A stretch of DNA of 64,000 nucleotides. It comes from Aeromicrobium tamlense. Lineage in GTDB: Bacteria; Actinomycetota; Actinomycetes; Propionibacteriales; Nocardioidaceae. Where the stretch lies: assembly GCF_013408555.1 (NCBI RefSeq), contig NZ_JACBZN010000001.1, forward strand, positions 2,604,001 through 2,668,000. Reading direction: 5' to 3'. This document shows positions 1 to 64,000 of the stretch, piece by piece; position 1 is the first letter of the stretch, and every line of letters begins with the position of its first letter. Position numbers and translations under genes: made by a program. A model generated the notes under the pieces. The model was not told the origin of the DNA. It searched no databases and saw only the letters and a program-made list of their open reading frames with translations.

Positions 1-426
1 GTGGGCACCGACGACGCCGTCGACGTGTTCACGATCAGCGACCTCATGCTCGACCGCGGCTGGTTCGTGCAGCCGCAGATGCGGTTCGGCGACGAGCCGG
101 CGAACCTGCACCTGACGATCTCGGCGGCCACGGCCGCGTCGGTGCCCGAGTTCCTCGACGCACTGCGCGCGTCGGTGGCGCAGGCGGCCGAGCAGGGACC
201 GATCCACATCGACCCGCTGCTCGCCGAGGCGGCCGCGACGCTGGACCCGGACACCCTCGACGACGAGGCGTTCGACGGCCTGCTGGCGCTCGCGGGGCTG
301 GCCGGCGAGGGCGGAGAGGTCGCGGTGCCCGAGCGCCTCGGACCGGTCAACGCACTCGTCGACGTCGCTCCGCCGCGGGTGCGGGAGGCGCTGATGATCG
401 CCTTCCTCGACCGTCTGACACGCTGA
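1..426 (+). CDS. PLP-dependent decarboxylase / S1P-lyase-like protein, C-terminal fragment
   Basis: This is the last 141 residues of a gene that begins left of the window. The frame is open from base 1, so the GTG there is probably an internal valine. The segment LDRGWFVQPQMRFGDEPANL followed by HLTIS resembles the small C-terminal domain of group II pyridoxal-phosphate decarboxylases and sphingosine-1-phosphate-lyase-like enzymes, where a helix and 'GWxVQPQ' strand close over the cofactor. The PLP lysine is not in the window, so substrate cannot be judged. A GTG four bases after its stop starts the acetyltransferase, so the two are probably co-transcribed. The family call is from memory of motifs and is moderate. 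Confidence 0.55.
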   Translation: MGTDDAVDVFTISDLMLDRGWFVQPQMRFGDEPANLHLTISAATAASVPEFLDALRASVAQAAEQGPIHIDPLLAEAAATLDPDTLDDEAFDGLLALAGLAGEGGEVAVPERLGPVNALVDVAPPRVREALMIAFLDRLTR

Positions 427-430
427 TCCC

Positions 431-1027
431 GTGACCGATCCCTGGACCACGCCGGTGCCGATCGCCGGGCGCCTCGTGCGCCTCGAGCCCCTCGGACCCG
501 AGCACGCCGAGGGCCTCGCCGCCGCCGGCGACGACCCCGCCGTCTTCGAGCACCTGCGCCGCTGGGACGTCATGTCCCCCGAGGTCGCGGCCGCCCACAT
601 CGCGCGTGCCGTGGCCGACCCGGCGCTGGTGCCGTGGGCGCAGATCGACGCCCACACGGGCGAGGTGGCGGGGACGACCTCCTACTACGACGTCGACGCC
701 GAGCTCCGCACCGTGGCGATCGGGCACACCTGGATCGGCCGGCGCTTCTGGCGGACCGGGCTCAACACCGAGGCCAAGCTGCTGCTGCTCACGCGGGCGT
801 TCGACGAGCTCGGCTGCGTGCGCGTCGTGTGGCACACCGACATCCGCAACGACCGGTCACAGGCCGCGATCGCGCGGCTCGGCGCCCAGCGCGAGGGCGT
901 GCTGCGCAAGCACAAGCTGCGCGACGACGGCAGCTGGCGCGACACCGTGACCTACTCGATGCTCGACGACGAGTGGCCCGCCGCGCGCGATCGGCTGACG
1001 GCGCGCCTCGCGGCCGACGCAGGATGA
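431..1027 (+). CDS. GNAT family N-acetyltransferase (RimJ/RimL type)
   Basis: A 198-residue protein of the RimJ/RimL-like GNAT group, which transfers an acetyl group from acetyl-CoA to an amine, often a protein N-terminus or an antibiotic. The N-terminal LVRLEPLGPEHAEGL strand-helix is typical. The central TVAIGHTWIGRRFWRTGLNTEAK stretch matches motif A (the acetyl-CoA pyrophosphate loop, here R-R-x-x-x-x-G), and HTDIRNDRSQAAIARLG followed by GVLRKH is the usual C-terminal half. The GTG start is 4 nt after the preceding stop. Its stop codon lies inside a dispersed hairpin repeat at 1023-1064. The acceptor substrate cannot be read from sequence. Confidence 0.85.
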   Translation: MTDPWTTPVPIAGRLVRLEPLGPEHAEGLAAAGDDPAVFEHLRRWDVMSPEVAAAHIARAVADPALVPWAQIDAHTGEVAGTTSYYDVDAELRTVAIGHTWIGRRFWRTGLNTEAKLLLLTRAFDELGCVRVVWHTDIRNDRSQAAIARLGAQREGVLRKHKLRDDGSWRDTVTYSMLDDEWPAARDRLTARLAADAG

Positions 1028-1064
1028 GGCATTCGGGTACCGGAGCGGGGCGCGATGCCTCGTC
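1023..1064. repeat. Dispersed hairpin repeat, copy 1 (likely bidirectional terminator)
   Basis: Arms GATGAGGCAT (1023-1032) and ATGCCTCGTC (1055-1064) form a 10-bp stem with one G-T wobble around a 22-nt loop. The TGA stop of the upstream acetyltransferase (1025-1027) is part of the left arm, and the convergent MFS gene ends 22 bases further on. A second copy with the same loop core is at 56241-56296. Placement between convergent genes suggests termination; the sequence shared with a distant copy shows it is a repeat. Confidence 0.7.
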
Positions 1065-1085
1065 GTTCGTCCCGGCGGAGCCGCG

Positions 1086-2336
1086 TCAGGAGACGATCTT
1101 GGCGTTCCGCAGGATGCGCTGCGTGGCCAGCGAGAGCACAAAGGCGATCGCCATGGCCGAGATCGTGACCGCGAACGCGGGGGTGGGGCCCGAGGGGCCG
1201 AACGCGCCGTCGGCCGCGCGACCCGCGAGCGACGCGCCCGTCGCGTAGCCCAGGCCCGTGCCGCCGGCCATGAACGTCATGGCCGTGCCGATCCGGGCGG
1301 GCGGCACGATGAGGCCGGCCAGCGCGAAGGCGCTGATCAGGTAGGGCGCGACCGCGAAGCCCAGGACCGCGATCACCGCGACGACCTGCGGGATCGTCTG
1401 GACGAGCAGCAGCGGCAACGCCAGGACGACCATCGCGCCCGACGCCCACAGCATGCGCGTGGCGTAGAGGACGCTGGCCGGGACGGCCGCCAGCGACAGC
1501 GCCGCGACCATGCTGCCGATGCCGAGCACCGCGTGGATGAGGCCCGCCACGTCGGGGTGGCCCTGCTGCGTGGCCAGCACGGTGGAGCCGGCCTGGATGC
1601 TGCCGAAGAAGGTGCCCATGAGGAACACGGCCACGGCCAGGACGATGAACGCCGAGGTCCACATCCTGACGCCGTGGGTGGGCGCGTGCTCGCTGCCGCG
1701 CGGCACGAGCGCGGCGGTGCGGTGGACCGCGAACCACGAGCCGAAGACCAGCAGCAGCGCGGCCGCGGCGAGCAGCGCGCCGTCGGCGCCGATCAGCACG
1801 CCGAGGATGCCGACGAGCGCCGGACCGAGCACGAACGACGCCTCGTCGCCCGCGCCCTCGTAGGAGAAGGCCAGGTCGACGAAGCGGTCGACCTCGTCGG
1901 AGCGGATGCGGCCCTCGCTGACGCGCAGCGCGAGGACGGGGCGCCAGCGCACGCGGGCCAGCGGTCCGACCTGCGGCATGACCAGGCCGGTGGCGGCGGC
2001 GATGACGATCAGGGTCCCCGAGGACACGCCGTGGTCGGCCGCGTAGACGACCGTCACGAGACCGATCGCGCCGAGGATCGACTGGGTGAGCACGACGGGT
2101 CGCTGCCCGATGCGGTCGGCCGCGGCCCCGAAGAAGGGCGAGCCGATCGCGCTGGCGACCGCGAGCGCTCCGGCGGTGGCGCCGGCGATGCCGTACTTGC
2201 CGGTGGCCTGGGCCACGAGCATCAGGACGCCCATCTGGCTCATGGCCAGCGGGATGCGCCCCAGGAAGGCCACCGCGACGAACGAGAATCCAGCTGCGCC
2301 CCAGAGGCGGCGGTAGTCGGCGATGGCGGAGGACAC
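1086..2336 (-). CDS. MFS transporter
   Basis: A 416-residue membrane protein with about 12 hydrophobic segments and the usual major-facilitator arrangement. The loop after the second segment carries GAAADRIGQRPVVL, a good match to the MFS signature G-x-x-x-D-R-x-G-R-[KR]. A central cytoplasmic loop (about residues 195-215) rich in charged residues separates the halves. It probably exports a small molecule by proton antiport, but substrate is unknown. The start is a GTG. It is divergent from a second, unrelated-looking MFS gene with a 54-bp gap, and convergent with the acetyltransferase across a hairpin repeat. Confidence 0.85.
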   Translation of the reverse strand: MSSAIADYRRLWGAAGFSFVAVAFLGRIPLAMSQMGVLMLVAQATGKYGIAGATAGALAVASAIGSPFFGAAADRIGQRPVVLTQSILGAIGLVTVVYAADHGVSSGTLIVIAAATGLVMPQVGPLARVRWRPVLALRVSEGRIRSDEVDRFVDLAFSYEGAGDEASFVLGPALVGILGVLIGADGALLAAAALLLVFGSWFAVHRTAALVPRGSEHAPTHGVRMWTSAFIVLAVAVFLMGTFFGSIQAGSTVLATQQGHPDVAGLIHAVLGIGSMVAALSLAAVPASVLYATRMLWASGAMVVLALPLLLVQTIPQVVAVIAVLGFAVAPYLISAFALAGLIVPPARIGTAMTFMAGGTGLGYATGASLAGRAADGAFGPSGPTPAFAVTISAMAIAFVLSLATQRILRNAKIVS

Positions 2337-2390
2337 AACCCGCCCATGCTACCCGTCGGCGCCACGGGTGGGCCTCCTAGACTCGGTGCA

Positions 2391-3536
2391 ATGGTGGAGG
2401 CGACGATCGGGCGCGCCCGGGTGGCGACATCCGGACTGCTGTTCAGCAACGGATTCCTGCTCGGCGCATGGATCGTGCACATCCCCGTGGTCATGGACCG
2501 CACCGACATCACGGCCGCCACGCTCGGCACGCTGCTGCTGTGGATGGGCGCGTGCGCGTGGATCGGCATGCAGGCCGCCGGCTTCTTCGTCGACCGCACC
2601 GGCAGCGCCAAGGCGGTCACCGCCGCGCTGCTCGCGATGGTGCTCACCGTGACGCTGCCCGGACTGGCCACCGACCTGTGGACCCTCGCGGCCGCCCTCG
2701 GCGTGCTCGGCTTCGCCAACGGCATCGTCGACGTCGCGCAGAACGCCCAGGCCGTCACGGTGGAGCGCGCGTACGGCCGGCCGATCATGTCCTCGGTGCA
2801 CGCCTGGTTCTCGGCCGGCGGGTTCGCGGCGTCGGCGCTCGGTGCGGGGATGCTCGCCCTCGGCTGGCCCATCCCGCTGAACTTCGTCCTGTTCGCGGTG
2901 ATCGGCCTCGTCCTGCTGGTTGTCATCCGGCCCCACCTGCTCGACCACGACGTCCGCGACGCCGACGACCGTCCCGGCCGTCCGCCGTGGACCGCGCAGA
3001 TCGTGCTGCTCGGCGCGCTCGCCTTCGCCCTGATGCTGGCCGAGGGGGTCGCCTACGACTGGAGCACCGTCCACCTGCGCGACGAGCTCGGCACGACCGA
3101 GGCGCTCGCGGCCGTCGCGTACGGCGCGTTCAGCCTCGCCATGTTCGTCACGCGACTGCTCGTCGACCGGGTCGTCGCGGTCATCGGACCCGGACGGTTC
3201 GTGCGCTGGGCCTCGCTGCTCGGCGCGGTGGGCCTGGCGATCGCGATCGTCGCGCCGACCCCCGCCGTCGCGATCGCGGGCTGGGCCGTGGTCGGCATCG
3301 GCCTGGCCGGCTGCGTGCCCCAGTTCTTCAGCGCCGCCGGCAACGTGGACCCCCGCCACGGCGCCGCGATCATCGCCCGGGTCACCGGTATGGGCTACGT
3401 CGCGCTGCTCAGCGGCCCCTCGGTGATCGGCCTGCTGACGCACTGGGTGCCGCTCACGACCGCGTTCCTGGTGCCGCTGGCGCTGTGCCTCGTGGCGAGC
3501 GCGCTGGCACCCTCGGCCCTCAGGAGGCACCCGTGA
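2391..3536 (+). CDS. MFS transporter
   Basis: A 381-residue major-facilitator protein. The frame is open far upstream, but ATG 2391 is chosen because a -10-like TAGACT (2378-2383) lies 7 nt before it and the protein then starts [20 protein letters not shown], directly entering the first membrane segment. The loop [16 protein letters not shown] is a degenerate MFS signature (D-R-x-G retained). Twelve segments can be counted, ending just before a short basic tail. It resembles the YbjJ-like transporters of unknown substrate. Its TGA overlaps the GTG of ung (GTGA), so the two are coupled, although a functional link is not obvious. Confidence 0.8.
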
Positions 3537-4204
3537 GCCTGCGCGACCTCATGGCGCCCGACTGGGCCGAGGCGATGGAGCCGGTGGCGCCCCAGATCGC
3601 CGCGATGGGCGACTTCCTGCGCGCCGAGGTCGCCGCGGGCCACACCTACCTGCCCGAGCCCGACGCCATCTTCCGCGCCTTCCGCACCCCGCTCGCGCAG
3701 GTGCGCGTGCTCATCACGGGGCAGGACCCCTACCCCACGCCCGGCCACCCGATGGGGCTCTCGTTCTCGGTCCGGCCCGACGTGCGCCCGGTGCCCCGCA
3801 GCCTGGCCAACATCTACCGCGAGCTGGAGGCCGACCTCGGCATCGCGCCCGCGTCGCACGGAGACCTCTCGGCCTGGGCCGACCGCGGCGTCATGCTGCT
3901 CAACCGCTGCCTGACCGTGCGGCCCGGCGAGGCCGCGAGCCATCGCGGACGCGGCTGGGAGGCGGTCACCGACCGCGCCATCGCGGCGCTCGTCGAGCGC
4001 GGCGGCCCGCTGGTCGCGATCCTGTGGGGTCGCGACGCCCAGTCGCTCGCCCCGCGCCTCGGCGACGTGCCGCGGATCGAGTCGGCGCACCCGAGCCCGC
4101 TGTCCGCCTCGCGAGGATTCTTCGGCTCGCGCCCGTTCAGCCGCGCGAACGACGCCCTGCGCGCGCAGGACGCGCAGCCGGTGGAGTGGGAACTGCCCCG
4201 CTAG
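3533..4204 (+). CDS. ung: Uracil-DNA glycosylase (family 1)
   Basis: A 223-residue family 1 uracil-DNA glycosylase, which removes uracil from DNA to start base-excision repair. The water-activating loop is [13 protein letters not shown] with catalytic Asp65. The uracil-recognition motif [10 protein letters not shown] (about 121-130) has the conserved Asn124, and the DNA-intercalation loop [13 protein letters not shown] carries His186. The length is normal for the family. The GTG start overlaps the stop of the upstream MFS gene by four bases. Its TAG stop is itself the first half of the TAGGGT -10 box of the next gene. Confidence 0.95.
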
Positions 4205-4213
4205 GGTTGCCGC

Positions 4214-5389
4214 GTGAGCCAGACACGCATCCGCGACCGCGCCGTCCTCATCGACCAGGGCTTCGTGGTCATCCAGCGCTGGGGCCTGCGCATCATCGTG
4301 ATCGCCGCCGCCCTCTACGTGCTGGGCTGGGGCGTCGGCCGCACCTGGATGATCTGGTTCCCCGTGTCGCTGGCGATCCTGTTCGCCACCGTCCTCGGCC
4401 CGCCCACCAAGCGCCTGCGCGAGCTCGGCGTCCCCGCGGCCGCCGCGGCGGGCGTCGTGATGCTCGCCTTCCTGGCCGCGCTGGGCTTCCTGTTCTCCAT
4501 CCTCATCCCGCAGCTGGTCGACGAGGCCCCCGAGATCGCCGACCGCGCCGCGAAGGGCGTCAGCGAGGTGCAGGACTGGCTCGTCAACGGGCCGCTGCCG
4601 ATCGAGGCCGGCCAGATCACGAACGCCCTGAACTCGGTGGAGGACTGGCTGCGCGACAGCGCCGGCGACATCAGCAGCGGCGTGCTCTCCACGATCGGCG
4701 TCGCCACCAACGTCGTCCTCAACACCGTCCTCGTGCTGATCCTGACCTTCCTGTTCATCAAGGACGGCCACCGCTTCCTGCCGTGGGTCGAGCGCCTCGG
4801 CGGCCACCGCGTCGGCGGCCACCTGCGCGAGATGCTGAACCGAGCGTGGAACACCCTCGGCGGCTTCATCCGCACGCAGGCGCTCGTGTCGTTCATCGAC
4901 GCGGTGCTGATCGGCATCGCGCTCGCGGTGGTCGGTCAGCCGCTGTGGGTGCCGCTCGCGGTCATCACCTTCATCGGTGGCTTCATCCCGATCGTCGGTG
5001 CGTTCGCCAGCGGCGCCATCGCCGTGCTGGTGACCCTCGTGACGAACTCGCCGCAGGACGCGCTCATCATCCTCGTCGTGATCATCGTGGTGCAGCAGCT
5101 CGAGGGCAACGTCCTCTCGCCGATCCTGCAGGGCAAGAGCATGAACCTGCATCCGGCCGTCGTGCTGATGGCCGTCACCGCGGGCGGTTCGCTGTTCGGC
5201 ATCACCGGCGCGTTCCTCGCAGTGCCCGTCACGGCCACCATCGCCGAGGTGCTGCGCTACGCGAACGACCGGATCGACTCCTCGCTCACCGCCGGTGGGG
5301 ATCCGGTGGCGGCGATGACCGCGCCCACGGTGGCCGACGTCCAGGCCGACGAGGCCGACGCCGCGCAGGAGCGCGAGCGCGAGAGCTGA
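4214..5389 (+). CDS. AI-2E family transporter (PerM-like)
   Basis: A 391-residue membrane protein of the AI-2E exporter superfamily (TqsA/YdiK/PerM). It has an N-terminal hydrophobic pair (about 25-65), a third segment near 75-100, a long amphipathic periplasmic-type region (about 105-165), then four or five segments. The family hallmark near the end is LPF-like, here QQLEGNVLSPILQGKSMNLH, followed by HPAVVLMAVTAGGSLFGITG. The tail is acidic. The GTG is preceded by TAGGGT (4202-4207) with a 6-nt gap, suggesting a leaderless transcript separate from ung. The exported substrate is unknown; the AI-2 name is historical. Confidence 0.88.
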   Translation: MSQTRIRDRAVLIDQGFVVIQRWGLRIIVIAAALYVLGWGVGRTWMIWFPVSLAILFATVLGPPTKRLRELGVPAAAAAGVVMLAFLAALGFLFSILIPQLVDEAPEIADRAAKGVSEVQDWLVNGPLPIEAGQITNALNSVEDWLRDSAGDISSGVLSTIGVATNVVLNTVLVLILTFLFIKDGHRFLPWVERLGGHRVGGHLREMLNRAWNTLGGFIRTQALVSFIDAVLIGIALAVVGQPLWVPLAVITFIGGFIPIVGAFASGAIAVLVTLVTNSPQDALIILVVIIVVQQLEGNVLSPILQGKSMNLHPAVVLMAVTAGGSLFGITGAFLAVPVTATIAEVLRYANDRIDSSLTAGGDPVAAMTAPTVADVQADEADAAQERERES

Positions 5390-5407
5390 CCGAGGCGCCG
5401 GCCTCGG
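5390..5407. terminator. Short hairpin between convergent genes
   Basis: CCGAGGC (5390-5396) and GCCTCGG (5401-5407) pair around GCCG. It lies directly after the AI-2E stop and 10 bases before the purU stop, so it could end both transcripts. The stem is only 7 bp and lacks a T-tract, so confidence is low. Confidence 0.35.
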
Positions 5408-5416
5408 CCGTCCGGC

Positions 5417-6283
5417 TCAGTCGAAGACGACCGTCTTCATCCCGTTGAGCAGCACCCGGTGCTCGGCGTGCGCCCGCACGGCGTGCACGAGCGCGCGGGC
5501 CTCGAGATCCTGGCCCATCGCGGCCAGCTCGGAGGCCGACGAGCGGTGGTCGACCCGGCGGAAGTCCTGCTCGATGATCGGACCCTCGTCGAGGTCGGCC
5601 GTCACGTAGTGCGCGGTCGCGCCGATCACCTTCACGCCGTGGCGGTGCGCCTGCTCGTACGGGCGCGCGCCCTTGAAGCTCGGCAGCAGCGAGTGATGGA
5701 TGTTGATGGCGCGGCCGTGCACGTCGCGGCACATCTGGTCGGTGAGGATCTGCATGTAGCGCGCCAGGAGGAGCGCCTCGGCGCCCTTCTCGTCCATGAG
5801 GTCGAGCACGAGCTGCTCGGTCTCGCGCTTGGTCTCGGGCGTGACACGGATCTGGTGGAACTCGATGCCGTGCCACTCCACCGTCTCGCGCCAGTCGGGG
5901 TGGTTCGACACGACGGCGACGATCTCGATCGGCAGCTGGCCCTGGCGCGTGTGGAAGAGCAGGTTGTTGAGGACGTGGCCCTGCTTGGAGACCATCACGA
6001 CGACACGCAGCGGCGCGGTGGCGTCGTGCAGGTCCCAGTCCATCTCGAAGGGCTCGAGCACGGGCGCCAGCGCGGCGCGCATGTCGTCGAGCGCCACCTG
6101 GCGGTCGGCGGCGAACCGCACGCGCATGAAGAAGCGGCGCGTGTCGGGGTCGGCGTACTGCTGGCTCTCGGTGATCGTCCATTCGTCCTGCGCCAGCGTG
6201 GAGGCGATGGCCGCGACGATGCCCACCCGGTCGGGGCAGGCGAAGGTGAGGATGAAGTCGCTGTGCGGCTGGGGGGTCTCCAT
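5417..6283 (-). CDS. purU: Formyltetrahydrofolate deformylase
   Basis: A 288-residue protein hydrolysing 10-formyl-THF to THF and formate, which balances one-carbon pools. An ACT-like regulatory domain (about 8-85, starting FILTFACPDRVGIVA) is followed by a formyl-transferase domain. The catalytic triad of this fold is visible as Asn194 and His196 in INIHHSLLPSFKG and Asp232 in DLDEGPIIE. Length is normal. ATG 6283 is chosen; an ATG three codons earlier (6292) is also possible. It follows the exchanger gene by 13 bp on the same strand and may be co-transcribed with it. Confidence 0.93.
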   Translation of the reverse strand: METPQPHSDFILTFACPDRVGIVAAIASTLAQDEWTITESQQYADPDTRRFFMRVRFAADRQVALDDMRAALAPVLEPFEMDWDLHDATAPLRVVVMVSKQGHVLNNLLFHTRQGQLPIEIVAVVSNHPDWRETVEWHGIEFHQIRVTPETKRETEQLVLDLMDEKGAEALLLARYMQILTDQMCRDVHGRAINIHHSLLPSFKGARPYEQAHRHGVKVIGATAHYVTADLDEGPIIEQDFRRVDHRSSASELAAMGQDLEARALVHAVRAHAEHRVLLNGMKTVVFD

Positions 6284-6296
6284 GAGGTGCATCGTC

Positions 6297-7232
6297 TCAG
6301 GTGCGCACCGCGAGGACGACGCCCAGGTACAGGACGTAGGCGAGCACGGCCGCGACGCCCTCGGCACGCGACATCCGGCGCCCGGTGGCCAGCACCGGCA
6401 GCAGCATCACCGCGACGAACGCCATGAGCGGCAGGTCGACCCGGATCAGGTCGCTCGTGACCTCCAGCGGCGCGACGAGCGACGTCACGCCCAGGATCAG
6501 CGCGAGGTTGTAGACGCTCGAGCCGATGAGGTTGCCGACCGCGATGTCGCGGTTGCCGCGCAGCGTGGACACGACGGTCGTCACCAGCTCGGGCGCCGAG
6601 GAGCCGATCGCCACGACGGTGAGGCCGATGACGACCTCGCTCACCCCGAGGGAGGCCGCCAGGTCGACCGCGCCGTGCACGAGCCAGTCGGCGCCCAGCA
6701 CGACGACCCCGAGTCCGGCGACCAGCACGACGAGGTGCCGGGCCAGGCCTCCGCCGGACGCGTCGGGCTCGGCCGGTGGCCGGGCGGGGTCGCGCACGGC
6801 GAGCACCACGACCGCCAGCGTGTAGACCGCGGCGATGACGACCAGCAGCGTGCCGTCGGCGCGCGAGAGCCGTCCGTCGAGCGCCAGCACCACCACGAGG
6901 ATGGACACGGCCGCGACGACCGGCAGCTCGAAGACGATCGTGCGCGACTCGACGGCCAGGGGCACGAGCGCCGCGCTCAGCCCCAGGATCAGCAGCAGGT
7001 TGACGATGTTGGTGCCCGCGATGTTGCCCACGGCGAGCGGGCCCGCGTCGCGCAGCGCCGCGTCGATCCCGATCGCCAGCTCGGGCAGGCTCGTGCCGAT
7101 CGAGACGACCGTGAGCCCGATGACCATCGGCGGGACGCCGAGCCGGGTCGCGACGGCGGCACCGCCGCGCACCAGCAGCTCCGCCCCGATCACGAGGGTC
7201 GCCAGGCCGGCCGCGACCAGCAGGACGGCCAC
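6297..7232 (-). CDS. Calcium/sodium antiporter (CaCA family, YrbG-like)
   Basis: A 311-residue integral membrane protein with two homologous halves of about five segments each. The ion-binding alpha repeats are visible as VVSIGTSLPELAIG in the first half and VVAIGSSAPELVTT in the second, each with the GTSxPE/GSSxPE glutamate that coordinates cation, and matching NIAGTNIVNLL and NLIGSSVYNLAL repeats. These are diagnostic of CaCA exchangers. The frame is open upstream through the DUF488 gene, so GTG 7232 (9 nt after the DUF488 stop) was chosen; it opens directly into the first membrane helix. Confidence 0.9.
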   Translation of the reverse strand: MAVLLVAAGLATLVIGAELLVRGGAAVATRLGVPPMVIGLTVVSIGTSLPELAIGIDAALRDAGPLAVGNIAGTNIVNLLLILGLSAALVPLAVESRTIVFELPVVAAVSILVVVLALDGRLSRADGTLLVVIAAVYTLAVVVLAVRDPARPPAEPDASGGGLARHLVVLVAGLGVVVLGADWLVHGAVDLAASLGVSEVVIGLTVVAIGSSAPELVTTVVSTLRGNRDIAVGNLIGSSVYNLALILGVTSLVAPLEVTSDLIRVDLPLMAFVAVMLLPVLATGRRMSRAEGVAAVLAYVLYLGVVLAVRT

Positions 7233-7240
7233 GCGGCGGC

Positions 7241-7600
7241 CTAGTCGCGCTCGCCGCTGGACCGCTGGAGGCGGTCCTTCAGCAGCAGCGCGTGGTTGTG
7301 CTGCTCGTCGCGCGCGGCGTACAGGAGGGTCACGACGTCGTGCTCGGCGACCAGGCCGCGCAGCTCGTCGAGGGCCGGGTTGGCGTCGAGCTCGTTCGCG
7401 TACTCGTCGGCGAACGCCGAGAAGGCGATGTGCTCGTGGTGGAAGAGCTGGCGCAGCTCGGTGCTGGGCGCGACCTCCTTGAGCCAGACGTCGACCGCCG
7501 CGCGCTCCTTCGTCATGCCGCGCGGCCACAGCCGGTCGACCAGCACGCGCAGCCCGTCGTCGGGCGACGGGTCCTCCTGCACGCGGCGGACGCGGATCAT
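7241..7600 (-). CDS. DUF488 family protein
   Basis: A 119-residue soluble protein with the DUF488 pattern: an N-terminal basic strand, then GLRVLVDRLWPRGMTKERA, DVWLKEVAPSTELRQLF and FADEYANEL. The family is widespread; its biochemical role is unknown to me, although the conserved R-L-W-P-R-G loop looks like an anion-binding site. Its ATG overlaps the stop of the cupin gene (ATGA), and the exchanger follows 8 bp later, so cupin, DUF488, exchanger and purU look like one transcription unit. Confidence 0.85.
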   Translation of the reverse strand: MIRVRRVQEDPSPDDGLRVLVDRLWPRGMTKERAAVDVWLKEVAPSTELRQLFHHEHIAFSAFADEYANELDANPALDELRGLVAEHDVVTLLYAARDEQHNHALLLKDRLQRSSGERD

Positions 7601-7935
7601 GAGCCCGCGGGAACGAAGGTGGTCAGCAGGACGGCGGCGTCCTCGAGCGCCAGCAGGTCGTGGCGGTGGTCGGGGATCACCAGCAGCTCGCCCGCGGCGC
7701 CCTCCCAGGACTCCTCCCCCGCCGTCAGGCGGACGCGTCCCGACAGCACCTGCAGCGTCGCCTCGGGCGGCGCCTCGTGCTCGTCGAGTCGGCGGTCGGC
7801 CGCGAGCGCGATGACCGTCTGGCGCAGGTGGTGGTGGCGCCCCCGGTGCAGCGCGACGGCGCTGCGGCCGCTCGAGGCCTGGCCCGCCGCGGCGAGCTGG
7901 TCGCGGACGAGGGACGGGAGGTCGGTGGAGTCCAT
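7597..7935 (-). CDS. Cupin-domain protein
   Basis: A 112-residue single-domain protein with a small beta-barrel pattern: LRQTVIALAADRRLDEHEAP (motif 1 region, with a single His), EATLQVLSGRVRLTAG (sheet centre) and GELLVIPDHRHDLLALEDAAV (motif 2, P-D-H-R-H). This matches short cupins of unknown function; the histidines could bind a metal. ATG 7935 is supported by TACGGT (7942-7947) 6 nt upstream. It is the first gene of the cupin-DUF488-exchanger-purU run and is divergent from the MBL-fold gene. Confidence 0.75.
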   Translation of the reverse strand: MDSTDLPSLVRDQLAAAGQASSGRSAVALHRGRHHHLRQTVIALAADRRLDEHEAPPEATLQVLSGRVRLTAGEESWEGAAGELLVIPDHRHDLLALEDAAVLLTTFVPAGS

Positions 7936-7995
7936 GACCCGACCGTAGCCCGAGCGGGGTGCCTCGCGCGCCGCCGCGTGAGAGAGTCCTGAGCC

Positions 7996-8928
7996 ATGCG
8001 CATCAAGCCCGGCCGCCCCGACCTCTCCACCCACGCCGCCCTGTTCGACCTCCCGGAGGCGGCCGCGGGCGCACCCTCCGTGACCTTCGGCGGGGTCTCG
8101 ACGCTCGCGTTCGACGACGGCCGCTCGGCCCTGCTCACGGACGGGTTCTTCTCGCGCCCGTCCCTGCTACGGGTCGGGCTGGGCCGAATCGCGCCCGACC
8201 TCGCCCGGATCGCCGACGGGCTGCGGCGGGTGGGTCTCGCCGGGCCCGAGGCCTCGCACCTCGAGGCGGTGCTGCCCGTGCACAGCCACTTCGACCACGT
8301 CATGGACGCGCCCGAGGTCGCCCGGCGGACCGGCGCCGCCCTCGTCGGCGGCACCTCGACGCTGAACGTCGGTCGTGGCGCCGGGCTGCCCGACGACCGC
8401 CTGCGGCCCGCGACGCCGGGCGTGCCGATGGAGCTGGGCCCCTGGCGCGTCACCGCCGTGCCGTCGGAGCACTGCCCGCCCGACCGCTACCCCGGCACGA
8501 TCGACCAGCCGCTCGCGGTGCCCGCGCGCGCCGGCGCCTACCGCTGCGGGGAGGCCTGGTCACTGCTCGTCGAGCACGACGCGGTGGGCGCCACGCTCGT
8601 CCAGGGCAGTGCCGGCTTCGTACCGGGCGCCCTCGACGGGCTGCGCGCCGAGGTCGTCTTCCTGGGCATCGGCCAGCTCGGGCTGCTGGGCCCGGAGTAC
8701 GTCGAGGGGTACTGGACCCACACCGTCCTCGCCGTGGGCGCGCGTCGCGTCGTGCTCACGCACTGGGACGACTTCTTCCGCCCGCTGGACCGGCCGCTGC
8801 GCGCGCTGCCGTACGCGGGCGACGACCTCGACGTGACGATGCGCGAGCTGCGGTACCTGGCGGGCCGCGACGGCGTCTCGCTGCACTTCCCGACGCTGGG
8901 GCGGCGCGAGGACCCGTGGCGGTCCTGA
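7996..8928 (+). CDS. MBL-fold metallohydrolase
   Basis: A 310-residue metallo-beta-lactamase-fold protein. The zinc motif is PVHSHFDHVMDAPEVA (H-x-H-x-D-H, about residues 95-106), with a later histidine in VPSEHCPPDRYPG and a distal histidine in VVLTHWDDFF that could complete a two-metal site. This type of domain hydrolyses esters, thioesters or phosphodiesters; the substrate here is unknown. There is no signal peptide, so it is likely cytosolic. A short weakly -10-like GAGAGT precedes the ATG. It ends 8 bp before the tRNA-Thr gene, which is on the other strand. Confidence 0.8.
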   Translation: MRIKPGRPDLSTHAALFDLPEAAAGAPSVTFGGVSTLAFDDGRSALLTDGFFSRPSLLRVGLGRIAPDLARIADGLRRVGLAGPEASHLEAVLPVHSHFDHVMDAPEVARRTGAALVGGTSTLNVGRGAGLPDDRLRPATPGVPMELGPWRVTAVPSEHCPPDRYPGTIDQPLAVPARAGAYRCGEAWSLLVEHDAVGATLVQGSAGFVPGALDGLRAEVVFLGIGQLGLLGPEYVEGYWTHTVLAVGARRVVLTHWDDFFRPLDRPLRALPYAGDDLDVTMRELRYLAGRDGVSLHFPTLGRREDPWRS

Positions 8929-8936
8929 CGGCCCGG

Positions 8937-9009
8937 AGCCCCCGACAGGATTCGAACCCGCGACATCCTCTTTACAAGAGAGGCGCTCTACCGACTGAGC
9001 TACAGGGGC
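8937..9009 (-). tRNA. tRNA-Thr (anticodon TGT)
   Basis: Read on the minus strand the sequence starts GCCCCTGTAGCTCAG and folds as a cloverleaf: a 7-bp acceptor stem GCCCCTG/CGGGGGC with one G-T pair, a D arm with GTCGGTAGAGC, an anticodon stem CCTCT/AGAGG with loop CTTGTAA (anticodon TGT, reading ACA), and a T arm ending GGTTCGAATCC. The discriminator is T73 and CCA is not encoded. No intron or terminator is visible. Confidence 0.96.
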
Positions 9010-9043
9010 GCGGCCGTGGCCGACCGCCTCATCCTAACGACGC

Positions 9044-9823
9044 TCAGACGCGGCCGGCCCGGCACGCTCGCGCGAAGTCCTCGTCGACCTGGTCCTCCTC
9101 CGGCAGGGCCGGCGTGACCGCCTCGTCGCCGTTGCCGATCTCGGCGAACTGCGTGAGGTCGGTGACCTGGTCGTCGGAGTCGCCGCCCGGCGTGAGGAAC
9201 CCGTCGAGCACGATCGCGCAGTCGGCGGCGCCGAACTCCTGCCAGCCGGTGAGGGTGCCCCACTCGTCGGCGCCGTCGCTGGCGATGACCCCCTGGGTGC
9301 GCAGCACGCCGATGACGCGGACGAGCCCCTCGTCGTTCTCCACCTCGTAGGCGGTGCGGGTCTGCAGCGAGAGGTCGACCGACCCGGCGTCCTGCGAGGT
9401 CTCCCAGACCGCGGTCATGCGCGTGTCCCGCAGCTCGAGATCGGGGTCGAGGACGGTGGCCCGCGCCAGTGCGGGCTCGGTCTGCGCGTCCGCGGCGTCG
9501 TCGATCGCGGCGACGAGGGACTTCGGCAGGTCCTCGCCGACCGCCCCGGGGTCGGTGGCGGCCTGCAGACCCCACGTCGCGACCGCGTCGGTCATCTCCT
9601 CGTACTCCGCGGCGGACACGCCGTCGGGCCGGGCGGGCGGCTCGGGGATCGCGCCGTCGGGCGCGGGCCAGCCGGCGATCCCGAGGTCGTCGAGCGTGAT
9701 CTGCTGCGTGGGCGCGGGCTGCGGATCCGGCGTCGCCGCGGTCTCCTCGGGCTCGTCCGACCCTCCGGTGCATCCCGCCAGCACGAAGGTCACCAACACG
9801 AGCAGCAGGACCGGTCGACGCAC
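9044..9823 (-). CDS. Predicted lipoprotein
   Basis: A 259-residue secreted lipoprotein: two arginines, a hydrophobic core and lipobox VLAGC with Cys18, then an acidic, Pro/Thr-rich linker (about 19-45). The mature part is acidic, has no cysteine pair pattern I recognise and no domain I can name; a GWQEFGAADCAIVLDGFL stretch lies near the end. GTG 9823 is preferred over the upstream ATG 9838 because it is preceded by CATACT with a 6-nt gap and gives a compact signal peptide. It is divergent from the aldolase-like gene and shares a palindromic double promoter with it. Confidence 0.7.
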   Translation of the reverse strand: MRRPVLLLVLVTFVLAGCTGGSDEPEETAATPDPQPAPTQQITLDDLGIAGWPAPDGAIPEPPARPDGVSAAEYEEMTDAVATWGLQAATDPGAVGEDLPKSLVAAIDDAADAQTEPALARATVLDPDLELRDTRMTAVWETSQDAGSVDLSLQTRTAYEVENDEGLVRVIGVLRTQGVIASDGADEWGTLTGWQEFGAADCAIVLDGFLTPGGDSDDQVTDLTQFAEIGNGDEAVTPALPEEDQVDEDFARACRAGRV

Positions 9824-9827
9824 CCGT

Positions 9828-9843
9828 CCAGTATGCATACTGG
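9828..9843. promoter_or_regulatory. Perfect 16-bp palindrome holding two back-to-back -10 boxes
   Basis: CCAGTATGCATACTGG is exactly self-complementary. Read to the right, CATACT (9836-9841) is followed by 6 nt and GTG 9848. Read to the left, the identical CATACT (complement of 9830-9835) is followed by 6 nt and GTG 9823. The two leaderless starts are therefore 25 bp apart and their -10 hexamers abut. It can be read as a symmetric bidirectional promoter, or alternatively as a repressor operator covering both start sites. Confidence 0.7.
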
Positions 9844-9847
9844 CCCG

Positions 9848-11026
9848 GTGGCTCCTGCGAACCCGACTCCCCCGTACCCCCGCCTGCTGCGCGCCACGAG
9901 CCTGCTCGACACCCCGTACGCGGTGATCGACGAGGAGGCGCTGTGGGCCAACGCGTCCGACCTCGTCCGTCGCGCGGGCGGCAAGCCGATCCGGCTGGCC
10001 ACCAAGTCGATCCGGGTGCGCTCGATCATCAAGAACGCGCTCACGCTCGACGGCTTCCGCGGGGTGATGACCTACTCGCTGGCCGAGTCCGTCTGGCTGG
10101 CCGACCAGGGCGTCGACGACATCCTGCTGGCGTACCCCAGCGTCGACCGCGAGGCCTACGCCGACCTGGTCGCCGACGAGCGGCGGCTCGCGTCCATCAC
10201 CGTGATGGTCGACTCGATCGAGGCGCTCGACCTCATCGACTCGTTCCTGGGACCCGACCACCCGCCGATCCGGGTGTGCCTCGACGTCGACTCGTCGCTG
10301 CGGATGCTGGGCGCGCACCTGGGCGCCCACCGCTCCCCCGTGCACACCGCCCGCGACGCGAAGCGGATCGCTGCGACGATCACCGCCCGCCGTGGGTTCG
10401 ACCTCGTCGGCCTGATGTTCTACGACGCACAGATCGCGGGCCTGCCCGACGGCGGCCCGGCCATCGCGATGGTGAAGCGGCGCTCCACGGCCGAGCTCCG
10501 GCGCCGCCGCCGCAAGATCGTCAAGGCGGTCGGTGCGATGACCGACCTGCAGATCGTCAACGCGGGCGGCACCGGCAGCCTCGACGTCTGGCGCGACGAC
10601 GCGTCGGTCACCGAGCTCGCGGCCGGCTCGGGACTCTTCGTGCCCACCCTGTTCGACGACTACCGGTCCTTCACCCCGCGACCCGCGGCGTTCTTCGCCC
10701 TCTCGGTCGTGCGCAAGCCCAGCCGCGACGCGGCCACGTGCTTCGGCGGCGGCTACATCGCCTCGGGGCCGGCCTCGACGTCGCGCGTGCCCACGCCCGT
10801 GTGGCCCGAGGGCCTCGAGTACTACCCCAACGAGGGCGCCGGCGAGGTGCAGTCGCCGCTGCGCGGCAAGGTCGCCCGCACCTTGGCGATCGGCGACCGC
10901 GTGCTGTTCCGTCACGCCAAGGCCGGCGAGATGTGCGAGCGGTTCGACCGGGTCGCGATCGTCGACGCCGCCGGCCAGGCCTCGCTGACCCCCACCTACC
11001 GCGGCGAAGGGAAGAACTTCGGATGA
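9848..11026 (+). CDS. Amino acid deaminase/aldolase-like PLP protein (fold type III)
   Basis: A 392-residue protein of the alanine-racemase-like (TIM barrel) PLP fold, related to D-threonine aldolase and D-serine deaminase. The likely PLP lysine is in GGKPIRLATKSIRVRSIIKNA near residue 45, and the C-terminal beta domain ends with a metal-site-like region FRHAKAGEMCERF (His and Cys). I recall similar proteins annotated as amino acid deaminase/aldolase next to an FAD sugar-lactone oxidase in many actinobacteria; the reaction is not established. GTG 9848 fits the leaderless pattern; ATG 9833 is the alternative. The stop overlaps the oxidase start (ATGA). Confidence 0.75.
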   Translation: MAPANPTPPYPRLLRATSLLDTPYAVIDEEALWANASDLVRRAGGKPIRLATKSIRVRSIIKNALTLDGFRGVMTYSLAESVWLADQGVDDILLAYPSVDREAYADLVADERRLASITVMVDSIEALDLIDSFLGPDHPPIRVCLDVDSSLRMLGAHLGAHRSPVHTARDAKRIAATITARRGFDLVGLMFYDAQIAGLPDGGPAIAMVKRRSTAELRRRRRKIVKAVGAMTDLQIVNAGGTGSLDVWRDDASVTELAAGSGLFVPTLFDDYRSFTPRPAAFFALSVVRKPSRDAATCFGGGYIASGPASTSRVPTPVWPEGLEYYPNEGAGEVQSPLRGKVARTLAIGDRVLFRHAKAGEMCERFDRVAIVDAAGQASLTPTYRGEGKNFG

Positions 11027-12306
11027 CCTCGTGGAGCAACTGGGCCGGCAACGTCACGGCCTCGCCCGACGCAATCGAGCACCCCGGCTCCACCGACGAG
11101 GTGGTGGCGCTCGTCCGCGCCCACCCGCGGGTCAAGGCGGTCGGCGCGGGCCACTCGTTCACGCCCATCGCGCAGCCCGAGGGCGTGCAGCTGCGGCTCG
11201 ACCGCATGGACCGTGTGCTGAGCGCCGACACCCGCACGGGCCTCGTGCGCGTGCAGGCGGGCATCTCGCTGCACGACCTCAACCGCCGCCTCACGTCGCT
11301 CGGGCTGGCGCTGCCGAACCTCGGCGACGTCGATCCGCAGTCGGTCGCCGGCGCCACCTCCACCGGCACCCACGGCACCGGCGCGCGGCTCTTCGGCATC
11401 GCCAAGGCGGTCGCCGGGATCCAGCTCGTCACCGCCGACGGCGAGGTGCTCGAGATCGGACCCGACCACGAGCTCTTCGACGCCGCCCGCGTGGGCCTGG
11501 GCGCGCTCGGCATCGTCACCGAGGTCACGCTCCAGTGCGTCCCGTCGTTCCTGCTGCACGCACGCGAGGAGCCGATGGCGCTCTCGGACGTGATCTCCGG
11601 GCTCGACGCGCTCGTCGACGGCAACGACCACTTCGAGTTCTACTTCTTCCCGCACACCGACAAGGCCCTCACGAAGCGCAACAACCGCGTGCCCGACGGC
11701 ACGACGCGCGCGCCGCTGCCCCGCTGGCGCCACGCGCTCGACGACGAGCTCCTGTCGAACACCGTCTACGAGCAGGTCCAGCGGCTCTCGACGCGCAAGC
11801 CCTCGCTGATCCCGCGCATCAACGCCCTCTCGGGCTCGCTGCTCGGCGCCCGCGAGTACACCGACGTGTCGCACGAGGTCTTCATCTCGCCGCGTCGCGT
11901 CCGCTTCCGCGAGTCGGAGTTCGCGCTGCCGCGGGCCGCCGCCGCCGACGCGATCGCCGAGATGCAGCGCTGGTACGCACGCACCGACCAGTACGTCTCG
12001 TTCCCCGTCGAGGTGCGCTTCACGGCGGCCGACGACATCTGGATGTCCACCGGGTACGAGCGCGACAACGTCTACATCGCGGTGCACCAGTACCACCGCA
12101 CCGACCCGGCGGAGTACTTCGCGGCGATGCAGGACATCTTCGTCGCGCACGAGGGCCGGCCCCACTGGGGCAAGATGCACACCCTCGGGCCCGACCACTT
12201 CCGCGCGGTCTACCCGCGGTTCGACGACTTCGTCGCCGTGCGCGACCGGCTCGACCCCGAGCGCCGGTTCGGCAACGCCTACCTGCGCCAGGTGCTGGGC
12301 AGCTGA
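11023..12306 (+). CDS. FAD-linked D-arabinono-1,4-lactone oxidase family protein
   Basis: A 427-residue VAO-type flavoprotein. The N-terminal FAD domain has VKAVGAGHSFTPIAQPEGV; the His in GAGHS is the position that binds FAD covalently in aldonolactone and alditol oxidases. The second FAD motif is VAGATSTGTHGTGARLFGI, and the C-terminal ALO-type domain ends with GRPHWGKMH and YPRFDDFVAVRDRLDPERRFGNAYL, the family signature. It oxidises a sugar lactone or polyol, passing electrons to oxygen or another acceptor; the substrate is unknown. Four-base overlap with the upstream PLP gene suggests the two act in one pathway. Confidence 0.88.
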   Translation: MTSWSNWAGNVTASPDAIEHPGSTDEVVALVRAHPRVKAVGAGHSFTPIAQPEGVQLRLDRMDRVLSADTRTGLVRVQAGISLHDLNRRLTSLGLALPNLGDVDPQSVAGATSTGTHGTGARLFGIAKAVAGIQLVTADGEVLEIGPDHELFDAARVGLGALGIVTEVTLQCVPSFLLHAREEPMALSDVISGLDALVDGNDHFEFYFFPHTDKALTKRNNRVPDGTTRAPLPRWRHALDDELLSNTVYEQVQRLSTRKPSLIPRINALSGSLLGAREYTDVSHEVFISPRRVRFRESEFALPRAAAADAIAEMQRWYARTDQYVSFPVEVRFTAADDIWMSTGYERDNVYIAVHQYHRTDPAEYFAAMQDIFVAHEGRPHWGKMHTLGPDHFRAVYPRFDDFVAVRDRLDPERRFGNAYLRQVLGS

Positions 12307-12307
12307 C

Positions 12308-13252
12308 TCAGGCGCGCGCCTGGCTGATCGCGTAGAGCGAGATGCCCGCCGCGACGCCGGCGTTGAGCGACTCCAGCGTCGAGGACATCGGGATGGACAC
12401 GAGCTGGTCGCACGTCTCGCCGACCAGTCGCGACAGTCCCTTGCCCTCGCTGCCGATGACGACCACGAGCGGTCCGTCGCCGAGGTCCATCTCGGGCAGC
12501 GCGACGTCGCCGTCGGCGGCCAGGCCGATGACCATGAGGCCCGCCTCCTGGTAGGCCTTGATCTGGCGGGTGAGGTTCGTGGCGCGTGCCACCGGGACGC
12601 GGGCCGCGGCCCCGGCCGAGGTCTTCCACGCGGCGGCGGTCATCTGGGCCGCACGACGCTCGGGGATGACGACGCCGTGCACGCCGAAACCGGCCGCCGA
12701 GCGCACGATCGCGCCGAGATTCCGCGGGTCGGTGATGCTGTCGAGCATGACGATGAGCGGCGGCTCACCGCGCTCGGCCGCGAGGTCGAGCAGGTCGTCG
12801 GGGTCGGCGTAGTCGTACGCCTCGAGCTTGGCCGCGATGCCCTGGTGGACGGCACCCGACGTGATGCGGTCGAGCTCGTTGCGGGCCACCTCGAGCAGCG
12901 GCACGTGCAGGTCGGCCGCGAGCTGGAAGATCTCGCGGACCCGGTCGTCGCGGTCGATGCCCTCGGCGACCTGGAGCGACACGACCGGCACGCTGGCGCG
13001 CAGCAGCTCCACGACGGAGTTGCGGCCCACCACCAGCTCGGGACCGTCGTCGCCCCGTCGCTTCGGCCGGCCCGACTGACGCCGTTCGGCCGCCTGGGCC
13101 ATCTTGTACTTCTTGTGGTTCGGACGGTCCTCGGCGCGGGGCGTGGGGCCCTTGCCCTCCAGACCCTGTCGGCGTCGTCCGCCCGAGCCGGCGGTGGGGT
13201 TGCCCTTGCCGGTCTTCTTGATCGCGCCCTTGCGCTTGCTGTTGCCGGCCAT
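12308..13252 (-). CDS. rlmB: 23S rRNA (guanosine-2251-2'-O)-methyltransferase
   Basis: A 314-residue SpoU-family 2'-O-methyltransferase acting on the 23S rRNA P-loop. The first 70 residues are a basic, disordered-looking extension ([17 protein letters not shown], then [20 protein letters not shown]), common in actinobacterial RlmB. A substrate-binding domain follows from [11 protein letters not shown], and the knotted SAM domain carries all three motifs: [26 protein letters not shown] and [20 protein letters not shown]. The start ATG overlaps the cysS stop (TGATG), giving the usual cysS-rlmB pair. Confidence 0.93.
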
Positions 13253-14658
13253 CAGCGGCCACCCTTCAGGTTCCAGCGGGTCCCCGAGGGCGTGTCCTCG
13301 AGCTCGATCCCCGCAGCAGTCAATTGGTCGCGCAGCTCGTCGGCGCGACCCCAGTCCTTCGCGGCCTTGGCCTCCGCGCGCGCCGCGACGAGCGCGTCGA
13401 CCAGCTGGCCGAGCGCGTCGGTGGCGACGCCCGAGCCGTCCTGCGTGCCCCACGTGAGCGGGTCCAGACCCAGCACGTCGAGCATCGCGCGGACCGAGGC
13501 CAGCGTCGCGGCGAGCGCCGCGGTGTCGCCGTCGGCGAGCTGGCGGTTGCCCTCGCCGATCTCGGCCTGCAGCACCGCGAGCGCCGCCGGGACCGAGAGG
13601 TCGTCGTCCATCGCGTCGGCGAACGCCTGCGGCACCGTGCCGGGCTCGCCCTCACCGACCAGCTCGGCGGCGCGCACGCAGAAGCCCTCGATGCGCTCGA
13701 ACGCCGTGGCCGCCTCGGCGAGCGACTGCTCGCTGAACTCGATGATCGAGCGGTAGTGCGCGGCGACGAGGTAGTACCGCACCGCGATCGCCGGGACGCG
13801 CTTGACGACCTCCCCGACCGTGAGCGTGTTGCCGACGCTCTTGCTCATCTTGGAGTTGCCCAGGTTGAGCATCGCGTTGTGCATCCACACCCGCGCGAAC
13901 CGCTGGCCGGCCGCGCGCGACTGGGCCAGCTCGTTCTCGTGGTGCGGGAAGCGCAGGTCGAGGCCGCCGCCGTGGATGTCGAACTCGTGACCGAGGTACT
14001 TCGCGGCCATTGCCGAGCACTCGAGGTGCCAGCCGGGTCGGCCGCGACCCCACGGTGTGGGCCACGAGGCGGACTCGGGCTCGTCGGTCTTGCGGCCCTT
14101 CCACAGCGCGAAGTCGCGCGGGTCGCGCTTGCCCTCGGGCGGGGCGTCGGGCGCGGCCTGCATGTCGTCGAGGCGCTGGTTGGACAGCTGGCCGTAGTCG
14201 GGCCAGGAGCGGACGTCGAAGTACACGTCGCCCGATCCGTCGGTGGCCGGGTAGGCGTGGCCGCGGTCGATGAGCTCGGTGATCATCTCGATCATCTCGG
14301 GCACGTGGCCCGTGGCGCGCGGCTCGTACGTGGGCGGGCGGCAGCCCAGCACCTCGTAGGCGGCGTGCAGCGCGCGCTCGTTCTCGTAGGCGACCTCGAA
14401 CCACGGCTTGCCCTGCTCACGGCCCTTGGCGAGGATCTTGTCCTCGATGTCGGTGACGTTGGCGATGATCGTGACCTGGAGGCCCGCGTGCTCGAGCCAG
14501 CGGCGCAGCACGTCGAAGACCAGCTCCTTGCGGATGTGGCCGATGTGCGGCGGACCCTGCACGGTCAGCCCGCAGTGGTAGATGCCGACCTGGCCGGGCA
14601 CGACGGGGTCGAGCGGTCGCAGCTCGCGGCTGGCGGAGTCGTAGAGGCGCATCGTCAC
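13252..14658 (-). CDS. cysS: Cysteinyl-tRNA synthetase
   Basis: A 468-residue class I aminoacyl-tRNA synthetase charging tRNA-Cys. The HIGH motif is [16 protein letters not shown] (about 37-45), the zinc-site cysteine is in [13 protein letters not shown], a second is in [14 protein letters not shown] with the [15 protein letters not shown] histidines, and the KMSKS motif is [15 protein letters not shown]. The C-terminal helical anticodon-binding domain ends [13 protein letters not shown], which separates it from the mycothiol ligase MshC. GTG 14658 is chosen because TACGCT (14665-14670) lies 6 nt upstream; ATG 14652 is the alternative. It is followed by rlmB. Confidence 0.95.
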
Positions 14659-14761
14659 GCCCCCAGCGTATCGGCCGCGGACAGGCCCACGGACCGCGAC
14701 GAACCGCACCAGCGCCGTCACTTCGCTACCAACCGCCACAGTTTTCACTTAGCCTGATCCG

Positions 14762-15910
14762 GTGATCCGCCGACTCTTCCCCGTCGCGGCAGCGCTCACG
14801 GCCCTGCTGACGTCCGTCCTGATCGCGCCGGGCATGGCCACCGCGCCCGCCGAGGCCGCCTCCTACCCGCGCCCGAAGCTGACCCAGTTCACGCCGAAGC
14901 TGACGATCCCCGCCGGCGCGAAGGCCAAGTCCTGGCGCTCGCCGTGGGTCGCGACCCCGCAGGCCAGCACCGCGCTGATCCCCTCGTGGAACGTCACCCG
15001 CATGCCCAGCGGCACGTGGATCAAGGTCAAGGTGCGCGTGTCCAGCGGCTCCACCGTGTCGTCCTGGAAGACCGTCGCCCAGTGGCGCCACGCCCTCGCG
15101 GGCGGCCAGCGCCGCACGTTCGGCGCGCAGGCCGACCGGCTGGCCCGCGTCGACACCGACGTCGTCCGCGCGGTCACGGGCAAGACGTTCTCGAAGTGGC
15201 AGGTGCAGGTCTCGGCAGGCCGCAAGACCGTGAAGACCAAGACCCCGATCGTGCGCACCGTCGCCGGCGTCTCGTCGACGTACGTGAGCAAGACCGCGGG
15301 CACGTCGAAGACCACCATGACGAGCACGGTGGACCTCAAGGTCCCGGCGTCGTCGCAGATGATCCACTCCGGCCACTACCCGCAGTACGGCGGCGGCGGC
15401 GAGGCCTGGTGCTCGCCCACCTCGACCTCGATGGTGCTGCGCTACTACGGCCTCGGCCCGAAGGCCGCCGACTACGCGTGGGCGTCCGGCGCCGACCGCT
15501 GGGTCGACCACGCCGCGCGCTACTCCTACGACTCGTCCTACAAGGGCACGGGCACCTGGCCGTTCAACACGGCCTACGCGTCGATGTACAGCACCGACGC
15601 CGTGGTCCACCGCCTGGTGAACCTGCGCGAGATCGAGGCCTACGTCAAGAAGGGCGTGCCGGTCGTGACGTCCGTGGCGTTCGGCCGCGGCCAGCTGAGC
15701 GGCTCGCCGATCAGCGCCACGCCGGGCCACCTCATGGTCGTGCGCGGCTTCACGAAGGGCGGCGACGTCCTGGTGAACGACCCCGCGGGCCGCACGAACT
15801 CGCAGGTCCGCCGCACCTACGACCGGGCGCAGTTCGAGCGCGCGTGGCTGAAGGGCAGCGGCGGCGTCGTCTACGTCATCGCGCCGCGGAACAAGCGCCT
15901 CACGTTCTGA
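14762..15910 (+). CDS. Secreted C39-like cysteine peptidase
   Basis: A 382-residue exported protein with a clear Sec signal peptide (about 1-32, ending APAEAA). Residues 40-190 form a beta-rich region; the C-terminal 180 residues match the peptidase C39-like domain, with catalytic Cys in GGGEAWCSPTSTSMVLRYYG, His in ATPGHLMVVRGFT and Asp in VLVNDPAG. The domain often cleaves or binds cell-envelope peptides; no peptidoglycan-binding motif is obvious. The GTG is preceded by TAGCCT (14750-14755) with a 6-nt gap. It is divergent from cysS and 19 bp upstream of ispF. Confidence 0.85.
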   Translation: MIRRLFPVAAALTALLTSVLIAPGMATAPAEAASYPRPKLTQFTPKLTIPAGAKAKSWRSPWVATPQASTALIPSWNVTRMPSGTWIKVKVRVSSGSTVSSWKTVAQWRHALAGGQRRTFGAQADRLARVDTDVVRAVTGKTFSKWQVQVSAGRKTVKTKTPIVRTVAGVSSTYVSKTAGTSKTTMTSTVDLKVPASSQMIHSGHYPQYGGGGEAWCSPTSTSMVLRYYGLGPKAADYAWASGADRWVDHAARYSYDSSYKGTGTWPFNTAYASMYSTDAVVHRLVNLREIEAYVKKGVPVVTSVAFGRGQLSGSPISATPGHLMVVRGFTKGGDVLVNDPAGRTNSQVRRTYDRAQFERAWLKGSGGVVYVIAPRNKRLTF

Positions 15911-15929
15911 GCCCGACTAGGGTTCAGGC

Positions 15930-16400
15930 GTGAGCGCTCCCCGGGTCGGCATCGGAACCGACGTCCACCAGCTCGTCGACGGCCGTCCCCTCTGGGTGGC
16001 CGGTCTGCACTGGCCCGACGCTCCGCGCGGGCTGGAGGGCCACTCCGACGGCGACTGCGTCGCGCACGCGATGGTCGACGCCGTGCTGACCGCCGCAGGG
16101 TTGGGCGACATCGGCAGCCGCTTCGGCACGGCCGACCCGCGCTACGCCGGAGCGTCGGGCACCGAGTTCCTGCGCGCCACGGCCGACCTCGTCCGCGAGG
16201 CCGGGCTGTCCGTCGGCAACGTGAGCGTGCAGCTGATCGGCAACGAGCCGCGCCTCTCCGGCCGCCGCGACGAGGCCACGCAGGTCCTCTCGGAGGCCAT
16301 CGGAGCCCCGGTCTCGCTCTCGGGCACCACCACCGACGGCCTCGGCCTCACCGGCCGCGGCGAGGGCATCGCCGCCATCGCCGTCGCCCTGGTCCTCTAG
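15930..16400 (+). CDS. ispF: 2-C-methyl-D-erythritol 2,4-cyclodiphosphate synthase
   Basis: A 156-residue trimeric MEP-pathway enzyme that cyclises CDP-ME 2-phosphate, releasing CMP. The metal ligands are Asp11 and His13 (GTDVHQL) and His46 ([11 protein letters not shown]), and [16 protein letters not shown] is the following loop. The C-terminal CMP-site segment [21 protein letters not shown] is complete. TAGGGT (15918-15923) lies 6 nt before the GTG, so it probably has its own leaderless transcript. The usual upstream neighbour ispD is not in the window, and carD is separated from ispF by two inserted genes. Confidence 0.95.
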
Positions 16401-16409
16401 TAGGCACAC

Positions 16410-17594
16410 TCAGGTCGGGAGGTCCGCGACGGCGCGGTCGTCGGACGCGTAGTACTCCGCGAGGATCCGCTGGGCCACCCGTGCGCCGCCGTCCTCGAGC
16501 CGCTCGCGGCCGCCGGGAAGGTGCCCCAGCACGCGGTGCCGGGCGCTGTTCGCGACCCAGAGCATCGCGTGCGCCCACGGCGGCCGCCAGGGCAGCCCGA
16601 GCTCGCGCATGCTCTCGCGGCCGAGGAACAGGCTGAGCATGCTCAGCGTGCGCTCGGTCTTCCAGCGGCCGTGCGGCAGCTCCCCGAGCACCGAGATGAT
16701 GTCCTGCGAGAGCCGCGGCCCCGCCTCGGTGATGGTGTCCTGCGCCAGCACCACGTGGTAGTTGATCCGCTGACGCTCGCGCTCGCTGTCGACGAGCCAC
16801 TGCTCGTCGACGCCCATGAGCCAGCCCACGTACTTCCACAGGTGCATCACGGCGTCGGAGTCGCGCCGGCTCACCGGGACACCGAGCGCCTTCACGCCGA
16901 TCAGCACGGTGCCGTCGAACAGGCCGAGCGTGCCGGCCTGGTCGGCCTGGTTGATCGGCAGTCCCCACCGCGCGGTGTCCCAGCGCGACGCGAACGTGTG
17001 GTTCACCAGCGCGTGCATCGCGCGGACGTGTGCCGTCGTGCGCCAGCCCTCGCCGCGCACCGCCAGTCCGCCGGGCGTGGTCACCGCCACCGCCCACGAC
17101 TGGGTCTCGGCCAGCCGCCGGCGGGTGGACGACCCGGCCAGCGCGCCCGTCGCCACGAGCAGGTCCGGCGGTCCACCGAACCGGTAGCCGCCGATCAGCG
17201 AGAGCTGCAGTAGCACGTCGGCGGCGTTGCGGCCGAACCGGCGGAACACCCGCGCGCCCTCGTCGACGAGGTCGCGGTCGAGCCACGGCGGGTCCTGCTC
17301 CAGCGTCCCCACGAATGCGGCGAGCGAGGGAGGCGTCGCGTCGTCCACCCCGTGCTCGAGTGCCGCGCGGAACTGCGCCATCGAGACCTTCTCGGGGTCG
17401 CCGGCCGGCAGCCGCATCGCCGCAGCCAGGCGCGCCCCCAGCTCGTCGCGCTCGGTGAACCCCCGCCCGATCCGCTCCATGAGGTCCTCGTCGACCTCGC
17501 GGACCCCGGCGAGCGTCCTCAGCACCCGCCCCAACCGCACATTGCGCTGTCCCCCGGCGCGAAACCGCGTGGGCGGGACCTGGACCGTCGTCAT
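16410..17594 (-). CDS. DUF2236 oxygenase-like (MpaB family) protein
   Basis: A 394-residue protein of the DUF2236/MpaB family, thought to be haem- or metal-containing oxygenases such as latex-clearing protein relatives. Visible family features are VFRRFGRNAADVLLQLSLIG, RRLAETQSWAVAVTTPGG, the charged AVRGEGWRTTAHVRAMHALV region and VMHLWKYVGWLMGV near residue 250. Arg and His residues in the middle segment could hold a cofactor. ATG 17594 is preceded by CACGGT (17601-17606) with a 6-nt gap. It is divergent from a TetR gene with a palindrome between them, so that regulator probably controls it. Confidence 0.8.
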   Translation of the reverse strand: MTTVQVPPTRFRAGGQRNVRLGRVLRTLAGVREVDEDLMERIGRGFTERDELGARLAAAMRLPAGDPEKVSMAQFRAALEHGVDDATPPSLAAFVGTLEQDPPWLDRDLVDEGARVFRRFGRNAADVLLQLSLIGGYRFGGPPDLLVATGALAGSSTRRRLAETQSWAVAVTTPGGLAVRGEGWRTTAHVRAMHALVNHTFASRWDTARWGLPINQADQAGTLGLFDGTVLIGVKALGVPVSRRDSDAVMHLWKYVGWLMGVDEQWLVDSERERQRINYHVVLAQDTITEAGPRLSQDIISVLGELPHGRWKTERTLSMLSLFLGRESMRELGLPWRPPWAHAMLWVANSARHRVLGHLPGGRERLEDGGARVAQRILAEYYASDDRAVADLPT

Positions 17595-17609
17595 GGGAAC
17601 ACCGTGACA

Positions 17610-17623
17610 CGAGCATTTGCTCG
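17610..17623. promoter_or_regulatory. TetR-type operator between DUF2236 and tetR
   Basis: CGAGCATTTGCTCG is an inverted repeat (CGAGCA-TT-TGCTCG). It sits 3 bp from the -10 box of the DUF2236 gene (CACGGT, 17601-17606) and 2 bp from the -10 box of tetR (TACAAT, 17626-17631). A repressor bound here would block both promoters, which fits autoregulation plus control of the neighbour. Confidence 0.65.
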
Positions 17624-17638
17624 CATACAATTCGCGTC

Positions 17639-18235
17639 ATGGCCCTGAGGAAGCTGCCGCGGCAGCAGCGCTCGCGCGAGATGGTGGACCGGATCGTCGC
17701 AGCGGCTCGCGACGTGCTCGTGGCGGACGGCTACGACCGGCTCACCACCAACCGCGTCGCCGACCGTGCCGAGGTCAGCCCCGGCTCGCTCTACCAGTAC
17801 TTCCCGGACAAGGCGTCGATCGTCGAGGAGGTCACCGCCCGCTACGTCGACCGGTTGGCCGAGGACGTCGTGGCCTCGCTCGTGGACCACGTCCACGAGG
17901 ACCCCGAGGCGATGGCCCGCGCGACGGCCGAGGCGCTGCTGTCGGCGCTCGAGCGCGACCCCACGCTGCTGCGGGTGGTCTGGGAGGAGCTCCCCGCCGC
18001 GCGGCACCTCGACGATCGGCTCGGGCTCGAGCGGCGCGTGCGCGACGTGCTGCGCGCCTACCTCGGCGGCCGGCAGTCCCCGGCGGCACGTCGGCGCGAC
18101 CCCGCGCGCTCCTCGTGGCTGATCGTGCTGGCCGTGGAGTCGCTGGCCGTGCGCTTCGTGCTGGACGAGGACCCGCCGCTGACCCGCGACGAGCTCGTGG
18201 ACGACCTCGTGGCCCTCGGCCTGGCCTGGTGGTGA
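17639..18235 (+). CDS. TetR family transcriptional regulator
   Basis: A 198-residue repressor. The N-terminal helix-turn-helix reads RIVAAARDVLVADGYDRLTT followed by NRVADRAEVSPGSLYQYFPDK, the standard TetR pattern with a tyrosine-tyrosine-phenylalanine at the recognition helix end. The remaining helices form a ligand-binding core without a recognisable ligand motif. TACAAT (17626-17631) ends 7 nt before the ATG, suggesting a leaderless transcript. Its likely target is the divergent DUF2236 gene and itself through the palindrome at 17610-17623. It converges on carD across a strong terminator. Confidence 0.88.
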   Translation: MALRKLPRQQRSREMVDRIVAAARDVLVADGYDRLTTNRVADRAEVSPGSLYQYFPDKASIVEEVTARYVDRLAEDVVASLVDHVHEDPEAMARATAEALLSALERDPTLLRVVWEELPAARHLDDRLGLERRVRDVLRAYLGGRQSPAARRRDPARSSWLIVLAVESLAVRFVLDEDPPLTRDELVDDLVALGLAWW

Positions 18236-18248
18236 GGCGCCCGCAGCG

Positions 18249-18280
18249 CACGAACGCCCGGCCGGAGCCGGGCGTTCGTG
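18249..18280. terminator. Bidirectional terminator between tetR and carD
   Basis: A perfect 14-bp stem, CACGAACGCCCGGC (18249-18262) and its complement (18267-18280), encloses the tetraloop CGGA. It lies 13 bp after the tetR stop and 13 bp after the carD stop on the other strand. Confidence 0.85.
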
Positions 18281-18293
18281 GTGCTGCTGGTGA

Positions 18294-18779
18294 TCAGGAG
18301 GCGAGGACCTCGTCGAGACGGATCTCGGCCTTGTCCTCGTTCGTGTTCTCGGCGAGCGCGAGCTCGGAGACGAGGATCTGGCGAGCCTTCGCCAGCATCC
18401 GCTTCTCACCGGCCGAGAGGCCACGCTCGTGGTCGCGGCGCCAGAGGTCGCGCACGACCTCGGCCACCTTCAGGACGTCTCCGGAGTGCAGCTTCTCCAG
18501 GTTCGCCTTGTAACGCCGGGACCAGTTGGTGGGCTCCTCGACGTGCTCCGCACGGAGCACGCTGAAGACCCGCTCGAGACCGGCCTCGTCGACCACGTCT
18601 CGCACCCCCACCAGGTCGACGTTGTCGGCCGGCACACGTACGACCAAATCGTTCTGAGCGATGATCCGGAGGACGAGGTACGTGCGGTCCTCACCCTTGA
18701 TGTTCCGGACCTCGATGTCTTCGATCACCGCAGCACCGTGGTTGGGGTACACAACGGTTTCGCCGACAGAGAAAGCCAT
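18294..18779 (-). CDS. carD: CarD-family RNA polymerase-binding regulator
   Basis: A 161-residue global transcription factor that stabilises open promoter complexes by contacting the RNA polymerase beta subunit and the upstream edge of the bubble. The Tudor-like RNAP-interaction domain begins [20 protein letters not shown], and the helical DNA-binding domain contains [20 protein letters not shown] and the conserved Trp in [12 protein letters not shown]. Length and order match mycobacterial CarD. ATG 18779 follows an AGGAAAGG ribosome site with a short leader. Its usual partners ispD/ispF are nearby but separated. Confidence 0.95.
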
Positions 18780-18872
18780 GGAGAAAGCACCTTTCCTAGG
18801 TGACCAGAATAACATGCGCAGTGGAGTACCCTGCCTGCCTTCGTCCGCGGTGGGCCTCGGTACCATGCCAGC

Positions 18873-19445
18873 GTGAGCACACGTCGTCGCACCATCGCCG
18901 CCATCGCCCTGGCCGTCTCCGCCCCGTTCGCGCTCTCCGCCTGCGGTACGAGCTTCGGCGCCCAGACGAACCAGCAGTACCAGGCCGGAGTCGGCGCCAA
19001 CCTGCGCACCGGCCCGATCGGGGTCTACAACGGCCTGTTCGTCGACAACGGCGACGGCACGGCCACCTTCTCCGGCGGCCTGCTGTCCGACGAGGCGCAG
19101 ACCATCGAGTCGGTCACCGTCGACGGCGCCGCGAAGAAGCTCGCGCGCCCCATCTCGCTGGAGCCGAACGCGCTCCTCACGCTCGGCGCGGCGGGCGAGA
19201 TCGTGGTCCGCAGCGACGTCGCGGCCGGCGACTACGTCACCATCAGCTTCGCCGCGACGCCCGGCGGCGACGTGAGCATCGAGGTCCCGGTCGTCACCCG
19301 CACCGAGATGTACTCCGACGTCGCGAAGCGTCCCACCTCCCCGGCCGAGGCCGAGGCGCCCCAGGCTCAGGAGTCCGCTCCCGCCGAGGGCGACGAGGGC
19401 CAGTCCGACACCGAGCAGGGCGACACCTCCCCCGGCGGCAGCTGA
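18873..19445 (+). CDS. Predicted lipoprotein, DUF461-like
   Basis: A 190-residue lipoprotein: basic N-terminus, hydrophobic core and lipobox ALSAC with Cys24. The mature domain (about 40-155) is a beta-rich fold with [21 protein letters not shown], resembling actinobacterial extracytoplasmic proteins that look like small copper-chaperone or DUF461-type sandwiches, but no metal motif is visible. The last 35 residues are a low-complexity Glu/Ala/Ser/Gln tail. GTG 18873 is preceded by TACCAT (18861-18866) with a 6-nt gap. It is divergent from carD and ends before a strong terminator. Confidence 0.7.
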
Positions 19446-19463
19446 GACTCCCCCGACACACGA

Positions 19464-19498
19464 CGAAAGGGCCCCGGCGGATCGCCGGGGCCCTTTCG
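19464..19498. terminator. Bidirectional terminator between the lipoprotein gene and phoU
   Basis: A perfect 15-bp stem, CGAAAGGGCCCCGGC (19464-19478) with its complement (19484-19498), encloses the loop GGATC. The CGAAAG/CTTTCG base gives a run of T's on either strand, as in a symmetric intrinsic terminator. Confidence 0.9.
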
Positions 19499-19508
19499 CG
19501 TGCGGTCG

Positions 19509-20156
19509 TCAGGCGACGGGCAGCTCGCCCGTGACGAGGTAGACGACGCGGCGGGCCATGCTGACGGCGTGGTCGCCGACGCGCTCGTAGTAGCGCCCCA
19601 GCAGCGCGAGGTCGATCGCGGTGTCGACGCCGTACTCCCACGTGCCGTCGAGCAGGACGCGGAACAGCTCCTGGCGGAGACGGTCCATCTCGTCGTCCTC
19701 GACCTCCAGCTCGGCCGCGGCGTCGAGGTCGCGCTCCGACACGATCCGCGCCGCCGACCCGATCATCGAGTGGGCCACGCTGGCCATGTCGCGGATGAGC
19801 GGCTGCACCGGGAGCGGCACCGCCATCTCCGGCGCGCGGCGGCGCGCGATCTTGGAGACGTGGACGGCCAGCGCGCTCATGCGCTGCAGGTCGGCCACCA
19901 TCCGCAGGGTCGAGACCAGCTGGCGCAGGTCGGTGGCGACGGGCTGCTGGGTCGCGAGCAGGACGAGTGCCCGCTCCTCGACCTCGTCGATGGCCTCGTC
20001 GATCCCCCGCTCGCCGGCGATGACGGTCTCGGCGGTGGCGATGTCGGTGTCGAGCAGGGCCCGAGTGGCGTCGGCCACGGCGGCTCGCACCCGGTCGGTG
20101 ATGATGACGAGCTCGTCGACGATGAGGTCGAGCTGCTCGTAGTACTGGTCGCGCAT
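19509..20156 (-). CDS. phoU: Phosphate transport regulator PhoU
   Basis: A 215-residue all-helical protein with two PhoU repeats. Each repeat carries the family E/D-x-x-x-D metal motif: VIAGERGIDEAIDEVEERAL in the first half and VEDDEMDRLRQELF in the second. PhoU links the Pst phosphate transporter to the SenX3 sensor and keeps the Pho response off when phosphate is plentiful. ATG 20156 is preceded by TACGGT (20163-20168) with a 6-nt gap. It is divergent from senX3 and a PHO box lies upstream of it, so it is probably itself part of the Pho regulon. Confidence 0.93.
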   Translation of the reverse strand: MRDQYYEQLDLIVDELVIITDRVRAAVADATRALLDTDIATAETVIAGERGIDEAIDEVEERALVLLATQQPVATDLRQLVSTLRMVADLQRMSALAVHVSKIARRRAPEMAVPLPVQPLIRDMASVAHSMIGSAARIVSERDLDAAAELEVEDDEMDRLRQELFRVLLDGTWEYGVDTAIDLALLGRYYERVGDHAVSMARRVVYLVTGELPVA

Positions 20157-20194
20157 GGGTCGACCGTAGGCGTGCTGCGTGAATGATCGGCGAC

Positions 20195-20216
20195 CTGCGG
20201 TGAACGGGCGGTGAAC
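20195..20216 (-). promoter_or_regulatory. PHO box (RegX3/PhoP operator)
   Basis: On the minus strand two 11-bp direct repeats, GTTCACCGCCC and GTTCACCGCAG, lie end to end. This matches the GTTCACC-type direct repeats bound by actinobacterial PhoP/RegX3. A degenerate third unit, ATTCACGCAGC, follows near 20174-20184, shifted one base from 11-bp phase. The box is about 30 bp upstream of the phoU -10 and 61 bp from the senX3 -10. Confidence 0.8.
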
Positions 20217-20289
20217 GCCAGCGGAAAGCGTGCTCGCAGGGCCTGCCGCGATGGCGGTTCGGGCGGACGGTCGGCCTACGATCGGTCTC

Positions 20290-21423
20290 GTGGAGGTCTC
20301 AGAGATCCTGGCCGGCGCCGCCGGCATCGTGCTCGGCGCGCTCATCACCTATGTGTGGTGGTTCTCCGAGCGGTCCCAGGAGGCCGCCCCTCCCGCCCCC
20401 GTCCCGGCCGTGCCGCCGGACATCGCCACCGTGCTGTCGGTGCTGCGCTCGTCGGCGCTCGTGCTCGATCAGGAGGAGCGCGTGCTGCGGGCCTCCGCCG
20501 CCGCGATCGGCCTCGGCCTGGTGACCGACGACGACCGCCTGCGCAGCGAGGAGCTGCTCGACCTCGTCCGCCTGGTCCGCCGCGACGGCGAGGTGCGCGA
20601 GGACGAGTTCGAGATCCGCATCCGCCGCCGTCCCCCGGTCTACGTGCGCGCCCGCGTCGCACCTCTCTCCCACGGGCTCATGCTCGCGCTGGTCGAGGAC
20701 CGCACCACCGAGCAGCGCGTCGAGACCCTCCGCCGCGACTTCGTCGCGAACGTCAGCCACGAGCTGAAGACCCCGATCGGCGCGATCAGCCTGCTGGCCG
20801 AGGCCGTGGGCGAGGCCAGCGACGATCCCGAGGCCGTCGTGCGCTTCGCGTCGCGCATGCAGGCCGAGAGCGAGCGCCTGACGCGCCTCGTGCAGCAGAT
20901 CATCGACCTCTCGCGCCTGCAGGCCGACCTGGGCAGCGACGACGCGGCCGTGATCAAGGTGGGCGAGCTCGTCGCCGAGGCGGTCGAGCACTCGCACACC
21001 GACGCCGAGGCGAAGTCGATCACGATCTCGCAGGACGTCGAGCCCGACCTGTTCGTCCAGGGCGACCGGGCCCAGCTGCACGCCGCCGTCAGCAACCTCG
21101 TCGAGAACGCCGTCACCTACAGTCCCGAGGGATCGGTCGTCGCCGTGGGCGCGACCGGCGACGGCGAGGACGTCCGCATCACCGTGTCCGACCACGGCGT
21201 GGGCATCGCGCCGGAGGAGCAGGACCGGATCTTCGAGCGGTTCTACCGGGTCGACCCGGCGCGCGCCCGCGCCACCGGCGGCACCGGTCTGGGACTGTCG
21301 ATCGTCAAGCATGTCGCCGCCGGCAACGGCGGCTCCGTCGAGGTCTGGAGTGAGCCGGGCCTCGGATCGTCCTTCACGCTGGTGCTGCCGGCGCGGGACG
21401 TCGATGAAGGAGAGCGCGAGTGA
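20290..21423 (+). CDS. senX3: Sensor histidine kinase SenX3
   Basis: A 377-residue membrane sensor of phosphate limitation. One N-terminal membrane helix (about 8-25) is followed by a PAS-like region (about 50-140), a HisKA domain with phosphorylated His157 in FVANVSHELKTPIGAIS, and a HATPase domain with the N box LVENAVTYSPEG, the G1 box ITVSDHGVGI and G2 GGTGLGLSIVKHV. GTG 20290 is preceded by TACGAT (20277-20282) with a 7-nt gap and starts close to the membrane helix; GTG/ATG codons further upstream would add an unlikely tail. It overlaps regX3 by four bases (GTGA). Confidence 0.92.
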   Translation: MEVSEILAGAAGIVLGALITYVWWFSERSQEAAPPAPVPAVPPDIATVLSVLRSSALVLDQEERVLRASAAAIGLGLVTDDDRLRSEELLDLVRLVRRDGEVREDEFEIRIRRRPPVYVRARVAPLSHGLMLALVEDRTTEQRVETLRRDFVANVSHELKTPIGAISLLAEAVGEASDDPEAVVRFASRMQAESERLTRLVQQIIDLSRLQADLGSDDAAVIKVGELVAEAVEHSHTDAEAKSITISQDVEPDLFVQGDRAQLHAAVSNLVENAVTYSPEGSVVAVGATGDGEDVRITVSDHGVGIAPEEQDRIFERFYRVDPARARATGGTGLGLSIVKHVAAGNGGSVEVWSEPGLGSSFTLVLPARDVDEGERE

Positions 21424-22097
21424 CCAAGGTCCTGATCGTCGAGGACGAGGCCAGCTACAGCGAGGCCCTGTCCTACGTCCTGCGCAAGGAGGGGTACGAC
21501 GTGGCCGTCGCCGAGACCGGCCCGGACGCGCTGACCGCCTTCGAGCGCGGCGGTGCCGACATCGTGCTGCTCGACCTCATGCTGCCGGGCCTGTCCGGCA
21601 CCGAGGTGTGCCGCACGATCCGCCAGACCTCGTCGGTGCCGATCATCATGGTCAGCGCGAAGGACACCGAGGTCGACAAGGTGGTGGGACTCGAGCTGGG
21701 CGCCGACGACTACGTCACCAAGCCGTACTCGCCGCGCGAGCTCGTGGCGCGCATCCGCGCGGTGCTGCGTCGCGGTGCGCCCGAGGAGGTCGACGACGAC
21801 AGCGTCATCGAGGTCGGCGGCGTGCGGATGGACGTCGACCGCCACCTCGTCACGGTCGACGGCGCCGAGGTGCGGCTGCCGCTCAAGGAGTTCGAGCTGC
21901 TCGAGTACTTCCTGCGCAACAGCGGCCGCGTGCTGACGCGCGGCCAGCTGATCGACCGCGTGTGGGGCGCCGACTACGTGGGCGACACCAAGACGCTCGA
22001 CGTCCACGTGAAGCGCCTGCGCGCCAAGATCGAGGACGACCCCGCGCACCCCACGGTCCTCACGACCGTGCGCGGTCTGGGCTACAAGTACGCCTAG
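21420..22097 (+). CDS. regX3: Response regulator RegX3
   Basis: A 225-residue OmpR/PhoB-type regulator. The receiver has the acidic pair in VLIVEDEAS, phospho-acceptor Asp52 in VLLDLMLPG, Ser in MVSAKD and Lys in YVTKPYSPRELVARI. The winged-helix domain (about 125-225) has LPLKEFELLEYFLRN and DRVWGADYVGDTKTLDVHVK with the recognition helix and wing TTVRGLGYKY. It activates phosphate-starvation genes by binding PHO boxes; such a box lies upstream of phoU and senX3. It is translationally coupled to senX3. Confidence 0.95.
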   Translation: MTKVLIVEDEASYSEALSYVLRKEGYDVAVAETGPDALTAFERGGADIVLLDLMLPGLSGTEVCRTIRQTSSVPIIMVSAKDTEVDKVVGLELGADDYVTKPYSPRELVARIRAVLRRGAPEEVDDDSVIEVGGVRMDVDRHLVTVDGAEVRLPLKEFELLEYFLRNSGRVLTRGQLIDRVWGADYVGDTKTLDVHVKRLRAKIEDDPAHPTVLTTVRGLGYKYA

Positions 22098-22110
22098 ACC
22101 TGCGGGAGGG

Positions 22111-22173
22111 CGCTGGGCGTGACGTTTCGGGGCCGGATACGGCGTTTCGACCTCGCGAACGTCACTGCCAGCG
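22111..22173. terminator. Nested hairpin between regX3 and gpmA
   Basis: CGCTGG (22111-22116) pairs with CCAGCG (22168-22173), GTGACGTT (22119-22126) with AACGTCAC (22158-22165) across a 2-nt internal loop, and the apex holds a small GCCG-GATA-CGGC hairpin. It fills the gap between convergent genes, so it probably terminates both. Its GTGACGTTTC arm resembles the hairpins at 37676-37711. Confidence 0.6.
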
Positions 22174-22176
22174 TTC

Positions 22177-22920
22177 TCAGCGGCCCTGGTTGGCGACCGC
22201 GGCGATCGCGGCCGCGGCGGCCTCGGGGTCGAGGTACTGGCCGCCGCGCTGGGTGGGCTTGAGGTCGTCGTCGAGCTCGTAGACCAGCGGGATGCCCGTG
22301 GGGATGTTGAGGCCGACGACCTCGTCCTCGCCGAGCCCGTCGAGGTGCTTCACGAGCGCACGCAGCGAGTTGCCGTGGGCCGTGACCAGCACGGTCTTGT
22401 CGTCGCGCAGGTCGGGCACGATCTGGTCGTACCAGTACGGCAGCATCCGCACGAGCACGTCGGCGAGGCACTCCGTGCGCGGCAGCAGCTCGCTGGGCAG
22501 GTCGGCGTAGCGGGGATCCCCGGCCTGGCTGAACTCGGAGTCGTCGTCGAGCGCCGGCGGGGGCGTGGAGTACGAGCGGCGCCACGTCATGAACTGCTCC
22601 TCGCCGAACTCCTCGAGCGTGGCCTTCTTGTCCTTGCCCTGGAGGGCGCCGTAGTGGCGCTCGTTGAGGCGCCAGCTGCGCTTGACCGGGATCCAGTGGC
22701 GGTCGATGCCGTTGAGCGTGATCTCGGCGGTGCGGATCGCGCGGCGCAGCAGCGAGGTGTGCGAGACGTCGGGCGCGATGCCCGCGTCGTTCAGGAGCTG
22801 GGGCGCGCGGAGCGCCTCCTGGACGCCCTGCTCGTTGAGGTCGACGTCGACCCATCCGGTGAACAGGTTGAGGGCGTTCCACTCGCTGTGACCATGACGC
22901 AGCAGGACCAAGGTGCTCAT
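22177..22920 (-). CDS. gpmA: 2,3-bisphosphoglycerate-dependent phosphoglycerate mutase
   Basis: A 247-residue glycolytic enzyme interconverting 3- and 2-phosphoglycerate through a phosphohistidine. The N-terminal [20 protein letters not shown] has catalytic His9 in the RHG motif, and TRY-like [16 protein letters not shown] and [15 protein letters not shown] (second His) complete the active site. Length is typical for dPGM. ATG 22920 is preceded by TAGGCT (22927-22932) with a 6-nt gap. Its position next to regX3-senX3 is conserved in mycobacteria and related genera. Confidence 0.95.
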
Positions 22921-22954
22921 GCCGACAGCCTAGTGCCGGGCGCGGGACCCCGAC

Positions 22955-23527
22955 TCAGGGCTGCGCGCTGATGGACTGCAACGCGCGCAGGTAGTCGTCC
23001 TGCGAATGCACGCCCGCGAGCGTGTAGCGCGCGTCGACGACCACGAACGGCGACGCCTCGGCGCCGATCGCGCGGGCGGTCTCGCGCTGCTCGTCGACCT
23101 CGGCACCCAGCTCGTCGCTGGCCAGCAGCGCCTCGGCCGTCTCGAGCTCGAGGCCGACCAGCGCGGCCCGGCTCGCCAGGACGAAGCCGTCCGACACGTC
23201 GGCGCCCTCGAGGAAGTGCGCCCGCCACAGCTGGTGCAGCAGCTCGCGCTGGACCTCCGAGCCCGACTCCTCGGCCCACGTCAGCAGCCGCCATGCGTCG
23301 GTGGAGTCGGCCGGGACGACCTCGTCCACGTTGAGGTCGATGCCGGTGATGCGCGCGGCCGCGGCGACGTCGTCGGCCGTGCTGGCCGCACCGAAGGTCG
23401 CCGCGCGGTACGAGACGTCGATCGGCTCGCCGGTCAGGATCGTGTAGAGCGCCGCGGCCCGCTCGAAGCGCACCGCGCCCACGTAGGACCAGGCGTCGAC
23501 GACGTCGGCGAAGACGATGGCTTTCAC
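22955..23527 (-). CDS. DsbA-fold (FrnE / HCCA isomerase / GST-kappa-like) protein lacking CXXC
   Basis: A 190-residue thioredoxin-fold protein of the DsbA/FrnE/HCCA-isomerase group. The N-terminal strand and active-site turn read IVFADVVDAWSYVGAVRF; in FrnE the equivalent is D-x-x-C-P-W-C-Y-x-G, so both cysteines are replaced (Asp and Ser). The helical insertion (about 70-150) and the C-terminal GAEASPFVVVDARYTLAGVHSQDDYLRAL, with the cis-proline-like S-P-F, are intact. A Ser at the active turn is typical of HCCA isomerase and GST-kappa, which use a thiol cofactor. It sits in the gpmA-ybjN-mshA run. GTG 23527 follows TAGCGT (23535-23540) by 7 nt. Confidence 0.75.
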   Translation of the reverse strand: MKAIVFADVVDAWSYVGAVRFERAAALYTILTGEPIDVSYRAATFGAASTADDVAAAARITGIDLNVDEVVPADSTDAWRLLTWAEESGSEVQRELLHQLWRAHFLEGADVSDGFVLASRAALVGLELETAEALLASDELGAEVDEQRETARAIGAEASPFVVVDARYTLAGVHSQDDYLRALQSISAQP

Positions 23528-23559
23528 GCCGACCACGCTACGGGACGGGGCCCGGGGGC

Positions 23560-24045
23560 TCAGTCCTGCGGGCGCAGGTGGCGGAAGGCGTCGAGGTTGC
23601 GCGTGGACTCGCCGCGCGACTCGCGCCAGCGCCACTCCTTGCGGATGCTCGACGCGAAGCCCAGCTCGAGGATCGTGTTGAACGACTCGTCGGCGTAGGA
23701 CAGCACCGAGCCCAGCAGCCGGTCGAGCTCGTCGGCCGTGACGGCCTCCAGCGGCAGCCGGCCGTCGAGGTAGATGTCGCCCGCGGAGTCCACCGCGAAC
23801 GCGACGCCGTAGAGCTTGAGGTTGCGCTCGAGCATCCAGCGGTAGACGGCCTCGTGGTTCTCGTCGGGGTGACGCGCGACGAAGGCGTGCACGCCCAGCG
23901 CGTGCTGGTTGACCTCGAGCCGGCACGTGGTCTTGAGCTTGCGCTCGCCCGGCAGCTCGACCTCGAACACGTCGTTGCCGTGGCGCGTGTACTCCAGCCC
24001 GGCCTCGTCGAGCGCTGCCTCGATCACGTCGCGGACGTCGGTCAT
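23560..24045 (-). CDS. YbjN-domain protein
   Basis: A 161-residue protein with the YbjN (type III secretion chaperone-like) fold: an N-terminal helix, an alternating beta sheet ([20 protein letters not shown]), a middle helix with [20 protein letters not shown] and a long C-terminal helix [20 protein letters not shown]. Close relatives sit beside mshA in mycobacteria (Rv0487). Function is unknown; YbjN proteins have been linked to stress tolerance and to helping mutants of unrelated genes. Its ATG overlaps the mshA stop (ATGA), so it is translated with mshA. Confidence 0.88.
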
Positions 24046-25268
24046 CGTGCCTCCTCCTGCGCCGCCACGCGGTCGTGCAGGGCGGCGGCGTAGACGTCGA
24101 GGGTGCGCTCCGCAGTGACGTCCCAGCCGAACGACTCGGCGTGGCGCACCGCCTTGGCACCAGCCTCGGCCCGGAACGCGGGGTCCGCCAGGTAGGGGCG
24201 GATCGCGGCGGCGTACGCGGCCGGGTCGTGGCCGTCGACGAGGGTGCCCGTGACGCCGTCGGCCACGGCCGTGGTCAGGCCGCCCACGGCGGCGGCCACG
24301 ACGGGGGTGCCGCAGGCCTGGGCCTCGATGGCGACCAGCCCGAACGACTCGTTGTGCGACGGGACGCACACGACGGCGGCCCGCGAGTACCACTGTGCGA
24401 GCTCGGCCTGGCTGACCGTCGGGACGAAGTCGACGCGGTCGGCGATGCCGAGGCGGTGGGCGAGGTCGGTGAGCTCGGTGGGACGCTCCAGGCCGCTCCC
24501 CGAGGGACCGCCGATGATGGCGACCCGGTGCGGCTCGTCGATCAGCGCCGACGCGTGCAGCACGACGTCGGGCGCCTTGAGCGGCTGGATGCGACCGGCG
24601 AAGACGATCAACGGCGGCTCGTCGTCGGGCTGGGACGCGCTGAAGACGTCGAGGTCGACGCCGGGGTGCACGACCTCGACGGCGAGCGGGTCGGCCTCGT
24701 ACAGGTCGATCAGCTCGCGGCGCTCCTCGGCCGTGTTGGCGATGAGGCGGTCGGCGAGGCGCACGATCTCCTCCTCGCCGGCGACGCGTCCGACGGGCTC
24801 GGGGGTGTCCCCCGTGGCCAGCGCCGCGTTCTTGACCTTCGCCATCGTGTGCATCGAGTGCACGAGCGGCACGCCCCAGCGCTCGCGCAGGACGGTGCCG
24901 ACCTGACCCGACAGCCAGTAGTGCGAGTGGACGAGGTCGAAGTAGCCGGGCTCGTGCCGGGCCTCGACGCGCAGCACGTCGCGCACGAACGCACACAGCT
25001 GGCTGGGCAGGTCGCCCTTCGTCAGTCCCTCGAACGGGCCGGCGGCCACGTGGTGCACGCGGATGCCGTCGGCGGCCTCGACGACCGGGGGCAGGTGGCG
25101 CGAGGTGGCGCGGGTGAAGACCTCGACCTCGATGCCGCGCGCGGCGAGGCGCCGCGAGAGCTCGAGGACGTAGACGTTCATGCCGCCCGCGTCGCCGGTG
25201 CCCGGCTGGTCGAGCGGGGAGGTGTGCGCCGACAGCATCGCGACACGTCGGATCCCTCGGGCAGCCAT
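24042..25268 (-). CDS. mshA: D-inositol-3-phosphate glycosyltransferase (mycothiol synthesis)
   Basis: A 408-residue GT4 retaining glycosyltransferase that joins GlcNAc from UDP-GlcNAc to 1L-myo-inositol 1-phosphate, the first step of mycothiol synthesis. The N-terminal Rossmann domain has [20 protein letters not shown], the family's donor/acceptor loop, and [12 protein letters not shown]. The C-terminal domain has the EX7E motif region [24 protein letters not shown] 25268 is chosen because CAGAAT (25276-25281) lies 7 nt upstream; ATG 25277 overlaps that box. It leads the operon mshA-ybjN. Confidence 0.95.
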
Positions 25269-25294
25269 GGGCTCCATTCTGGCACGCTGTCCCC

Positions 25295-26035
25295 ATGCCC
25301 ACCGCCGTCGTCACCGGAGCCAGCAGCGGGATCGGCGAGGCCACGGCCCGCGCCCTGTCGGCCGCCGGGTTCACCGTCCTCGCCGCCGCCCGACGCCGTG
25401 ATCGCATCGAGCGACTCGCCGAGGAGATCGACGCGATCGCCCTGCCCTGCGACATCACGAACCCCGACGACGTGGCTCGTCTGGCCGACGCGGTCGGCGA
25501 CCGGCTCGACCTGCTCGTCAACAACGCCGGCGGCGCGAAGGGGATGGTCGACGTCACCGACGCCGACCTCGACGACTGGCGCTGGATGTACGAGACCAAC
25601 GTGCTCGGCACCGTCGCGGTGACCCAGGCGCTCGCGCCGGCACTCATCAACTCGGGCGCCGGCACGATCATCAACGTGGGCTCCACCGCCGGACGCGTCG
25701 CCTACGAGGGCGGCGGCGGCTACACCGCGGCCAAGCACGCGCTCGCGGTCGTCACCGAGACGCTGCGACTCGAGCTGAACGGCCAGCCGGTGCGGATCAG
25801 CGAGATCGCCCCGGGCATGGTCAAGACCGAGGAGTTCAGCCTCACCCGGTTCGAGGGCGACGTCGCCCGCGCCGAGGCCGTCTACGCCGGCGTCGACGAG
25901 CCGCTGCTCGCGCAGGACATCGCCGACGCCATCACGTGGGTGGCCACGCGGCCGCCGCACGTGGACATCGACCTCATGGTCATCAAGCCCGTCGCGCAGG
26001 CCGCGCAGCACAAGGTGCACCGCCGGCCCCAGTAG
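25295..26035 (+). CDS. SDR family NADP-dependent oxidoreductase (YdfG-like)
   Basis: A 246-residue classical short-chain dehydrogenase. The Rossmann motif is [17 protein letters not shown] (about 5-21), Arg residues AAARRRDRI favour NADP(H), then [12 protein letters not shown], catalytic Ser in [11 protein letters not shown] and the Y-x-x-x-K motif [11 protein letters not shown]. It resembles YdfG-type 3-hydroxy acid dehydrogenases; the C-terminal [14 protein letters not shown] segment is typical of that subgroup. CACGCT (25283-25288) lies 6 nt before ATG. It is divergent from mshA with only a 26-bp gap. Confidence 0.88.
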
Positions 26036-26055
26036 ACCGAGGCCGGCGACGCGCC

Positions 26056-26868
26056 TCAGTCCGAGGCGGGCGTGTCCGCGCTCGCCGGGTTGTCCGGCGT
26101 GGCCGGCGGCGTCACGGGCGATGCGGCCGGCGTGGCGGCCTTCGTGGCCTTGCGCGCGGCGGTCTTGCGACCCTGGGCGCTCGCGCGCTTCGCGGTGGAG
26201 GTGGCGCCGGCCTTCTTCGCCGGTGCCTTCGTGGCGGTGGCGGTCTTCTTCGCCGGAGCCTTCTTGGCCGTGGTGGTCTTCGCCGTCGTCGCCTTCTTCG
26301 CGGGCGTCGCCTTCTTCGCGGTCGTGGCCTTCTTCGTGGTCGTCTTCCTCGCCGAGGTCTTCTTCGCGACGGGGGTGACCTCGGCGGCAGGGGCCGTGCC
26401 GGGGACCTCCGCGTCGACCGGTCCACTCGCGTCGGAGGCGGCCAGCGCCTCGCCGGCGAACGAGGTGGTCTCGTCGGCCTTCGCAGGAGCCTTCTTCGTC
26501 GTCTTCTTCGCGGGCGTCTTCCTGGCGCTGCGGGCGGCCGAGCCGAGGGGGTCGCCGTGCGCGGCCTCCACCGGGGAGTCCGTGGGTCGCGAGGGCTCGG
26601 CCGGCGCGGGGGTGGGCTCGGCCGGCGGCGGCGTCGCGGTGGAGCCCGGCTTGACCACGTCGGGCGCCAGGCGCGCCACCATCGCGGTGAGGTCGGCGAT
26701 CTGCTTCGCCGTGGTCTCGCGCACCTGCGCCAGCTCCTCGCGGACCTTCCTGATCTCCGACGAGGTGGACTTGGTGGCCGCCTTGCGGACCTTCTTCAGC
26801 TCACCGCGGAGGTCGTTGATCGTGGAGATCGTCTCGCGGAGCTTCTTCTCGACCTTGCTCGTGGCCAT
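26056..26868 (-). CDS. Coiled-coil protein with lysine-rich histone H1-like tail
   Basis: A 270-residue protein in three parts: a predicted coiled coil (about 3-70, KVEKKLRETISTINDLRG onward with heptad leucines and isoleucines), a Pro/Glu-rich linker (about 75-110), and a C-terminal half dominated by KKAT, AKK and TTAKK repeats (about 115-245) with a Pro/Ala/acidic end. The repeats resemble the tails of eukaryotic H1 and bacterial HupB or AlgP-like nucleoid proteins, but there is no HU domain. It may bind DNA or RNA through the tail and oligomerise through the coiled coil. TAGGCT near 26905 and a leader with GAGAGGA precede the ATG. Confidence 0.7.
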   Translation of the reverse strand: MATSKVEKKLRETISTINDLRGELKKVRKAATKSTSSEIRKVREELAQVRETTAKQIADLTAMVARLAPDVVKPGSTATPPPAEPTPAPAEPSRPTDSPVEAAHGDPLGSAARSARKTPAKKTTKKAPAKADETTSFAGEALAASDASGPVDAEVPGTAPAAEVTPVAKKTSARKTTTKKATTAKKATPAKKATTAKTTTAKKAPAKKTATATKAPAKKAGATSTAKRASAQGRKTAARKATKAATPAASPVTPPATPDNPASADTPASD

Positions 26869-26939
26869 CGGGGATCCTCTCGGTGGTGCGGAGTCGGTGC
26901 TGCCAGCCTAGGAGGATCGGGGCTCACCCGCCTGCCGCG

Positions 26940-27833
26940 TCAGCGCGTGCCGGCCTCGGTGCGGCCGCGGTCGATCGAGCCGTCGGGCTTCCACCCGGGC
27001 GGCCCGAGCACGTAGCCCACGCGCTCGCGCCACGACGACGCCGCACGGACGTCGGCGGCCATCTTGCGGTAGTCGCCGTACTGCAGCGTCAGCAGGTTGT
27101 ACGTCTCGACCGGGTGGGTGAGGCCGTAACGCGGCCGGTGCAGCTCGGCCTGGAACGTGCCGAACAGCCGGTCCCAGACGATGAGGATGCCGCCGTAGTT
27201 CTTGTCCAGGTACTCCGGATCCGAGCCGTGGTGCACGCGGTGGTGCGAGGGCGTGTTGAACACCCACTCGATCGGCCGCGGCAGCTTCCCGACGACCTCG
27301 GTGTGCACGAAGAACTGGTAGATGAGGTTGATCGCGAAGGCGGCGAACAGGGTCCACGGCGCGAAGCCCAGCAGCGGCAGCGGCAGCCAGAAGAAGAACT
27401 CGAACCACGGATTCCACTTCTGCCGCAGGGCGGTGCCGAAGTTCATGAACTCGCTGGAGTGGTGCGCCTGGTGTCCGGCCCAGCCGATCCGCACGCGGTG
27501 GCTGAAGCGGTGGTGCCAGTAGTAGCAGAAGTCCAGGCCCACGATCAGGGCCGGCCAGTACCACCACGCACCGGTGTCGAGCTCGAACAGCGCGAAGTGC
27601 GCGAACACGAAGACGAAGGCGAAGAACGTGATGATCTTGAAGACCGTGAGGAACAGGATCGAGCCGACGCCCATCGAGATGGAGGTCCGTGCGTCCTTGA
27701 GCGCGTAGCCGGTGACGTTGTCGTCGTGGTCGAGCCACTTCAGGGCCGCCAGCTCGATCGCGATGCTCAGCAGGAAGAACGGCACCGCGTACGTCAGCGG
27801 GTTCTTCATCGGGTCCAGGAGTTCGGCCAGCAC
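26940..27833 (-). CDS. Sterol desaturase / fatty acid hydroxylase superfamily protein
   Basis: A 297-residue membrane protein with about five hydrophobic segments and the eight-histidine di-iron signature of the family: HHRFSH (about 115-120), HQAHHSS and, near residue 200, HHRVHHGSD, plus a preceding His in FFVHTEVVG. Such enzymes hydroxylate or desaturate fatty acids, sterols or ether lipids using oxygen; the substrate here is unknown. GTG 27833 is supported by TATCGT (27840-27845) 6 nt upstream. It is divergent from an SDR gene with a 42-bp gap, which may act in the same lipid pathway (inference). Confidence 0.88.
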   Translation of the reverse strand: MLAELLDPMKNPLTYAVPFFLLSIAIELAALKWLDHDDNVTGYALKDARTSISMGVGSILFLTVFKIITFFAFVFVFAHFALFELDTGAWWYWPALIVGLDFCYYWHHRFSHRVRIGWAGHQAHHSSEFMNFGTALRQKWNPWFEFFFWLPLPLLGFAPWTLFAAFAINLIYQFFVHTEVVGKLPRPIEWVFNTPSHHRVHHGSDPEYLDKNYGGILIVWDRLFGTFQAELHRPRYGLTHPVETYNLLTLQYGDYRKMAADVRAASSWRERVGYVLGPPGWKPDGSIDRGRTEAGTR

Positions 27834-27875
27834 CCCACCACGATACGCCGTCGTCTGTGACTACGATCACAGCCC

Positions 27876-28697
27876 ATGGGCATCGATCCGGCGGGTCAGG
27901 TCATCGTCATCACGGGGTCCTCGAGCGGCATCGGCGCCGCGGCCGCGCACCGGCTCGCCGCGCGGGGCGCCACCGTGTGCCTGCTGGCCCGTCGCGCCGA
28001 CGAGCTGGCCGCCGTCGCCGAGGCGATCCGGGGTTCCGGAGGCGACGCGCACGCCTATCCCGTCGACCTCACGGACGACGCCGCCGCGCGCGATGTCGTC
28101 GGGCGGGTCCTGGCCGAGCACGGCCGCATCGACGTGCTCGTGAACAACGCGGCGCGCTCCATCCGGCGGCCGATCACCGCATCGCTCGACCGCCTCCACG
28201 ACCACGAGCGCGTCATGGCCATCAACTACTTCGCGGCCGTGCGGCTCATCTCGCTCGTGCTGCCGTCGATGCTCGAGCAAGGGCGCGGGCACGTCACGAT
28301 CAGCTCCACGCTCTCGACCCAGGTGCCGATCCCCCTGTTCTCGGCCTACCTGGCCAGCAAGAGCGCGCTCGAGTCCTACCTGCGGTCACTGTCGGCCGAG
28401 CTCGGCCACCGCGGCATCACCACGACGGTCGTGCACTTCCCGATGGTGCGCACCGAGATGTCGGGCGGCACCGAGATCTACCGCGCGATGAGGATGATGG
28501 GTCCGGACGAGGCGAGCCGCTGGATCGAGCGCGCCGTCGTCTCGCGGCCCTCGCGCGTGACGAGCGCGTTCGGCGTCGCCGGCGAGACCTCGATGGCGCT
28601 GCTGCCCGGCGTCGTCACGCGCGCGACGGCGCCGTTCTTCCGGCGCATGGACCGCAACCTCGCCCGTCGTGCCGCCGCCGGGGACGTGCACGAGTAA
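27876..28697 (+). CDS. SDR family oxidoreductase
   Basis: A 273-residue short-chain dehydrogenase. The cofactor motif VVITGSSSGIGAAAAHRL begins near residue 8, followed by CLLARRADEL (Arg after strand 2 suggests NADP), DVLVNNAARSIRR, catalytic Ser in TISSTLSTQVP and Y-x-x-x-K as AYLASKSALES. The C-terminal 60 residues (LLPGVVTRATAPFFRRMDRN) are basic and hydrophobic, as in SDRs that act on lipids such as acyl-CoA reductase or YqjQ-like groups. The substrate is not known. TACGAT (27862-27867) lies 8 nt before the ATG. Confidence 0.85.
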   Translation: MGIDPAGQVIVITGSSSGIGAAAAHRLAARGATVCLLARRADELAAVAEAIRGSGGDAHAYPVDLTDDAAARDVVGRVLAEHGRIDVLVNNAARSIRRPITASLDRLHDHERVMAINYFAAVRLISLVLPSMLEQGRGHVTISSTLSTQVPIPLFSAYLASKSALESYLRSLSAELGHRGITTTVVHFPMVRTEMSGGTEIYRAMRMMGPDEASRWIERAVVSRPSRVTSAFGVAGETSMALLPGVVTRATAPFFRRMDRNLARRAAAGDVHE

Positions 28698-28784
28698 CGT
28701 GGGTCACAGCGACCACCACCCCCGGTCGCGCACCAACCACACCGACAGGCCGGCACCACCCCCGCCGACCCAGGAAGAGGGAAC

Positions 28785-29861
28785 ATGAGCACGCCCAGCA
28801 GCTTCGGCACCCACCACGAGCAAGTGGTCTTCTGCCACGACGAGGCCTCCGGACTCCGGGCGATCATCGCCCTCTACTCCACGGCCCTCGGGCCCGGCCT
28901 GGGCGGCACCCGCTTCTTCCCGTACGCCAGCGAGACCGACGCGCTCGCCGACGTCCTCAACCTCAGCCAGGGCATGGCCTACAAGAACGCGCTCGCCGGG
29001 CTCGACCTCGGCGGCGGCAAGGCCGTCATCATCGGCGACCCGCACACCGACAAGTCCGAGGCGCTCCTGCGCGCCTACGGCCGCTTCGTGCAGACGCTCA
29101 ACGGCCGCTACTTCACCGCGTGCGACGTGGGCACCTACTCGGCCGACATGGACGTCATCGCCCGCGAGTGCGACTACGTCACGGGCCGCACGGTCGACCA
29201 CGGCGGCGCCGGCGACTCCAGCGTCCTGACCGCCTTCGGCGTCTACCAGGGCATGCGCGCGGCCGCCCAGTTCACGTGGGGCGGCACGTCGCTGGCCGGC
29301 AAGCGGGTCGGCATCGCCGGCGTCGGCAAGGTCGGCCGCCACCTCGCCGAGCACCTCGTCGAGGAGGACGCCCGGGTGGTGGTCACCGACATCGACGCCG
29401 AGGCCGTGGCGCGCCTGCGCGACCGCTTCCCGTCCCTCGAGGTCGCCGGCTCCACGGAGGAGCTGATCGCCGCCGACCTCGACGTCTACGCCCCGTGCGC
29501 GCTGGGCGGCGCGCTGAACGAGGTCTCCGTCGAGGCGCTGACGGCGAAGGTCGTCGCCGGTGCGGCCAACAACCAGCTGGCCCACGACGGCATCGGCAAG
29601 CTGGTCGCCGACCGGGGCATCGTCTACGCGCCCGACTACTGCGTGAACTCCGGCGGCGTCATCCAGGTGGCCGACGAGCTCGACCCGAGCGGCTTCTCCT
29701 TCGACCGCGCCAAGGCGCGCGCCACCGGGATCTTCGACACCACGCTCGCCGTCCTCGAGCGCTCCGCCGCCGAGGGGATCACCACGGCCGAGGCCGCCGA
29801 CCGCCAGGCCGAGCAGCGGATCCGCGAGATCGGGCGGCTGAGCCAGATCCACCTGGGCTGA
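28785..29861 (+). CDS. Glu/Leu/Phe/Val dehydrogenase (valine/leucine dehydrogenase type)
   Basis: A 358-residue NAD-dependent amino acid dehydrogenase that oxidatively deaminates branched-chain amino acids. The catalytic region [20 protein letters not shown] leads to the lysine in [14 protein letters not shown]; the Rossmann motif is [17 protein letters not shown] with an acidic residue in [10 protein letters not shown] favouring [14 protein letters not shown] and [15 protein letters not shown] are the usual substrate-loop segments. The 358-residue length is that of Leu/Val dehydrogenase, not of glutamate dehydrogenase. A GAAGAGGGAAC ribosome site precedes the ATG within an 87-bp gap after the SDR gene. 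Confidence 0.9.
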
Positions 29862-29872
29862 GCCGAGGGGCG

Positions 29873-29893
29873 GGCGGGCGGGGCCCGCCCGCC
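29873..29893 (+). terminator. GC-rich hairpin after the amino acid dehydrogenase
   Basis: GGCGGGCGG (29873-29881) pairs with CCGCCCGCC (29885-29893) around a 3-nt loop, 11 bp after the stop. There is no T-tract. It separates the dehydrogenase from the MMPL gene on the same strand. Confidence 0.5.
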
Positions 29894-29930
29894 GTCAGCG
29901 GGAGATAGTTAGATCGCTTAGCCTTCTAGC

Positions 29931-31982
29931 GTGAAACCCGTCGACCATCGGTCCTTCCCCCTCGCGCGCCTCGTGGGCCCGCGCCGATCCATCGTCGTGG
30001 TGCTGCTGGGACTGATCGTCTCCGGTCTGGTCATGGCCTTCGCCCCCGAGCCGACCTCGGGCAACGAGGCCGGCTCGAACCTCCCCGACTCGGCCGAGGC
30101 CTCGCGTGCCGCGGCGCTGCTCGACCAGCTGCCCGAGGCCGACGAGTCCCCCGCGATCGTCGTCTACTCGCGTGACGGGGGCCTGTCGCCGCAGGACCTG
30201 CAGGCGCTCGGCGAGCGCGCGCAGACCCTGGGCTCCGAGCTCGACCTCCAGGCCAGCCCGCCCGTGCCGTCGGAGGACGGCGCCGCCGCGATCGTCGCGA
30301 TCCCGGTGAAGTCCGGCCTGAGCAACGACGAGAACGCCGAGCTGGTCGACCGCATCCGCGAGGTCGCCAAGCAGGACCTGCCCGACGGCGTCACGGCCGA
30401 GGTGACCGGCGCCCCTGCCGTCCAGGCCGACCTCGGTGCCGTGTTCGACGGCGCCGACGTGCGCCTGCTCGCCGTCACCGCCGCGGTCGTCGCGGTGCTG
30501 CTGATCGTCACCTACCGGAGCCCGTGGCTGTGGCTCGTGCCGCTCACCGTCATCGGCATCGGTGACCGCGTGGCCGCGAAGGTGCTCGAGGGCGCCTCCG
30601 GCCTCTTCGGCTTCGAGATCGACGGCTCGATCACCGGCATCACGTCGGTCCTGGTGTTCGGCGCCGGCACCAACTACGCCCTGCTGCTCATCGCCCGCTA
30701 CCGCGAGGAGTTGCGTCGCCACGAGTCCCGCCACGAGGCGATGCGGACCGCCGTCGGCGGCGCCGCACCGGCCATCCTGTCGAGCTCGGGCACCGTGATC
30801 CTCGCGCTGCTCTCCCTGCTGATCGCCGACTCCCCCTTCGTGAGCGGCATCGGCCTGGCCGGTGCCATCGGCCTGGTCATCGCGGTGGCGTTCGCGCTGC
30901 TGATCCTGCCGTCGGCGATGGTGCTGCCGGGCCGCTGGCTCTTCTGGCCGTTCGTGCCCCGCAATGGCGACGACGACCCCAGCGAGCGTGGCTGGTGGTA
31001 CCGCGTGGGCAGGACCGTCACGTCGCGCCCGTGGCCCGTCGCGATCGCCTCGATCGCCGTGCTCGGCGCCATGGCCGCTGGCGCGCTGACCCTCTCGACC
31101 GGTCTCGGCCAGAGCGAGCAGTTCCTCGACACGCCGGAGTCGATCCAGGCCCAGGAGACGCTGCAGGACGCGTTCCCCGCCGGCATCTCGGCGCCCACCA
31201 CCGTGGCGACCACGCCCGACAAGGTCGAGGACGTCACGGCCGCCGCGAACGAGGTCGAGGGCGTCGAGAGCGCCCGCCCCGCCGGCGCCTCCGACGACGT
31301 CGCCGAGGTGCAGGTCGTGCTCTCGGTCGCGCCCGAGAGCGAGCAGGCCCTGAGCACGATCGAGGACCTCCGCAGCGCCGTGAAGGACGCCGATCCCGAC
31401 GCCCTCGTCGGAGGACCGGACGCCCAGGCGCTCGACGAGGCCCAGACCGCCGCCGACGACCGCCTCAAGGTCATCCCGGTGGTGCTGGTGATCGTCCTGC
31501 TGATGCTGCTGATCCTGCTGCGCTCGGTCGTGGCCGCGGTGGTGCTCTGCGCGACCACCGTGCTGTCCTACCTGTCGGCGCTGGGCGTCGGCTGGCTGCT
31601 GTTCGACCACGTGCTCGGCTGGTCGGCGATGGACGTCAGCACGCCGCTGCTCGCGTTCATCTTCCTGGTCGCCCTGGGCGTGGACTACAACATCTTCCTC
31701 ACCGCGCGGGCGCGCGAGGAGATGGCGCTGACGCACGACGCCACCGAGTCGATCGTCAAGGCGCTCGCCGTGACCGGCGGCGTCATCACGAGCGCCGGCG
31801 TCCTGCTGGCCGCCGTGTTCACCGTGCTGGGCGTGCTGCCGCTCGTGCTGCTGGCACAGCTCGGCGTCGTCGTCGGCTTCGGCGTGCTGCTGGACACCGT
31901 GCTGGTGCGCGGTGTCGCGACGCCGGCGCTGGTGGCCCTGTGCGGCCGCCGGTTCTGGTGGCCCAGCCAGCTGTCGCGCTGA
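29931..31982 (+). CDS. MMPL family RND transporter
   Basis: A 683-residue membrane protein with two repeats of one plus five membrane segments and two extracytoplasmic domains (about 45-175 and 385-500), the MMPL arrangement. The proton-relay region of the first half includes VLVFGAGTNYALLLIARYREEL and that of the second VALGVDYNIFLTARAREEM, where the Asp-Tyr pair in GVDYN is characteristic; in the first half the equivalent is GTNYA, so the Asp is Asn. Substrates in this family are lipids or hydrophobic compounds. GTG 29931 follows TAGCCT (29919-29924) by 6 nt. Confidence 0.9.
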   Translation: MKPVDHRSFPLARLVGPRRSIVVVLLGLIVSGLVMAFAPEPTSGNEAGSNLPDSAEASRAAALLDQLPEADESPAIVVYSRDGGLSPQDLQALGERAQTLGSELDLQASPPVPSEDGAAAIVAIPVKSGLSNDENAELVDRIREVAKQDLPDGVTAEVTGAPAVQADLGAVFDGADVRLLAVTAAVVAVLLIVTYRSPWLWLVPLTVIGIGDRVAAKVLEGASGLFGFEIDGSITGITSVLVFGAGTNYALLLIARYREELRRHESRHEAMRTAVGGAAPAILSSSGTVILALLSLLIADSPFVSGIGLAGAIGLVIAVAFALLILPSAMVLPGRWLFWPFVPRNGDDDPSERGWWYRVGRTVTSRPWPVAIASIAVLGAMAAGALTLSTGLGQSEQFLDTPESIQAQETLQDAFPAGISAPTTVATTPDKVEDVTAAANEVEGVESARPAGASDDVAEVQVVLSVAPESEQALSTIEDLRSAVKDADPDALVGGPDAQALDEAQTAADDRLKVIPVVLVIVLLMLLILLRSVVAAVVLCATTVLSYLSALGVGWLLFDHVLGWSAMDVSTPLLAFIFLVALGVDYNIFLTARAREEMALTHDATESIVKALAVTGGVITSAGVLLAAVFTVLGVLPLVLLAQLGVVVGFGVLLDTVLVRGVATPALVALCGRRFWWPSQLSR

Positions 31983-31997
31983 GGGAGCAGCACCGAG

Positions 31998-32027
31998 ACC
32001 CGTGGGGCACACAGGTGCCCCACGGGT
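31998..32027. terminator. Bidirectional terminator between MMPL and DUF3073 genes
   Basis: A perfect 13-bp stem, ACCCGTGGGGCAC (31998-32010) and its complement (32015-32027), encloses ACAG. It lies 15 bp after the MMPL stop and faces the convergent DUF3073 gene. Confidence 0.85.
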
Positions 32028-32079
32028 GACGATTCGGTGGGTTCCGCCCGAGGGCGGGGAGAGACGTCTGCCCTACCGC

Positions 32080-32256
32080 TCAACTGGCGGCAGGGCCTCC
32101 CAGTTTCTTGGCGAGATCAGCGTACTGATCCGGGATGGGATCCCCGGACTCTCCGTGAAGTTCTCGTTCGAGATCATTGAAGTCAGTGTCCAATGTCCGA
32201 TACTTGAGATCGCGAGCGACCTTGGTCTGCTTCGCTTTGGCACGGCCGCGGCCCAT
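32080..32256 (-). CDS. DUF3073 domain protein
   Basis: A 58-residue basic-then-acidic protein: MGRGRAKAKQTKVARDLKY, then TLDTDFNDLERELHGES and DQYADLAKKLGG. This matches the small actinobacterial DUF3073 family, which sits next to purM in mycobacteria (Rv0810c) and Streptomyces. The basic N-terminus could bind nucleic acid; no function is known to me. A CATACT box (complement of 32287-32292) and a GAGGGGG ribosome site precede the ATG, so this small gene has a short leader unlike most genes around it. Confidence 0.85.
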   Translation of the reverse strand: MGRGRAKAKQTKVARDLKYRTLDTDFNDLERELHGESGDPIPDQYADLAKKLGGPAAS

Positions 32257-32337
32257 GGGCTCGACCCCCTCGCACTCAGTGGTCCAGTATGTCGTGGTAC
32301 CAGCGTACCCAAACACTCCCAGATCGCATGAAGCGGC

Positions 32338-32364
32338 CCCGGCTCGGCGAGTGCGGGAGCCGGG
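32338..32364 (-). terminator. Hairpin after purM
   Basis: CCCGGCTC (32338-32345) and GAGCCGGG (32357-32364) form an 8-bp stem with an 11-nt loop, 16 bp downstream of the purM stop in the direction of purM transcription. Confidence 0.5.
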
Positions 32365-32380
32365 ATTGCAGCGAATATTC

Positions 32381-33424
32381 TCAGCCGAGGGTGACGGAGC
32401 CGCCCTTGCCGTGCACATCGGCCGCCGCGACCTCGCCCGCGATCCACGCGTCGACGCCCTGATCGGACAGCAGCGAGACCGCCGCGTCGGCCGCGTCCTG
32501 CGCGACGATCGCGACCATGCCGACGCCCATGTTGAGCGCCTGGTCGAGGTCGGCCTGGGATACGCCGCCGAGCTCGCCGACGAGGGTGAAGACGGGCGCC
32601 GGCGTCCACGAGGACCGGTCGAGCCGCACCGACACCGTGTCGGGCAGCACGCGCTCGAGGTTGGCCGCGAGGCCGCCACCGGTGATGTGGGACATCGCGT
32701 GGACCTCGACGCCGTCGGCCAGCGCCAGGCACGGCTTGGTGTAGAGGCGAGTGGGGGTCAGCAGCTCCTCGCCGAGGGTGCGGCCGAACTCGGGCACCTC
32801 GCGGTCGAGCTCCCAGCCGGCCTTCTCGAAGAAGACGTGGCGCACGAGCGAGTAGCCGTTGGAGTGCAGGCCGGACGAGGCCATCGCGATCACGACGTCG
32901 CCGTCGCGCACGAGGTCGGCGCCGAGCAGGCGGTCGGCCTCGACCACGCCGGTGGTGGAGCCGGCGACGTCGTACTCGTCGGCGCCCAGCAGGCCCGGGT
33001 GCTCGGCGGTCTCGCCGCCGAGCAGCGCGGTGCCGGTCTCGGCGCACGCCGCGGCGATGCCCTTGACGATGTCGGCGATGCGCTCGGGGACGACCTTGCC
33101 GCAGGCGATGTAGTCGGTCAGGAACAGCGGCTCGGCGCCGCAGACGACGAGGTCGTCGACGAGCATGCCGACCAGGTCGAACCCGATCGTGTCGTGGCGA
33201 TCCATGCGCTGCGCGATCGCGACCTTGGTGCCCACGCCGTCGGCGCTGGTGGCCAGCAGGGGGCGGCGGTAGTCCTTCAGGGCCGAGGCGTCGAAGAGGC
33301 CGGCGAAGCCGCCGATGCCGCCGACGACCTCGGGGCGGGTGGCCTTGGCGACCCACTGCTTCATGAGCTCGACCGCGCGGTCGCCCTCTTCGATGGAGAC
33401 TCCGGCGGAGGCGTACGAGGTCAC
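32381..33424 (-). CDS. purM: Phosphoribosylformylglycinamidine cyclo-ligase (AIR synthetase)
   Basis: A 347-residue enzyme forming 5-aminoimidazole ribotide, step five of purine synthesis. The N-terminal glycine-rich segment is GGIGGFAGLFDA, the ATP-site DGVGTKVAIA is intact, and ALLGGETAEHPGLL, ASSGLHSNGYSLVR and SHITGGGLAANLERVLP are the family motifs. Length is typical. The GTG start overlaps the purF stop (GTGA), so purF and purM are coupled, the usual actinobacterial order purF-purM with DUF3073 after it. Confidence 0.96.
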   Translation of the reverse strand: MTSYASAGVSIEEGDRAVELMKQWVAKATRPEVVGGIGGFAGLFDASALKDYRRPLLATSADGVGTKVAIAQRMDRHDTIGFDLVGMLVDDLVVCGAEPLFLTDYIACGKVVPERIADIVKGIAAACAETGTALLGGETAEHPGLLGADEYDVAGSTTGVVEADRLLGADLVRDGDVVIAMASSGLHSNGYSLVRHVFFEKAGWELDREVPEFGRTLGEELLTPTRLYTKPCLALADGVEVHAMSHITGGGLAANLERVLPDTVSVRLDRSSWTPAPVFTLVGELGGVSQADLDQALNMGVGMVAIVAQDAADAAVSLLSDQGVDAWIAGEVAAADVHGKGGSVTLG

Positions 33425-34917
33425 TGGATCACCTTCAGGGGCTCGGTCCCGTTGTGCGGCAGCTCCAGCAGGTGCTTGCCGATGAGGTCGTCGTCCGGCA
33501 GCTCCACCGGGTAGATGCCGTCGAAGCAGGCGCGGCACAGGTTGTCCGCGGGGACGTGCGTCGCCTCGATCAGGTCGTCGAGCGAGACGTAGGACAGGCT
33601 GTCGGCGCCGATCGAGCGGCAGATCTCGTCGACGCTCAGGCCGTTGGCGATCAGCTCGGCGCGCGAGGCGAAGTCGATGCCGTAGAAGCACGGCCACTTC
33701 ACCGGCGGGCTGGAGATGCGCACGTGCACCTCGGCCGCGCCGAACTCGCGCAGCATCCGCACCAGCGCGCGCTGGGTGTTGCCGCGCACGATCGAGTCGT
33801 CGACGACGACGAGGCGCTTGCCGGCGATGACGTCGCGCAGCGGGTTGAGCTTGAGCCGGATGCCGAGCTGGCGGATCGTCTGCGACGGCTGGATGAACGT
33901 GCGGCCCACGTAGGAGTTCTTGACCAGGCCGTGGCCGAACGGGATGCCGCTCTCCTCGGCGTAGCCGATCGCGGCGGGCGTGCCCGACTCGGGCACCGGG
34001 ATCACGAGGTCGGCCTCGACGGGCGCGGTGTTCGCGAGCTTGCGTCCGATCCGCTCGCGCACGCTGAACACGCGCTGCTCGTTGATCGTGGTGTCGGGGC
34101 GGGCGAGGTAGACGTACTCGAAGATGCAGCCCTTCGGCGCGGCCTCGGCGAATCGGCTGCTGCGCAGGCCGTTCTCGTCGATCGCCACGAACTCGCCGGG
34201 CTCGATCTCGCGGATGTACGAGGCGCCGACGATGTCGAGGGCGGCGGTCTCGCTGGCGATGACCCAGCCGCGCTCGAGCCGGCCCAGCACGAGTGGGCGG
34301 ATGCCCTGCGGGTCGCGCGCGCCGTAGAGCGTGGTCTCGTCCATGAAGACGAGGGAGAAGGCGCCGCGCAGCTGCGGCAGCACCTCGAGCGCCGCGTCCT
34401 CGACCGAGCGGTCGCGGTAGGACGCCAGCAGCGAGGCCATGACCGACGTGTCGGTGGTGGCGGTCTCGGCGGAGGCGGACTTCGCGTCGCCCTCGGTGCG
34501 CTCGCGCAGCAGCTGGACGAGCTCGTGGGTGTTGGTCAGGTTGCCGTTGTGGCCCAGCGCGACCGAGCCCTGGGCGGTGGGCCGGAACGTGGGCTGGGCG
34601 TTCTGCCACACGCTGGCGCCGGTGGTGGAGTAGCGCGCGTGGCCGATCGCGATCTGGCCGGCGAGGGACTCCAGGGTGGCCTCGTCGAAGACCTGGGACA
34701 CCAGGCCCATGTCCTTGTAGACGAGGATCTGCCGGCCGTTGCTCACGGCGATGCCGGCCGACTCCTGCCCGCGGTGCTGCAGGGCGTAGAGACCGAAGTA
34801 GGTGAGCTTGGCGACCTCCTCACCGGGGGCCCAGACCCCGAACACGCCACAGGCGTCCTGGGGGCCGGCGTCGCTGGGGTCGAGCTCGTGGGTCAGGAGA
34901 CCATCTCCGCGGGGCAC
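33421..34917 (-). CDS. purF: Amidophosphoribosyltransferase
   Basis: A 498-residue enzyme catalysing the first committed step of purine synthesis, replacing pyrophosphate of PRPP with ammonia from glutamine. Residues 1-22 are a propeptide; the nucleophile is Cys23 in DACGVFGVW. The glutaminase ends near 240 and the PRPP motif VVVDDSIVRGNTQR is complete. Cysteines in KWPCFYGIDF and NLCRACFDGIYP match the iron-sulfur ligands of the Bacillus-type enzyme. GTG 34917 is chosen because TAGACT (34925-34930) lies 7 nt upstream. It is coupled to purM. Confidence 0.95.
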   Translation of the reverse strand: MPRGDGLLTHELDPSDAGPQDACGVFGVWAPGEEVAKLTYFGLYALQHRGQESAGIAVSNGRQILVYKDMGLVSQVFDEATLESLAGQIAIGHARYSTTGASVWQNAQPTFRPTAQGSVALGHNGNLTNTHELVQLLRERTEGDAKSASAETATTDTSVMASLLASYRDRSVEDAALEVLPQLRGAFSLVFMDETTLYGARDPQGIRPLVLGRLERGWVIASETAALDIVGASYIREIEPGEFVAIDENGLRSSRFAEAAPKGCIFEYVYLARPDTTINEQRVFSVRERIGRKLANTAPVEADLVIPVPESGTPAAIGYAEESGIPFGHGLVKNSYVGRTFIQPSQTIRQLGIRLKLNPLRDVIAGKRLVVVDDSIVRGNTQRALVRMLREFGAAEVHVRISSPPVKWPCFYGIDFASRAELIANGLSVDEICRSIGADSLSYVSLDDLIEATHVPADNLCRACFDGIYPVELPDDDLIGKHLLELPHNGTEPLKVIQ

Positions 34918-34983
34918 GGGTCCCAGTCTACCGGCCGTCGGCGCGTTCCCCGACCGGCACCGGAAAGCCGGAATCCTCATTAA

Positions 34984-34999
34984 CAGTCAACCTTGACTG
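34984..34999. promoter_or_regulatory. Palindrome upstream of the acyl-CoA synthetase gene
   Basis: CAGTCAA-CC-TTGACTG is a 16-bp inverted repeat with a 2-nt centre, 70 bp before the ATG and 54 bp from the purF -10 box on the other strand. The right arm also reads TTGACT, a -35-like hexamer, but no -10 sits at the right spacing. It looks like a regulator operator. Confidence 0.5.
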
Positions 35000-35069
35000 G
35001 AAGTCTTCCCTGCGGCGCTCCGGAGCACTAGCGTGTGACGCACCTCACCACCGGCCTCCAGGAGACCTC

Positions 35070-36620
<1,551 letters not shown>

Positions 36621-36621
36621 G

Positions 36622-37233
36622 TCAGGAGACCGACTCGATCACGACGTCGTTCTTCGGAGCGACGCCGTCCGCGCCGTTGCCCTCCTCGGCGATGGCGCGG
36701 GCGGCCTCCATCCCGGCCTCGTCGACCGTGCCGAAGACCGTGTAGGCGGCGGGCAGCGCGGCGTCCTCGAGGACGATGAAGAACTGCGAGCCGTTCGTGT
36801 CGGGGCCGCTGTTGGCCATGGCGAGCGTGCCGGCGGGGTAGGTCTCGTCGCCGGTCAGCTCGTCGTCGAAGCTGTAGCCGGGGCCGCCGGTGCCCGTGGC
36901 GGACGGGTCGCCGCACTGCAGCACGAAGCCGGGCACGAGGCGGTGGCACTTCGTGCCGTCGAAGTAGCCCTGCTCGGCCAGCGACGCGAACGAGTTCACG
37001 GTGCACGGCGCGGTGTCGGGCGTGAGCGTGAGGCCGAAGTCGCCGCGGTTGGTCTTGACCGTGAGCTGCTCGGGGGCGAGCAAGTCGGACGGCGGGAGCT
37101 TCGCGTCCTTCGCGGCCGCGGACTCCTCGACGTACGAGCACTCGCTCGAGCCGGCGTCGGAGTCGTCGCCGCCTCCACAGGCCGCGAGGAGCGGGAGGGC
37201 CAGGACCGACAGGAGCAGGAGTCGCACGCGCAT
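36622..37233 (-). CDS. Cyclophilin-type peptidyl-prolyl isomerase lipoprotein
   Basis: A 203-residue exported cyclophilin. The signal peptide ends in lipobox LLAAC with Cys19 and is followed by a Gly/Asp/Ser linker. The isomerase domain (about 55-203) has GDFGLTLTPDTAPCTVNSFASL, YFDGTKCHRLVPGFVLQCGD (catalytic Arg), GPGYSFDDEL and the NSGPDTNGSQFFIVLEDA strand, then YTVFGTVDEAGME. It would assist folding of exported proteins outside the membrane. ATG 37233 is preceded by TAGGGT (37241-37246) with a 7-nt gap. Confidence 0.92.
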   Translation of the reverse strand: MRVRLLLLSVLALPLLAACGGGDDSDAGSSECSYVEESAAAKDAKLPPSDLLAPEQLTVKTNRGDFGLTLTPDTAPCTVNSFASLAEQGYFDGTKCHRLVPGFVLQCGDPSATGTGGPGYSFDDELTGDETYPAGTLAMANSGPDTNGSQFFIVLEDAALPAAYTVFGTVDEAGMEAARAIAEEGNGADGVAPKNDVVIESVS

Positions 37234-37256
37234 GGGGAAGACCCTAGCGAGCGGCT

Positions 37257-37607
37257 TCAGGGGACGAGCGGCAGCAGTGGCGAGAGGTCGGATCGCTCGC
37301 CACTGGCCCGCACGGACGCGTCGGCCCAGGCGAGCCGGCCGCGCGCGAGGGCGATCCAGGTCTCGGCGTCGGTCTCGACGACCGCCGGCGGGGTGCCGCG
37401 CGTGTGGCTCGCCCCGGCGATGCACTGGATCGCGGCGAACGGCGGGATGCGGACCTCGACGCTGTGCCCCGGCGCCTTGCGCTGGAGCAGGGCCAGCAGG
37501 TGCTTCGTGGCGGCCTTGAGGTCGGCGCGGTCGGCCTCGCCGGCGTCGATGCGCGCGCAGATCTGCGCGAACTCGGCGAGGTCGATCGGGGTCAGGGTGC
37601 GCGCCAC
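37257..37607 (-). CDS. Sterol-carrier-like (SCP2 superfamily) small protein
   Basis: A 116-residue protein with the pattern of the actinobacterial sterol carrier family protein found near purF in mycobacteria (Rv0807-like): a helical N-terminus LAEFAQICARIDAGEADRAD, LKAATKHLLALLQRKAPGHSVEVRIPPFAAIQCI and the C-terminal DAETWIALARGRLAWADA, which resembles the second half of SCP2 and MDMPI-type domains. It may bind a hydrophobic ligand; the function is not established. GTG 37607 is preceded by TAGGGT (37614-37619) with a 6-nt gap. Confidence 0.75.
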   Translation of the reverse strand: MARTLTPIDLAEFAQICARIDAGEADRADLKAATKHLLALLQRKAPGHSVEVRIPPFAAIQCIAGASHTRGTPPAVVETDAETWIALARGRLAWADASVRASGERSDLSPLLPLVP

Positions 37608-37643
37608 CCGGTCACCCTATCCGGCCCACTGAACGAGGTTTCC

Positions 37644-37711
37644 TGTCACTTCACGAGGGTTGCGAACCTCGTGAAGTGACAGTTTCCCCGGTTAACCGGG
37701 GAAACCGTCAC
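37644..37711 (-). terminator. Tandem, mutually exclusive hairpins after rmlCD
   Basis: TGTCACTTCACGAGG (37644-37658) pairs with its complement (37667-37681). Directly next to it a perfect 24-bp palindrome (37682-37705, arm GTTTCCCCGGTT) pairs with itself, and its flanks GTGAC (37676-37680) and GTCAC (37707-37711) can extend that stem. GTGAC can join only one of the two. Reading on the minus strand, the pair follows the rmlCD stop at once, so termination is likely; no T-tract is present. Confidence 0.6.
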
Positions 37712-39009
37712 TCCGGCAGCCGCAGCGCGGAGTGGCGGGGGCGGGGGGCGGCGGGGCGGCCGGCGAGGTACTCCTCGGTGCTGACGCCGCGGACGTCGGC
37801 GGGGTCGCGGCCCTCCTCGGCGAAGACCCGGCGCGCGATGTCGGCCCACGACTCCACCGGGCCGCGGCCCGTGACGTGGTGGATGCCGTACGGCGCCTCG
37901 GACCGCAGCAGGTCGACGATGCCCTCGGCCAGCACCGACGCGGGCGTCAGCCGGCCGTGCTGGTCGTTCACCACCGACGGCGAGACGCCCTCGCGCGCGA
38001 GCCGGCGCATCGTGTCGACGAAGTTCGCGCCCTCGCCCACGACCCAGCTGGTGCGCACGAGGTAGTGCCGCGGGACGACCGACGTCACCGCCTCGGTGGC
38101 CGCCTTCGTCTGGCCGTAGACGCCCAGCGGGGAGACGGGCTCGTCCACGCGGTGCTCCTCGACCGTGCCGTCGAAGACGTAGTCGCTCGAGACGTTGACG
38201 AACGTCAGGCCGCGGTCGTTCGCGATCCGCGCCATCGCGGCGACCCCGGTGACGTTGATCGCCCAGCACAGCCGCCGGCCCTCGGGCGTCTCGGCGCCGT
38301 CCACGTTCGTGTAGGCGGCGGCGTTGATCAGCGTGCCGACGCCGCTCCAGTCGATCGAGTCGAGGGTCTCGGGGCGCGCGAGGTCGACCTCGGGGAGGTC
38401 GTGGAACTCGGCGTCGGGCAGCACCTGCTGCAGCGCCCGGCCGAGCTGGCCGCCCGCGCCGATCACGACCGTGCGTCGCGGCGCCATCGGGGCGACCTCG
38501 GCCAGCAGCGGGTGGGCGCGGTCCTTCTCGGACATCTCGCCCACCGGCAGCGGCCACGGGATCGCGACCTCGGGGTCGAGCAGGTTGACGTTGGCGTAGA
38601 CCGCGTCGGGGCTCCAGTGCTCGTTCACGAGGTACGAGTAGGCCGTGTCGTCGTCGAGCACCTGGAACGAGTTGGCGACCCCGCGCGGCACGAAGACGGC
38701 CGTGCGCGGGTCGAGCTCGGTCCAGAAGGTGGCGCCGAACGACTCCCCCTCGCGCAGGTCGACCCACGCCCCGAACGCCCGGCCCGCCGCCACCGACACG
38801 TACTTGTCCCACGGCTCGGCGTGGATGCCGCGGATCGTGCCCGCGGCGGCGTTGAAGGAGACGTTCTGCTGCACCGGCCCGAAGTCGGGCAGGCCGGCCG
38901 CGACCATCCGCTCGCGCTGCCAGTTCTCCTTGAACCAGCCGCGGTTGTCCTCGTGCACGTCCAGGTGCACCACCAGCAGGCCGGGGACGGGTGCCGTCTC
39001 GATCCTCAT
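37708..39009 (-). CDS. Fused dTDP-4-dehydrorhamnose 3,5-epimerase / reductase (RmlC-RmlD)
   Basis: A 433-residue two-domain enzyme for the last two steps of dTDP-L-rhamnose synthesis. Residues 1-175 are RmlC: FNAAAGTIRGIHAEPWDKYV has catalytic His63 and Lys69, and the YLVNEHWSPDAVYAN segment has the acid Tyr. The substrate loop reads VPRGVANSFQVL where stand-alone RmlC usually has A-H-G-F. Residues 178-433 are RmlD: VVIGAGGQLGRALQ, NVSSDYVFDGT, YGQTKAATEA (Y-x-x-x-K) and VRTSWVVGEGANFV. Separate genes are usual in model species. The stop lies inside the 37644-37711 hairpin region; rmlB ends 9 bp before its start. Confidence 0.92.
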   Translation of the reverse strand: MRIETAPVPGLLVVHLDVHEDNRGWFKENWQRERMVAAGLPDFGPVQQNVSFNAAAGTIRGIHAEPWDKYVSVAAGRAFGAWVDLREGESFGATFWTELDPRTAVFVPRGVANSFQVLDDDTAYSYLVNEHWSPDAVYANVNLLDPEVAIPWPLPVGEMSEKDRAHPLLAEVAPMAPRRTVVIGAGGQLGRALQQVLPDAEFHDLPEVDLARPETLDSIDWSGVGTLINAAAYTNVDGAETPEGRRLCWAINVTGVAAMARIANDRGLTFVNVSSDYVFDGTVEEHRVDEPVSPLGVYGQTKAATEAVTSVVPRHYLVRTSWVVGEGANFVDTMRRLAREGVSPSVVNDQHGRLTPASVLAEGIVDLLRSEAPYGIHHVTGRGPVESWADIARRVFAEEGRDPADVRGVSTEEYLAGRPAAPRPRHSALRLPE

Positions 39010-39018
39010 CGCGCTCCC

Positions 39019-40917
<1,899 letters not shown>

Positions 40918-40945
<28 letters not shown>

Positions 40946-43077
40946 GGTCCCAGCCACGCGTCGACCACGCGCGCGGCGGCGTGGCCGTCGTCGAGCGGGG
41001 CGTACCGCTGGCGGAACGCGCGCGCCTGGTCCGACGAGGCTCCCGCGAGCGCCTCGATCACCTGGTCGGTGGAGGTCGCGATCGGTCCCGGCGGCGTCTC
41101 CTGGAGGTCGAGGTAGAAGCCGCGGTCGTCGCGGTACTCCTCCACGTCGGGCACGAGCAGCACCTGGGGCCGCTCGGTGACGGCGAAGTCGAACATCACC
41201 GAGGAGTAGTCGGTGACGAGCACGTCGGCGGCGGCGAGCAGCGCCGTGATGTCGGGGTGCGCGGTGACGTCGAGGACGCCGGGTGAGCTGATCCGGCCTC
41301 GCCCCGCCGCGGCGTTGCTGTGGCTGCGGAGCAGGACGGTGGCGCCGGTGCGCTCGTGCACCCGCGCCGCGTCGAGGTGCGACACGAAGGCGCGGCGGCC
41401 CTGCTCGGTGCGGGCGGTGTCGCGCCACGTGGGGGCGTACAGGACGACGCGCTCGTCGCCGAGCCCGAGCGCCTCGCGCGTGGACTGCCGCAGGAGATCG
41501 GCCCCCTCTCCGGCGAGCGCGTCGTTGCGCGGGTAGCCCTCGAGGATGACCCGGCCGTCGAAGCCGAGCGCCTGCGGCAGCACGCCTGCGGCGAAGGAGT
41601 TCTGCGCGAGCAGCGCCTCCCACGCGCCGGCCTCGCGCGCCATCGCCGCGGTGTAGCCGGCCGAGAGCCGCGGCGAGGCGATGTCGCGGCCGATCCGCTT
41701 GAGCGGGGTGCCGTGCCAGGTCTGGAGGTAGCGCTGACCCTCGCGGAAGCGGACGTAGTGCGGGAACTCCGCATTGTTGACGAGGTACCTCGCGTGGGTG
41801 AACGCGTCGTGCCACTCGCGGGAGTGCAGCAGGATCGGACGGGAGCCCTCGGGCACGGCGACGGAGTGGTCGGTGACGACGAAGTCGACGGGGATGCCGC
41901 GACGGACCAGCTCACGCGCGACGGGTGCCACGCTGTCGCCGGCACCGCTGCCGCCGAAGCACATGGCGACGGCACGGTCGCGCAGCGGACCGGCGTTCTC
42001 GCGGACCTCGTCGAGGAGGAGTCGCTGACGACGGCGGCCCCGGTCCTCCACGGGGATCGGGTTCCTGACGACGAGGGCGACGCCGGGCTCGCCGGAGGTC
42101 CAGCCGCGTGCCGTGACGAGCAGGTCGACGAGGTCGATCGCCCGCTCGGCCAGGGGCAGCGCCAGCGCTGCCGGGTCGGCGAGGTCGAGGGGCACGTCGG
42201 CGGTGACGGCGAAGCGACCGGCGGGAATGGTGGCGGCCGCACCGAACCGGTCGACGCGGGCGTCGAGGTGCAGTGGGGACGGCCCGCCTCCCCAGGCCTC
42301 GGAGACGGCCGCCACGGTCAGCTCGTGGTCGCCGGCGGCGAGGCGGACGCCGGACGCGGTGGGGACGACGGCGAGGGGCACGGCTCCGTCGAGCGCGGGC
42401 ACGACGACCTCGGCCGTGCGGACGACCTGGTCGGACGTGACCGTGACGGTGAGGGTGATCGGCTGGCTACGGTCGAGGCCGATCGCGGTCCACCAGGACG
42501 CGCCGGTCTGGTCGGCCCACCGCTCCCCGCTCTCGGCGTCGGCGACCGGGTCGGGCCGCATCGTGACGTCCGCCTCGACGGTGCCGTCGCTCGTCGTCGC
42601 GGTCACCGCGACGGTGTCGACGTCGGGGTCGAAGGCGAGGCCGGAGATGAAGCTGGTGCCGGCGACGTACACGGGCGACGAGCCGGCGGCCTCGACGGTG
42701 ACGCGGAGGGCGAGGTCGTGCTCCTGCGCGGCGAGCAGCCAGCCGGGAACCTCGATGCCCTCGCCGAGGTCGATGCGATGCGTGCCGCGATGGACGAGGA
42801 ACGAGGGCCCGTGGACGGTGCGCGACTCTGCCAGCCGGTCCACGGTCTCGCGGTCGCCGTGCGCGGCCGCGTAGAGGGCCGCGCGGTCGCGGACGGGCAG
42901 GTCGAGCCAGTCGGCGCGGTTCCAGGTGGCGGCTCCGGACTCGGCCTCGGCGACGAGGGCCCGCCATTGCTGGGCGTCGAGCCGGAAGGCGGTGCGCACG
43001 CGCTTGGCGAGGGCCGGCGGCGACGGGGCGTCGCCGTGCCGGCGCAGCCGCTGCACGATCCTGCGCACGAGATCCAT
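40918..43077 (-). CDS. CDP-glycerol glycerophosphotransferase-like wall polymer synthase
   Basis: A 719-residue protein. The C-terminal 370 residues match TagB/TagF-type transferases that add glycerol- or polyol-phosphate to wall teichoic acid: [59 protein letters not shown] and [20 protein letters not shown]. The HGTPLKR histidine and the TDYSS region are the catalytic and CDP-binding signatures. The first 330 residues are a beta-rich region of unknown role containing [23 protein letters not shown] 43077 follows TAGGTT (43084-43089) by 6 nt. It is paralogous to the gene at 46212. Confidence 0.85.
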
Positions 43078-43112
43078 CCGGTCAACCTACCGATCGGTGG
43101 GCGCGGGTCGGG

Positions 43113-44377
43113 TCACCCGGTGAGGCTCAGGGGTCGGTAGTGGTGGTTGCGTCGCCAGGGCTCGCCGGGACGCCGGCGAAACTCGACGATCTGGTCGGTG
43201 GGATGGAGTCGGAGATCCCAGTCGCGGTCGTGCACCTCGTGGTGGTGGCGTGAGCAGAGCAGCACCCCGTCGTCGACGGTGGTGGGACCGCCGCGTGACC
43301 ACGGCACGAGGTGGTGGCTCTCGCACCAGCCGGGTGACCGGTCGCAGCCGGGGAAGGCACAGCCGAGGTCGCGCTGCGCCAGTGCCCGTCGCTGGGCGAC
43401 GGAGTGGAGCCGCTCCTCGCGCCCGAGGTCGAGGACCTGGGACTCGCCGCTCAGCACCAGGGGCAGGATGCCCGCGTCGCAGGCGAGGCGCCGGAGCTGG
43501 CCGGCGGAGACGGCCGTGCCGTGCTCGGTGACCCCGGCGCGGTCGGTGGCGCCTCGCAGGCTGGCCTCGTCGACCGTGACGACGAGCGTGGCCGGCACGC
43601 CGCCGTGGTTGCCGAAGCCGTCCTTCGGCAGGTGGCGCACGAGCCGGACGAACGCCTCGCCCTGGGCGCGCCGACGATCGATGACGCCGTCCTGCTTGCG
43701 GGGCGCCGTGGCGGAGTCCATGAGGGAGCGCAGCAGGTCGCCCGTGACGGCGTCGACCTCGAAGCCGCCCTTGACCAGGCCGGTGGCGGGATCGGGTCGG
43801 ATCATCCAGAACGAGGCCTCGGCGGCCTGCGGCGTTCCTCGCCGTCGAGGAGCTGGTTCTCGATCGCGTCGGCGCGGCGCACGTCGACGACCTCGACCGC
43901 GCGGCGGGCCTTGCGGCGCAGCTGCTCGAGCGGGAGGTCGGGCGCGGCCGCGGTGAGGTCGGACTCGACGGCGCGCCGCTCGTCGGTGGTGAGGTCGGCC
44001 GGAAGGCCTTGGAGGGCCTCGGTGACGATGCGGGCCTTGTCGGCCGACATTCCGTCGCGACCGAGGGCCTCGCGCAGCACGGGCGCGGTCTCGAGCTGCT
44101 GGGCCAGGCGGACCTGCTGGGCCGCCTCGCGACGCGAGACCCCAGCTTCCCGGGCGACGAGCGCGGCCATCGAGATCTCCCCGGCCGCACGGTGCGCCTC
44201 GGCGCGGGAGGCCTCGGCCATCGCCGCGAGCCCCAGCGCCGTGGCCTTGCGCACGAGGTCCTGCGCCAGCCGATTCAGCCGGACGAGCTCGTCGGCGGTG
44301 AGCTCGGTCAGGTCGCACGCCAGTGCCGCATCGAGAGCCCGCGGCCCCGACTCGATCTGACTGAACACCCGATGCAC
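43113..44377 (-). pseudogene. DUF222-HNH endonuclease (13E12-like), broken by a frameshift
   Basis: Two overlapping frames make one DUF222-HNH protein of about 421 residues. The first (from GTG 44377) gives the helical DUF222 part ending in ADAIENQLLDGEERR; the second carries on with AAEASFWMIRPDPATGLVKG and ends in the HNH nuclease domain, CAFPGCDRSPGWCESHHLVPW, VDDGVLLCSRHHHEVHDRDW. The shift lies near 43826-43836 and needs one base more (a -1 step); one missing base in CGCCGCAGGCCGCC explains it. There is no slippery heptamer, so this looks like a disabled gene or sequencing error. An SOS-like box precedes it. Confidence 0.8.
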
Positions 44378-44394
44378 GCGTCCCCCGACGACCC

Positions 44395-44439
44395 TCGAAC
44401 TGATGTTCTGAGTCTACCGCATTGGGCCCAACACAACAA
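44395..44439 (-). promoter_or_regulatory. Promoter with LexA-like SOS box for the HNH gene
   Basis: On the minus strand TTGTTG (complement of 44434-44439), a 17-nt spacer and TAGACT (complement of 44411-44416) form a good sigma-70-type promoter. Directly downstream, plus-strand TCGAAC-TGAT-GTTCTG (44395-44410) matches the actinobacterial LexA consensus TCGAAC-N4-GTTCGA at 10 of 12 defined positions. The gene starts 18 bp further on. Confidence 0.6.
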
Positions 44440-44442
44440 GCA

Positions 44443-46215
44443 TCAATCCGAGCTCGATGCGTGGTCGCGCTGCCACCAGAAGGTCAGCTGCTCGCGCGGC
44501 ACCTGCGGCTGCACGACCACCTTCAGCCGGCGCGGCCCGCCGAGCGCGAGGTACCCCTGCCGGTCCTCCATCTCGACGTCCCACGGCAGCCGGAGCGCCA
44601 GCGACTGGTCGACCAGCCCGGGCACCTCGTGCTCGCCGATCTCGGCCGGGATCTCGATCGCCGCCGGGTCCCTCAGGTCGCCCTCCCACGGCACGACCTC
44701 GTCGATCGTCAGCGCCCACGGCTCCTCGCCCGTCAGAGCGACGTCGCCAGCCCGCTGGCGGATCGCGGCCGAGCCCGTCGGATCGATCCGGGTGACGACC
44801 TCTCGACGCGTTCGTCCGCGATGTGTCACCTCCAGCACGAGCTCCGACGAGTCGACGTCGTCGAGGTCGGGCAGCTCCAGCTCGAGATCCCAGACACTGT
44901 CCTCGTTGCTGCGGCGGGTGGTGCGGACCCGATGGCCGATGAACTCCGCGGAGGGCGCCACGGTGAACTCGCGCTCCCAGCCCGTGATGTCGCGCAGCCA
45001 GGCACGACACGTCGGCGCATCGCCGTCGACATGGCGCAGCCACGCGGCGACCGTCAGGCGCAGGCCGGACTCGTCGAGGTGCGCCCGCAGGATCGTCGCG
45101 TCGAGCGGCGTCTGCCGCTGCGACAGGACACGCGCCTCGTCGGGCACGTCCGGGTCGCCCGTGAAGGGAAAGACCAGCGCGGGCTCCCCACCCACCTCGT
45201 CCGATCGGAGCGAGGCGAGCTCGAACCCGCCTTGCTCGACGAACGTCGCGACGTCGGACGCGCGTCCGGCCCGCAGCAGCGCGTAGACGACCCGCGCCTC
45301 GGCCGGCGCCTCGGCGAGATCGAGGTCCGGCTCCGCCAGCAGGTCGAGCGCCCCGCGGAACAGCCGCTCGCGATACCCCTCGTCCTCGACCTTCGCGAGC
45401 GTGCGGAGGTACCGCGGCACGTCGTTCGACAGCACCTGCGAGGCGCGCGCGGCGCGGGCACCGGGCACAGTGTCGAGCGCATCGAGACTCAACGCGATCG
45501 CGTCGAAGAACGCGCCGATGGACCGCTCGGTGGCCTCACGCGTGATGGAGCCGGGCCGCACCCGCCAGAGGTACGTGGGGTACGGCACGAGGTCGATGCG
45601 ATCGGCCGCCGCGAACGCCCGCGCCGTGACCTCCTGGTCCTCGTAGAGGACGCCCTCGCGGAACGCCAGACCGGCACGGTCCCAGAAGCTGCGGCGGTAC
45701 ACCTTCGACCACGCCGTCGCCTGCGCCAGGATCTCGGGGTGCTCGTGCGCGACGACGGTGCTCGTGCGCTCGTCGTAGAACTCGGCGACCCAAGGCGGCG
45801 TGGGACTGATGGATCCCAGGTCGCGGAACTGCTGGTACGGCAGCAGCGCATAGTCCGCACTCGTCCTCTGCAAGGAGTCCAGCCCTTCCCACAGACCGAT
45901 CGCGTTCACCCGGTCGTCGGAATCGACGAACGTCAGGTACGGCGCCGTGGCGTGCTCGATGCCGGTCATGCGCGCGGCACTGAGGCCGCCGTTCGGGCGG
46001 GTCACGACCGTCACCCGAGCATCGCGGCGGGCGTGCTTCCGCGCGATCTTCGCACTGCCGTCCGGCGACCCGTCGTCGACCACGATGACCTGGAACGGCG
46101 CCTCCGGCTGTTCGAGGATCGAGTCCAGGCACTCCGCCAGGTACTCCTCGACGTCGTACACGGGCACGATCACGCTCAGCAGTGGCTCGGGAGCCGCCTT
46201 GCGGAACAGCCTCAC
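44443..46215 (-). CDS. Family 2 glycosyltransferase with C-terminal beta-rich domain
   Basis: A 590-residue protein. Residues 1-240 are a GT-A domain: LLSVIVPVYDVEEYLAECLD, QVIVVDDGSPDGSAKIA, RPNGGLSAARMTGIEHA and the D-x-D motif TFVDSDDRVN, then WSKVYRRSFWDRAGLAF and YEDQEVTARAF. Such enzymes transfer sugars to wall polymers. From about 370 the protein turns into beta-rich modules with SVWDLELELPDLDDVDSSEL. A very similar layout occurs in TarS-like teichoic acid glycosyltransferases. GTG 46215 overlaps the stop of the upstream gene (GTGA), so they are coupled. There is no signal peptide. Confidence 0.85.
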   Translation of the reverse strand: MRLFRKAAPEPLLSVIVPVYDVEEYLAECLDSILEQPEAPFQVIVVDDGSPDGSAKIARKHARRDARVTVVTRPNGGLSAARMTGIEHATAPYLTFVDSDDRVNAIGLWEGLDSLQRTSADYALLPYQQFRDLGSISPTPPWVAEFYDERTSTVVAHEHPEILAQATAWSKVYRRSFWDRAGLAFREGVLYEDQEVTARAFAAADRIDLVPYPTYLWRVRPGSITREATERSIGAFFDAIALSLDALDTVPGARAARASQVLSNDVPRYLRTLAKVEDEGYRERLFRGALDLLAEPDLDLAEAPAEARVVYALLRAGRASDVATFVEQGGFELASLRSDEVGGEPALVFPFTGDPDVPDEARVLSQRQTPLDATILRAHLDESGLRLTVAAWLRHVDGDAPTCRAWLRDITGWEREFTVAPSAEFIGHRVRTTRRSNEDSVWDLELELPDLDDVDSSELVLEVTHRGRTRREVVTRIDPTGSAAIRQRAGDVALTGEEPWALTIDEVVPWEGDLRDPAAIEIPAEIGEHEVPGLVDQSLALRLPWDVEMEDRQGYLALGGPRRLKVVVQPQVPREQLTFWWQRDHASSSD

Positions 46216-48443
46216 GCGTCCCACCCGAGCAGCCCGTCGACGGCGCGCTCGGCGGCGTGCCCGTCGTGGAACCGGTTGAACCGCTGGTTGAACGCGGCGT
46301 ACGCCTCGGCGCACTCGGAGCTCCACGCGGTGTCGCGCACGAGTGCCGCCAGCTCGCCGGAGTCACGCACGACCGGACCGGGTGCGGACTCCTCGAACGG
46401 GAACAGGAAGCCGCGCAGCTCCTGCTCGTACTTCTCCAGGTCGGGGACGAAGAAGATCATCGGCTTGCCGGTGATCGCGTAGTCGAACCGCACCGACGAG
46501 TAGTCGAGGATCGCGAGGTCGGAGGCCAGCACGAGGTCGTTGATCTCCGGGTGGTCCGTGACGTCGACGACGCCTCCCCCGCTGCCGTGACGCTGGTCGG
46601 ACCGGGCGACGGAATGGTGGCTGCGCTGCAGCACGACGACGTCGTCGCCGAGCTCCTCGGCGAGCGCCTTCACGTCGAGCAGGCCGGGATCGGCCGACGT
46701 GTTGTCGCCGCGCGACAGGTCCTCGCGCCACGTGGTGGCGTGCAGGACCGCCACTTGGTCGTCGCGGATGCCGAGCAGGCGGCGCGTCGCGCGGCGCACC
46801 TCGTCGGCGTCGTCGGCCAGCAGCGAGTCGGTGCGCGGCAGACCGTGGTCGAACGCCGGCCCCTCCCAGTCGTAGGCCTCGCGGTAGAACTCCGCCGCCT
46901 CGGGATAGGGCAGCGCGATCACGTGCCAGTAGGCGGAGCGGCGCTCGGTGGCCTCGTACTGCGCCTTCCACGGCGCCATCCGGCGCGCGAAGTCGGGGCG
47001 TCCCATGCGCTTGAAGGGCTGGCCGTGGAAGGTCTGCAGGTAGACCTGGCCCGGCCGCAGGCGCGTGTACGTGCCGACCTCGGTGTTCTTCACGAGGTAC
47101 TTCGAGGCGGCGAGCGCCGAGTACCACTCGCGGGTCCCGGCCACCACGCGCTTGGCGCCCTCGGGCAGCGGCACGGAGTGGTCGACCGCGCCCCAGTAGA
47201 GCCGCATCCGCGGGTCGCGGCGGTGCAGCTCGCGGTGGATCGCGGCCTGGCTGTCGGTGGCGACCTCGGCCCAGTAGCACTGGAACATCGCGGCGCGGGC
47301 GTCCACGTCGACCTCGAGCGCCGCGTAGGCCTCGCGCAGGTCGCGCTGCCCGTACATCGCGTTCTCGTCGCGCTGCCGCGGCTTGATGAGGCGCAGACCC
47401 ACGTCGGTGGTGTGGCCGACGAGAGGTCCGTCCTCGAGGTCGGTGGGCCAGCCGACGAGGTCGGCCGAGAGCGGCAGCGCGTCGCCCTGGGACACGACGG
47501 CGTAGTCGCCGACGGGCAGCGGCAGGGCGCCACGGCCCCAGCGCTCGGCGGTGGCCGGGAAGACGGCCCGGAAGCTCGAGCCGAGGCGGGCGAACTCGGT
47601 GGCCTCCAGCGTCACCGACGCGGACTCCAGCGTCGGCGCGGCATCGAGGCCGCGGCCGTTGACGACGATCGTGCCGCGCTCCAGCGAGATCGCGTCGACG
47701 GCCGGTCCGATCGGGTCGGGCGCGGCGACGAGGCCCACTCGACCGGTGGCGGTGCGGCCGGCGAGCCGGACCTCCACCTCGACCTCGAGCGCCTGCTCGG
47801 GACCGAGCCGCGAGAGCGCCACGTCGACGGCCCAGGTGCTGCGGTCGTAGGTCTCGCGCCACGTCGCGGCGCCGCCGCGGTGGCCGGAGGTCTCGCCCGT
47901 CCACTCGGCGCGGACGCCCGGCGTGAGGACGGTCAGCTCGGGAACGGCGCCCGGGACGTCGATGTGCGCGAAGCCGGCCCGGAACACGGCCTCGAAGCGG
48001 TCGCCGACGACGCGCGACCGGACGACCTCGCCGGCGAACCGGGTCTCGGAGTCGGCCAGCACGAACGCCTCGCGCGGGATGCTCGGGTCGTCCCAGCCGG
48101 GCAGGTGGGCGACGGGCTCGCCCTCGTGCACGCCCGCGGCGAACTGGCGCACGTCGGTCAGTCCGAGGTTCAGCGCCGCGTGCAGGGCGTCGAGGTCGTC
48201 GTGCTCGAGGTGGTGCAACGCGACCTTCGCCCACGACGGCAGCCGACGCACGAGCTGCGTGCGGTCGACGCCGTGGAGGAGCTCGGGGAGCCGGGCGAGG
48301 AGGTCGGCCTCCACGCTGCCGTCGACGTCCTTGGGCAGCCGGCGCACGAGCGGCGGCAGCTCCTTCACGAGCACGTCGAGGGGCTTCGCCGGACCCGTCG
48401 CGAGGTCCAGCACCCGCCGCGAGAGCGACCGCAGCCTGCCCAT
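46212..48443 (-). CDS. CDP-glycerol glycerophosphotransferase-like protein (second paralogue)
   Basis: A 743-residue paralogue of the 40918 gene. The C-terminal half has LVKNTEVGTYTRLRPGQVYL, QTFHGQPFKRMGRPD, LPRTDSLLADDADEV, AVLHATTWREDLSRG, VVVLQRSHHSVARSDQR and LDYSSVRFDYAITGKPMIFF, the same sites for CDP-polyol transfer. The first 400 residues are helical then beta-rich, with RSTWAVDVALSRLGPEQALE. ATG 48443 is chosen; ATG 48467 is also possible. The downstream GT2 gene overlaps by four bases, suggesting a polymerase-glycosyltransferase pair. It is divergent from the GT4 gene. Confidence 0.83.
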   Translation of the reverse strand: MGRLRSLSRRVLDLATGPAKPLDVLVKELPPLVRRLPKDVDGSVEADLLARLPELLHGVDRTQLVRRLPSWAKVALHHLEHDDLDALHAALNLGLTDVRQFAAGVHEGEPVAHLPGWDDPSIPREAFVLADSETRFAGEVVRSRVVGDRFEAVFRAGFAHIDVPGAVPELTVLTPGVRAEWTGETSGHRGGAATWRETYDRSTWAVDVALSRLGPEQALEVEVEVRLAGRTATGRVGLVAAPDPIGPAVDAISLERGTIVVNGRGLDAAPTLESASVTLEATEFARLGSSFRAVFPATAERWGRGALPLPVGDYAVVSQGDALPLSADLVGWPTDLEDGPLVGHTTDVGLRLIKPRQRDENAMYGQRDLREAYAALEVDVDARAAMFQCYWAEVATDSQAAIHRELHRRDPRMRLYWGAVDHSVPLPEGAKRVVAGTREWYSALAASKYLVKNTEVGTYTRLRPGQVYLQTFHGQPFKRMGRPDFARRMAPWKAQYEATERRSAYWHVIALPYPEAAEFYREAYDWEGPAFDHGLPRTDSLLADDADEVRRATRRLLGIRDDQVAVLHATTWREDLSRGDNTSADPGLLDVKALAEELGDDVVVLQRSHHSVARSDQRHGSGGGVVDVTDHPEINDLVLASDLAILDYSSVRFDYAITGKPMIFFVPDLEKYEQELRGFLFPFEESAPGPVVRDSGELAALVRDTAWSSECAEAYAAFNQRFNRFHDGHAAERAVDGLLGWDA

Positions 48444-48499
48444 GTCACCTACGCCTTCGACGAACATCCCGGACGGCGTCGATGCTATACGCTCGCCGC

Positions 48500-50206
48500 G
48501 TGTCGCCTTCCCCTGCAGCACCGGGCGCGCCCGCCGCGGCCTTCCCCGACGGAGCCTGGTTCTCGGTCGTGGGCAACGTGCGGCTCGGCGCCGGCGGCCA
48601 GACCCGGATGGTGCTGCTGCGCCACCGGCTCTTCCTCGCCGCCGGGCTCGACTTCCCGATCCTGACCTACAACCCCGTGCCGTCGTACGAGCCGATCCGG
48701 GCGGGCCTGCGCGCCGACGGGCTGCTGCTGCCCGAGAGCCAGCTGCTCAACCTCCACGAGGACCTCCGTGAGCGCGACCTGGGCGCGCTGCCTGCCGTCG
48801 AGGCCGCTCCCGTGCCCGAGCCCGCGCGGACCGAGGACGACGCCGAGGACGGCTACGTGTGGCGCCGCCGTCACCTCGACGCCGCCGGCACCGAGACCAC
48901 GTGGGAGTACCTGCGCCCCGACGGCACGACCTACGCCTTCACCCCGCCTGACGTCATGGCCGGCGACACCCGCGTGCTCGACCGCGACGGCCGCGTCGTC
49001 CTGGCGGGCGACGGGCTCGGCGCGCTGTGGCGCTGGTGGACGCGTCAGCTGGCCCCCGCCGGCGGTGCCGTGTTCCTGGTGAGCGACAGCCGGTTCGTCG
49101 CCGAGGAGCTCGGCCTGCTGGACGACCCGCGCTTCGTGCTCATGCACCAGATGCACAACCCACACCTGCGCGGCGACCGGCGCTGGGACTCCCCGCTGGA
49201 GCCCTCGTACGCCTCGTCGCTGGAGCACGTCGACCGGTTCGACGCGATCAACACCCTCACCGAGCGCCAGCGCCACGACCTGCGGCTGCGCTTCGGCGAC
49301 CTCCCGCAGCTCCACGTGGTGGCCAACCCGGTGGAGGCCGTGGAGCCGCCGTCGCCCGCGCCCGCCCGCGTGCCCGGGCGGATCGTCGTCATCGCGCGGC
49401 TGCACCCGCAGAAGCAGCTCGACCGCGCGATCGACGCCTTCGCGCTCGTGGCGCCGCGCCACCCCACGGCCACGCTGGAGATCTACGGCGACGGCGACGA
49501 GGAGGAGGCGCTGCGCGCCCGTGCCGCGAAGCGCGACGTGGCCGACCGCGTGGTCTTCCACGGGCACGTCGCGGACGCGGCCGAGCGGCTCTGGGAGGCC
49601 GACCTCGCGTGGCTCACGAGCCGCTTCGAGGGCTACGGGCTGTTCATCCTCGAGGCGCGCATGCGCGAGTGCCCCGTGCTGGCGTTCGACGTGCCGTACG
49701 GCCCGGCCGAGCAGATCGAGTCGGGCGTCGACGGCGTGCTGGTGCCGCCGGGCGACGCCGCCCGCTTGGCCCACGCCACCCTCGACCTGCTGGCCGACCG
49801 CGAGCGGCTCGAGTCGATGCGCCCCCGCGCCCGCGCCGGCGCCATCGCGCACGGACACGAGTCGTTCCTGGCCGACTGGGCCGAGGTCGCGCGCGACGCG
49901 CTCGCCCGCAAGGACTCGCGCGTGCGCCTACGGGGTGTGACGGCCACGTTCGACGGCCGCACGGCCCGGCTCGAGGTCGACGGCGACGGCGATCTCGGTG
50001 AGGTCACGCTGCGCTGGCAGGCTTGGCAGCAGGGCGACGACGCCCCGGCCGACCTCACCACCTCGGTGGAGCGCGACGGCGCCACCCTCACGATCAGCGC
50101 CGCACGAGCGCCCAAGGGCGCCCACGAGCGGCTCCTGCTGACCTGGCGCAACGCCACGTGGCAGCACGACGTGCCGCCGCCGCGCAGGTTCTGGCGTCGG
50201 CGGTGA
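48500..50206 (+). CDS. Family 4 glycosyltransferase, probable teichoic-acid glucosyltransferase
   Basis: A 568-residue protein. The first 60 residues, WFSVVGNVRLGAGGQTRMVL, resemble the start of poly(glycerol-phosphate) alpha-glucosyltransferases (TagE/TarM type). Residues 290-455 form a GT-B donor domain: VVIARLHPQKQLDRAIDAFA, VFHGHVADAAERLWEADLAW and the EX7E-type loop SRFEGYGLFILEARMRECPV. The last 95 residues are another beta-rich module ending LLLTWRNATWQHDVP. GTG 48500 follows TACGCT (48488-48493) by 6 nt. Together with the two transferases it suggests glucosylation of a polyol-phosphate polymer (inference). Confidence 0.8.
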   Translation: MSPSPAAPGAPAAAFPDGAWFSVVGNVRLGAGGQTRMVLLRHRLFLAAGLDFPILTYNPVPSYEPIRAGLRADGLLLPESQLLNLHEDLRERDLGALPAVEAAPVPEPARTEDDAEDGYVWRRRHLDAAGTETTWEYLRPDGTTYAFTPPDVMAGDTRVLDRDGRVVLAGDGLGALWRWWTRQLAPAGGAVFLVSDSRFVAEELGLLDDPRFVLMHQMHNPHLRGDRRWDSPLEPSYASSLEHVDRFDAINTLTERQRHDLRLRFGDLPQLHVVANPVEAVEPPSPAPARVPGRIVVIARLHPQKQLDRAIDAFALVAPRHPTATLEIYGDGDEEEALRARAAKRDVADRVVFHGHVADAAERLWEADLAWLTSRFEGYGLFILEARMRECPVLAFDVPYGPAEQIESGVDGVLVPPGDAARLAHATLDLLADRERLESMRPRARAGAIAHGHESFLADWAEVARDALARKDSRVRLRGVTATFDGRTARLEVDGDGDLGEVTLRWQAWQQGDDAPADLTTSVERDGATLTISAARAPKGAHERLLLTWRNATWQHDVPPPRRFWRRR

Positions 50207-50241
50207 GTCCTCAACCCCTCGCTCGCTTCGGTGGTGAGCAC

Positions 50242-50270
50242 TCAACCGAATGAGGGCACCGTTCGGTTGA
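50242..50270. terminator. Hairpin between the GT4 gene and DUF3180
   Basis: TCAACCGAA (50242-50250) pairs with TTCGGTTGA (50262-50270), and outer arms GGTGA (50232-50236) and TCACC (50275-50279) can extend it. It lies in the 95-bp gap between convergent genes. Confidence 0.6.
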
Positions 50271-50301
50271 CCGGTCACCGCTCCTCCAGACGGACGAAGG
50301 C

Positions 50302-50790
50302 TCAGGCGGGTGAGGGGCCGACCTCGGAGGTGGTCTCCTCGTCGTCGCCCGACGGGAGCCGGCAGGCCCACTCCAGGCACAAGGCGGCGACGAGCAGCAG
50401 CAACGCTGCACCGGCGGCGGCAGCGGCACGCCAGAAGCGCAGCTCGCCGAGCTCGGTGGACGAGCCCAGGTAGGCCAGTGCGTAGCCCGCGTAGCCGCCC
50501 GTGAAGACGCCGCCGACGAGGACCGCGGCCTTGGCCAGCGCGACGAGTCGGATGGCGTGGTGGGCGGTGAAGCGACGCTTGTCGCGGTGCAGGCGCTGCC
50601 ACGTGCCCCACGCGAGGGCGCCGACGGCGATGGCCCCGCAGAGCAGGACGATCGCGGCGCCCCAGCCGGGGACGGGCGGCGACGTGCCGTCGAGGCGGAC
50701 GGCCAGCGGCGGCAGCAGCCGGCCGACCACGAGACCCGACGCGACGAGCAACGCGACGTAGAGCGGCGAGCTGCGCCGGGCCTTCCTCAT
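50302..50790 (-). CDS. DUF3180 membrane protein
   Basis: A 162-residue protein with four hydrophobic segments (about 10-30, 42-60, 85-105 and 125-145) and a basic middle loop RLHRDKRRFTAHHAIRLVAL. This pattern matches the actinobacterial DUF3180 family, which is found next to folK. The C-terminus is acidic. It has no known function. It starts 7 bp after the folK stop and ends the fol operon. Confidence 0.85.
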   Translation of the reverse strand: MRKARRSSPLYVALLVASGLVVGRLLPPLAVRLDGTSPPVPGWGAAIVLLCGAIAVGALAWGTWQRLHRDKRRFTAHHAIRLVALAKAAVLVGGVFTGGYAGYALAYLGSSTELGELRFWRAAAAAGAALLLLVAALCLEWACRLPSGDDEETTSEVGPSPA

Positions 50791-50797
50791 CGGGACG

Positions 50798-51361
50798 TCA
50801 CAGGATGATCTCGACGTCCTCGCGCTTGGTGACGCCCGAGGTGTCGATGCCGGACAGGAGGTCGGCGACGAAGCCGTGCCCGGGGATCTCGCCCTCGGGG
50901 TCGATCTCGAGCCACGGCACGAGCACGAAGCCGCGCTCGTGGGCCCGCGGGTGCGGCAGCACGAGGGAGTCGTCGTTGGCGATGCGGTCGCCCACGACGA
51001 TGATGTCGACGTCGAGGGTGCGCGGGGCGCCCGGCTCGCTGCGCTCGCGCTCGAACGCGTCCTCGATCGCCAGCGCGCGGTCGAGCAGCGTGTGGACCGT
51101 GAGGGTCGTGTCGATCAGCACCACGGCGTTGAGGAACGCGCCGGAGCCCTCGGGCGCGCCGACGGGCTCGGTCTCGTAGACCGACGAGATCGCGACGACG
51201 GTCACCTCGGGGGTGTCCTCCAGCGCGGAGACGGCGCCCTGCAGGCGGCCGGCACGATCGCCGAGGTTCGAGCCGATCGACAGGACGGCCTGACGGATGG
51301 GTCGCATGCCCCCGGTCATCGTGTCGGCGTCGAGTTCGTACGGCGTGGGTGCTTCGGTCAC
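50798..51361 (-). CDS. folK: 2-amino-4-hydroxy-6-hydroxymethyldihydropteridine pyrophosphokinase
   Basis: A 187-residue HPPK, transferring pyrophosphate from ATP to hydroxymethyldihydropterin. A 25-residue extension precedes AVLSIGSNLGDRAGRLQGAV; then SSVYETEPVG, FLNAVVLIDT, the signature RTLDVDIIVVGD and LPHPRAHERGFVLVPWLEI follow, all intact. The GTG start overlaps the folB stop (GTGA). It is part of the coupled run folE-folP-NTF2-folB-folK-DUF3180. Confidence 0.95.
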   Translation of the reverse strand: MTEAPTPYELDADTMTGGMRPIRQAVLSIGSNLGDRAGRLQGAVSALEDTPEVTVVAISSVYETEPVGAPEGSGAFLNAVVLIDTTLTVHTLLDRALAIEDAFERERSEPGAPRTLDVDIIVVGDRIANDDSLVLPHPRAHERGFVLVPWLEIDPEGEIPGHGFVADLLSGIDTSGVTKREDVEIIL

Positions 51362-51732
51362 AGCTTGCTCCGCTCCATCGTCACGGTGACGTCAGTGAAC
51401 GCCACCTCGATCGGCGCCTCGGGCTTGTGCACCGTCACGCTGACCCAGCGGACGGGCTCGTGGCCCAGACACGCCCTCACTATACGGAGGGCCAACGTCT
51501 CGATGAGATCCACGGGGTCGCCCGTGATGATCGCGTGCACCTGTTCGGCGAGTTCGCCGTAGTGCACGGTGCGCGTCAGGTCGCCGGACTCGGCGGCGGG
51601 CTGCAGGTCGACCGACAGCACGAGGTCGACCACGAAGGTCTGTCCGTCGCGTCGTTCGTGGTCGAACACGCCGTGGTGGCCGACGGCGGACAGGCCGCGC
51701 AGCTCGATGCGGTCGCCCTGGTGCTCGGTCAT
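51358..51732 (-). CDS. folB: Dihydroneopterin aldolase
   Basis: A 124-residue aldolase splitting dihydroneopterin to hydroxymethyldihydropterin and glycolaldehyde. IELRGLSAVGHHGVFDHERR gives the conserved Gly-His-H-G-V segment, with the catalytic Glu in DHERRDGQTFVVDL, the VHYGELAEQVHAII helix, TLALRIVRACL and VTVHKPEAPIEVAF with the Lys-Pro pair. Length is normal for a subunit of the octamer. Its ATG overlaps the stop of the NTF2-like gene (ATGA). Confidence 0.95.
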   Translation of the reverse strand: MTEHQGDRIELRGLSAVGHHGVFDHERRDGQTFVVDLVLSVDLQPAAESGDLTRTVHYGELAEQVHAIITGDPVDLIETLALRIVRACLGHEPVRWVSVTVHKPEAPIEVAFTDVTVTMERSKL

Positions 51733-52136
51733 GCGTCCTCCGGTTCGATCAGCGGCGAAGCGTGCCGCGCGAAGAACCGCCAGCGTCCCGCATCGCGGAC
51801 GAGCACGCTCGTGGCGACGGCCTTGCCGCCGTTGAACGACTCGACCGAGCCCGCGTCGGACAGGATGTTCTCGGTGCACACCACGACCGCGGTGGTGGGG
51901 TCGGTGGCCGGCAGCAGCGTGACCTCGACGTCGGTCAGGAAGAACTGGATGTACCCGACGCCCGCCATCAGGACGGTCCACGACCGCAGGATCGGGCCGG
52001 TGCCGCTCAGCGGCTGCGCGCCGGGGTGCACGCAGGTGGTGGCGACGTCGTCGACCCACAGCGAGGCCATGAGGTCGACGTCGCCCGTCTCGATCGCGTC
52101 GTAGAAGGCGCGGTGGGCCGCGAGGACGTCAGCCAC
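51729..52136 (-). CDS. NTF2/SnoaL-like protein in the folate operon
   Basis: A 135-residue cone-shaped NTF2-like fold: LAAHRAFYDAIETGDVDLMASLW (helix 1-2), VATTCVHPGAQPLSGTGPIL (the first strand with a His-Pro-Gly), VGYIQFFLTDVEVTLLPATD and the closing strands AVATSVLVRDAGRWRFFARHASP. It resembles ring-fission or isomerase-like SnoaL relatives; no active residues are certain. The GTG overlaps the folP stop by 8 bp and its own stop overlaps folB by four, so it is translated in step with folate genes. A role in pterin chemistry is an inference. Confidence 0.8.
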   Translation of the reverse strand: MADVLAAHRAFYDAIETGDVDLMASLWVDDVATTCVHPGAQPLSGTGPILRSWTVLMAGVGYIQFFLTDVEVTLLPATDPTTAVVVCTENILSDAGSVESFNGGKAVATSVLVRDAGRWRFFARHASPLIEPEDA

Positions 52137-52980
52137 GGCCGGCCTCGCTGCGCAGCCGGGCGGCCACGCGGACGGCGTCGGCGCTCCGGCGGGGGTCGTG
52201 GACGCGCACGCCCCACGCGCCGGACAGCGCCGCGAGGGTGCTCAGGGCGGCCGTGGCGTCCTCGCGACCGTCGACCGGGCGCGGACCGACGGAGTCCGCC
52301 AGCAGCGCGCCGAGGAAGCCCTTGCGGCTGGCCGCGACGAGCAGGGGCCGGCCGAGGTCGGTGAAGCGGTCGAGGTGCGCGAGCAGCGTCCAGTTCTGGT
52401 CACCGGTCTTGCTGAAGCCCAGGCCCGGGTCGAGGATCACGCGCTCGGGGTCGACACCGGCCTCGCAGACGGCGGCGTACTGCTCGCGCAGCTCGCCCAC
52501 GACGTCCTCGACCACGTCGGTGTAGTCGGTGTGCTGCTGCATGCGGTCGGAGTGGGCGCGCCAGTGCATCACGACGAACGGCACCTCGGCATCGGCCACG
52601 AGGGGCACCATCTGCGGGTCGGCGCGGCCGCCCGAGACGTCATTGACGATCGCGGCGCCCGCCTCGATCGACTGGCGCGCGGTCTCGGCCCACATGGTGT
52701 CGACCGAGACGACGACCCCCGCGTCGGCCAGGCGGCGCACGACGGGCACGACCCGGCGCAGCTCCTCGTCGCGGTCGACCGGCAGGGCGCCCGGGCGCGT
52801 GGACTCGCCGCCCACGTCGACGAGATCCGCCCCGCGGCGGACGAGGTCGAGCCCGTGCTCGACGGCGGCGCCGGGGTCGAACCACCGGCCGCCGTCGGAG
52901 AACGAGTCCGGCGTGACGTTGACGACGCCCATCACGACGCACCGGTCCTGCGGCAGGCCGGGGATCGGGGGCGTCACCAT
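52129..52980 (-). CDS. folP: Dihydropteroate synthase
   Basis: A 283-residue TIM-barrel enzyme joining hydroxymethyldihydropterin diphosphate to p-aminobenzoate; the sulfonamide target. MGVVNVTPDSFSDGGRW is the first conserved motif, with ADLVDVGGESTRPGALPV, IVNDVSGGRADPQM, the pterin Lys in VAASRKGFLGALL and WGVRVHDPRRSADAVRV at the end. All family motifs are complete. It starts 7 bp after the folE stop. Confidence 0.96.
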   Translation of the reverse strand: MVTPPIPGLPQDRCVVMGVVNVTPDSFSDGGRWFDPGAAVEHGLDLVRRGADLVDVGGESTRPGALPVDRDEELRRVVPVVRRLADAGVVVSVDTMWAETARQSIEAGAAIVNDVSGGRADPQMVPLVADAEVPFVVMHWRAHSDRMQQHTDYTDVVEDVVGELREQYAAVCEAGVDPERVILDPGLGFSKTGDQNWTLLAHLDRFTDLGRPLLVAASRKGFLGALLADSVGPRPVDGREDATAALSTLAALSGAWGVRVHDPRRSADAVRVAARLRSEAGRG

Positions 52981-52987
52981 GGGGAGC

Positions 52988-53551
52988 TCACCGGGTGATG
53001 AGGTTCATCGCCTCGGCGCGCGTGGCGGGGTCGAGCAGCTGGCCCCGCACGGCGCTGGTGATGGTGCGGGCGCCGGCCTTGGCGACGCCCCGCATCGTCA
53101 TGCACAGGTGCTCGGCCTCGACGACCACGATGACGCCCTCGGGGTCGAGGACGTCGACCATCGCCTCGGCGACCTGCGTGGTGAGGCGCTCCTGCACCTG
53201 CAGGCGGCGGGCGTAGACGTCGACGAGCCGCGCCAGCTTCGACAGGCCCGTGACGTGGCCGGTCTCGCCGGGGATGTAGCCGATGTGCGCGACGCCGAAG
53301 AAGGGCACCATGTGGTGCTCGCACATGCTCCACAGCTCGATGTCGCGGACGAGGACGAGCTCGCGGTGACCGACCTCGAAGACGGCCGAGAGCACCTCCT
53401 TGGCGTCCTGGTCGTACCCGCGCAGCAGCTCGGCGTACGACCGCGCGACGCGCGCGGGGGTGTCCTGGAGGCCGTCGCGGTCGGGGTCCTCTCCGATGGC
53501 CGCGAGCAGCTCGCGGACGGCTGCCTCGGCTCGGGGCTGGTCGACGGACAC
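52988..53551 (-). CDS. folE: GTP cyclohydrolase I
   Basis: A 187-residue enzyme opening GTP to dihydroneopterin triphosphate. The zinc site is Cys in [19 protein letters not shown] with the following His pair, and a second Cys in [38 protein letters not shown] is the standard core helix. GTG 53551 has a GAGGAG ribosome site 7 nt upstream. It starts the fol operon 9 bp after the ftsH stop, so ftsH may be in the same transcript. Confidence 0.96.
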
Positions 53552-53560
53552 GGCCGCTCC

Positions 53561-55582
<2,022 letters not shown>

Positions 55583-55636
55583 GCCGCCTCGTCGTTCATG
55601 CAGGTCTGGTTCCGTCCGGTGCTCTCAGCCACGTGC

Positions 55637-56191
55637 TCAGGAGTACATGTGCTCAGCCAGTGTGCCGATGCTGCGCAAATTCCGGTACTTCTCGTCGTAG
55701 TCCAGTCCGTAGCCGATGACGAACGCGTTCGGGATGTCGAAGCCGACGTACTTGACGTCGACCGGCATCTCGAGGGCCTCGGGCTTGCGCAGCAGCGTGG
55801 CGATCTCGACCGACGCGGGGCCGCGGGACTTCAGGTTGGCCACGAGCCACGACAGGGTGAGGCCGGTGTCGATGATGTCCTCGACGATGAGGACGTGGCG
55901 TCCCTCGAGGTCGGTGTCGAGGTCCTTGAGGATCCGCACGACGCCCGACGACTTGGTGCCGGCGTAGGACGACACCGCCATCCAGTCGATCTCGACGTGG
56001 CGGTTCAGCTCGCGCGCGAGGTCGGCCATCACCATGACCGCGCCCTTCAGCACGCCGACGAGCAGGATCTCGCGGCCCTCGTAGTCGGTCTCGATCCGCC
56101 GGGCCAGCTCGGCCAGCCTCTCCTTGATCTGCTCCTCGGTGAAGAGCGTCTGGGTCAGGTCGAGGTCGGCTTCGACGTGCGAGGTGTCCAC
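55637..56191 (-). CDS. hpt: Hypoxanthine-guanine phosphoribosyltransferase
   Basis: A 184-residue purine salvage enzyme making IMP or GMP from the base and PRPP. VGVLKGAVMVMADLAREL and the PRPP loop VLIVEDIIDTGLTLSWLV are diagnostic, with AVSSYAGTKSSG as the flexible loop and FVIGYGLDYDEKYRNL as the base-binding end. GTG 56191 is preceded by CACGCT (56198-56203) with a 6-nt gap. It lies between tilS and ftsH, a common actinobacterial order. Confidence 0.95.
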   Translation of the reverse strand: MDTSHVEADLDLTQTLFTEEQIKERLAELARRIETDYEGREILLVGVLKGAVMVMADLARELNRHVEIDWMAVSSYAGTKSSGVVRILKDLDTDLEGRHVLIVEDIIDTGLTLSWLVANLKSRGPASVEIATLLRKPEALEMPVDVKYVGFDIPNAFVIGYGLDYDEKYRNLRSIGTLAEHMYS

Positions 56192-56240
56192 GGTGTCAGC
56201 GTGCCACAAGGGACGACATCGGGCGTCGCCTGGTGGCCGG

Positions 56241-56296
56241 GACGAACGATGAGGCATTCGGGCACCGCAGCGGGGCGAAAGGCCTCATCGTGCGTC
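56241..56296. repeat. Dispersed hairpin repeat, copy 2
   Basis: ACGATGAGGC (56246-56255) pairs perfectly with GCCTCATCGT (56282-56291), and GACG/CGTC flanks extend the stem to 14 of 15 pairs. The loop core CATTCGGGCACCGCAGCGGGGCG is nearly the same as copy 1 (1031-1052). The TGA stop of tilS (56287-56285, minus strand) lies in one arm, as the acetyltransferase stop does in copy 1. Confidence 0.7.
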
Positions 56297-57256
56297 GAGG
56301 AACCGGACCCCGCGACCGTCGCGCACGGCGGTGACGTGACCCGGGAGCTCGATGCGCGTGCCGCCGCGGGCGTCGAGCAGGCCGTCGAGGGCCCGGGTGT
56401 GCGCGTGCGAGAGCTCGCCCGCCGCGGCGCCCGCGGCCACCGCGAGGCGTCGCCAGACGCGCATCCGCACCGCCGGGTCGAGGTCGGCGAACGCCGTCAC
56501 GTCGTCGATCGCGCCCGACGGCGGCGCCTCGTCGCAGGCCATCGCGTCGAGCAGGTCGGCGTCGGCGCGCACGAGGTCGGCCGTGCGGGCGAGCGCCTCG
56601 GCCACTCCCCCGCCGAGCACCTCCTCCATCAGCGGCAGCAGCTCGTGGCGCACCCGCACGCGGCGGTAGGCGGGGTCGTCGTTGTGCGGGTCGTGCCACG
56701 GCTCGACGTCGTGCAGCGCGCAGATCCGCTCGGTCTCGGCGCGACGCAGCGCGAGGAACGGACGGCGCAGGGCTCCGCTGGCGGGCCGCATCCCGTCGAT
56801 CGATCGCGGCCCCGAGCCGCGGGCGAGTCCCAGCAGGACCGACTCGGCCTGGTCGTCGAGCGTGTGGGCGAGCAGGATCGGAGCCCCGTCAGCCTCCGCG
56901 TGCAGGGCCCGATGGCGAGCCACGCGGGCGGCGTCCTCGGGTCCGCTGCCGAGGTCGCGGACCTCGACGCGGCACACCGTGGCGGGCAGGCCGAGGGCCT
57001 CGCACTGCGCGGCGGCGCGGGACGCGACCTCCGCCGACCCGTCCTGGAGGCCGTGGTCGACGACCACCGCGCGCGCGTCCAACCCGCGGCGGCGCACGAA
57101 GAACCCGGCGACCGCGGCCAGCGCGAGCGAGTCGGCACCGCCCGAGACCGCGACGACCGCACCGGGCGCGAGGTGCGGCTCGACGAGCCGGCGCGCCCGC
57201 GCCACGAGCGCGTCGAGGCGGCTCGTCGGTCGGTCCTCACCTTCGGGTGGTCTCAC
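56285..57256 (-). CDS. tilS: tRNA(Ile)-lysidine synthetase
   Basis: A 323-residue enzyme that adds lysine to C34 of tRNA-Ile(CAU), allowing AUA decoding. The PP-loop is VVAVSGGADSLALAAVA (residues 35-51), followed by VVVDHGLQDGSAEVA, AHTLDDQAESVLLGLARGSG and RPFLALRRAETERIC. The C-terminal extension lacks the full TilS_C domain of Enterobacteria, normal in actinobacteria. The gene starts with GTG 57256, 12 bp after the metalloprotease stop, and ends inside the repeat at 56241-56296. Confidence 0.94.
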   Translation of the reverse strand: MRPPEGEDRPTSRLDALVARARRLVEPHLAPGAVVAVSGGADSLALAAVAGFFVRRRGLDARAVVVDHGLQDGSAEVASRAAAQCEALGLPATVCRVEVRDLGSGPEDAARVARHRALHAEADGAPILLAHTLDDQAESVLLGLARGSGPRSIDGMRPASGALRRPFLALRRAETERICALHDVEPWHDPHNDDPAYRRVRVRHELLPLMEEVLGGGVAEALARTADLVRADADLLDAMACDEAPPSGAIDDVTAFADLDPAVRMRVWRRLAVAAGAAAGELSHAHTRALDGLLDARGGTRIELPGHVTAVRDGRGVRFLDAR

Positions 57257-57268
57257 CGACCCAGCGTC

Positions 57269-58309
57269 TCAGCCGTGGACGCGGGAGACCCACGATTTCG
57301 GGTCGACGATCTCGGCCCGGGTGGGCAGGTGGGCGGCGTCGGCCCACACCGCGTCGAAGCCGTCCTTGCCGACCTGGTCGGTGACGGCGCGCACGAACTT
57401 GGCGCCGTCGCTGTACTGGCGCATCTTGGCCTCGTAGCCGAGCAGGCGGCGCAGCACCTTCGACAGGGCCGAGCCCGAGCCGCGGCGCTTCGTGAACTTG
57501 CGGCGGATCTCGGCGACGCTCGGCACGACCTCGGGACCGATGTCGTCCATCACCACGTCCGCGTGGCCCTCGAGCAGGGACATGAGGCCCGTGAGACCGT
57601 CGATGACCTCGCGCTGCTGCTCGTTCTGGAACAGGTCGGAGAGCGACTTGTCGGACTCGCCGCGGACGATGCGCACGAGCTCGGGCAGCGCCTCGGAGAG
57701 CATGTCGGTGACGGCTCCCCCGCCCACGTCGGTGGCGTCCATGAGCCGGGCCACCTGGGCCAGCATGTGGTCGCGCATCCAGGGCACGGCCGTGAACTGC
57801 GCGCGGTGCGTCTCCTCGTGGAGGCACACCCAGCGGCGGAAGTCGGTGGGGTCGACGCCGAGCTCGCGCTCGACGTGCACGACGTTGGGAGCCACCAGCA
57901 GGAGTCGGCCGGGGCCGTGCTCGCCCTCGGCGAACGGATCGAACTGGCCGAGCACCTTGCCGCCGAGGAACGCCACGATCGCGCCGAGCTCGGCGCCGGT
58001 GACGCGTCCGCCGACCGCACGCGGGATCCCGGTGGGCATCTTGCCCGCCGCCGCCAGCTTCTCGTCGAAGGGACCCATGAGGACCTCGAACGCGGCGAGG
58101 TTCGCGTCGGCCCAGCGCGGACGGTCGACCACGAGCACGGGCGTGGGGTACGCCGGGACGAGCCCGGTGAACTCGCGCACGGGCCCCTCGGCGATGCGCG
58201 AGGCCTCGCGGAGCTCGGCGACGACGTCCTCGACCTCGGCCGGGCTCAGGTCGGGTCCGGGCCGCATGAGGCGCCGGGCCGTGGAGCGCGCGACGTTCCA
58301 GTCGATCAT
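57269..58309 (-). CDS. Zinc-dependent metalloprotease (DUF2342 type)
   Basis: A 346-residue protein of the actinobacterial zinc metalloprotease family, also called coenzyme F420 biosynthesis associated protein. The metal motif is VCLHEETHRAQF with His164-Glu165 and His168; a downstream Glu in LLEGHADVVMDDIG may be the third ligand. No signal peptide or membrane helix is seen. It occurs between dacB and tilS in most actinobacteria; substrate unknown. ATG 58309 is preceded by TAGGTT (58317-58322) with a 7-nt gap, so it begins a new transcript. Confidence 0.9.
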   Translation of the reverse strand: MIDWNVARSTARRLMRPGPDLSPAEVEDVVAELREASRIAEGPVREFTGLVPAYPTPVLVVDRPRWADANLAAFEVLMGPFDEKLAAAGKMPTGIPRAVGGRVTGAELGAIVAFLGGKVLGQFDPFAEGEHGPGRLLLVAPNVVHVERELGVDPTDFRRWVCLHEETHRAQFTAVPWMRDHMLAQVARLMDATDVGGGAVTDMLSEALPELVRIVRGESDKSLSDLFQNEQQREVIDGLTGLMSLLEGHADVVMDDIGPEVVPSVAEIRRKFTKRRGSGSALSKVLRRLLGYEAKMRQYSDGAKFVRAVTDQVGKDGFDAVWADAAHLPTRAEIVDPKSWVSRVHG

Positions 58310-58434
58310 GGCGTCCAACCTACGGCCTGCGCCCTCGCCCGGCCCGCCCTCACTTTCGGAACGGGATCCACGTGAATCCGGCGACAGACGGTGCATCCCG
58401 CTCCAAGAGTGGGGAGGGGGTAGGGCGCGGAGGG

Positions 58435-60960
58435 TCAGCGGGGGCCGACGTCGAGGACGCGCACGACGGGCTCGCCCTGCTCGTCGGAGGCGTCGAGGTC
58501 GACCTCGGCGGCGATGCCCCAGTCGCGGTCGCCCTCGGGGTCCTCGAAGACCTGGCGCACCTTCCACGTGCGGGTGCTGTCGTCCTCGACCATGAACAGC
58601 TCGGGCCCGCGGGCCGACGGGCCGGTGCCGAGCTCCTCGTACTCCTCCCGGTAGCCGAGCATCGCCTCGCGCCAGGCGAGCGCGTCCCAACCGTCCTCGG
58701 CGTCGAGCTCGCCGAGGGCCTCCCAGCGGCCGAAGGCGGCCAGCTCGACCCTGCGGAACATCGCGTTGCGGACGAGGACGCGGAACGCGCGGGCGTTGGC
58801 GGTGAGGGGGCGCGGCGTCTCGGCGCCGGTGGCCTGCGGACGCACGTCGGCCGGGTCCTCCCCGGGCGCGATGAGCTGCTCCCACTCGTCGAGCAGGCTC
58901 GAGTCGGTCTGGCGCACGAGCTCGCCGAGCCACTCGGTGAGGTCGGTCAGCTCGTCGTCGCGGACCGCCGTGGGCACGGTGCGGACCAGGGTCTTGTAGA
59001 CGTCGGAGAGGTACCGCAGGACGAGGCCCTCGGACCGCGCGAGACGGTAGTCGGCGATGAGCTCGGAGAAGGTCATCGCCCGCTCCCACATCTCGCGCAC
59101 GACCGACTTCGGCCGCAGCTCGTGGTCGGCGACCCACGGGTGCCCCTGGCGGTACATCTCGTAGGCGGCCTCGAGCAGGTCGCGCAGCGGCTGCGGGTGC
59201 TCGACGTCCTCGAGGAGCTCCATCCGCTCGTCGTACTCGATGCCGTCCATCTTCATCTCGGCGACGGCCTCGCCGCGGGCGCGGAAGCGCTGGGCGCTGA
59301 TGATGGGGCGCGGGTCGTCGAGCGTGGACTCGACCACCGAGACGACGTCGAGCGCGTAGGTGGGCGACTCGCGGTCGAGCAGGTCGAAGGCGGCCACCGC
59401 GAACGGCGAGAGCGGCTGGTTGAGCGCGAAGTTGGCCTGCAGGTCGACGGTGAGGCGCAGCGTGCGACCCTCGGCGTCGGGCGGGTCGATCCGCTCGACG
59501 ACCTCCCCGGCCAGCAGCGCCTCGATGATGTGGTCGACCTGCGCGAGCAGTCGCTCCTGCGACTCCTCGGTCTCGCCGCTCTCGCGCACGAGGTGCTCCA
59601 GGGCGGCCCGCGCGTCACCGGGCCGGGTGATGACGTCGAGGACCATCGCGTGGCTGACCTTCATCCGCGAGTGCAGCGCCTCGGGCGTGCCGTTGACGAG
59701 GCGCTCGAACGTGCCGTGGCCCCACGAGACGAACCCCTCGGGGGGCTTCTTGCGCTGGATGCGCTTGAGCTTCTTCGGGTCGTCGCCGGCCTTGCGCACG
59801 AGCTTGGCGTTCTCGATCTCGTGCTCGGGCGCCTCGACGACCACGTGGCCGACGGTGTCGAACCCGGCCCGCCCGGCACGGCCGGCGATCTGCTGGAACT
59901 CGCGCACCTGGAGGTGTCGCTGACGGGTGCCGTCGTACTTGCTCAGCCCGCTGAACAGCACCGTGCGGATCGGCACGTTGATGCCGACGCCGAGCGTGTC
60001 GGTGCCGCACACGACCTTGAGCAGTCCCTGCTGCGTGAGGGTCTCGACGAGGCGGCGGTAGCGCGGCAGCATGCCCGCGTGGTGCACGCCGATCCCCATG
60101 CGGATCAGCCGCGAGAGCGTCTTGCCGAACGCCGAGGTGAAGCGGAAGTCGCCGAGCGCCTCGGCGATCGCGTCGCGCTCGGCGCGCGTGGCGACCTTGG
60201 CGCTGGTGAGCGCCTGCGCCCGCTCGAGCGCGGCGGCCTGTGAGAAGTGCACGACGTAGACCGGGGTCTGGTGCGTCTCGACGAGCTGCTCGAGCGTCTC
60301 GTGCACCGGCGTCGTGACGTACTCGCTGACGAGCGGGACGGGTCGCTCGACCGACGTGACCGCGACGGTCTCGCGGCCGGTGCGGCGGGCGAGGTCGGCC
60401 TCGAGGCGCGTGGTGTCGCCGAGCGTGGCGGACATCAGGAGGAACTGCGCGCGCGGCAGCTCGATGAGCGGCACCTGCCAGGCCCAGCCGCGCTCGGGGT
60501 CGGCGTAGAAGTGGAACTCGTCCATCACGACGAGGCCGATGTCGGCGTCCGCGCCCTCGCGCAGCGCCATGTTCGCGAGGATCTCGGCCGTGGCGGCGAT
60601 GATCGGGGCGTCGGCGTTGACCGCGGCGTCGCCCGTGACCATGCCGACGTTCTCGGCGCCGAAGATCTCGCACAGGTCGAAGAACTTCTCGCTCACGAGC
60701 GCCTTGATCGGCGCGGTGTAGACGCTGCACTCGCCACGGGCGAGGGCGGCGCCCATCGCGGCGGTGGCGACGAGGCTCTTGCCCGAGCCGGTGGGGGTGG
60801 CGAGGACGACGTTCGAGCCGGCGACCATCTCGAGGATCGCCTCGTCCTGCGCCGGGTAGAGGGTCAGTCCGCGGTCCTCGACCCACTGCAGGATCGCCTC
60901 GTGGACGGCGTCGACGTCGTCGGTGGTGCCCGACGGGAGGCGGTCGACGAGGCGCGCCAT
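58435..60960 (-). CDS. DEAD/DEAH-box helicase with DUF3516 domain
   Basis: An 841-residue superfamily 2 helicase. Walker A is VVLATPTGSGKSLV (Lys61), motif Ia PIKALVSEKFFDL, motif II VVMDEFHFYADPERGW (D-E-x-H), motif III LLMSATLGDTTR, motif V VVCGTDTLGVGINVPIRTVL and motif VI QIAGRAGRAGFDT, which is Ski2-like. From about 480 the protein is the actinobacterial DUF3516 region, including SPTYALDVVSVVESTLDDP and EMWERAMTFSELIADYRL. It probably unwinds RNA or DNA in processing; role unknown. Start overlaps dacB stop (TGATG). It ends 125 bp upstream of the protease gene, a gap with only a weak palindrome-free stretch. Confidence 0.9.
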   Translation of the reverse strand: MARLVDRLPSGTTDDVDAVHEAILQWVEDRGLTLYPAQDEAILEMVAGSNVVLATPTGSGKSLVATAAMGAALARGECSVYTAPIKALVSEKFFDLCEIFGAENVGMVTGDAAVNADAPIIAATAEILANMALREGADADIGLVVMDEFHFYADPERGWAWQVPLIELPRAQFLLMSATLGDTTRLEADLARRTGRETVAVTSVERPVPLVSEYVTTPVHETLEQLVETHQTPVYVVHFSQAAALERAQALTSAKVATRAERDAIAEALGDFRFTSAFGKTLSRLIRMGIGVHHAGMLPRYRRLVETLTQQGLLKVVCGTDTLGVGINVPIRTVLFSGLSKYDGTRQRHLQVREFQQIAGRAGRAGFDTVGHVVVEAPEHEIENAKLVRKAGDDPKKLKRIQRKKPPEGFVSWGHGTFERLVNGTPEALHSRMKVSHAMVLDVITRPGDARAALEHLVRESGETEESQERLLAQVDHIIEALLAGEVVERIDPPDAEGRTLRLTVDLQANFALNQPLSPFAVAAFDLLDRESPTYALDVVSVVESTLDDPRPIISAQRFRARGEAVAEMKMDGIEYDERMELLEDVEHPQPLRDLLEAAYEMYRQGHPWVADHELRPKSVVREMWERAMTFSELIADYRLARSEGLVLRYLSDVYKTLVRTVPTAVRDDELTDLTEWLGELVRQTDSSLLDEWEQLIAPGEDPADVRPQATGAETPRPLTANARAFRVLVRNAMFRRVELAAFGRWEALGELDAEDGWDALAWREAMLGYREEYEELGTGPSARGPELFMVEDDSTRTWKVRQVFEDPEGDRDWGIAAEVDLDASDEQGEPVVRVLDVGPR

Positions 60961-62351
60961 CAGCGGGCCCCGCAGGCGCAGTCGGCCATCGCGACCGTCA
61001 CGCGGTCGAGTGCGGCCTGGGTCTCGAACGGGTTGACCTGCTCGGTGTCGTCGGCCATCAGCGCGAACGCCACGGGCCGCCCGCCCGAGAGGGTGACCAC
61101 CCCGGCGAGGGAGTGGACGCCCGTGAGCGTGCCGGTCTTCGCCCGGATGCGACCCCGTGCGTCGCCGGCGCGGTCGTAGCGGTTCTCGAGGGTGCCGCTG
61201 AAGCCGCCGACGGGCAGGCCGCTCAGCACCGACCCCAGGCGAGGGGTCGCCGCCACCTCGACCATCGTCTCGGCCAGGGTGCGCGCCGCGATGCGGTTCT
61301 TGCGCGACAGGCCGCTGCCGTCGTACAGCACGAGTCCCTCCGTCGTCACGCCCGCCTGCCGCAGGACCTGGCTCACCACCTTCGCACCCCCGGCGAACGA
61401 GCCGGGCTCCCCCGCCGCGATCGCGGCCTGACGCAGCAGCACCTCGGCGACCTCGTTGTCGGAGTCGGCGAGGAACTGCTCGACGATGCGCGAGAGCCGG
61501 GCGCTGCGGACGGCGGCCACGCGCGTCGCGTCCGCGGGCACCTCGGCCTGCTGCGGCTCGCCCGTCACGTCGACCCCGCGCGCCCGCAGCAGCTCGGCGA
61601 AGCGGCGCGCGGCGTCGCCGGCCGGATCGGTGGAGCGGGCGGCGCCGACGCGGCCACGGTCGATCCACAGCGGGCTGACCGGCGCGACGACCGCACCGAC
61701 GTAGCCGTCCTCCCACGCCGGGCTCACGGACGGGCCGGAGAACAAGGAGACGTCGTAGCCGAGGCTGACCTGCTGGTCGCCGACCTGCTTCGCCGTGGCC
61801 GCGGCCAGGGTGGCGAGGTCGGCGCGCTCGACCGGTGAGCCCTTCGTCCGGACGTCGCTCAGGTAGGGGTCGCCGCCGCCGACCAGGACGAGCCGGCTGC
61901 CGTCGCGCACGACCGAGGTGGTGAAGGTGGCGTCGGGGCCCAGCTCGGCCAGGGCGCCGACCGCCGTGAGGACCTTGGTCGTGGAGGCCGGGACGTGGGC
62001 TCCGTCGGACTCGTCGGCCAGCACCGTGCCGTCGCGCGCGTCGAGGGCGACCAGGCTGGTGCGGCCGCCGAGCGCGTCGGAGCGGAGCGGACCCGCCACC
62101 GCGGCCTCCAGCTCGCCCGCCGTGATCGGACCCGAGCCGACCGAGGCCGCCCGCGCGGGGTCCGGCGAGGCCGGCTCCAGGCCCACGGGCGCGGTCACGA
62201 ATTGCGGTCCGCACGGCCCGTCGCACAAGATGGGGTTCAGGTCGCCGCGGACGTACAGCCAGGTGATCGACGCCAGCGTCACGAGCACGAGCAGCGGCAG
62301 CACCCAGGCCGCATGCACTCTCTCCCCCCTGCGGGGACCACGGGCCGTCAC
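60960..62351 (-). CDS. dacB: D-alanyl-D-alanine carboxypeptidase/endopeptidase (PBP4 type)
   Basis: A 463-residue penicillin-binding protein of the S13 family. An N-terminal membrane anchor (about 15-34) is followed by the catalytic domain: S-x-x-K in [11 protein letters not shown] (Ser123, Lys126), the SDN motif [14 protein letters not shown] and KTG in [14 protein letters not shown]. An inserted domain lies between (about 165-290). It trims peptidoglycan stem peptides outside the membrane. GTG 62351 is chosen over GTG 62372 because TAGTCT (62359-62364) lies 7 nt before it. It is divergent from ppa. Confidence 0.94.
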
Positions 62352-62397
62352 GTGCGTCAGACTATGTGACACCCATCAAGACCAAGCCGGAGGAACC

Positions 62398-62892
62398 GTG
62401 TTCTTTGACGTCACCGTGGAGATCCCCAAGGGCGAGCGGAACAAGTACGAGCTCGACCACAAGACCCACCGCATCCGGCTGGACCGCACGCTCTTCACGT
62501 CGATGCAGTACCCGGCCGACTACGGCTTCATCGACAACACCCTCGGCAACGACGGCGACCCGCTCGACGCGCTGGTCATCCTGCCCTTCCCGACCTTCCC
62601 CGGCTGCGTCATCGAGTGCCGCGCGATCGGCATGTTCAAGATGACCGACGAGGCCGGCGGCGACGACAAGATCCTGTGCGTCCCCGCGGGCGACCCGCGC
62701 CACGACCACCTGCAGGACGTCACCGACGTGTCGGACTTCGACCTGCAGGAGATCGAGCACTTCTTCACCAGCTACAAGGACCTCGAGCCCGGCAAGTCCG
62801 TCGAGGAGGGGTCCGAGTGGGTCGGCCGCGAACAGGCCGAGGCCGAGATCAAGGCCAGCCTCGAGCGGTTCACGGCCAACGGCGGCTACTGA
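62398..62892 (+). CDS. ppa: Inorganic pyrophosphatase
   Basis: A 164-residue family I pyrophosphatase hydrolysing PPi from biosynthetic reactions. [20 protein letters not shown] starts the fold, [23 protein letters not shown] holds the D-x-D-P-x-D metal signature, then [16 protein letters not shown] and [13 protein letters not shown]. The start is GTG 62398 with GGAGGAA five bases upstream, so this gene is leadered, unlike its divergent neighbour dacB. Its end overlaps the TetR gene's end by 7 bp. Confidence 0.96.
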
Positions 62893-63500
62893 GCCGCCGG
62901 GTCCCTCCGGGGCCTGACCAGTCCGGCGAGCACGTCACCGAACACGTCCATGTCGACCTTCGGGTCGAGCGCGCGCAGGCCGCCCAGACCCGCGCCGAGC
63001 GCCAACAGGGCCGTGGCCACGTGCTCGACCGGCACCGTCGTCTCCAGGCCGGCGTCCTCCACGGTCGCCGAGATCAGCTGGGCGATGAGCCGACGCACCT
63101 CGCGGTGACGCTTCACCAGCTCGGACGCGACCCAGGGGTTGTGCCGCGCGACGGCGGCGAACTCCACCTCGAGCGCCGTCCAGCGCGGCTCGCCCAGACC
63201 CGATCGCGACCACTCGACGAAGCTCTTGAGGCGCGTCTCTATCGACGTGTCCTCGGTGAACATCTGGTGCACGAGGCGGATCTTCTCGGCGTGGATCGTG
63301 TCGAGCGCCGCCATGCAGAGCTCTTCCTTGCCGGCGAAGTTGGAGTAGACCGCACCCTTGGAGAAGCCGGCCTCGACGGCCACCTTGTCCAGCGACGTGC
63401 CGGAGTACCCGACGTCGAGGAACATCTCGGTGGCCACCTCGATGAGGCGTTCGCGCGTCTGCTGCTGACGCTCGGCCCGGCTCACTCTCGTCTGGGACAC
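62886..63500 (-). CDS. TetR family transcriptional regulator
   Basis: A 204-residue repressor with helix-turn-helix [20 protein letters not shown] then [20 protein letters not shown] (the V-Y-S-N-F-A end of the recognition helix matches the TetR-type Y-x-x-F). The C-terminal ligand domain (about 65-204) is not diagnostic. GTG 63500 is preferred to ATG 63524 because AAGGAG lies 8 nt before it. The palindromes at 63514-63535 overlap its -10 box, suggesting autoregulation, and could also affect the divergent gene at 63596. Confidence 0.88.
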
Positions 63501-63513
63501 GGCTGGCTCCTTC

Positions 63514-63535
63514 GGTATTCGCATACCGATGGTAT
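63514..63535. promoter_or_regulatory. TetR operator with three alternating half-sites
   Basis: GGTAT (63514-63518), ATACC (63523-63527) and GGTAT (63531-63535) form overlapping inverted repeats, of which ATACC-GAT-GGTAT is a clean 13-bp palindrome. A minus-strand TACCAT (complement of 63529-63534) is the likely -10 of the TetR gene and lies inside the palindrome. Confidence 0.7.
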
Positions 63536-63595
63536 CTGAAACTCGGCGTCTGTCGCCCCCGGATCCCGAATCGACGCGCCGCTAGGGTCGGGCCC

Positions 63596-64000
63596 ATGAC
63601 CTCACGAGCCCTCTGGTCGGCGATCGAGAACCTGCACGGAGGCGTCTACTTCGCGCCCGAGTCGAAGGCGCGCTACGAGGCGATCGGCCTCAAGGGCTAT
63701 TGGATGGGCTACTTCGCCAGCCGCTCCGCCGCCCTCGGCACGCCGGGCCCCGAGCTGGTGATCGCGACCTTCCACGGCTTCGCGCCGCGCCTCGTCGAAC
63801 GCGCGCTGCCCGACGCGTGGCGCCTCGCCGACCGCGACCGCGTGCTCGAGGCCCGGTACTCCTTGGCGCGCGACCTGCTCGCGAACGTCGCGGACCAGGC
63901 CTCGGCCCTGGCCGCGAAGACCCGCAGCGTGCTGGACGGCGTCGACTGGGCCGGCAAGCCCCTGGCCGCCGCTCACGCCGGCCTGCCCGCCTCGGACGAC
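63596..64000 (+). CDS. SCO6745-family protein, N-terminal part
   Basis: The first 135 residues of a protein that runs off the right edge. It starts MTSRALWSAIENLHGGVYFA, then EAIGLKGYWMGYFASRSAALG, a pattern I recall from the SCO6745 family of actinobacteria, small helix-turn-helix-like proteins of unknown function. The TFHGFAPRLVERALPDAWRL segment is also conserved there. ATG 63596 is preceded by TAGGGT (63583-63588) with a 7-nt gap. It is divergent from the TetR gene. Confidence 0.65.
   Translation, partial: MTSRALWSAIENLHGGVYFAPESKARYEAIGLKGYWMGYFASRSAALGTPGPELVIATFHGFAPRLVERALPDAWRLADRDRVLEARYSLARDLLANVADQASALAAKTRSVLDGVDWAGKPLAAAHAGLPASDD

Follow-up and report, generated by a model that had tools for sequence, protein, structure and literature searches.

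A perfect palindrome between divergent genes of Aeromicrobium tamlense as the probable meeting point of two leaderless promoters

The perfect 16-bp palindrome CCAGTATGCATACTGG, located between a putative lipoprotein gene and a divergent enzyme operon at positions 9828–9843 of the window (the 64,000-nt stretch of Aeromicrobium tamlense DNA analyzed here), is in our reading the point at which two separable leaderless promoters meet, and not an operator. We put the probability of this reading at roughly 80%. Each strand of the palindrome carries the hexamer CATACT as a putative −10 element, at 9836–9841 on the plus strand for the operon and at 9830–9835 on the minus strand (read from 9835 to 9830) for the lipoprotein gene; the two abut directly on opposite strands and have no base in common. 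Spacers of 6 nt, GGCCCG on the plus strand (9842–9847) and GGACGG on the minus strand (9824–9829, read from 9829 to 9824), lead from the hexamers to GTG start codons at 9848–9850 and 9825–9823, respectively, the lipoprotein gene start quoted as 9823 being read here as the latter codon. The first-pass annotation had described a 16-bp palindrome with abutting CATACT boxes, each followed by 6 nt and a GTG, between a lipoprotein gene and a PLP/flavin oxidase operon. Its geometry is exact at 9828–9843.

On the plus strand, a PLP-dependent enzyme of 392 aa with an Ala_racemase_N domain (9848–11026) was identified from its open reading frame and a domain search; it is followed, with an overlap of 4 nt, by an FAD-linked oxidoreductase of the ALO/TIGR01679 family (11023–12306). 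On the minus strand, the putative lipoprotein of 259 aa (9044–9823) has the lipobox-type start VRRPVLLLVLVTFVLAGC. Searches of Pfam and NCBIfam with this protein gave no match, and its predicted structure (mean pLDDT 83) gave weak matches only, with none in the PDB below E 0.03. Residues invariant in the family alignment include C18, W84, W140, Q154–R156, C202 and C254. Strong orthologues of the lipoprotein adjoin the PLP gene in every case (21/21), and diverged second copies of the gene (34–35% identity) are found elsewhere in two genomes of the clade with abutting hexamers, in L156 (G009) and L157 (G017). The ATGCAT inside the palindrome also creates in-frame ATGs, at 9833 on the plus strand and 9838 on the minus strand, which could make gene finders annotate proteins with MHTG N-termini.

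Leaderless genes in Actinobacteria are marked by TA-like signals approximately 12 bp upstream (PMC3160421), and in M. tuberculosis leaderless promoters that have TANNNT but no −35 consensus are established (PMC3898074). The A. tamlense genome bears a strong sequence signature of the kind described for Actinobacteria. In a 464-kb sample of the genome, for which 20 separate 20-kb stretches were used, TAnnnT followed by RTG occurred 81 times at a spacing of 6 nt (N6) and 45 times at N7, with 4–16 occurrences at other spacings. With an open frame as an added requirement, T-initial hexamers numbered 65 at N6 versus a background of 4.2, and C-initial hexamers 116 versus 81. On both strands of the palindrome, CATACT-N6-GTG has the corresponding form, a TANNNT-like −10 whose last T lies 7 nt before the start codon, and it fits the genomic signature except at its first base, which is C in both hexamers instead of the consensus T. 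Given this substitution, each promoter may be weak. A promoter pair of the TTGACA/TATAAT type was not found within 9600–10100.

The length of the palindrome was rejected as evidence, since several 16-bp palindromes per window are expected by chance: the window contains 6 perfect ones, versus 2–6 in five mononucleotide shuffles. What exceeds chance is the placement between two start codons and not the palindrome itself. The pattern CAY-N6-AGTA-N4-TACT-N6-RTG was matched at this locus only, in 6 of the 341 family genomes searched, and its reversed control had no match in any of them; a seventh genome, G004, carries the palindrome but has its start displaced. No other zero-gap pair with the NNTACT core was found among the 341 genomes, nor did the 464-kb sample of this genome yield another convincing case with other −10 sequences. 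Across the seven palindrome genomes, 15 of the 16 palindrome columns are invariant, compared with 125 of 304 in the left flank and 194 of 302 in the right flank. This conservation needs no extra function, because nearly every base is part of one of the two hexamers, though the conserved columns could also be compatible with a protein site that overlaps the promoters.

We compared 44 Aeromicrobium loci in which the start could be read and found that the two hexamers behave as separate elements. On the PLP side, 37 of the 44 loci have NATACT 6–7 nt ahead of the start. Other xAnnnT hexamers were found by script at N6 in 4 further loci, and CATCCT or CATGCT was read by eye at N7 in L125, L126 and L129; as a pattern xAnnnT by itself is loose, and we give these seven loci less weight. 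The PLP-side hexamer is present whether or not the lipoprotein gene adjoins, which assigns it to the PLP gene rather than to a symmetric unit. A separate GATACT-N6-ATG marks the start of the lipoprotein gene in 14 species, with a gap of exactly 29 bp between the hexamers in 14/14; 7 species, the window's among them, have CATACT there and a gap of 0. In our tree these seven species form one clade (support 100/99), and the tree is compatible with either the fused or the separated form as the earlier one. Start codons are exchanged in place between GTG and ATG across the relatives, their position being unchanged, and the 6-nt spacing is kept on both sides. G004 is irregular, the spacer after CATACT at its PLP start measuring 5 nt if an ATG is taken as the start and 7 nt if a GTG is, and this deviation from the 6-nt spacing counts against our reading.

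We propose that the main RNA polymerase would use each CATACT as a −10 element, no −35 being recognizable. Transcription would begin with the initial G of either GTG, at 9848 on the plus side and, given an equal distance from −10 to start, at the corresponding G on the minus side; both mRNAs would then be leaderless and translated from their 5′ ends. In the window's clade, the abutting hexamers would allow polymerase to load in one orientation or the other, never both. We infer the promoter identity of the hexamers and the positions of the start sites from sequence and comparison with relatives, and the steric exclusion from the geometry and from work on E. coli bidirectional promoters. The full palindrome would be a by-product, formed where ATACTG motifs on opposite strands are joined via a self-complementary GC, and a one-step deletion joining AGTAT to GCATACT would yield it. 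Because 14 relatives keep both −10 elements and both genes without symmetry, and others keep the PLP-side −10 without the lipoprotein gene, the palindrome appears to follow from two like motifs touching. The symmetric bidirectional promoter proposed in the first-pass annotation is retained in part. Each CATACT looks like a leaderless −10, its distance to the start is kept genus-wide and the putative −10 elements do abut in this clade; the comparison does not support the symmetry as a functional unit, given the 29-bp gap in the 14 relatives. The alignment of intergenic regions suggested there reveals symmetry conserved in seven genomes of one clade and absent from 14 others in which both putative −10 elements are kept.

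The 29-bp gap was found at L014–L019, L021–L027 and L120, and its sequence is variable except for TGCGA beside CATACT. A search of the gap for inverted repeats gave a mean best arm of 4.5 versus 3.7 in shuffles, with no common position or sequence. That the length is constant while the sequence varies hints at a geometric constraint. In the control pair rfbA/rfbB, the hexamer gap, measured in 21 genomes, spans 25–54 bp and is never 0, a contrast in gap length that was explored after the alignments had been viewed and that involves one control pair only. A menA/menE-like pair was dropped as a spacing control, being kept in close relatives only. At L161:1904–1952, a divergent pair that is menA/menE-like by eye has TACACT and TACAGT 6 nt from both starts, with a 23-bp gap. 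It is conceivable, and in our estimate improbable, that the gap between the divergent leaderless promoters studied here is under selection that permits only 0 or 29 bp, that its geometry governs polymerase interference, and that the fused form is a minimal either-or promoter for the lipoprotein gene and the enzyme operon.

The first-pass annotation had also allowed for an operator, at which a dimeric regulator would bind the palindrome and repress or activate both genes. Perfect 16-bp symmetry, conservation of 15 of 16 columns in seven genomes and a position between divergent genes are all features that such a site would have. The symmetric site is not conserved as a unit, however: both genes and both half-motifs are retained without symmetry in 14 relatives, where the halves lie 29 bp apart, and elsewhere in the genus the halves occur singly. 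The half-motifs also hold their distance to the start codons, as −10 elements do. Additional copies at co-regulated genes were sought with the 14-bp core, allowing up to 2 mismatches, and no second copy was present in the 3.37-Mb genome, a test that a single-site regulator would escape. A single-site regulator acquired together with the fused form stays compatible with the data. On balance we disfavor the operator and consider it a long shot.

Just as improbable, in our judgment, is that one hexamer alone is an active promoter and that the other persists by chance or because it pairs with the first. The wider conservation of the PLP-side hexamer (37/44 loci) would agree with this, as would the weakness suggested by C at the first position. 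The lipoprotein side, however, has GATACT-N6-ATG in 14/14 separated species, where symmetry cannot maintain it. Least probable of all, to the point of being hardly credible, is that the genes start at the palindrome-internal ATGs (9833 on the plus strand, 9838 on the minus strand) and use leadered promoters elsewhere, for while each ATG is in phase with its gene and followed by an open frame, the separated species are without them, and their starts align with the GTG or ATG 6 nt past the hexamer.

Precedents exist both for bidirectional promoters in bacteria and for divergent leaderless pairs; the zero-gap form was found nowhere else in 341 family genomes. At bidirectional promoters, symmetry of the −10 lets polymerase engage either strand, and the two orientations are mutually exclusive (PMC12825309, PMC10268837). 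In E. coli, none of the five promoters tested fired often enough at its basal level for the two directions to compete, and competition appeared once one direction was strongly activated (PMC12825309). From the geometry of the A. tamlense site and the steric clash at the E. coli bidirectional promoters, mutual exclusion at each firing would be expected and is physically plausible. The palindrome is symmetric and contiguous, and its divergent start sites would lie close together, as they do at those promoters. Start sites in the known cases flank or lie within a shared −10 and are mostly 18 bp apart, with distances of 10 and 23 also described (PMC12825309, PMC10268837); here, in contrast, the hexamers abut without a common base, the start sites would be approximately 25 bp apart, and both transcripts would be leaderless mRNAs.

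Divergent leaderless promoters also occur in M. tuberculosis, where both start sites of prpD (Rv1130)/Rv1129c were mapped to start codons and closely juxtaposed divergent promoters are called common (PMC3898074). The A. tamlense locus resembles that pair in having adjacent divergent genes, each with a putative leaderless start. Abutting or palindromic −10 elements are not among the features given for prpD/Rv1129c in the available text (PMC3898074), the comparison being one of descriptions. Within Aeromicrobium, the rfbA/rfbB pair (40017/40082 in the window) similarly has TAnnnT-like hexamers 6–7 nt before both starts and is likely a second doubly leaderless divergent pair (40017–40082); it differs in its gap of 25–54 bp. 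Doubly leaderless divergent pairs are not unusual as such; the first-pass annotation had called a fully palindromic, doubly leaderless version unusual, and its zero-gap geometry does stand apart among the family genomes. The locus is also a caution against taking every palindrome between divergent genes for an operator. With the same genes, one genus provides a natural series of a lone promoter, two promoters 29 bp apart and two without a gap, which would allow testing outside E. coli, where competition at bidirectional promoters has been followed, whether overlap of divergent promoters alters expression or noise.
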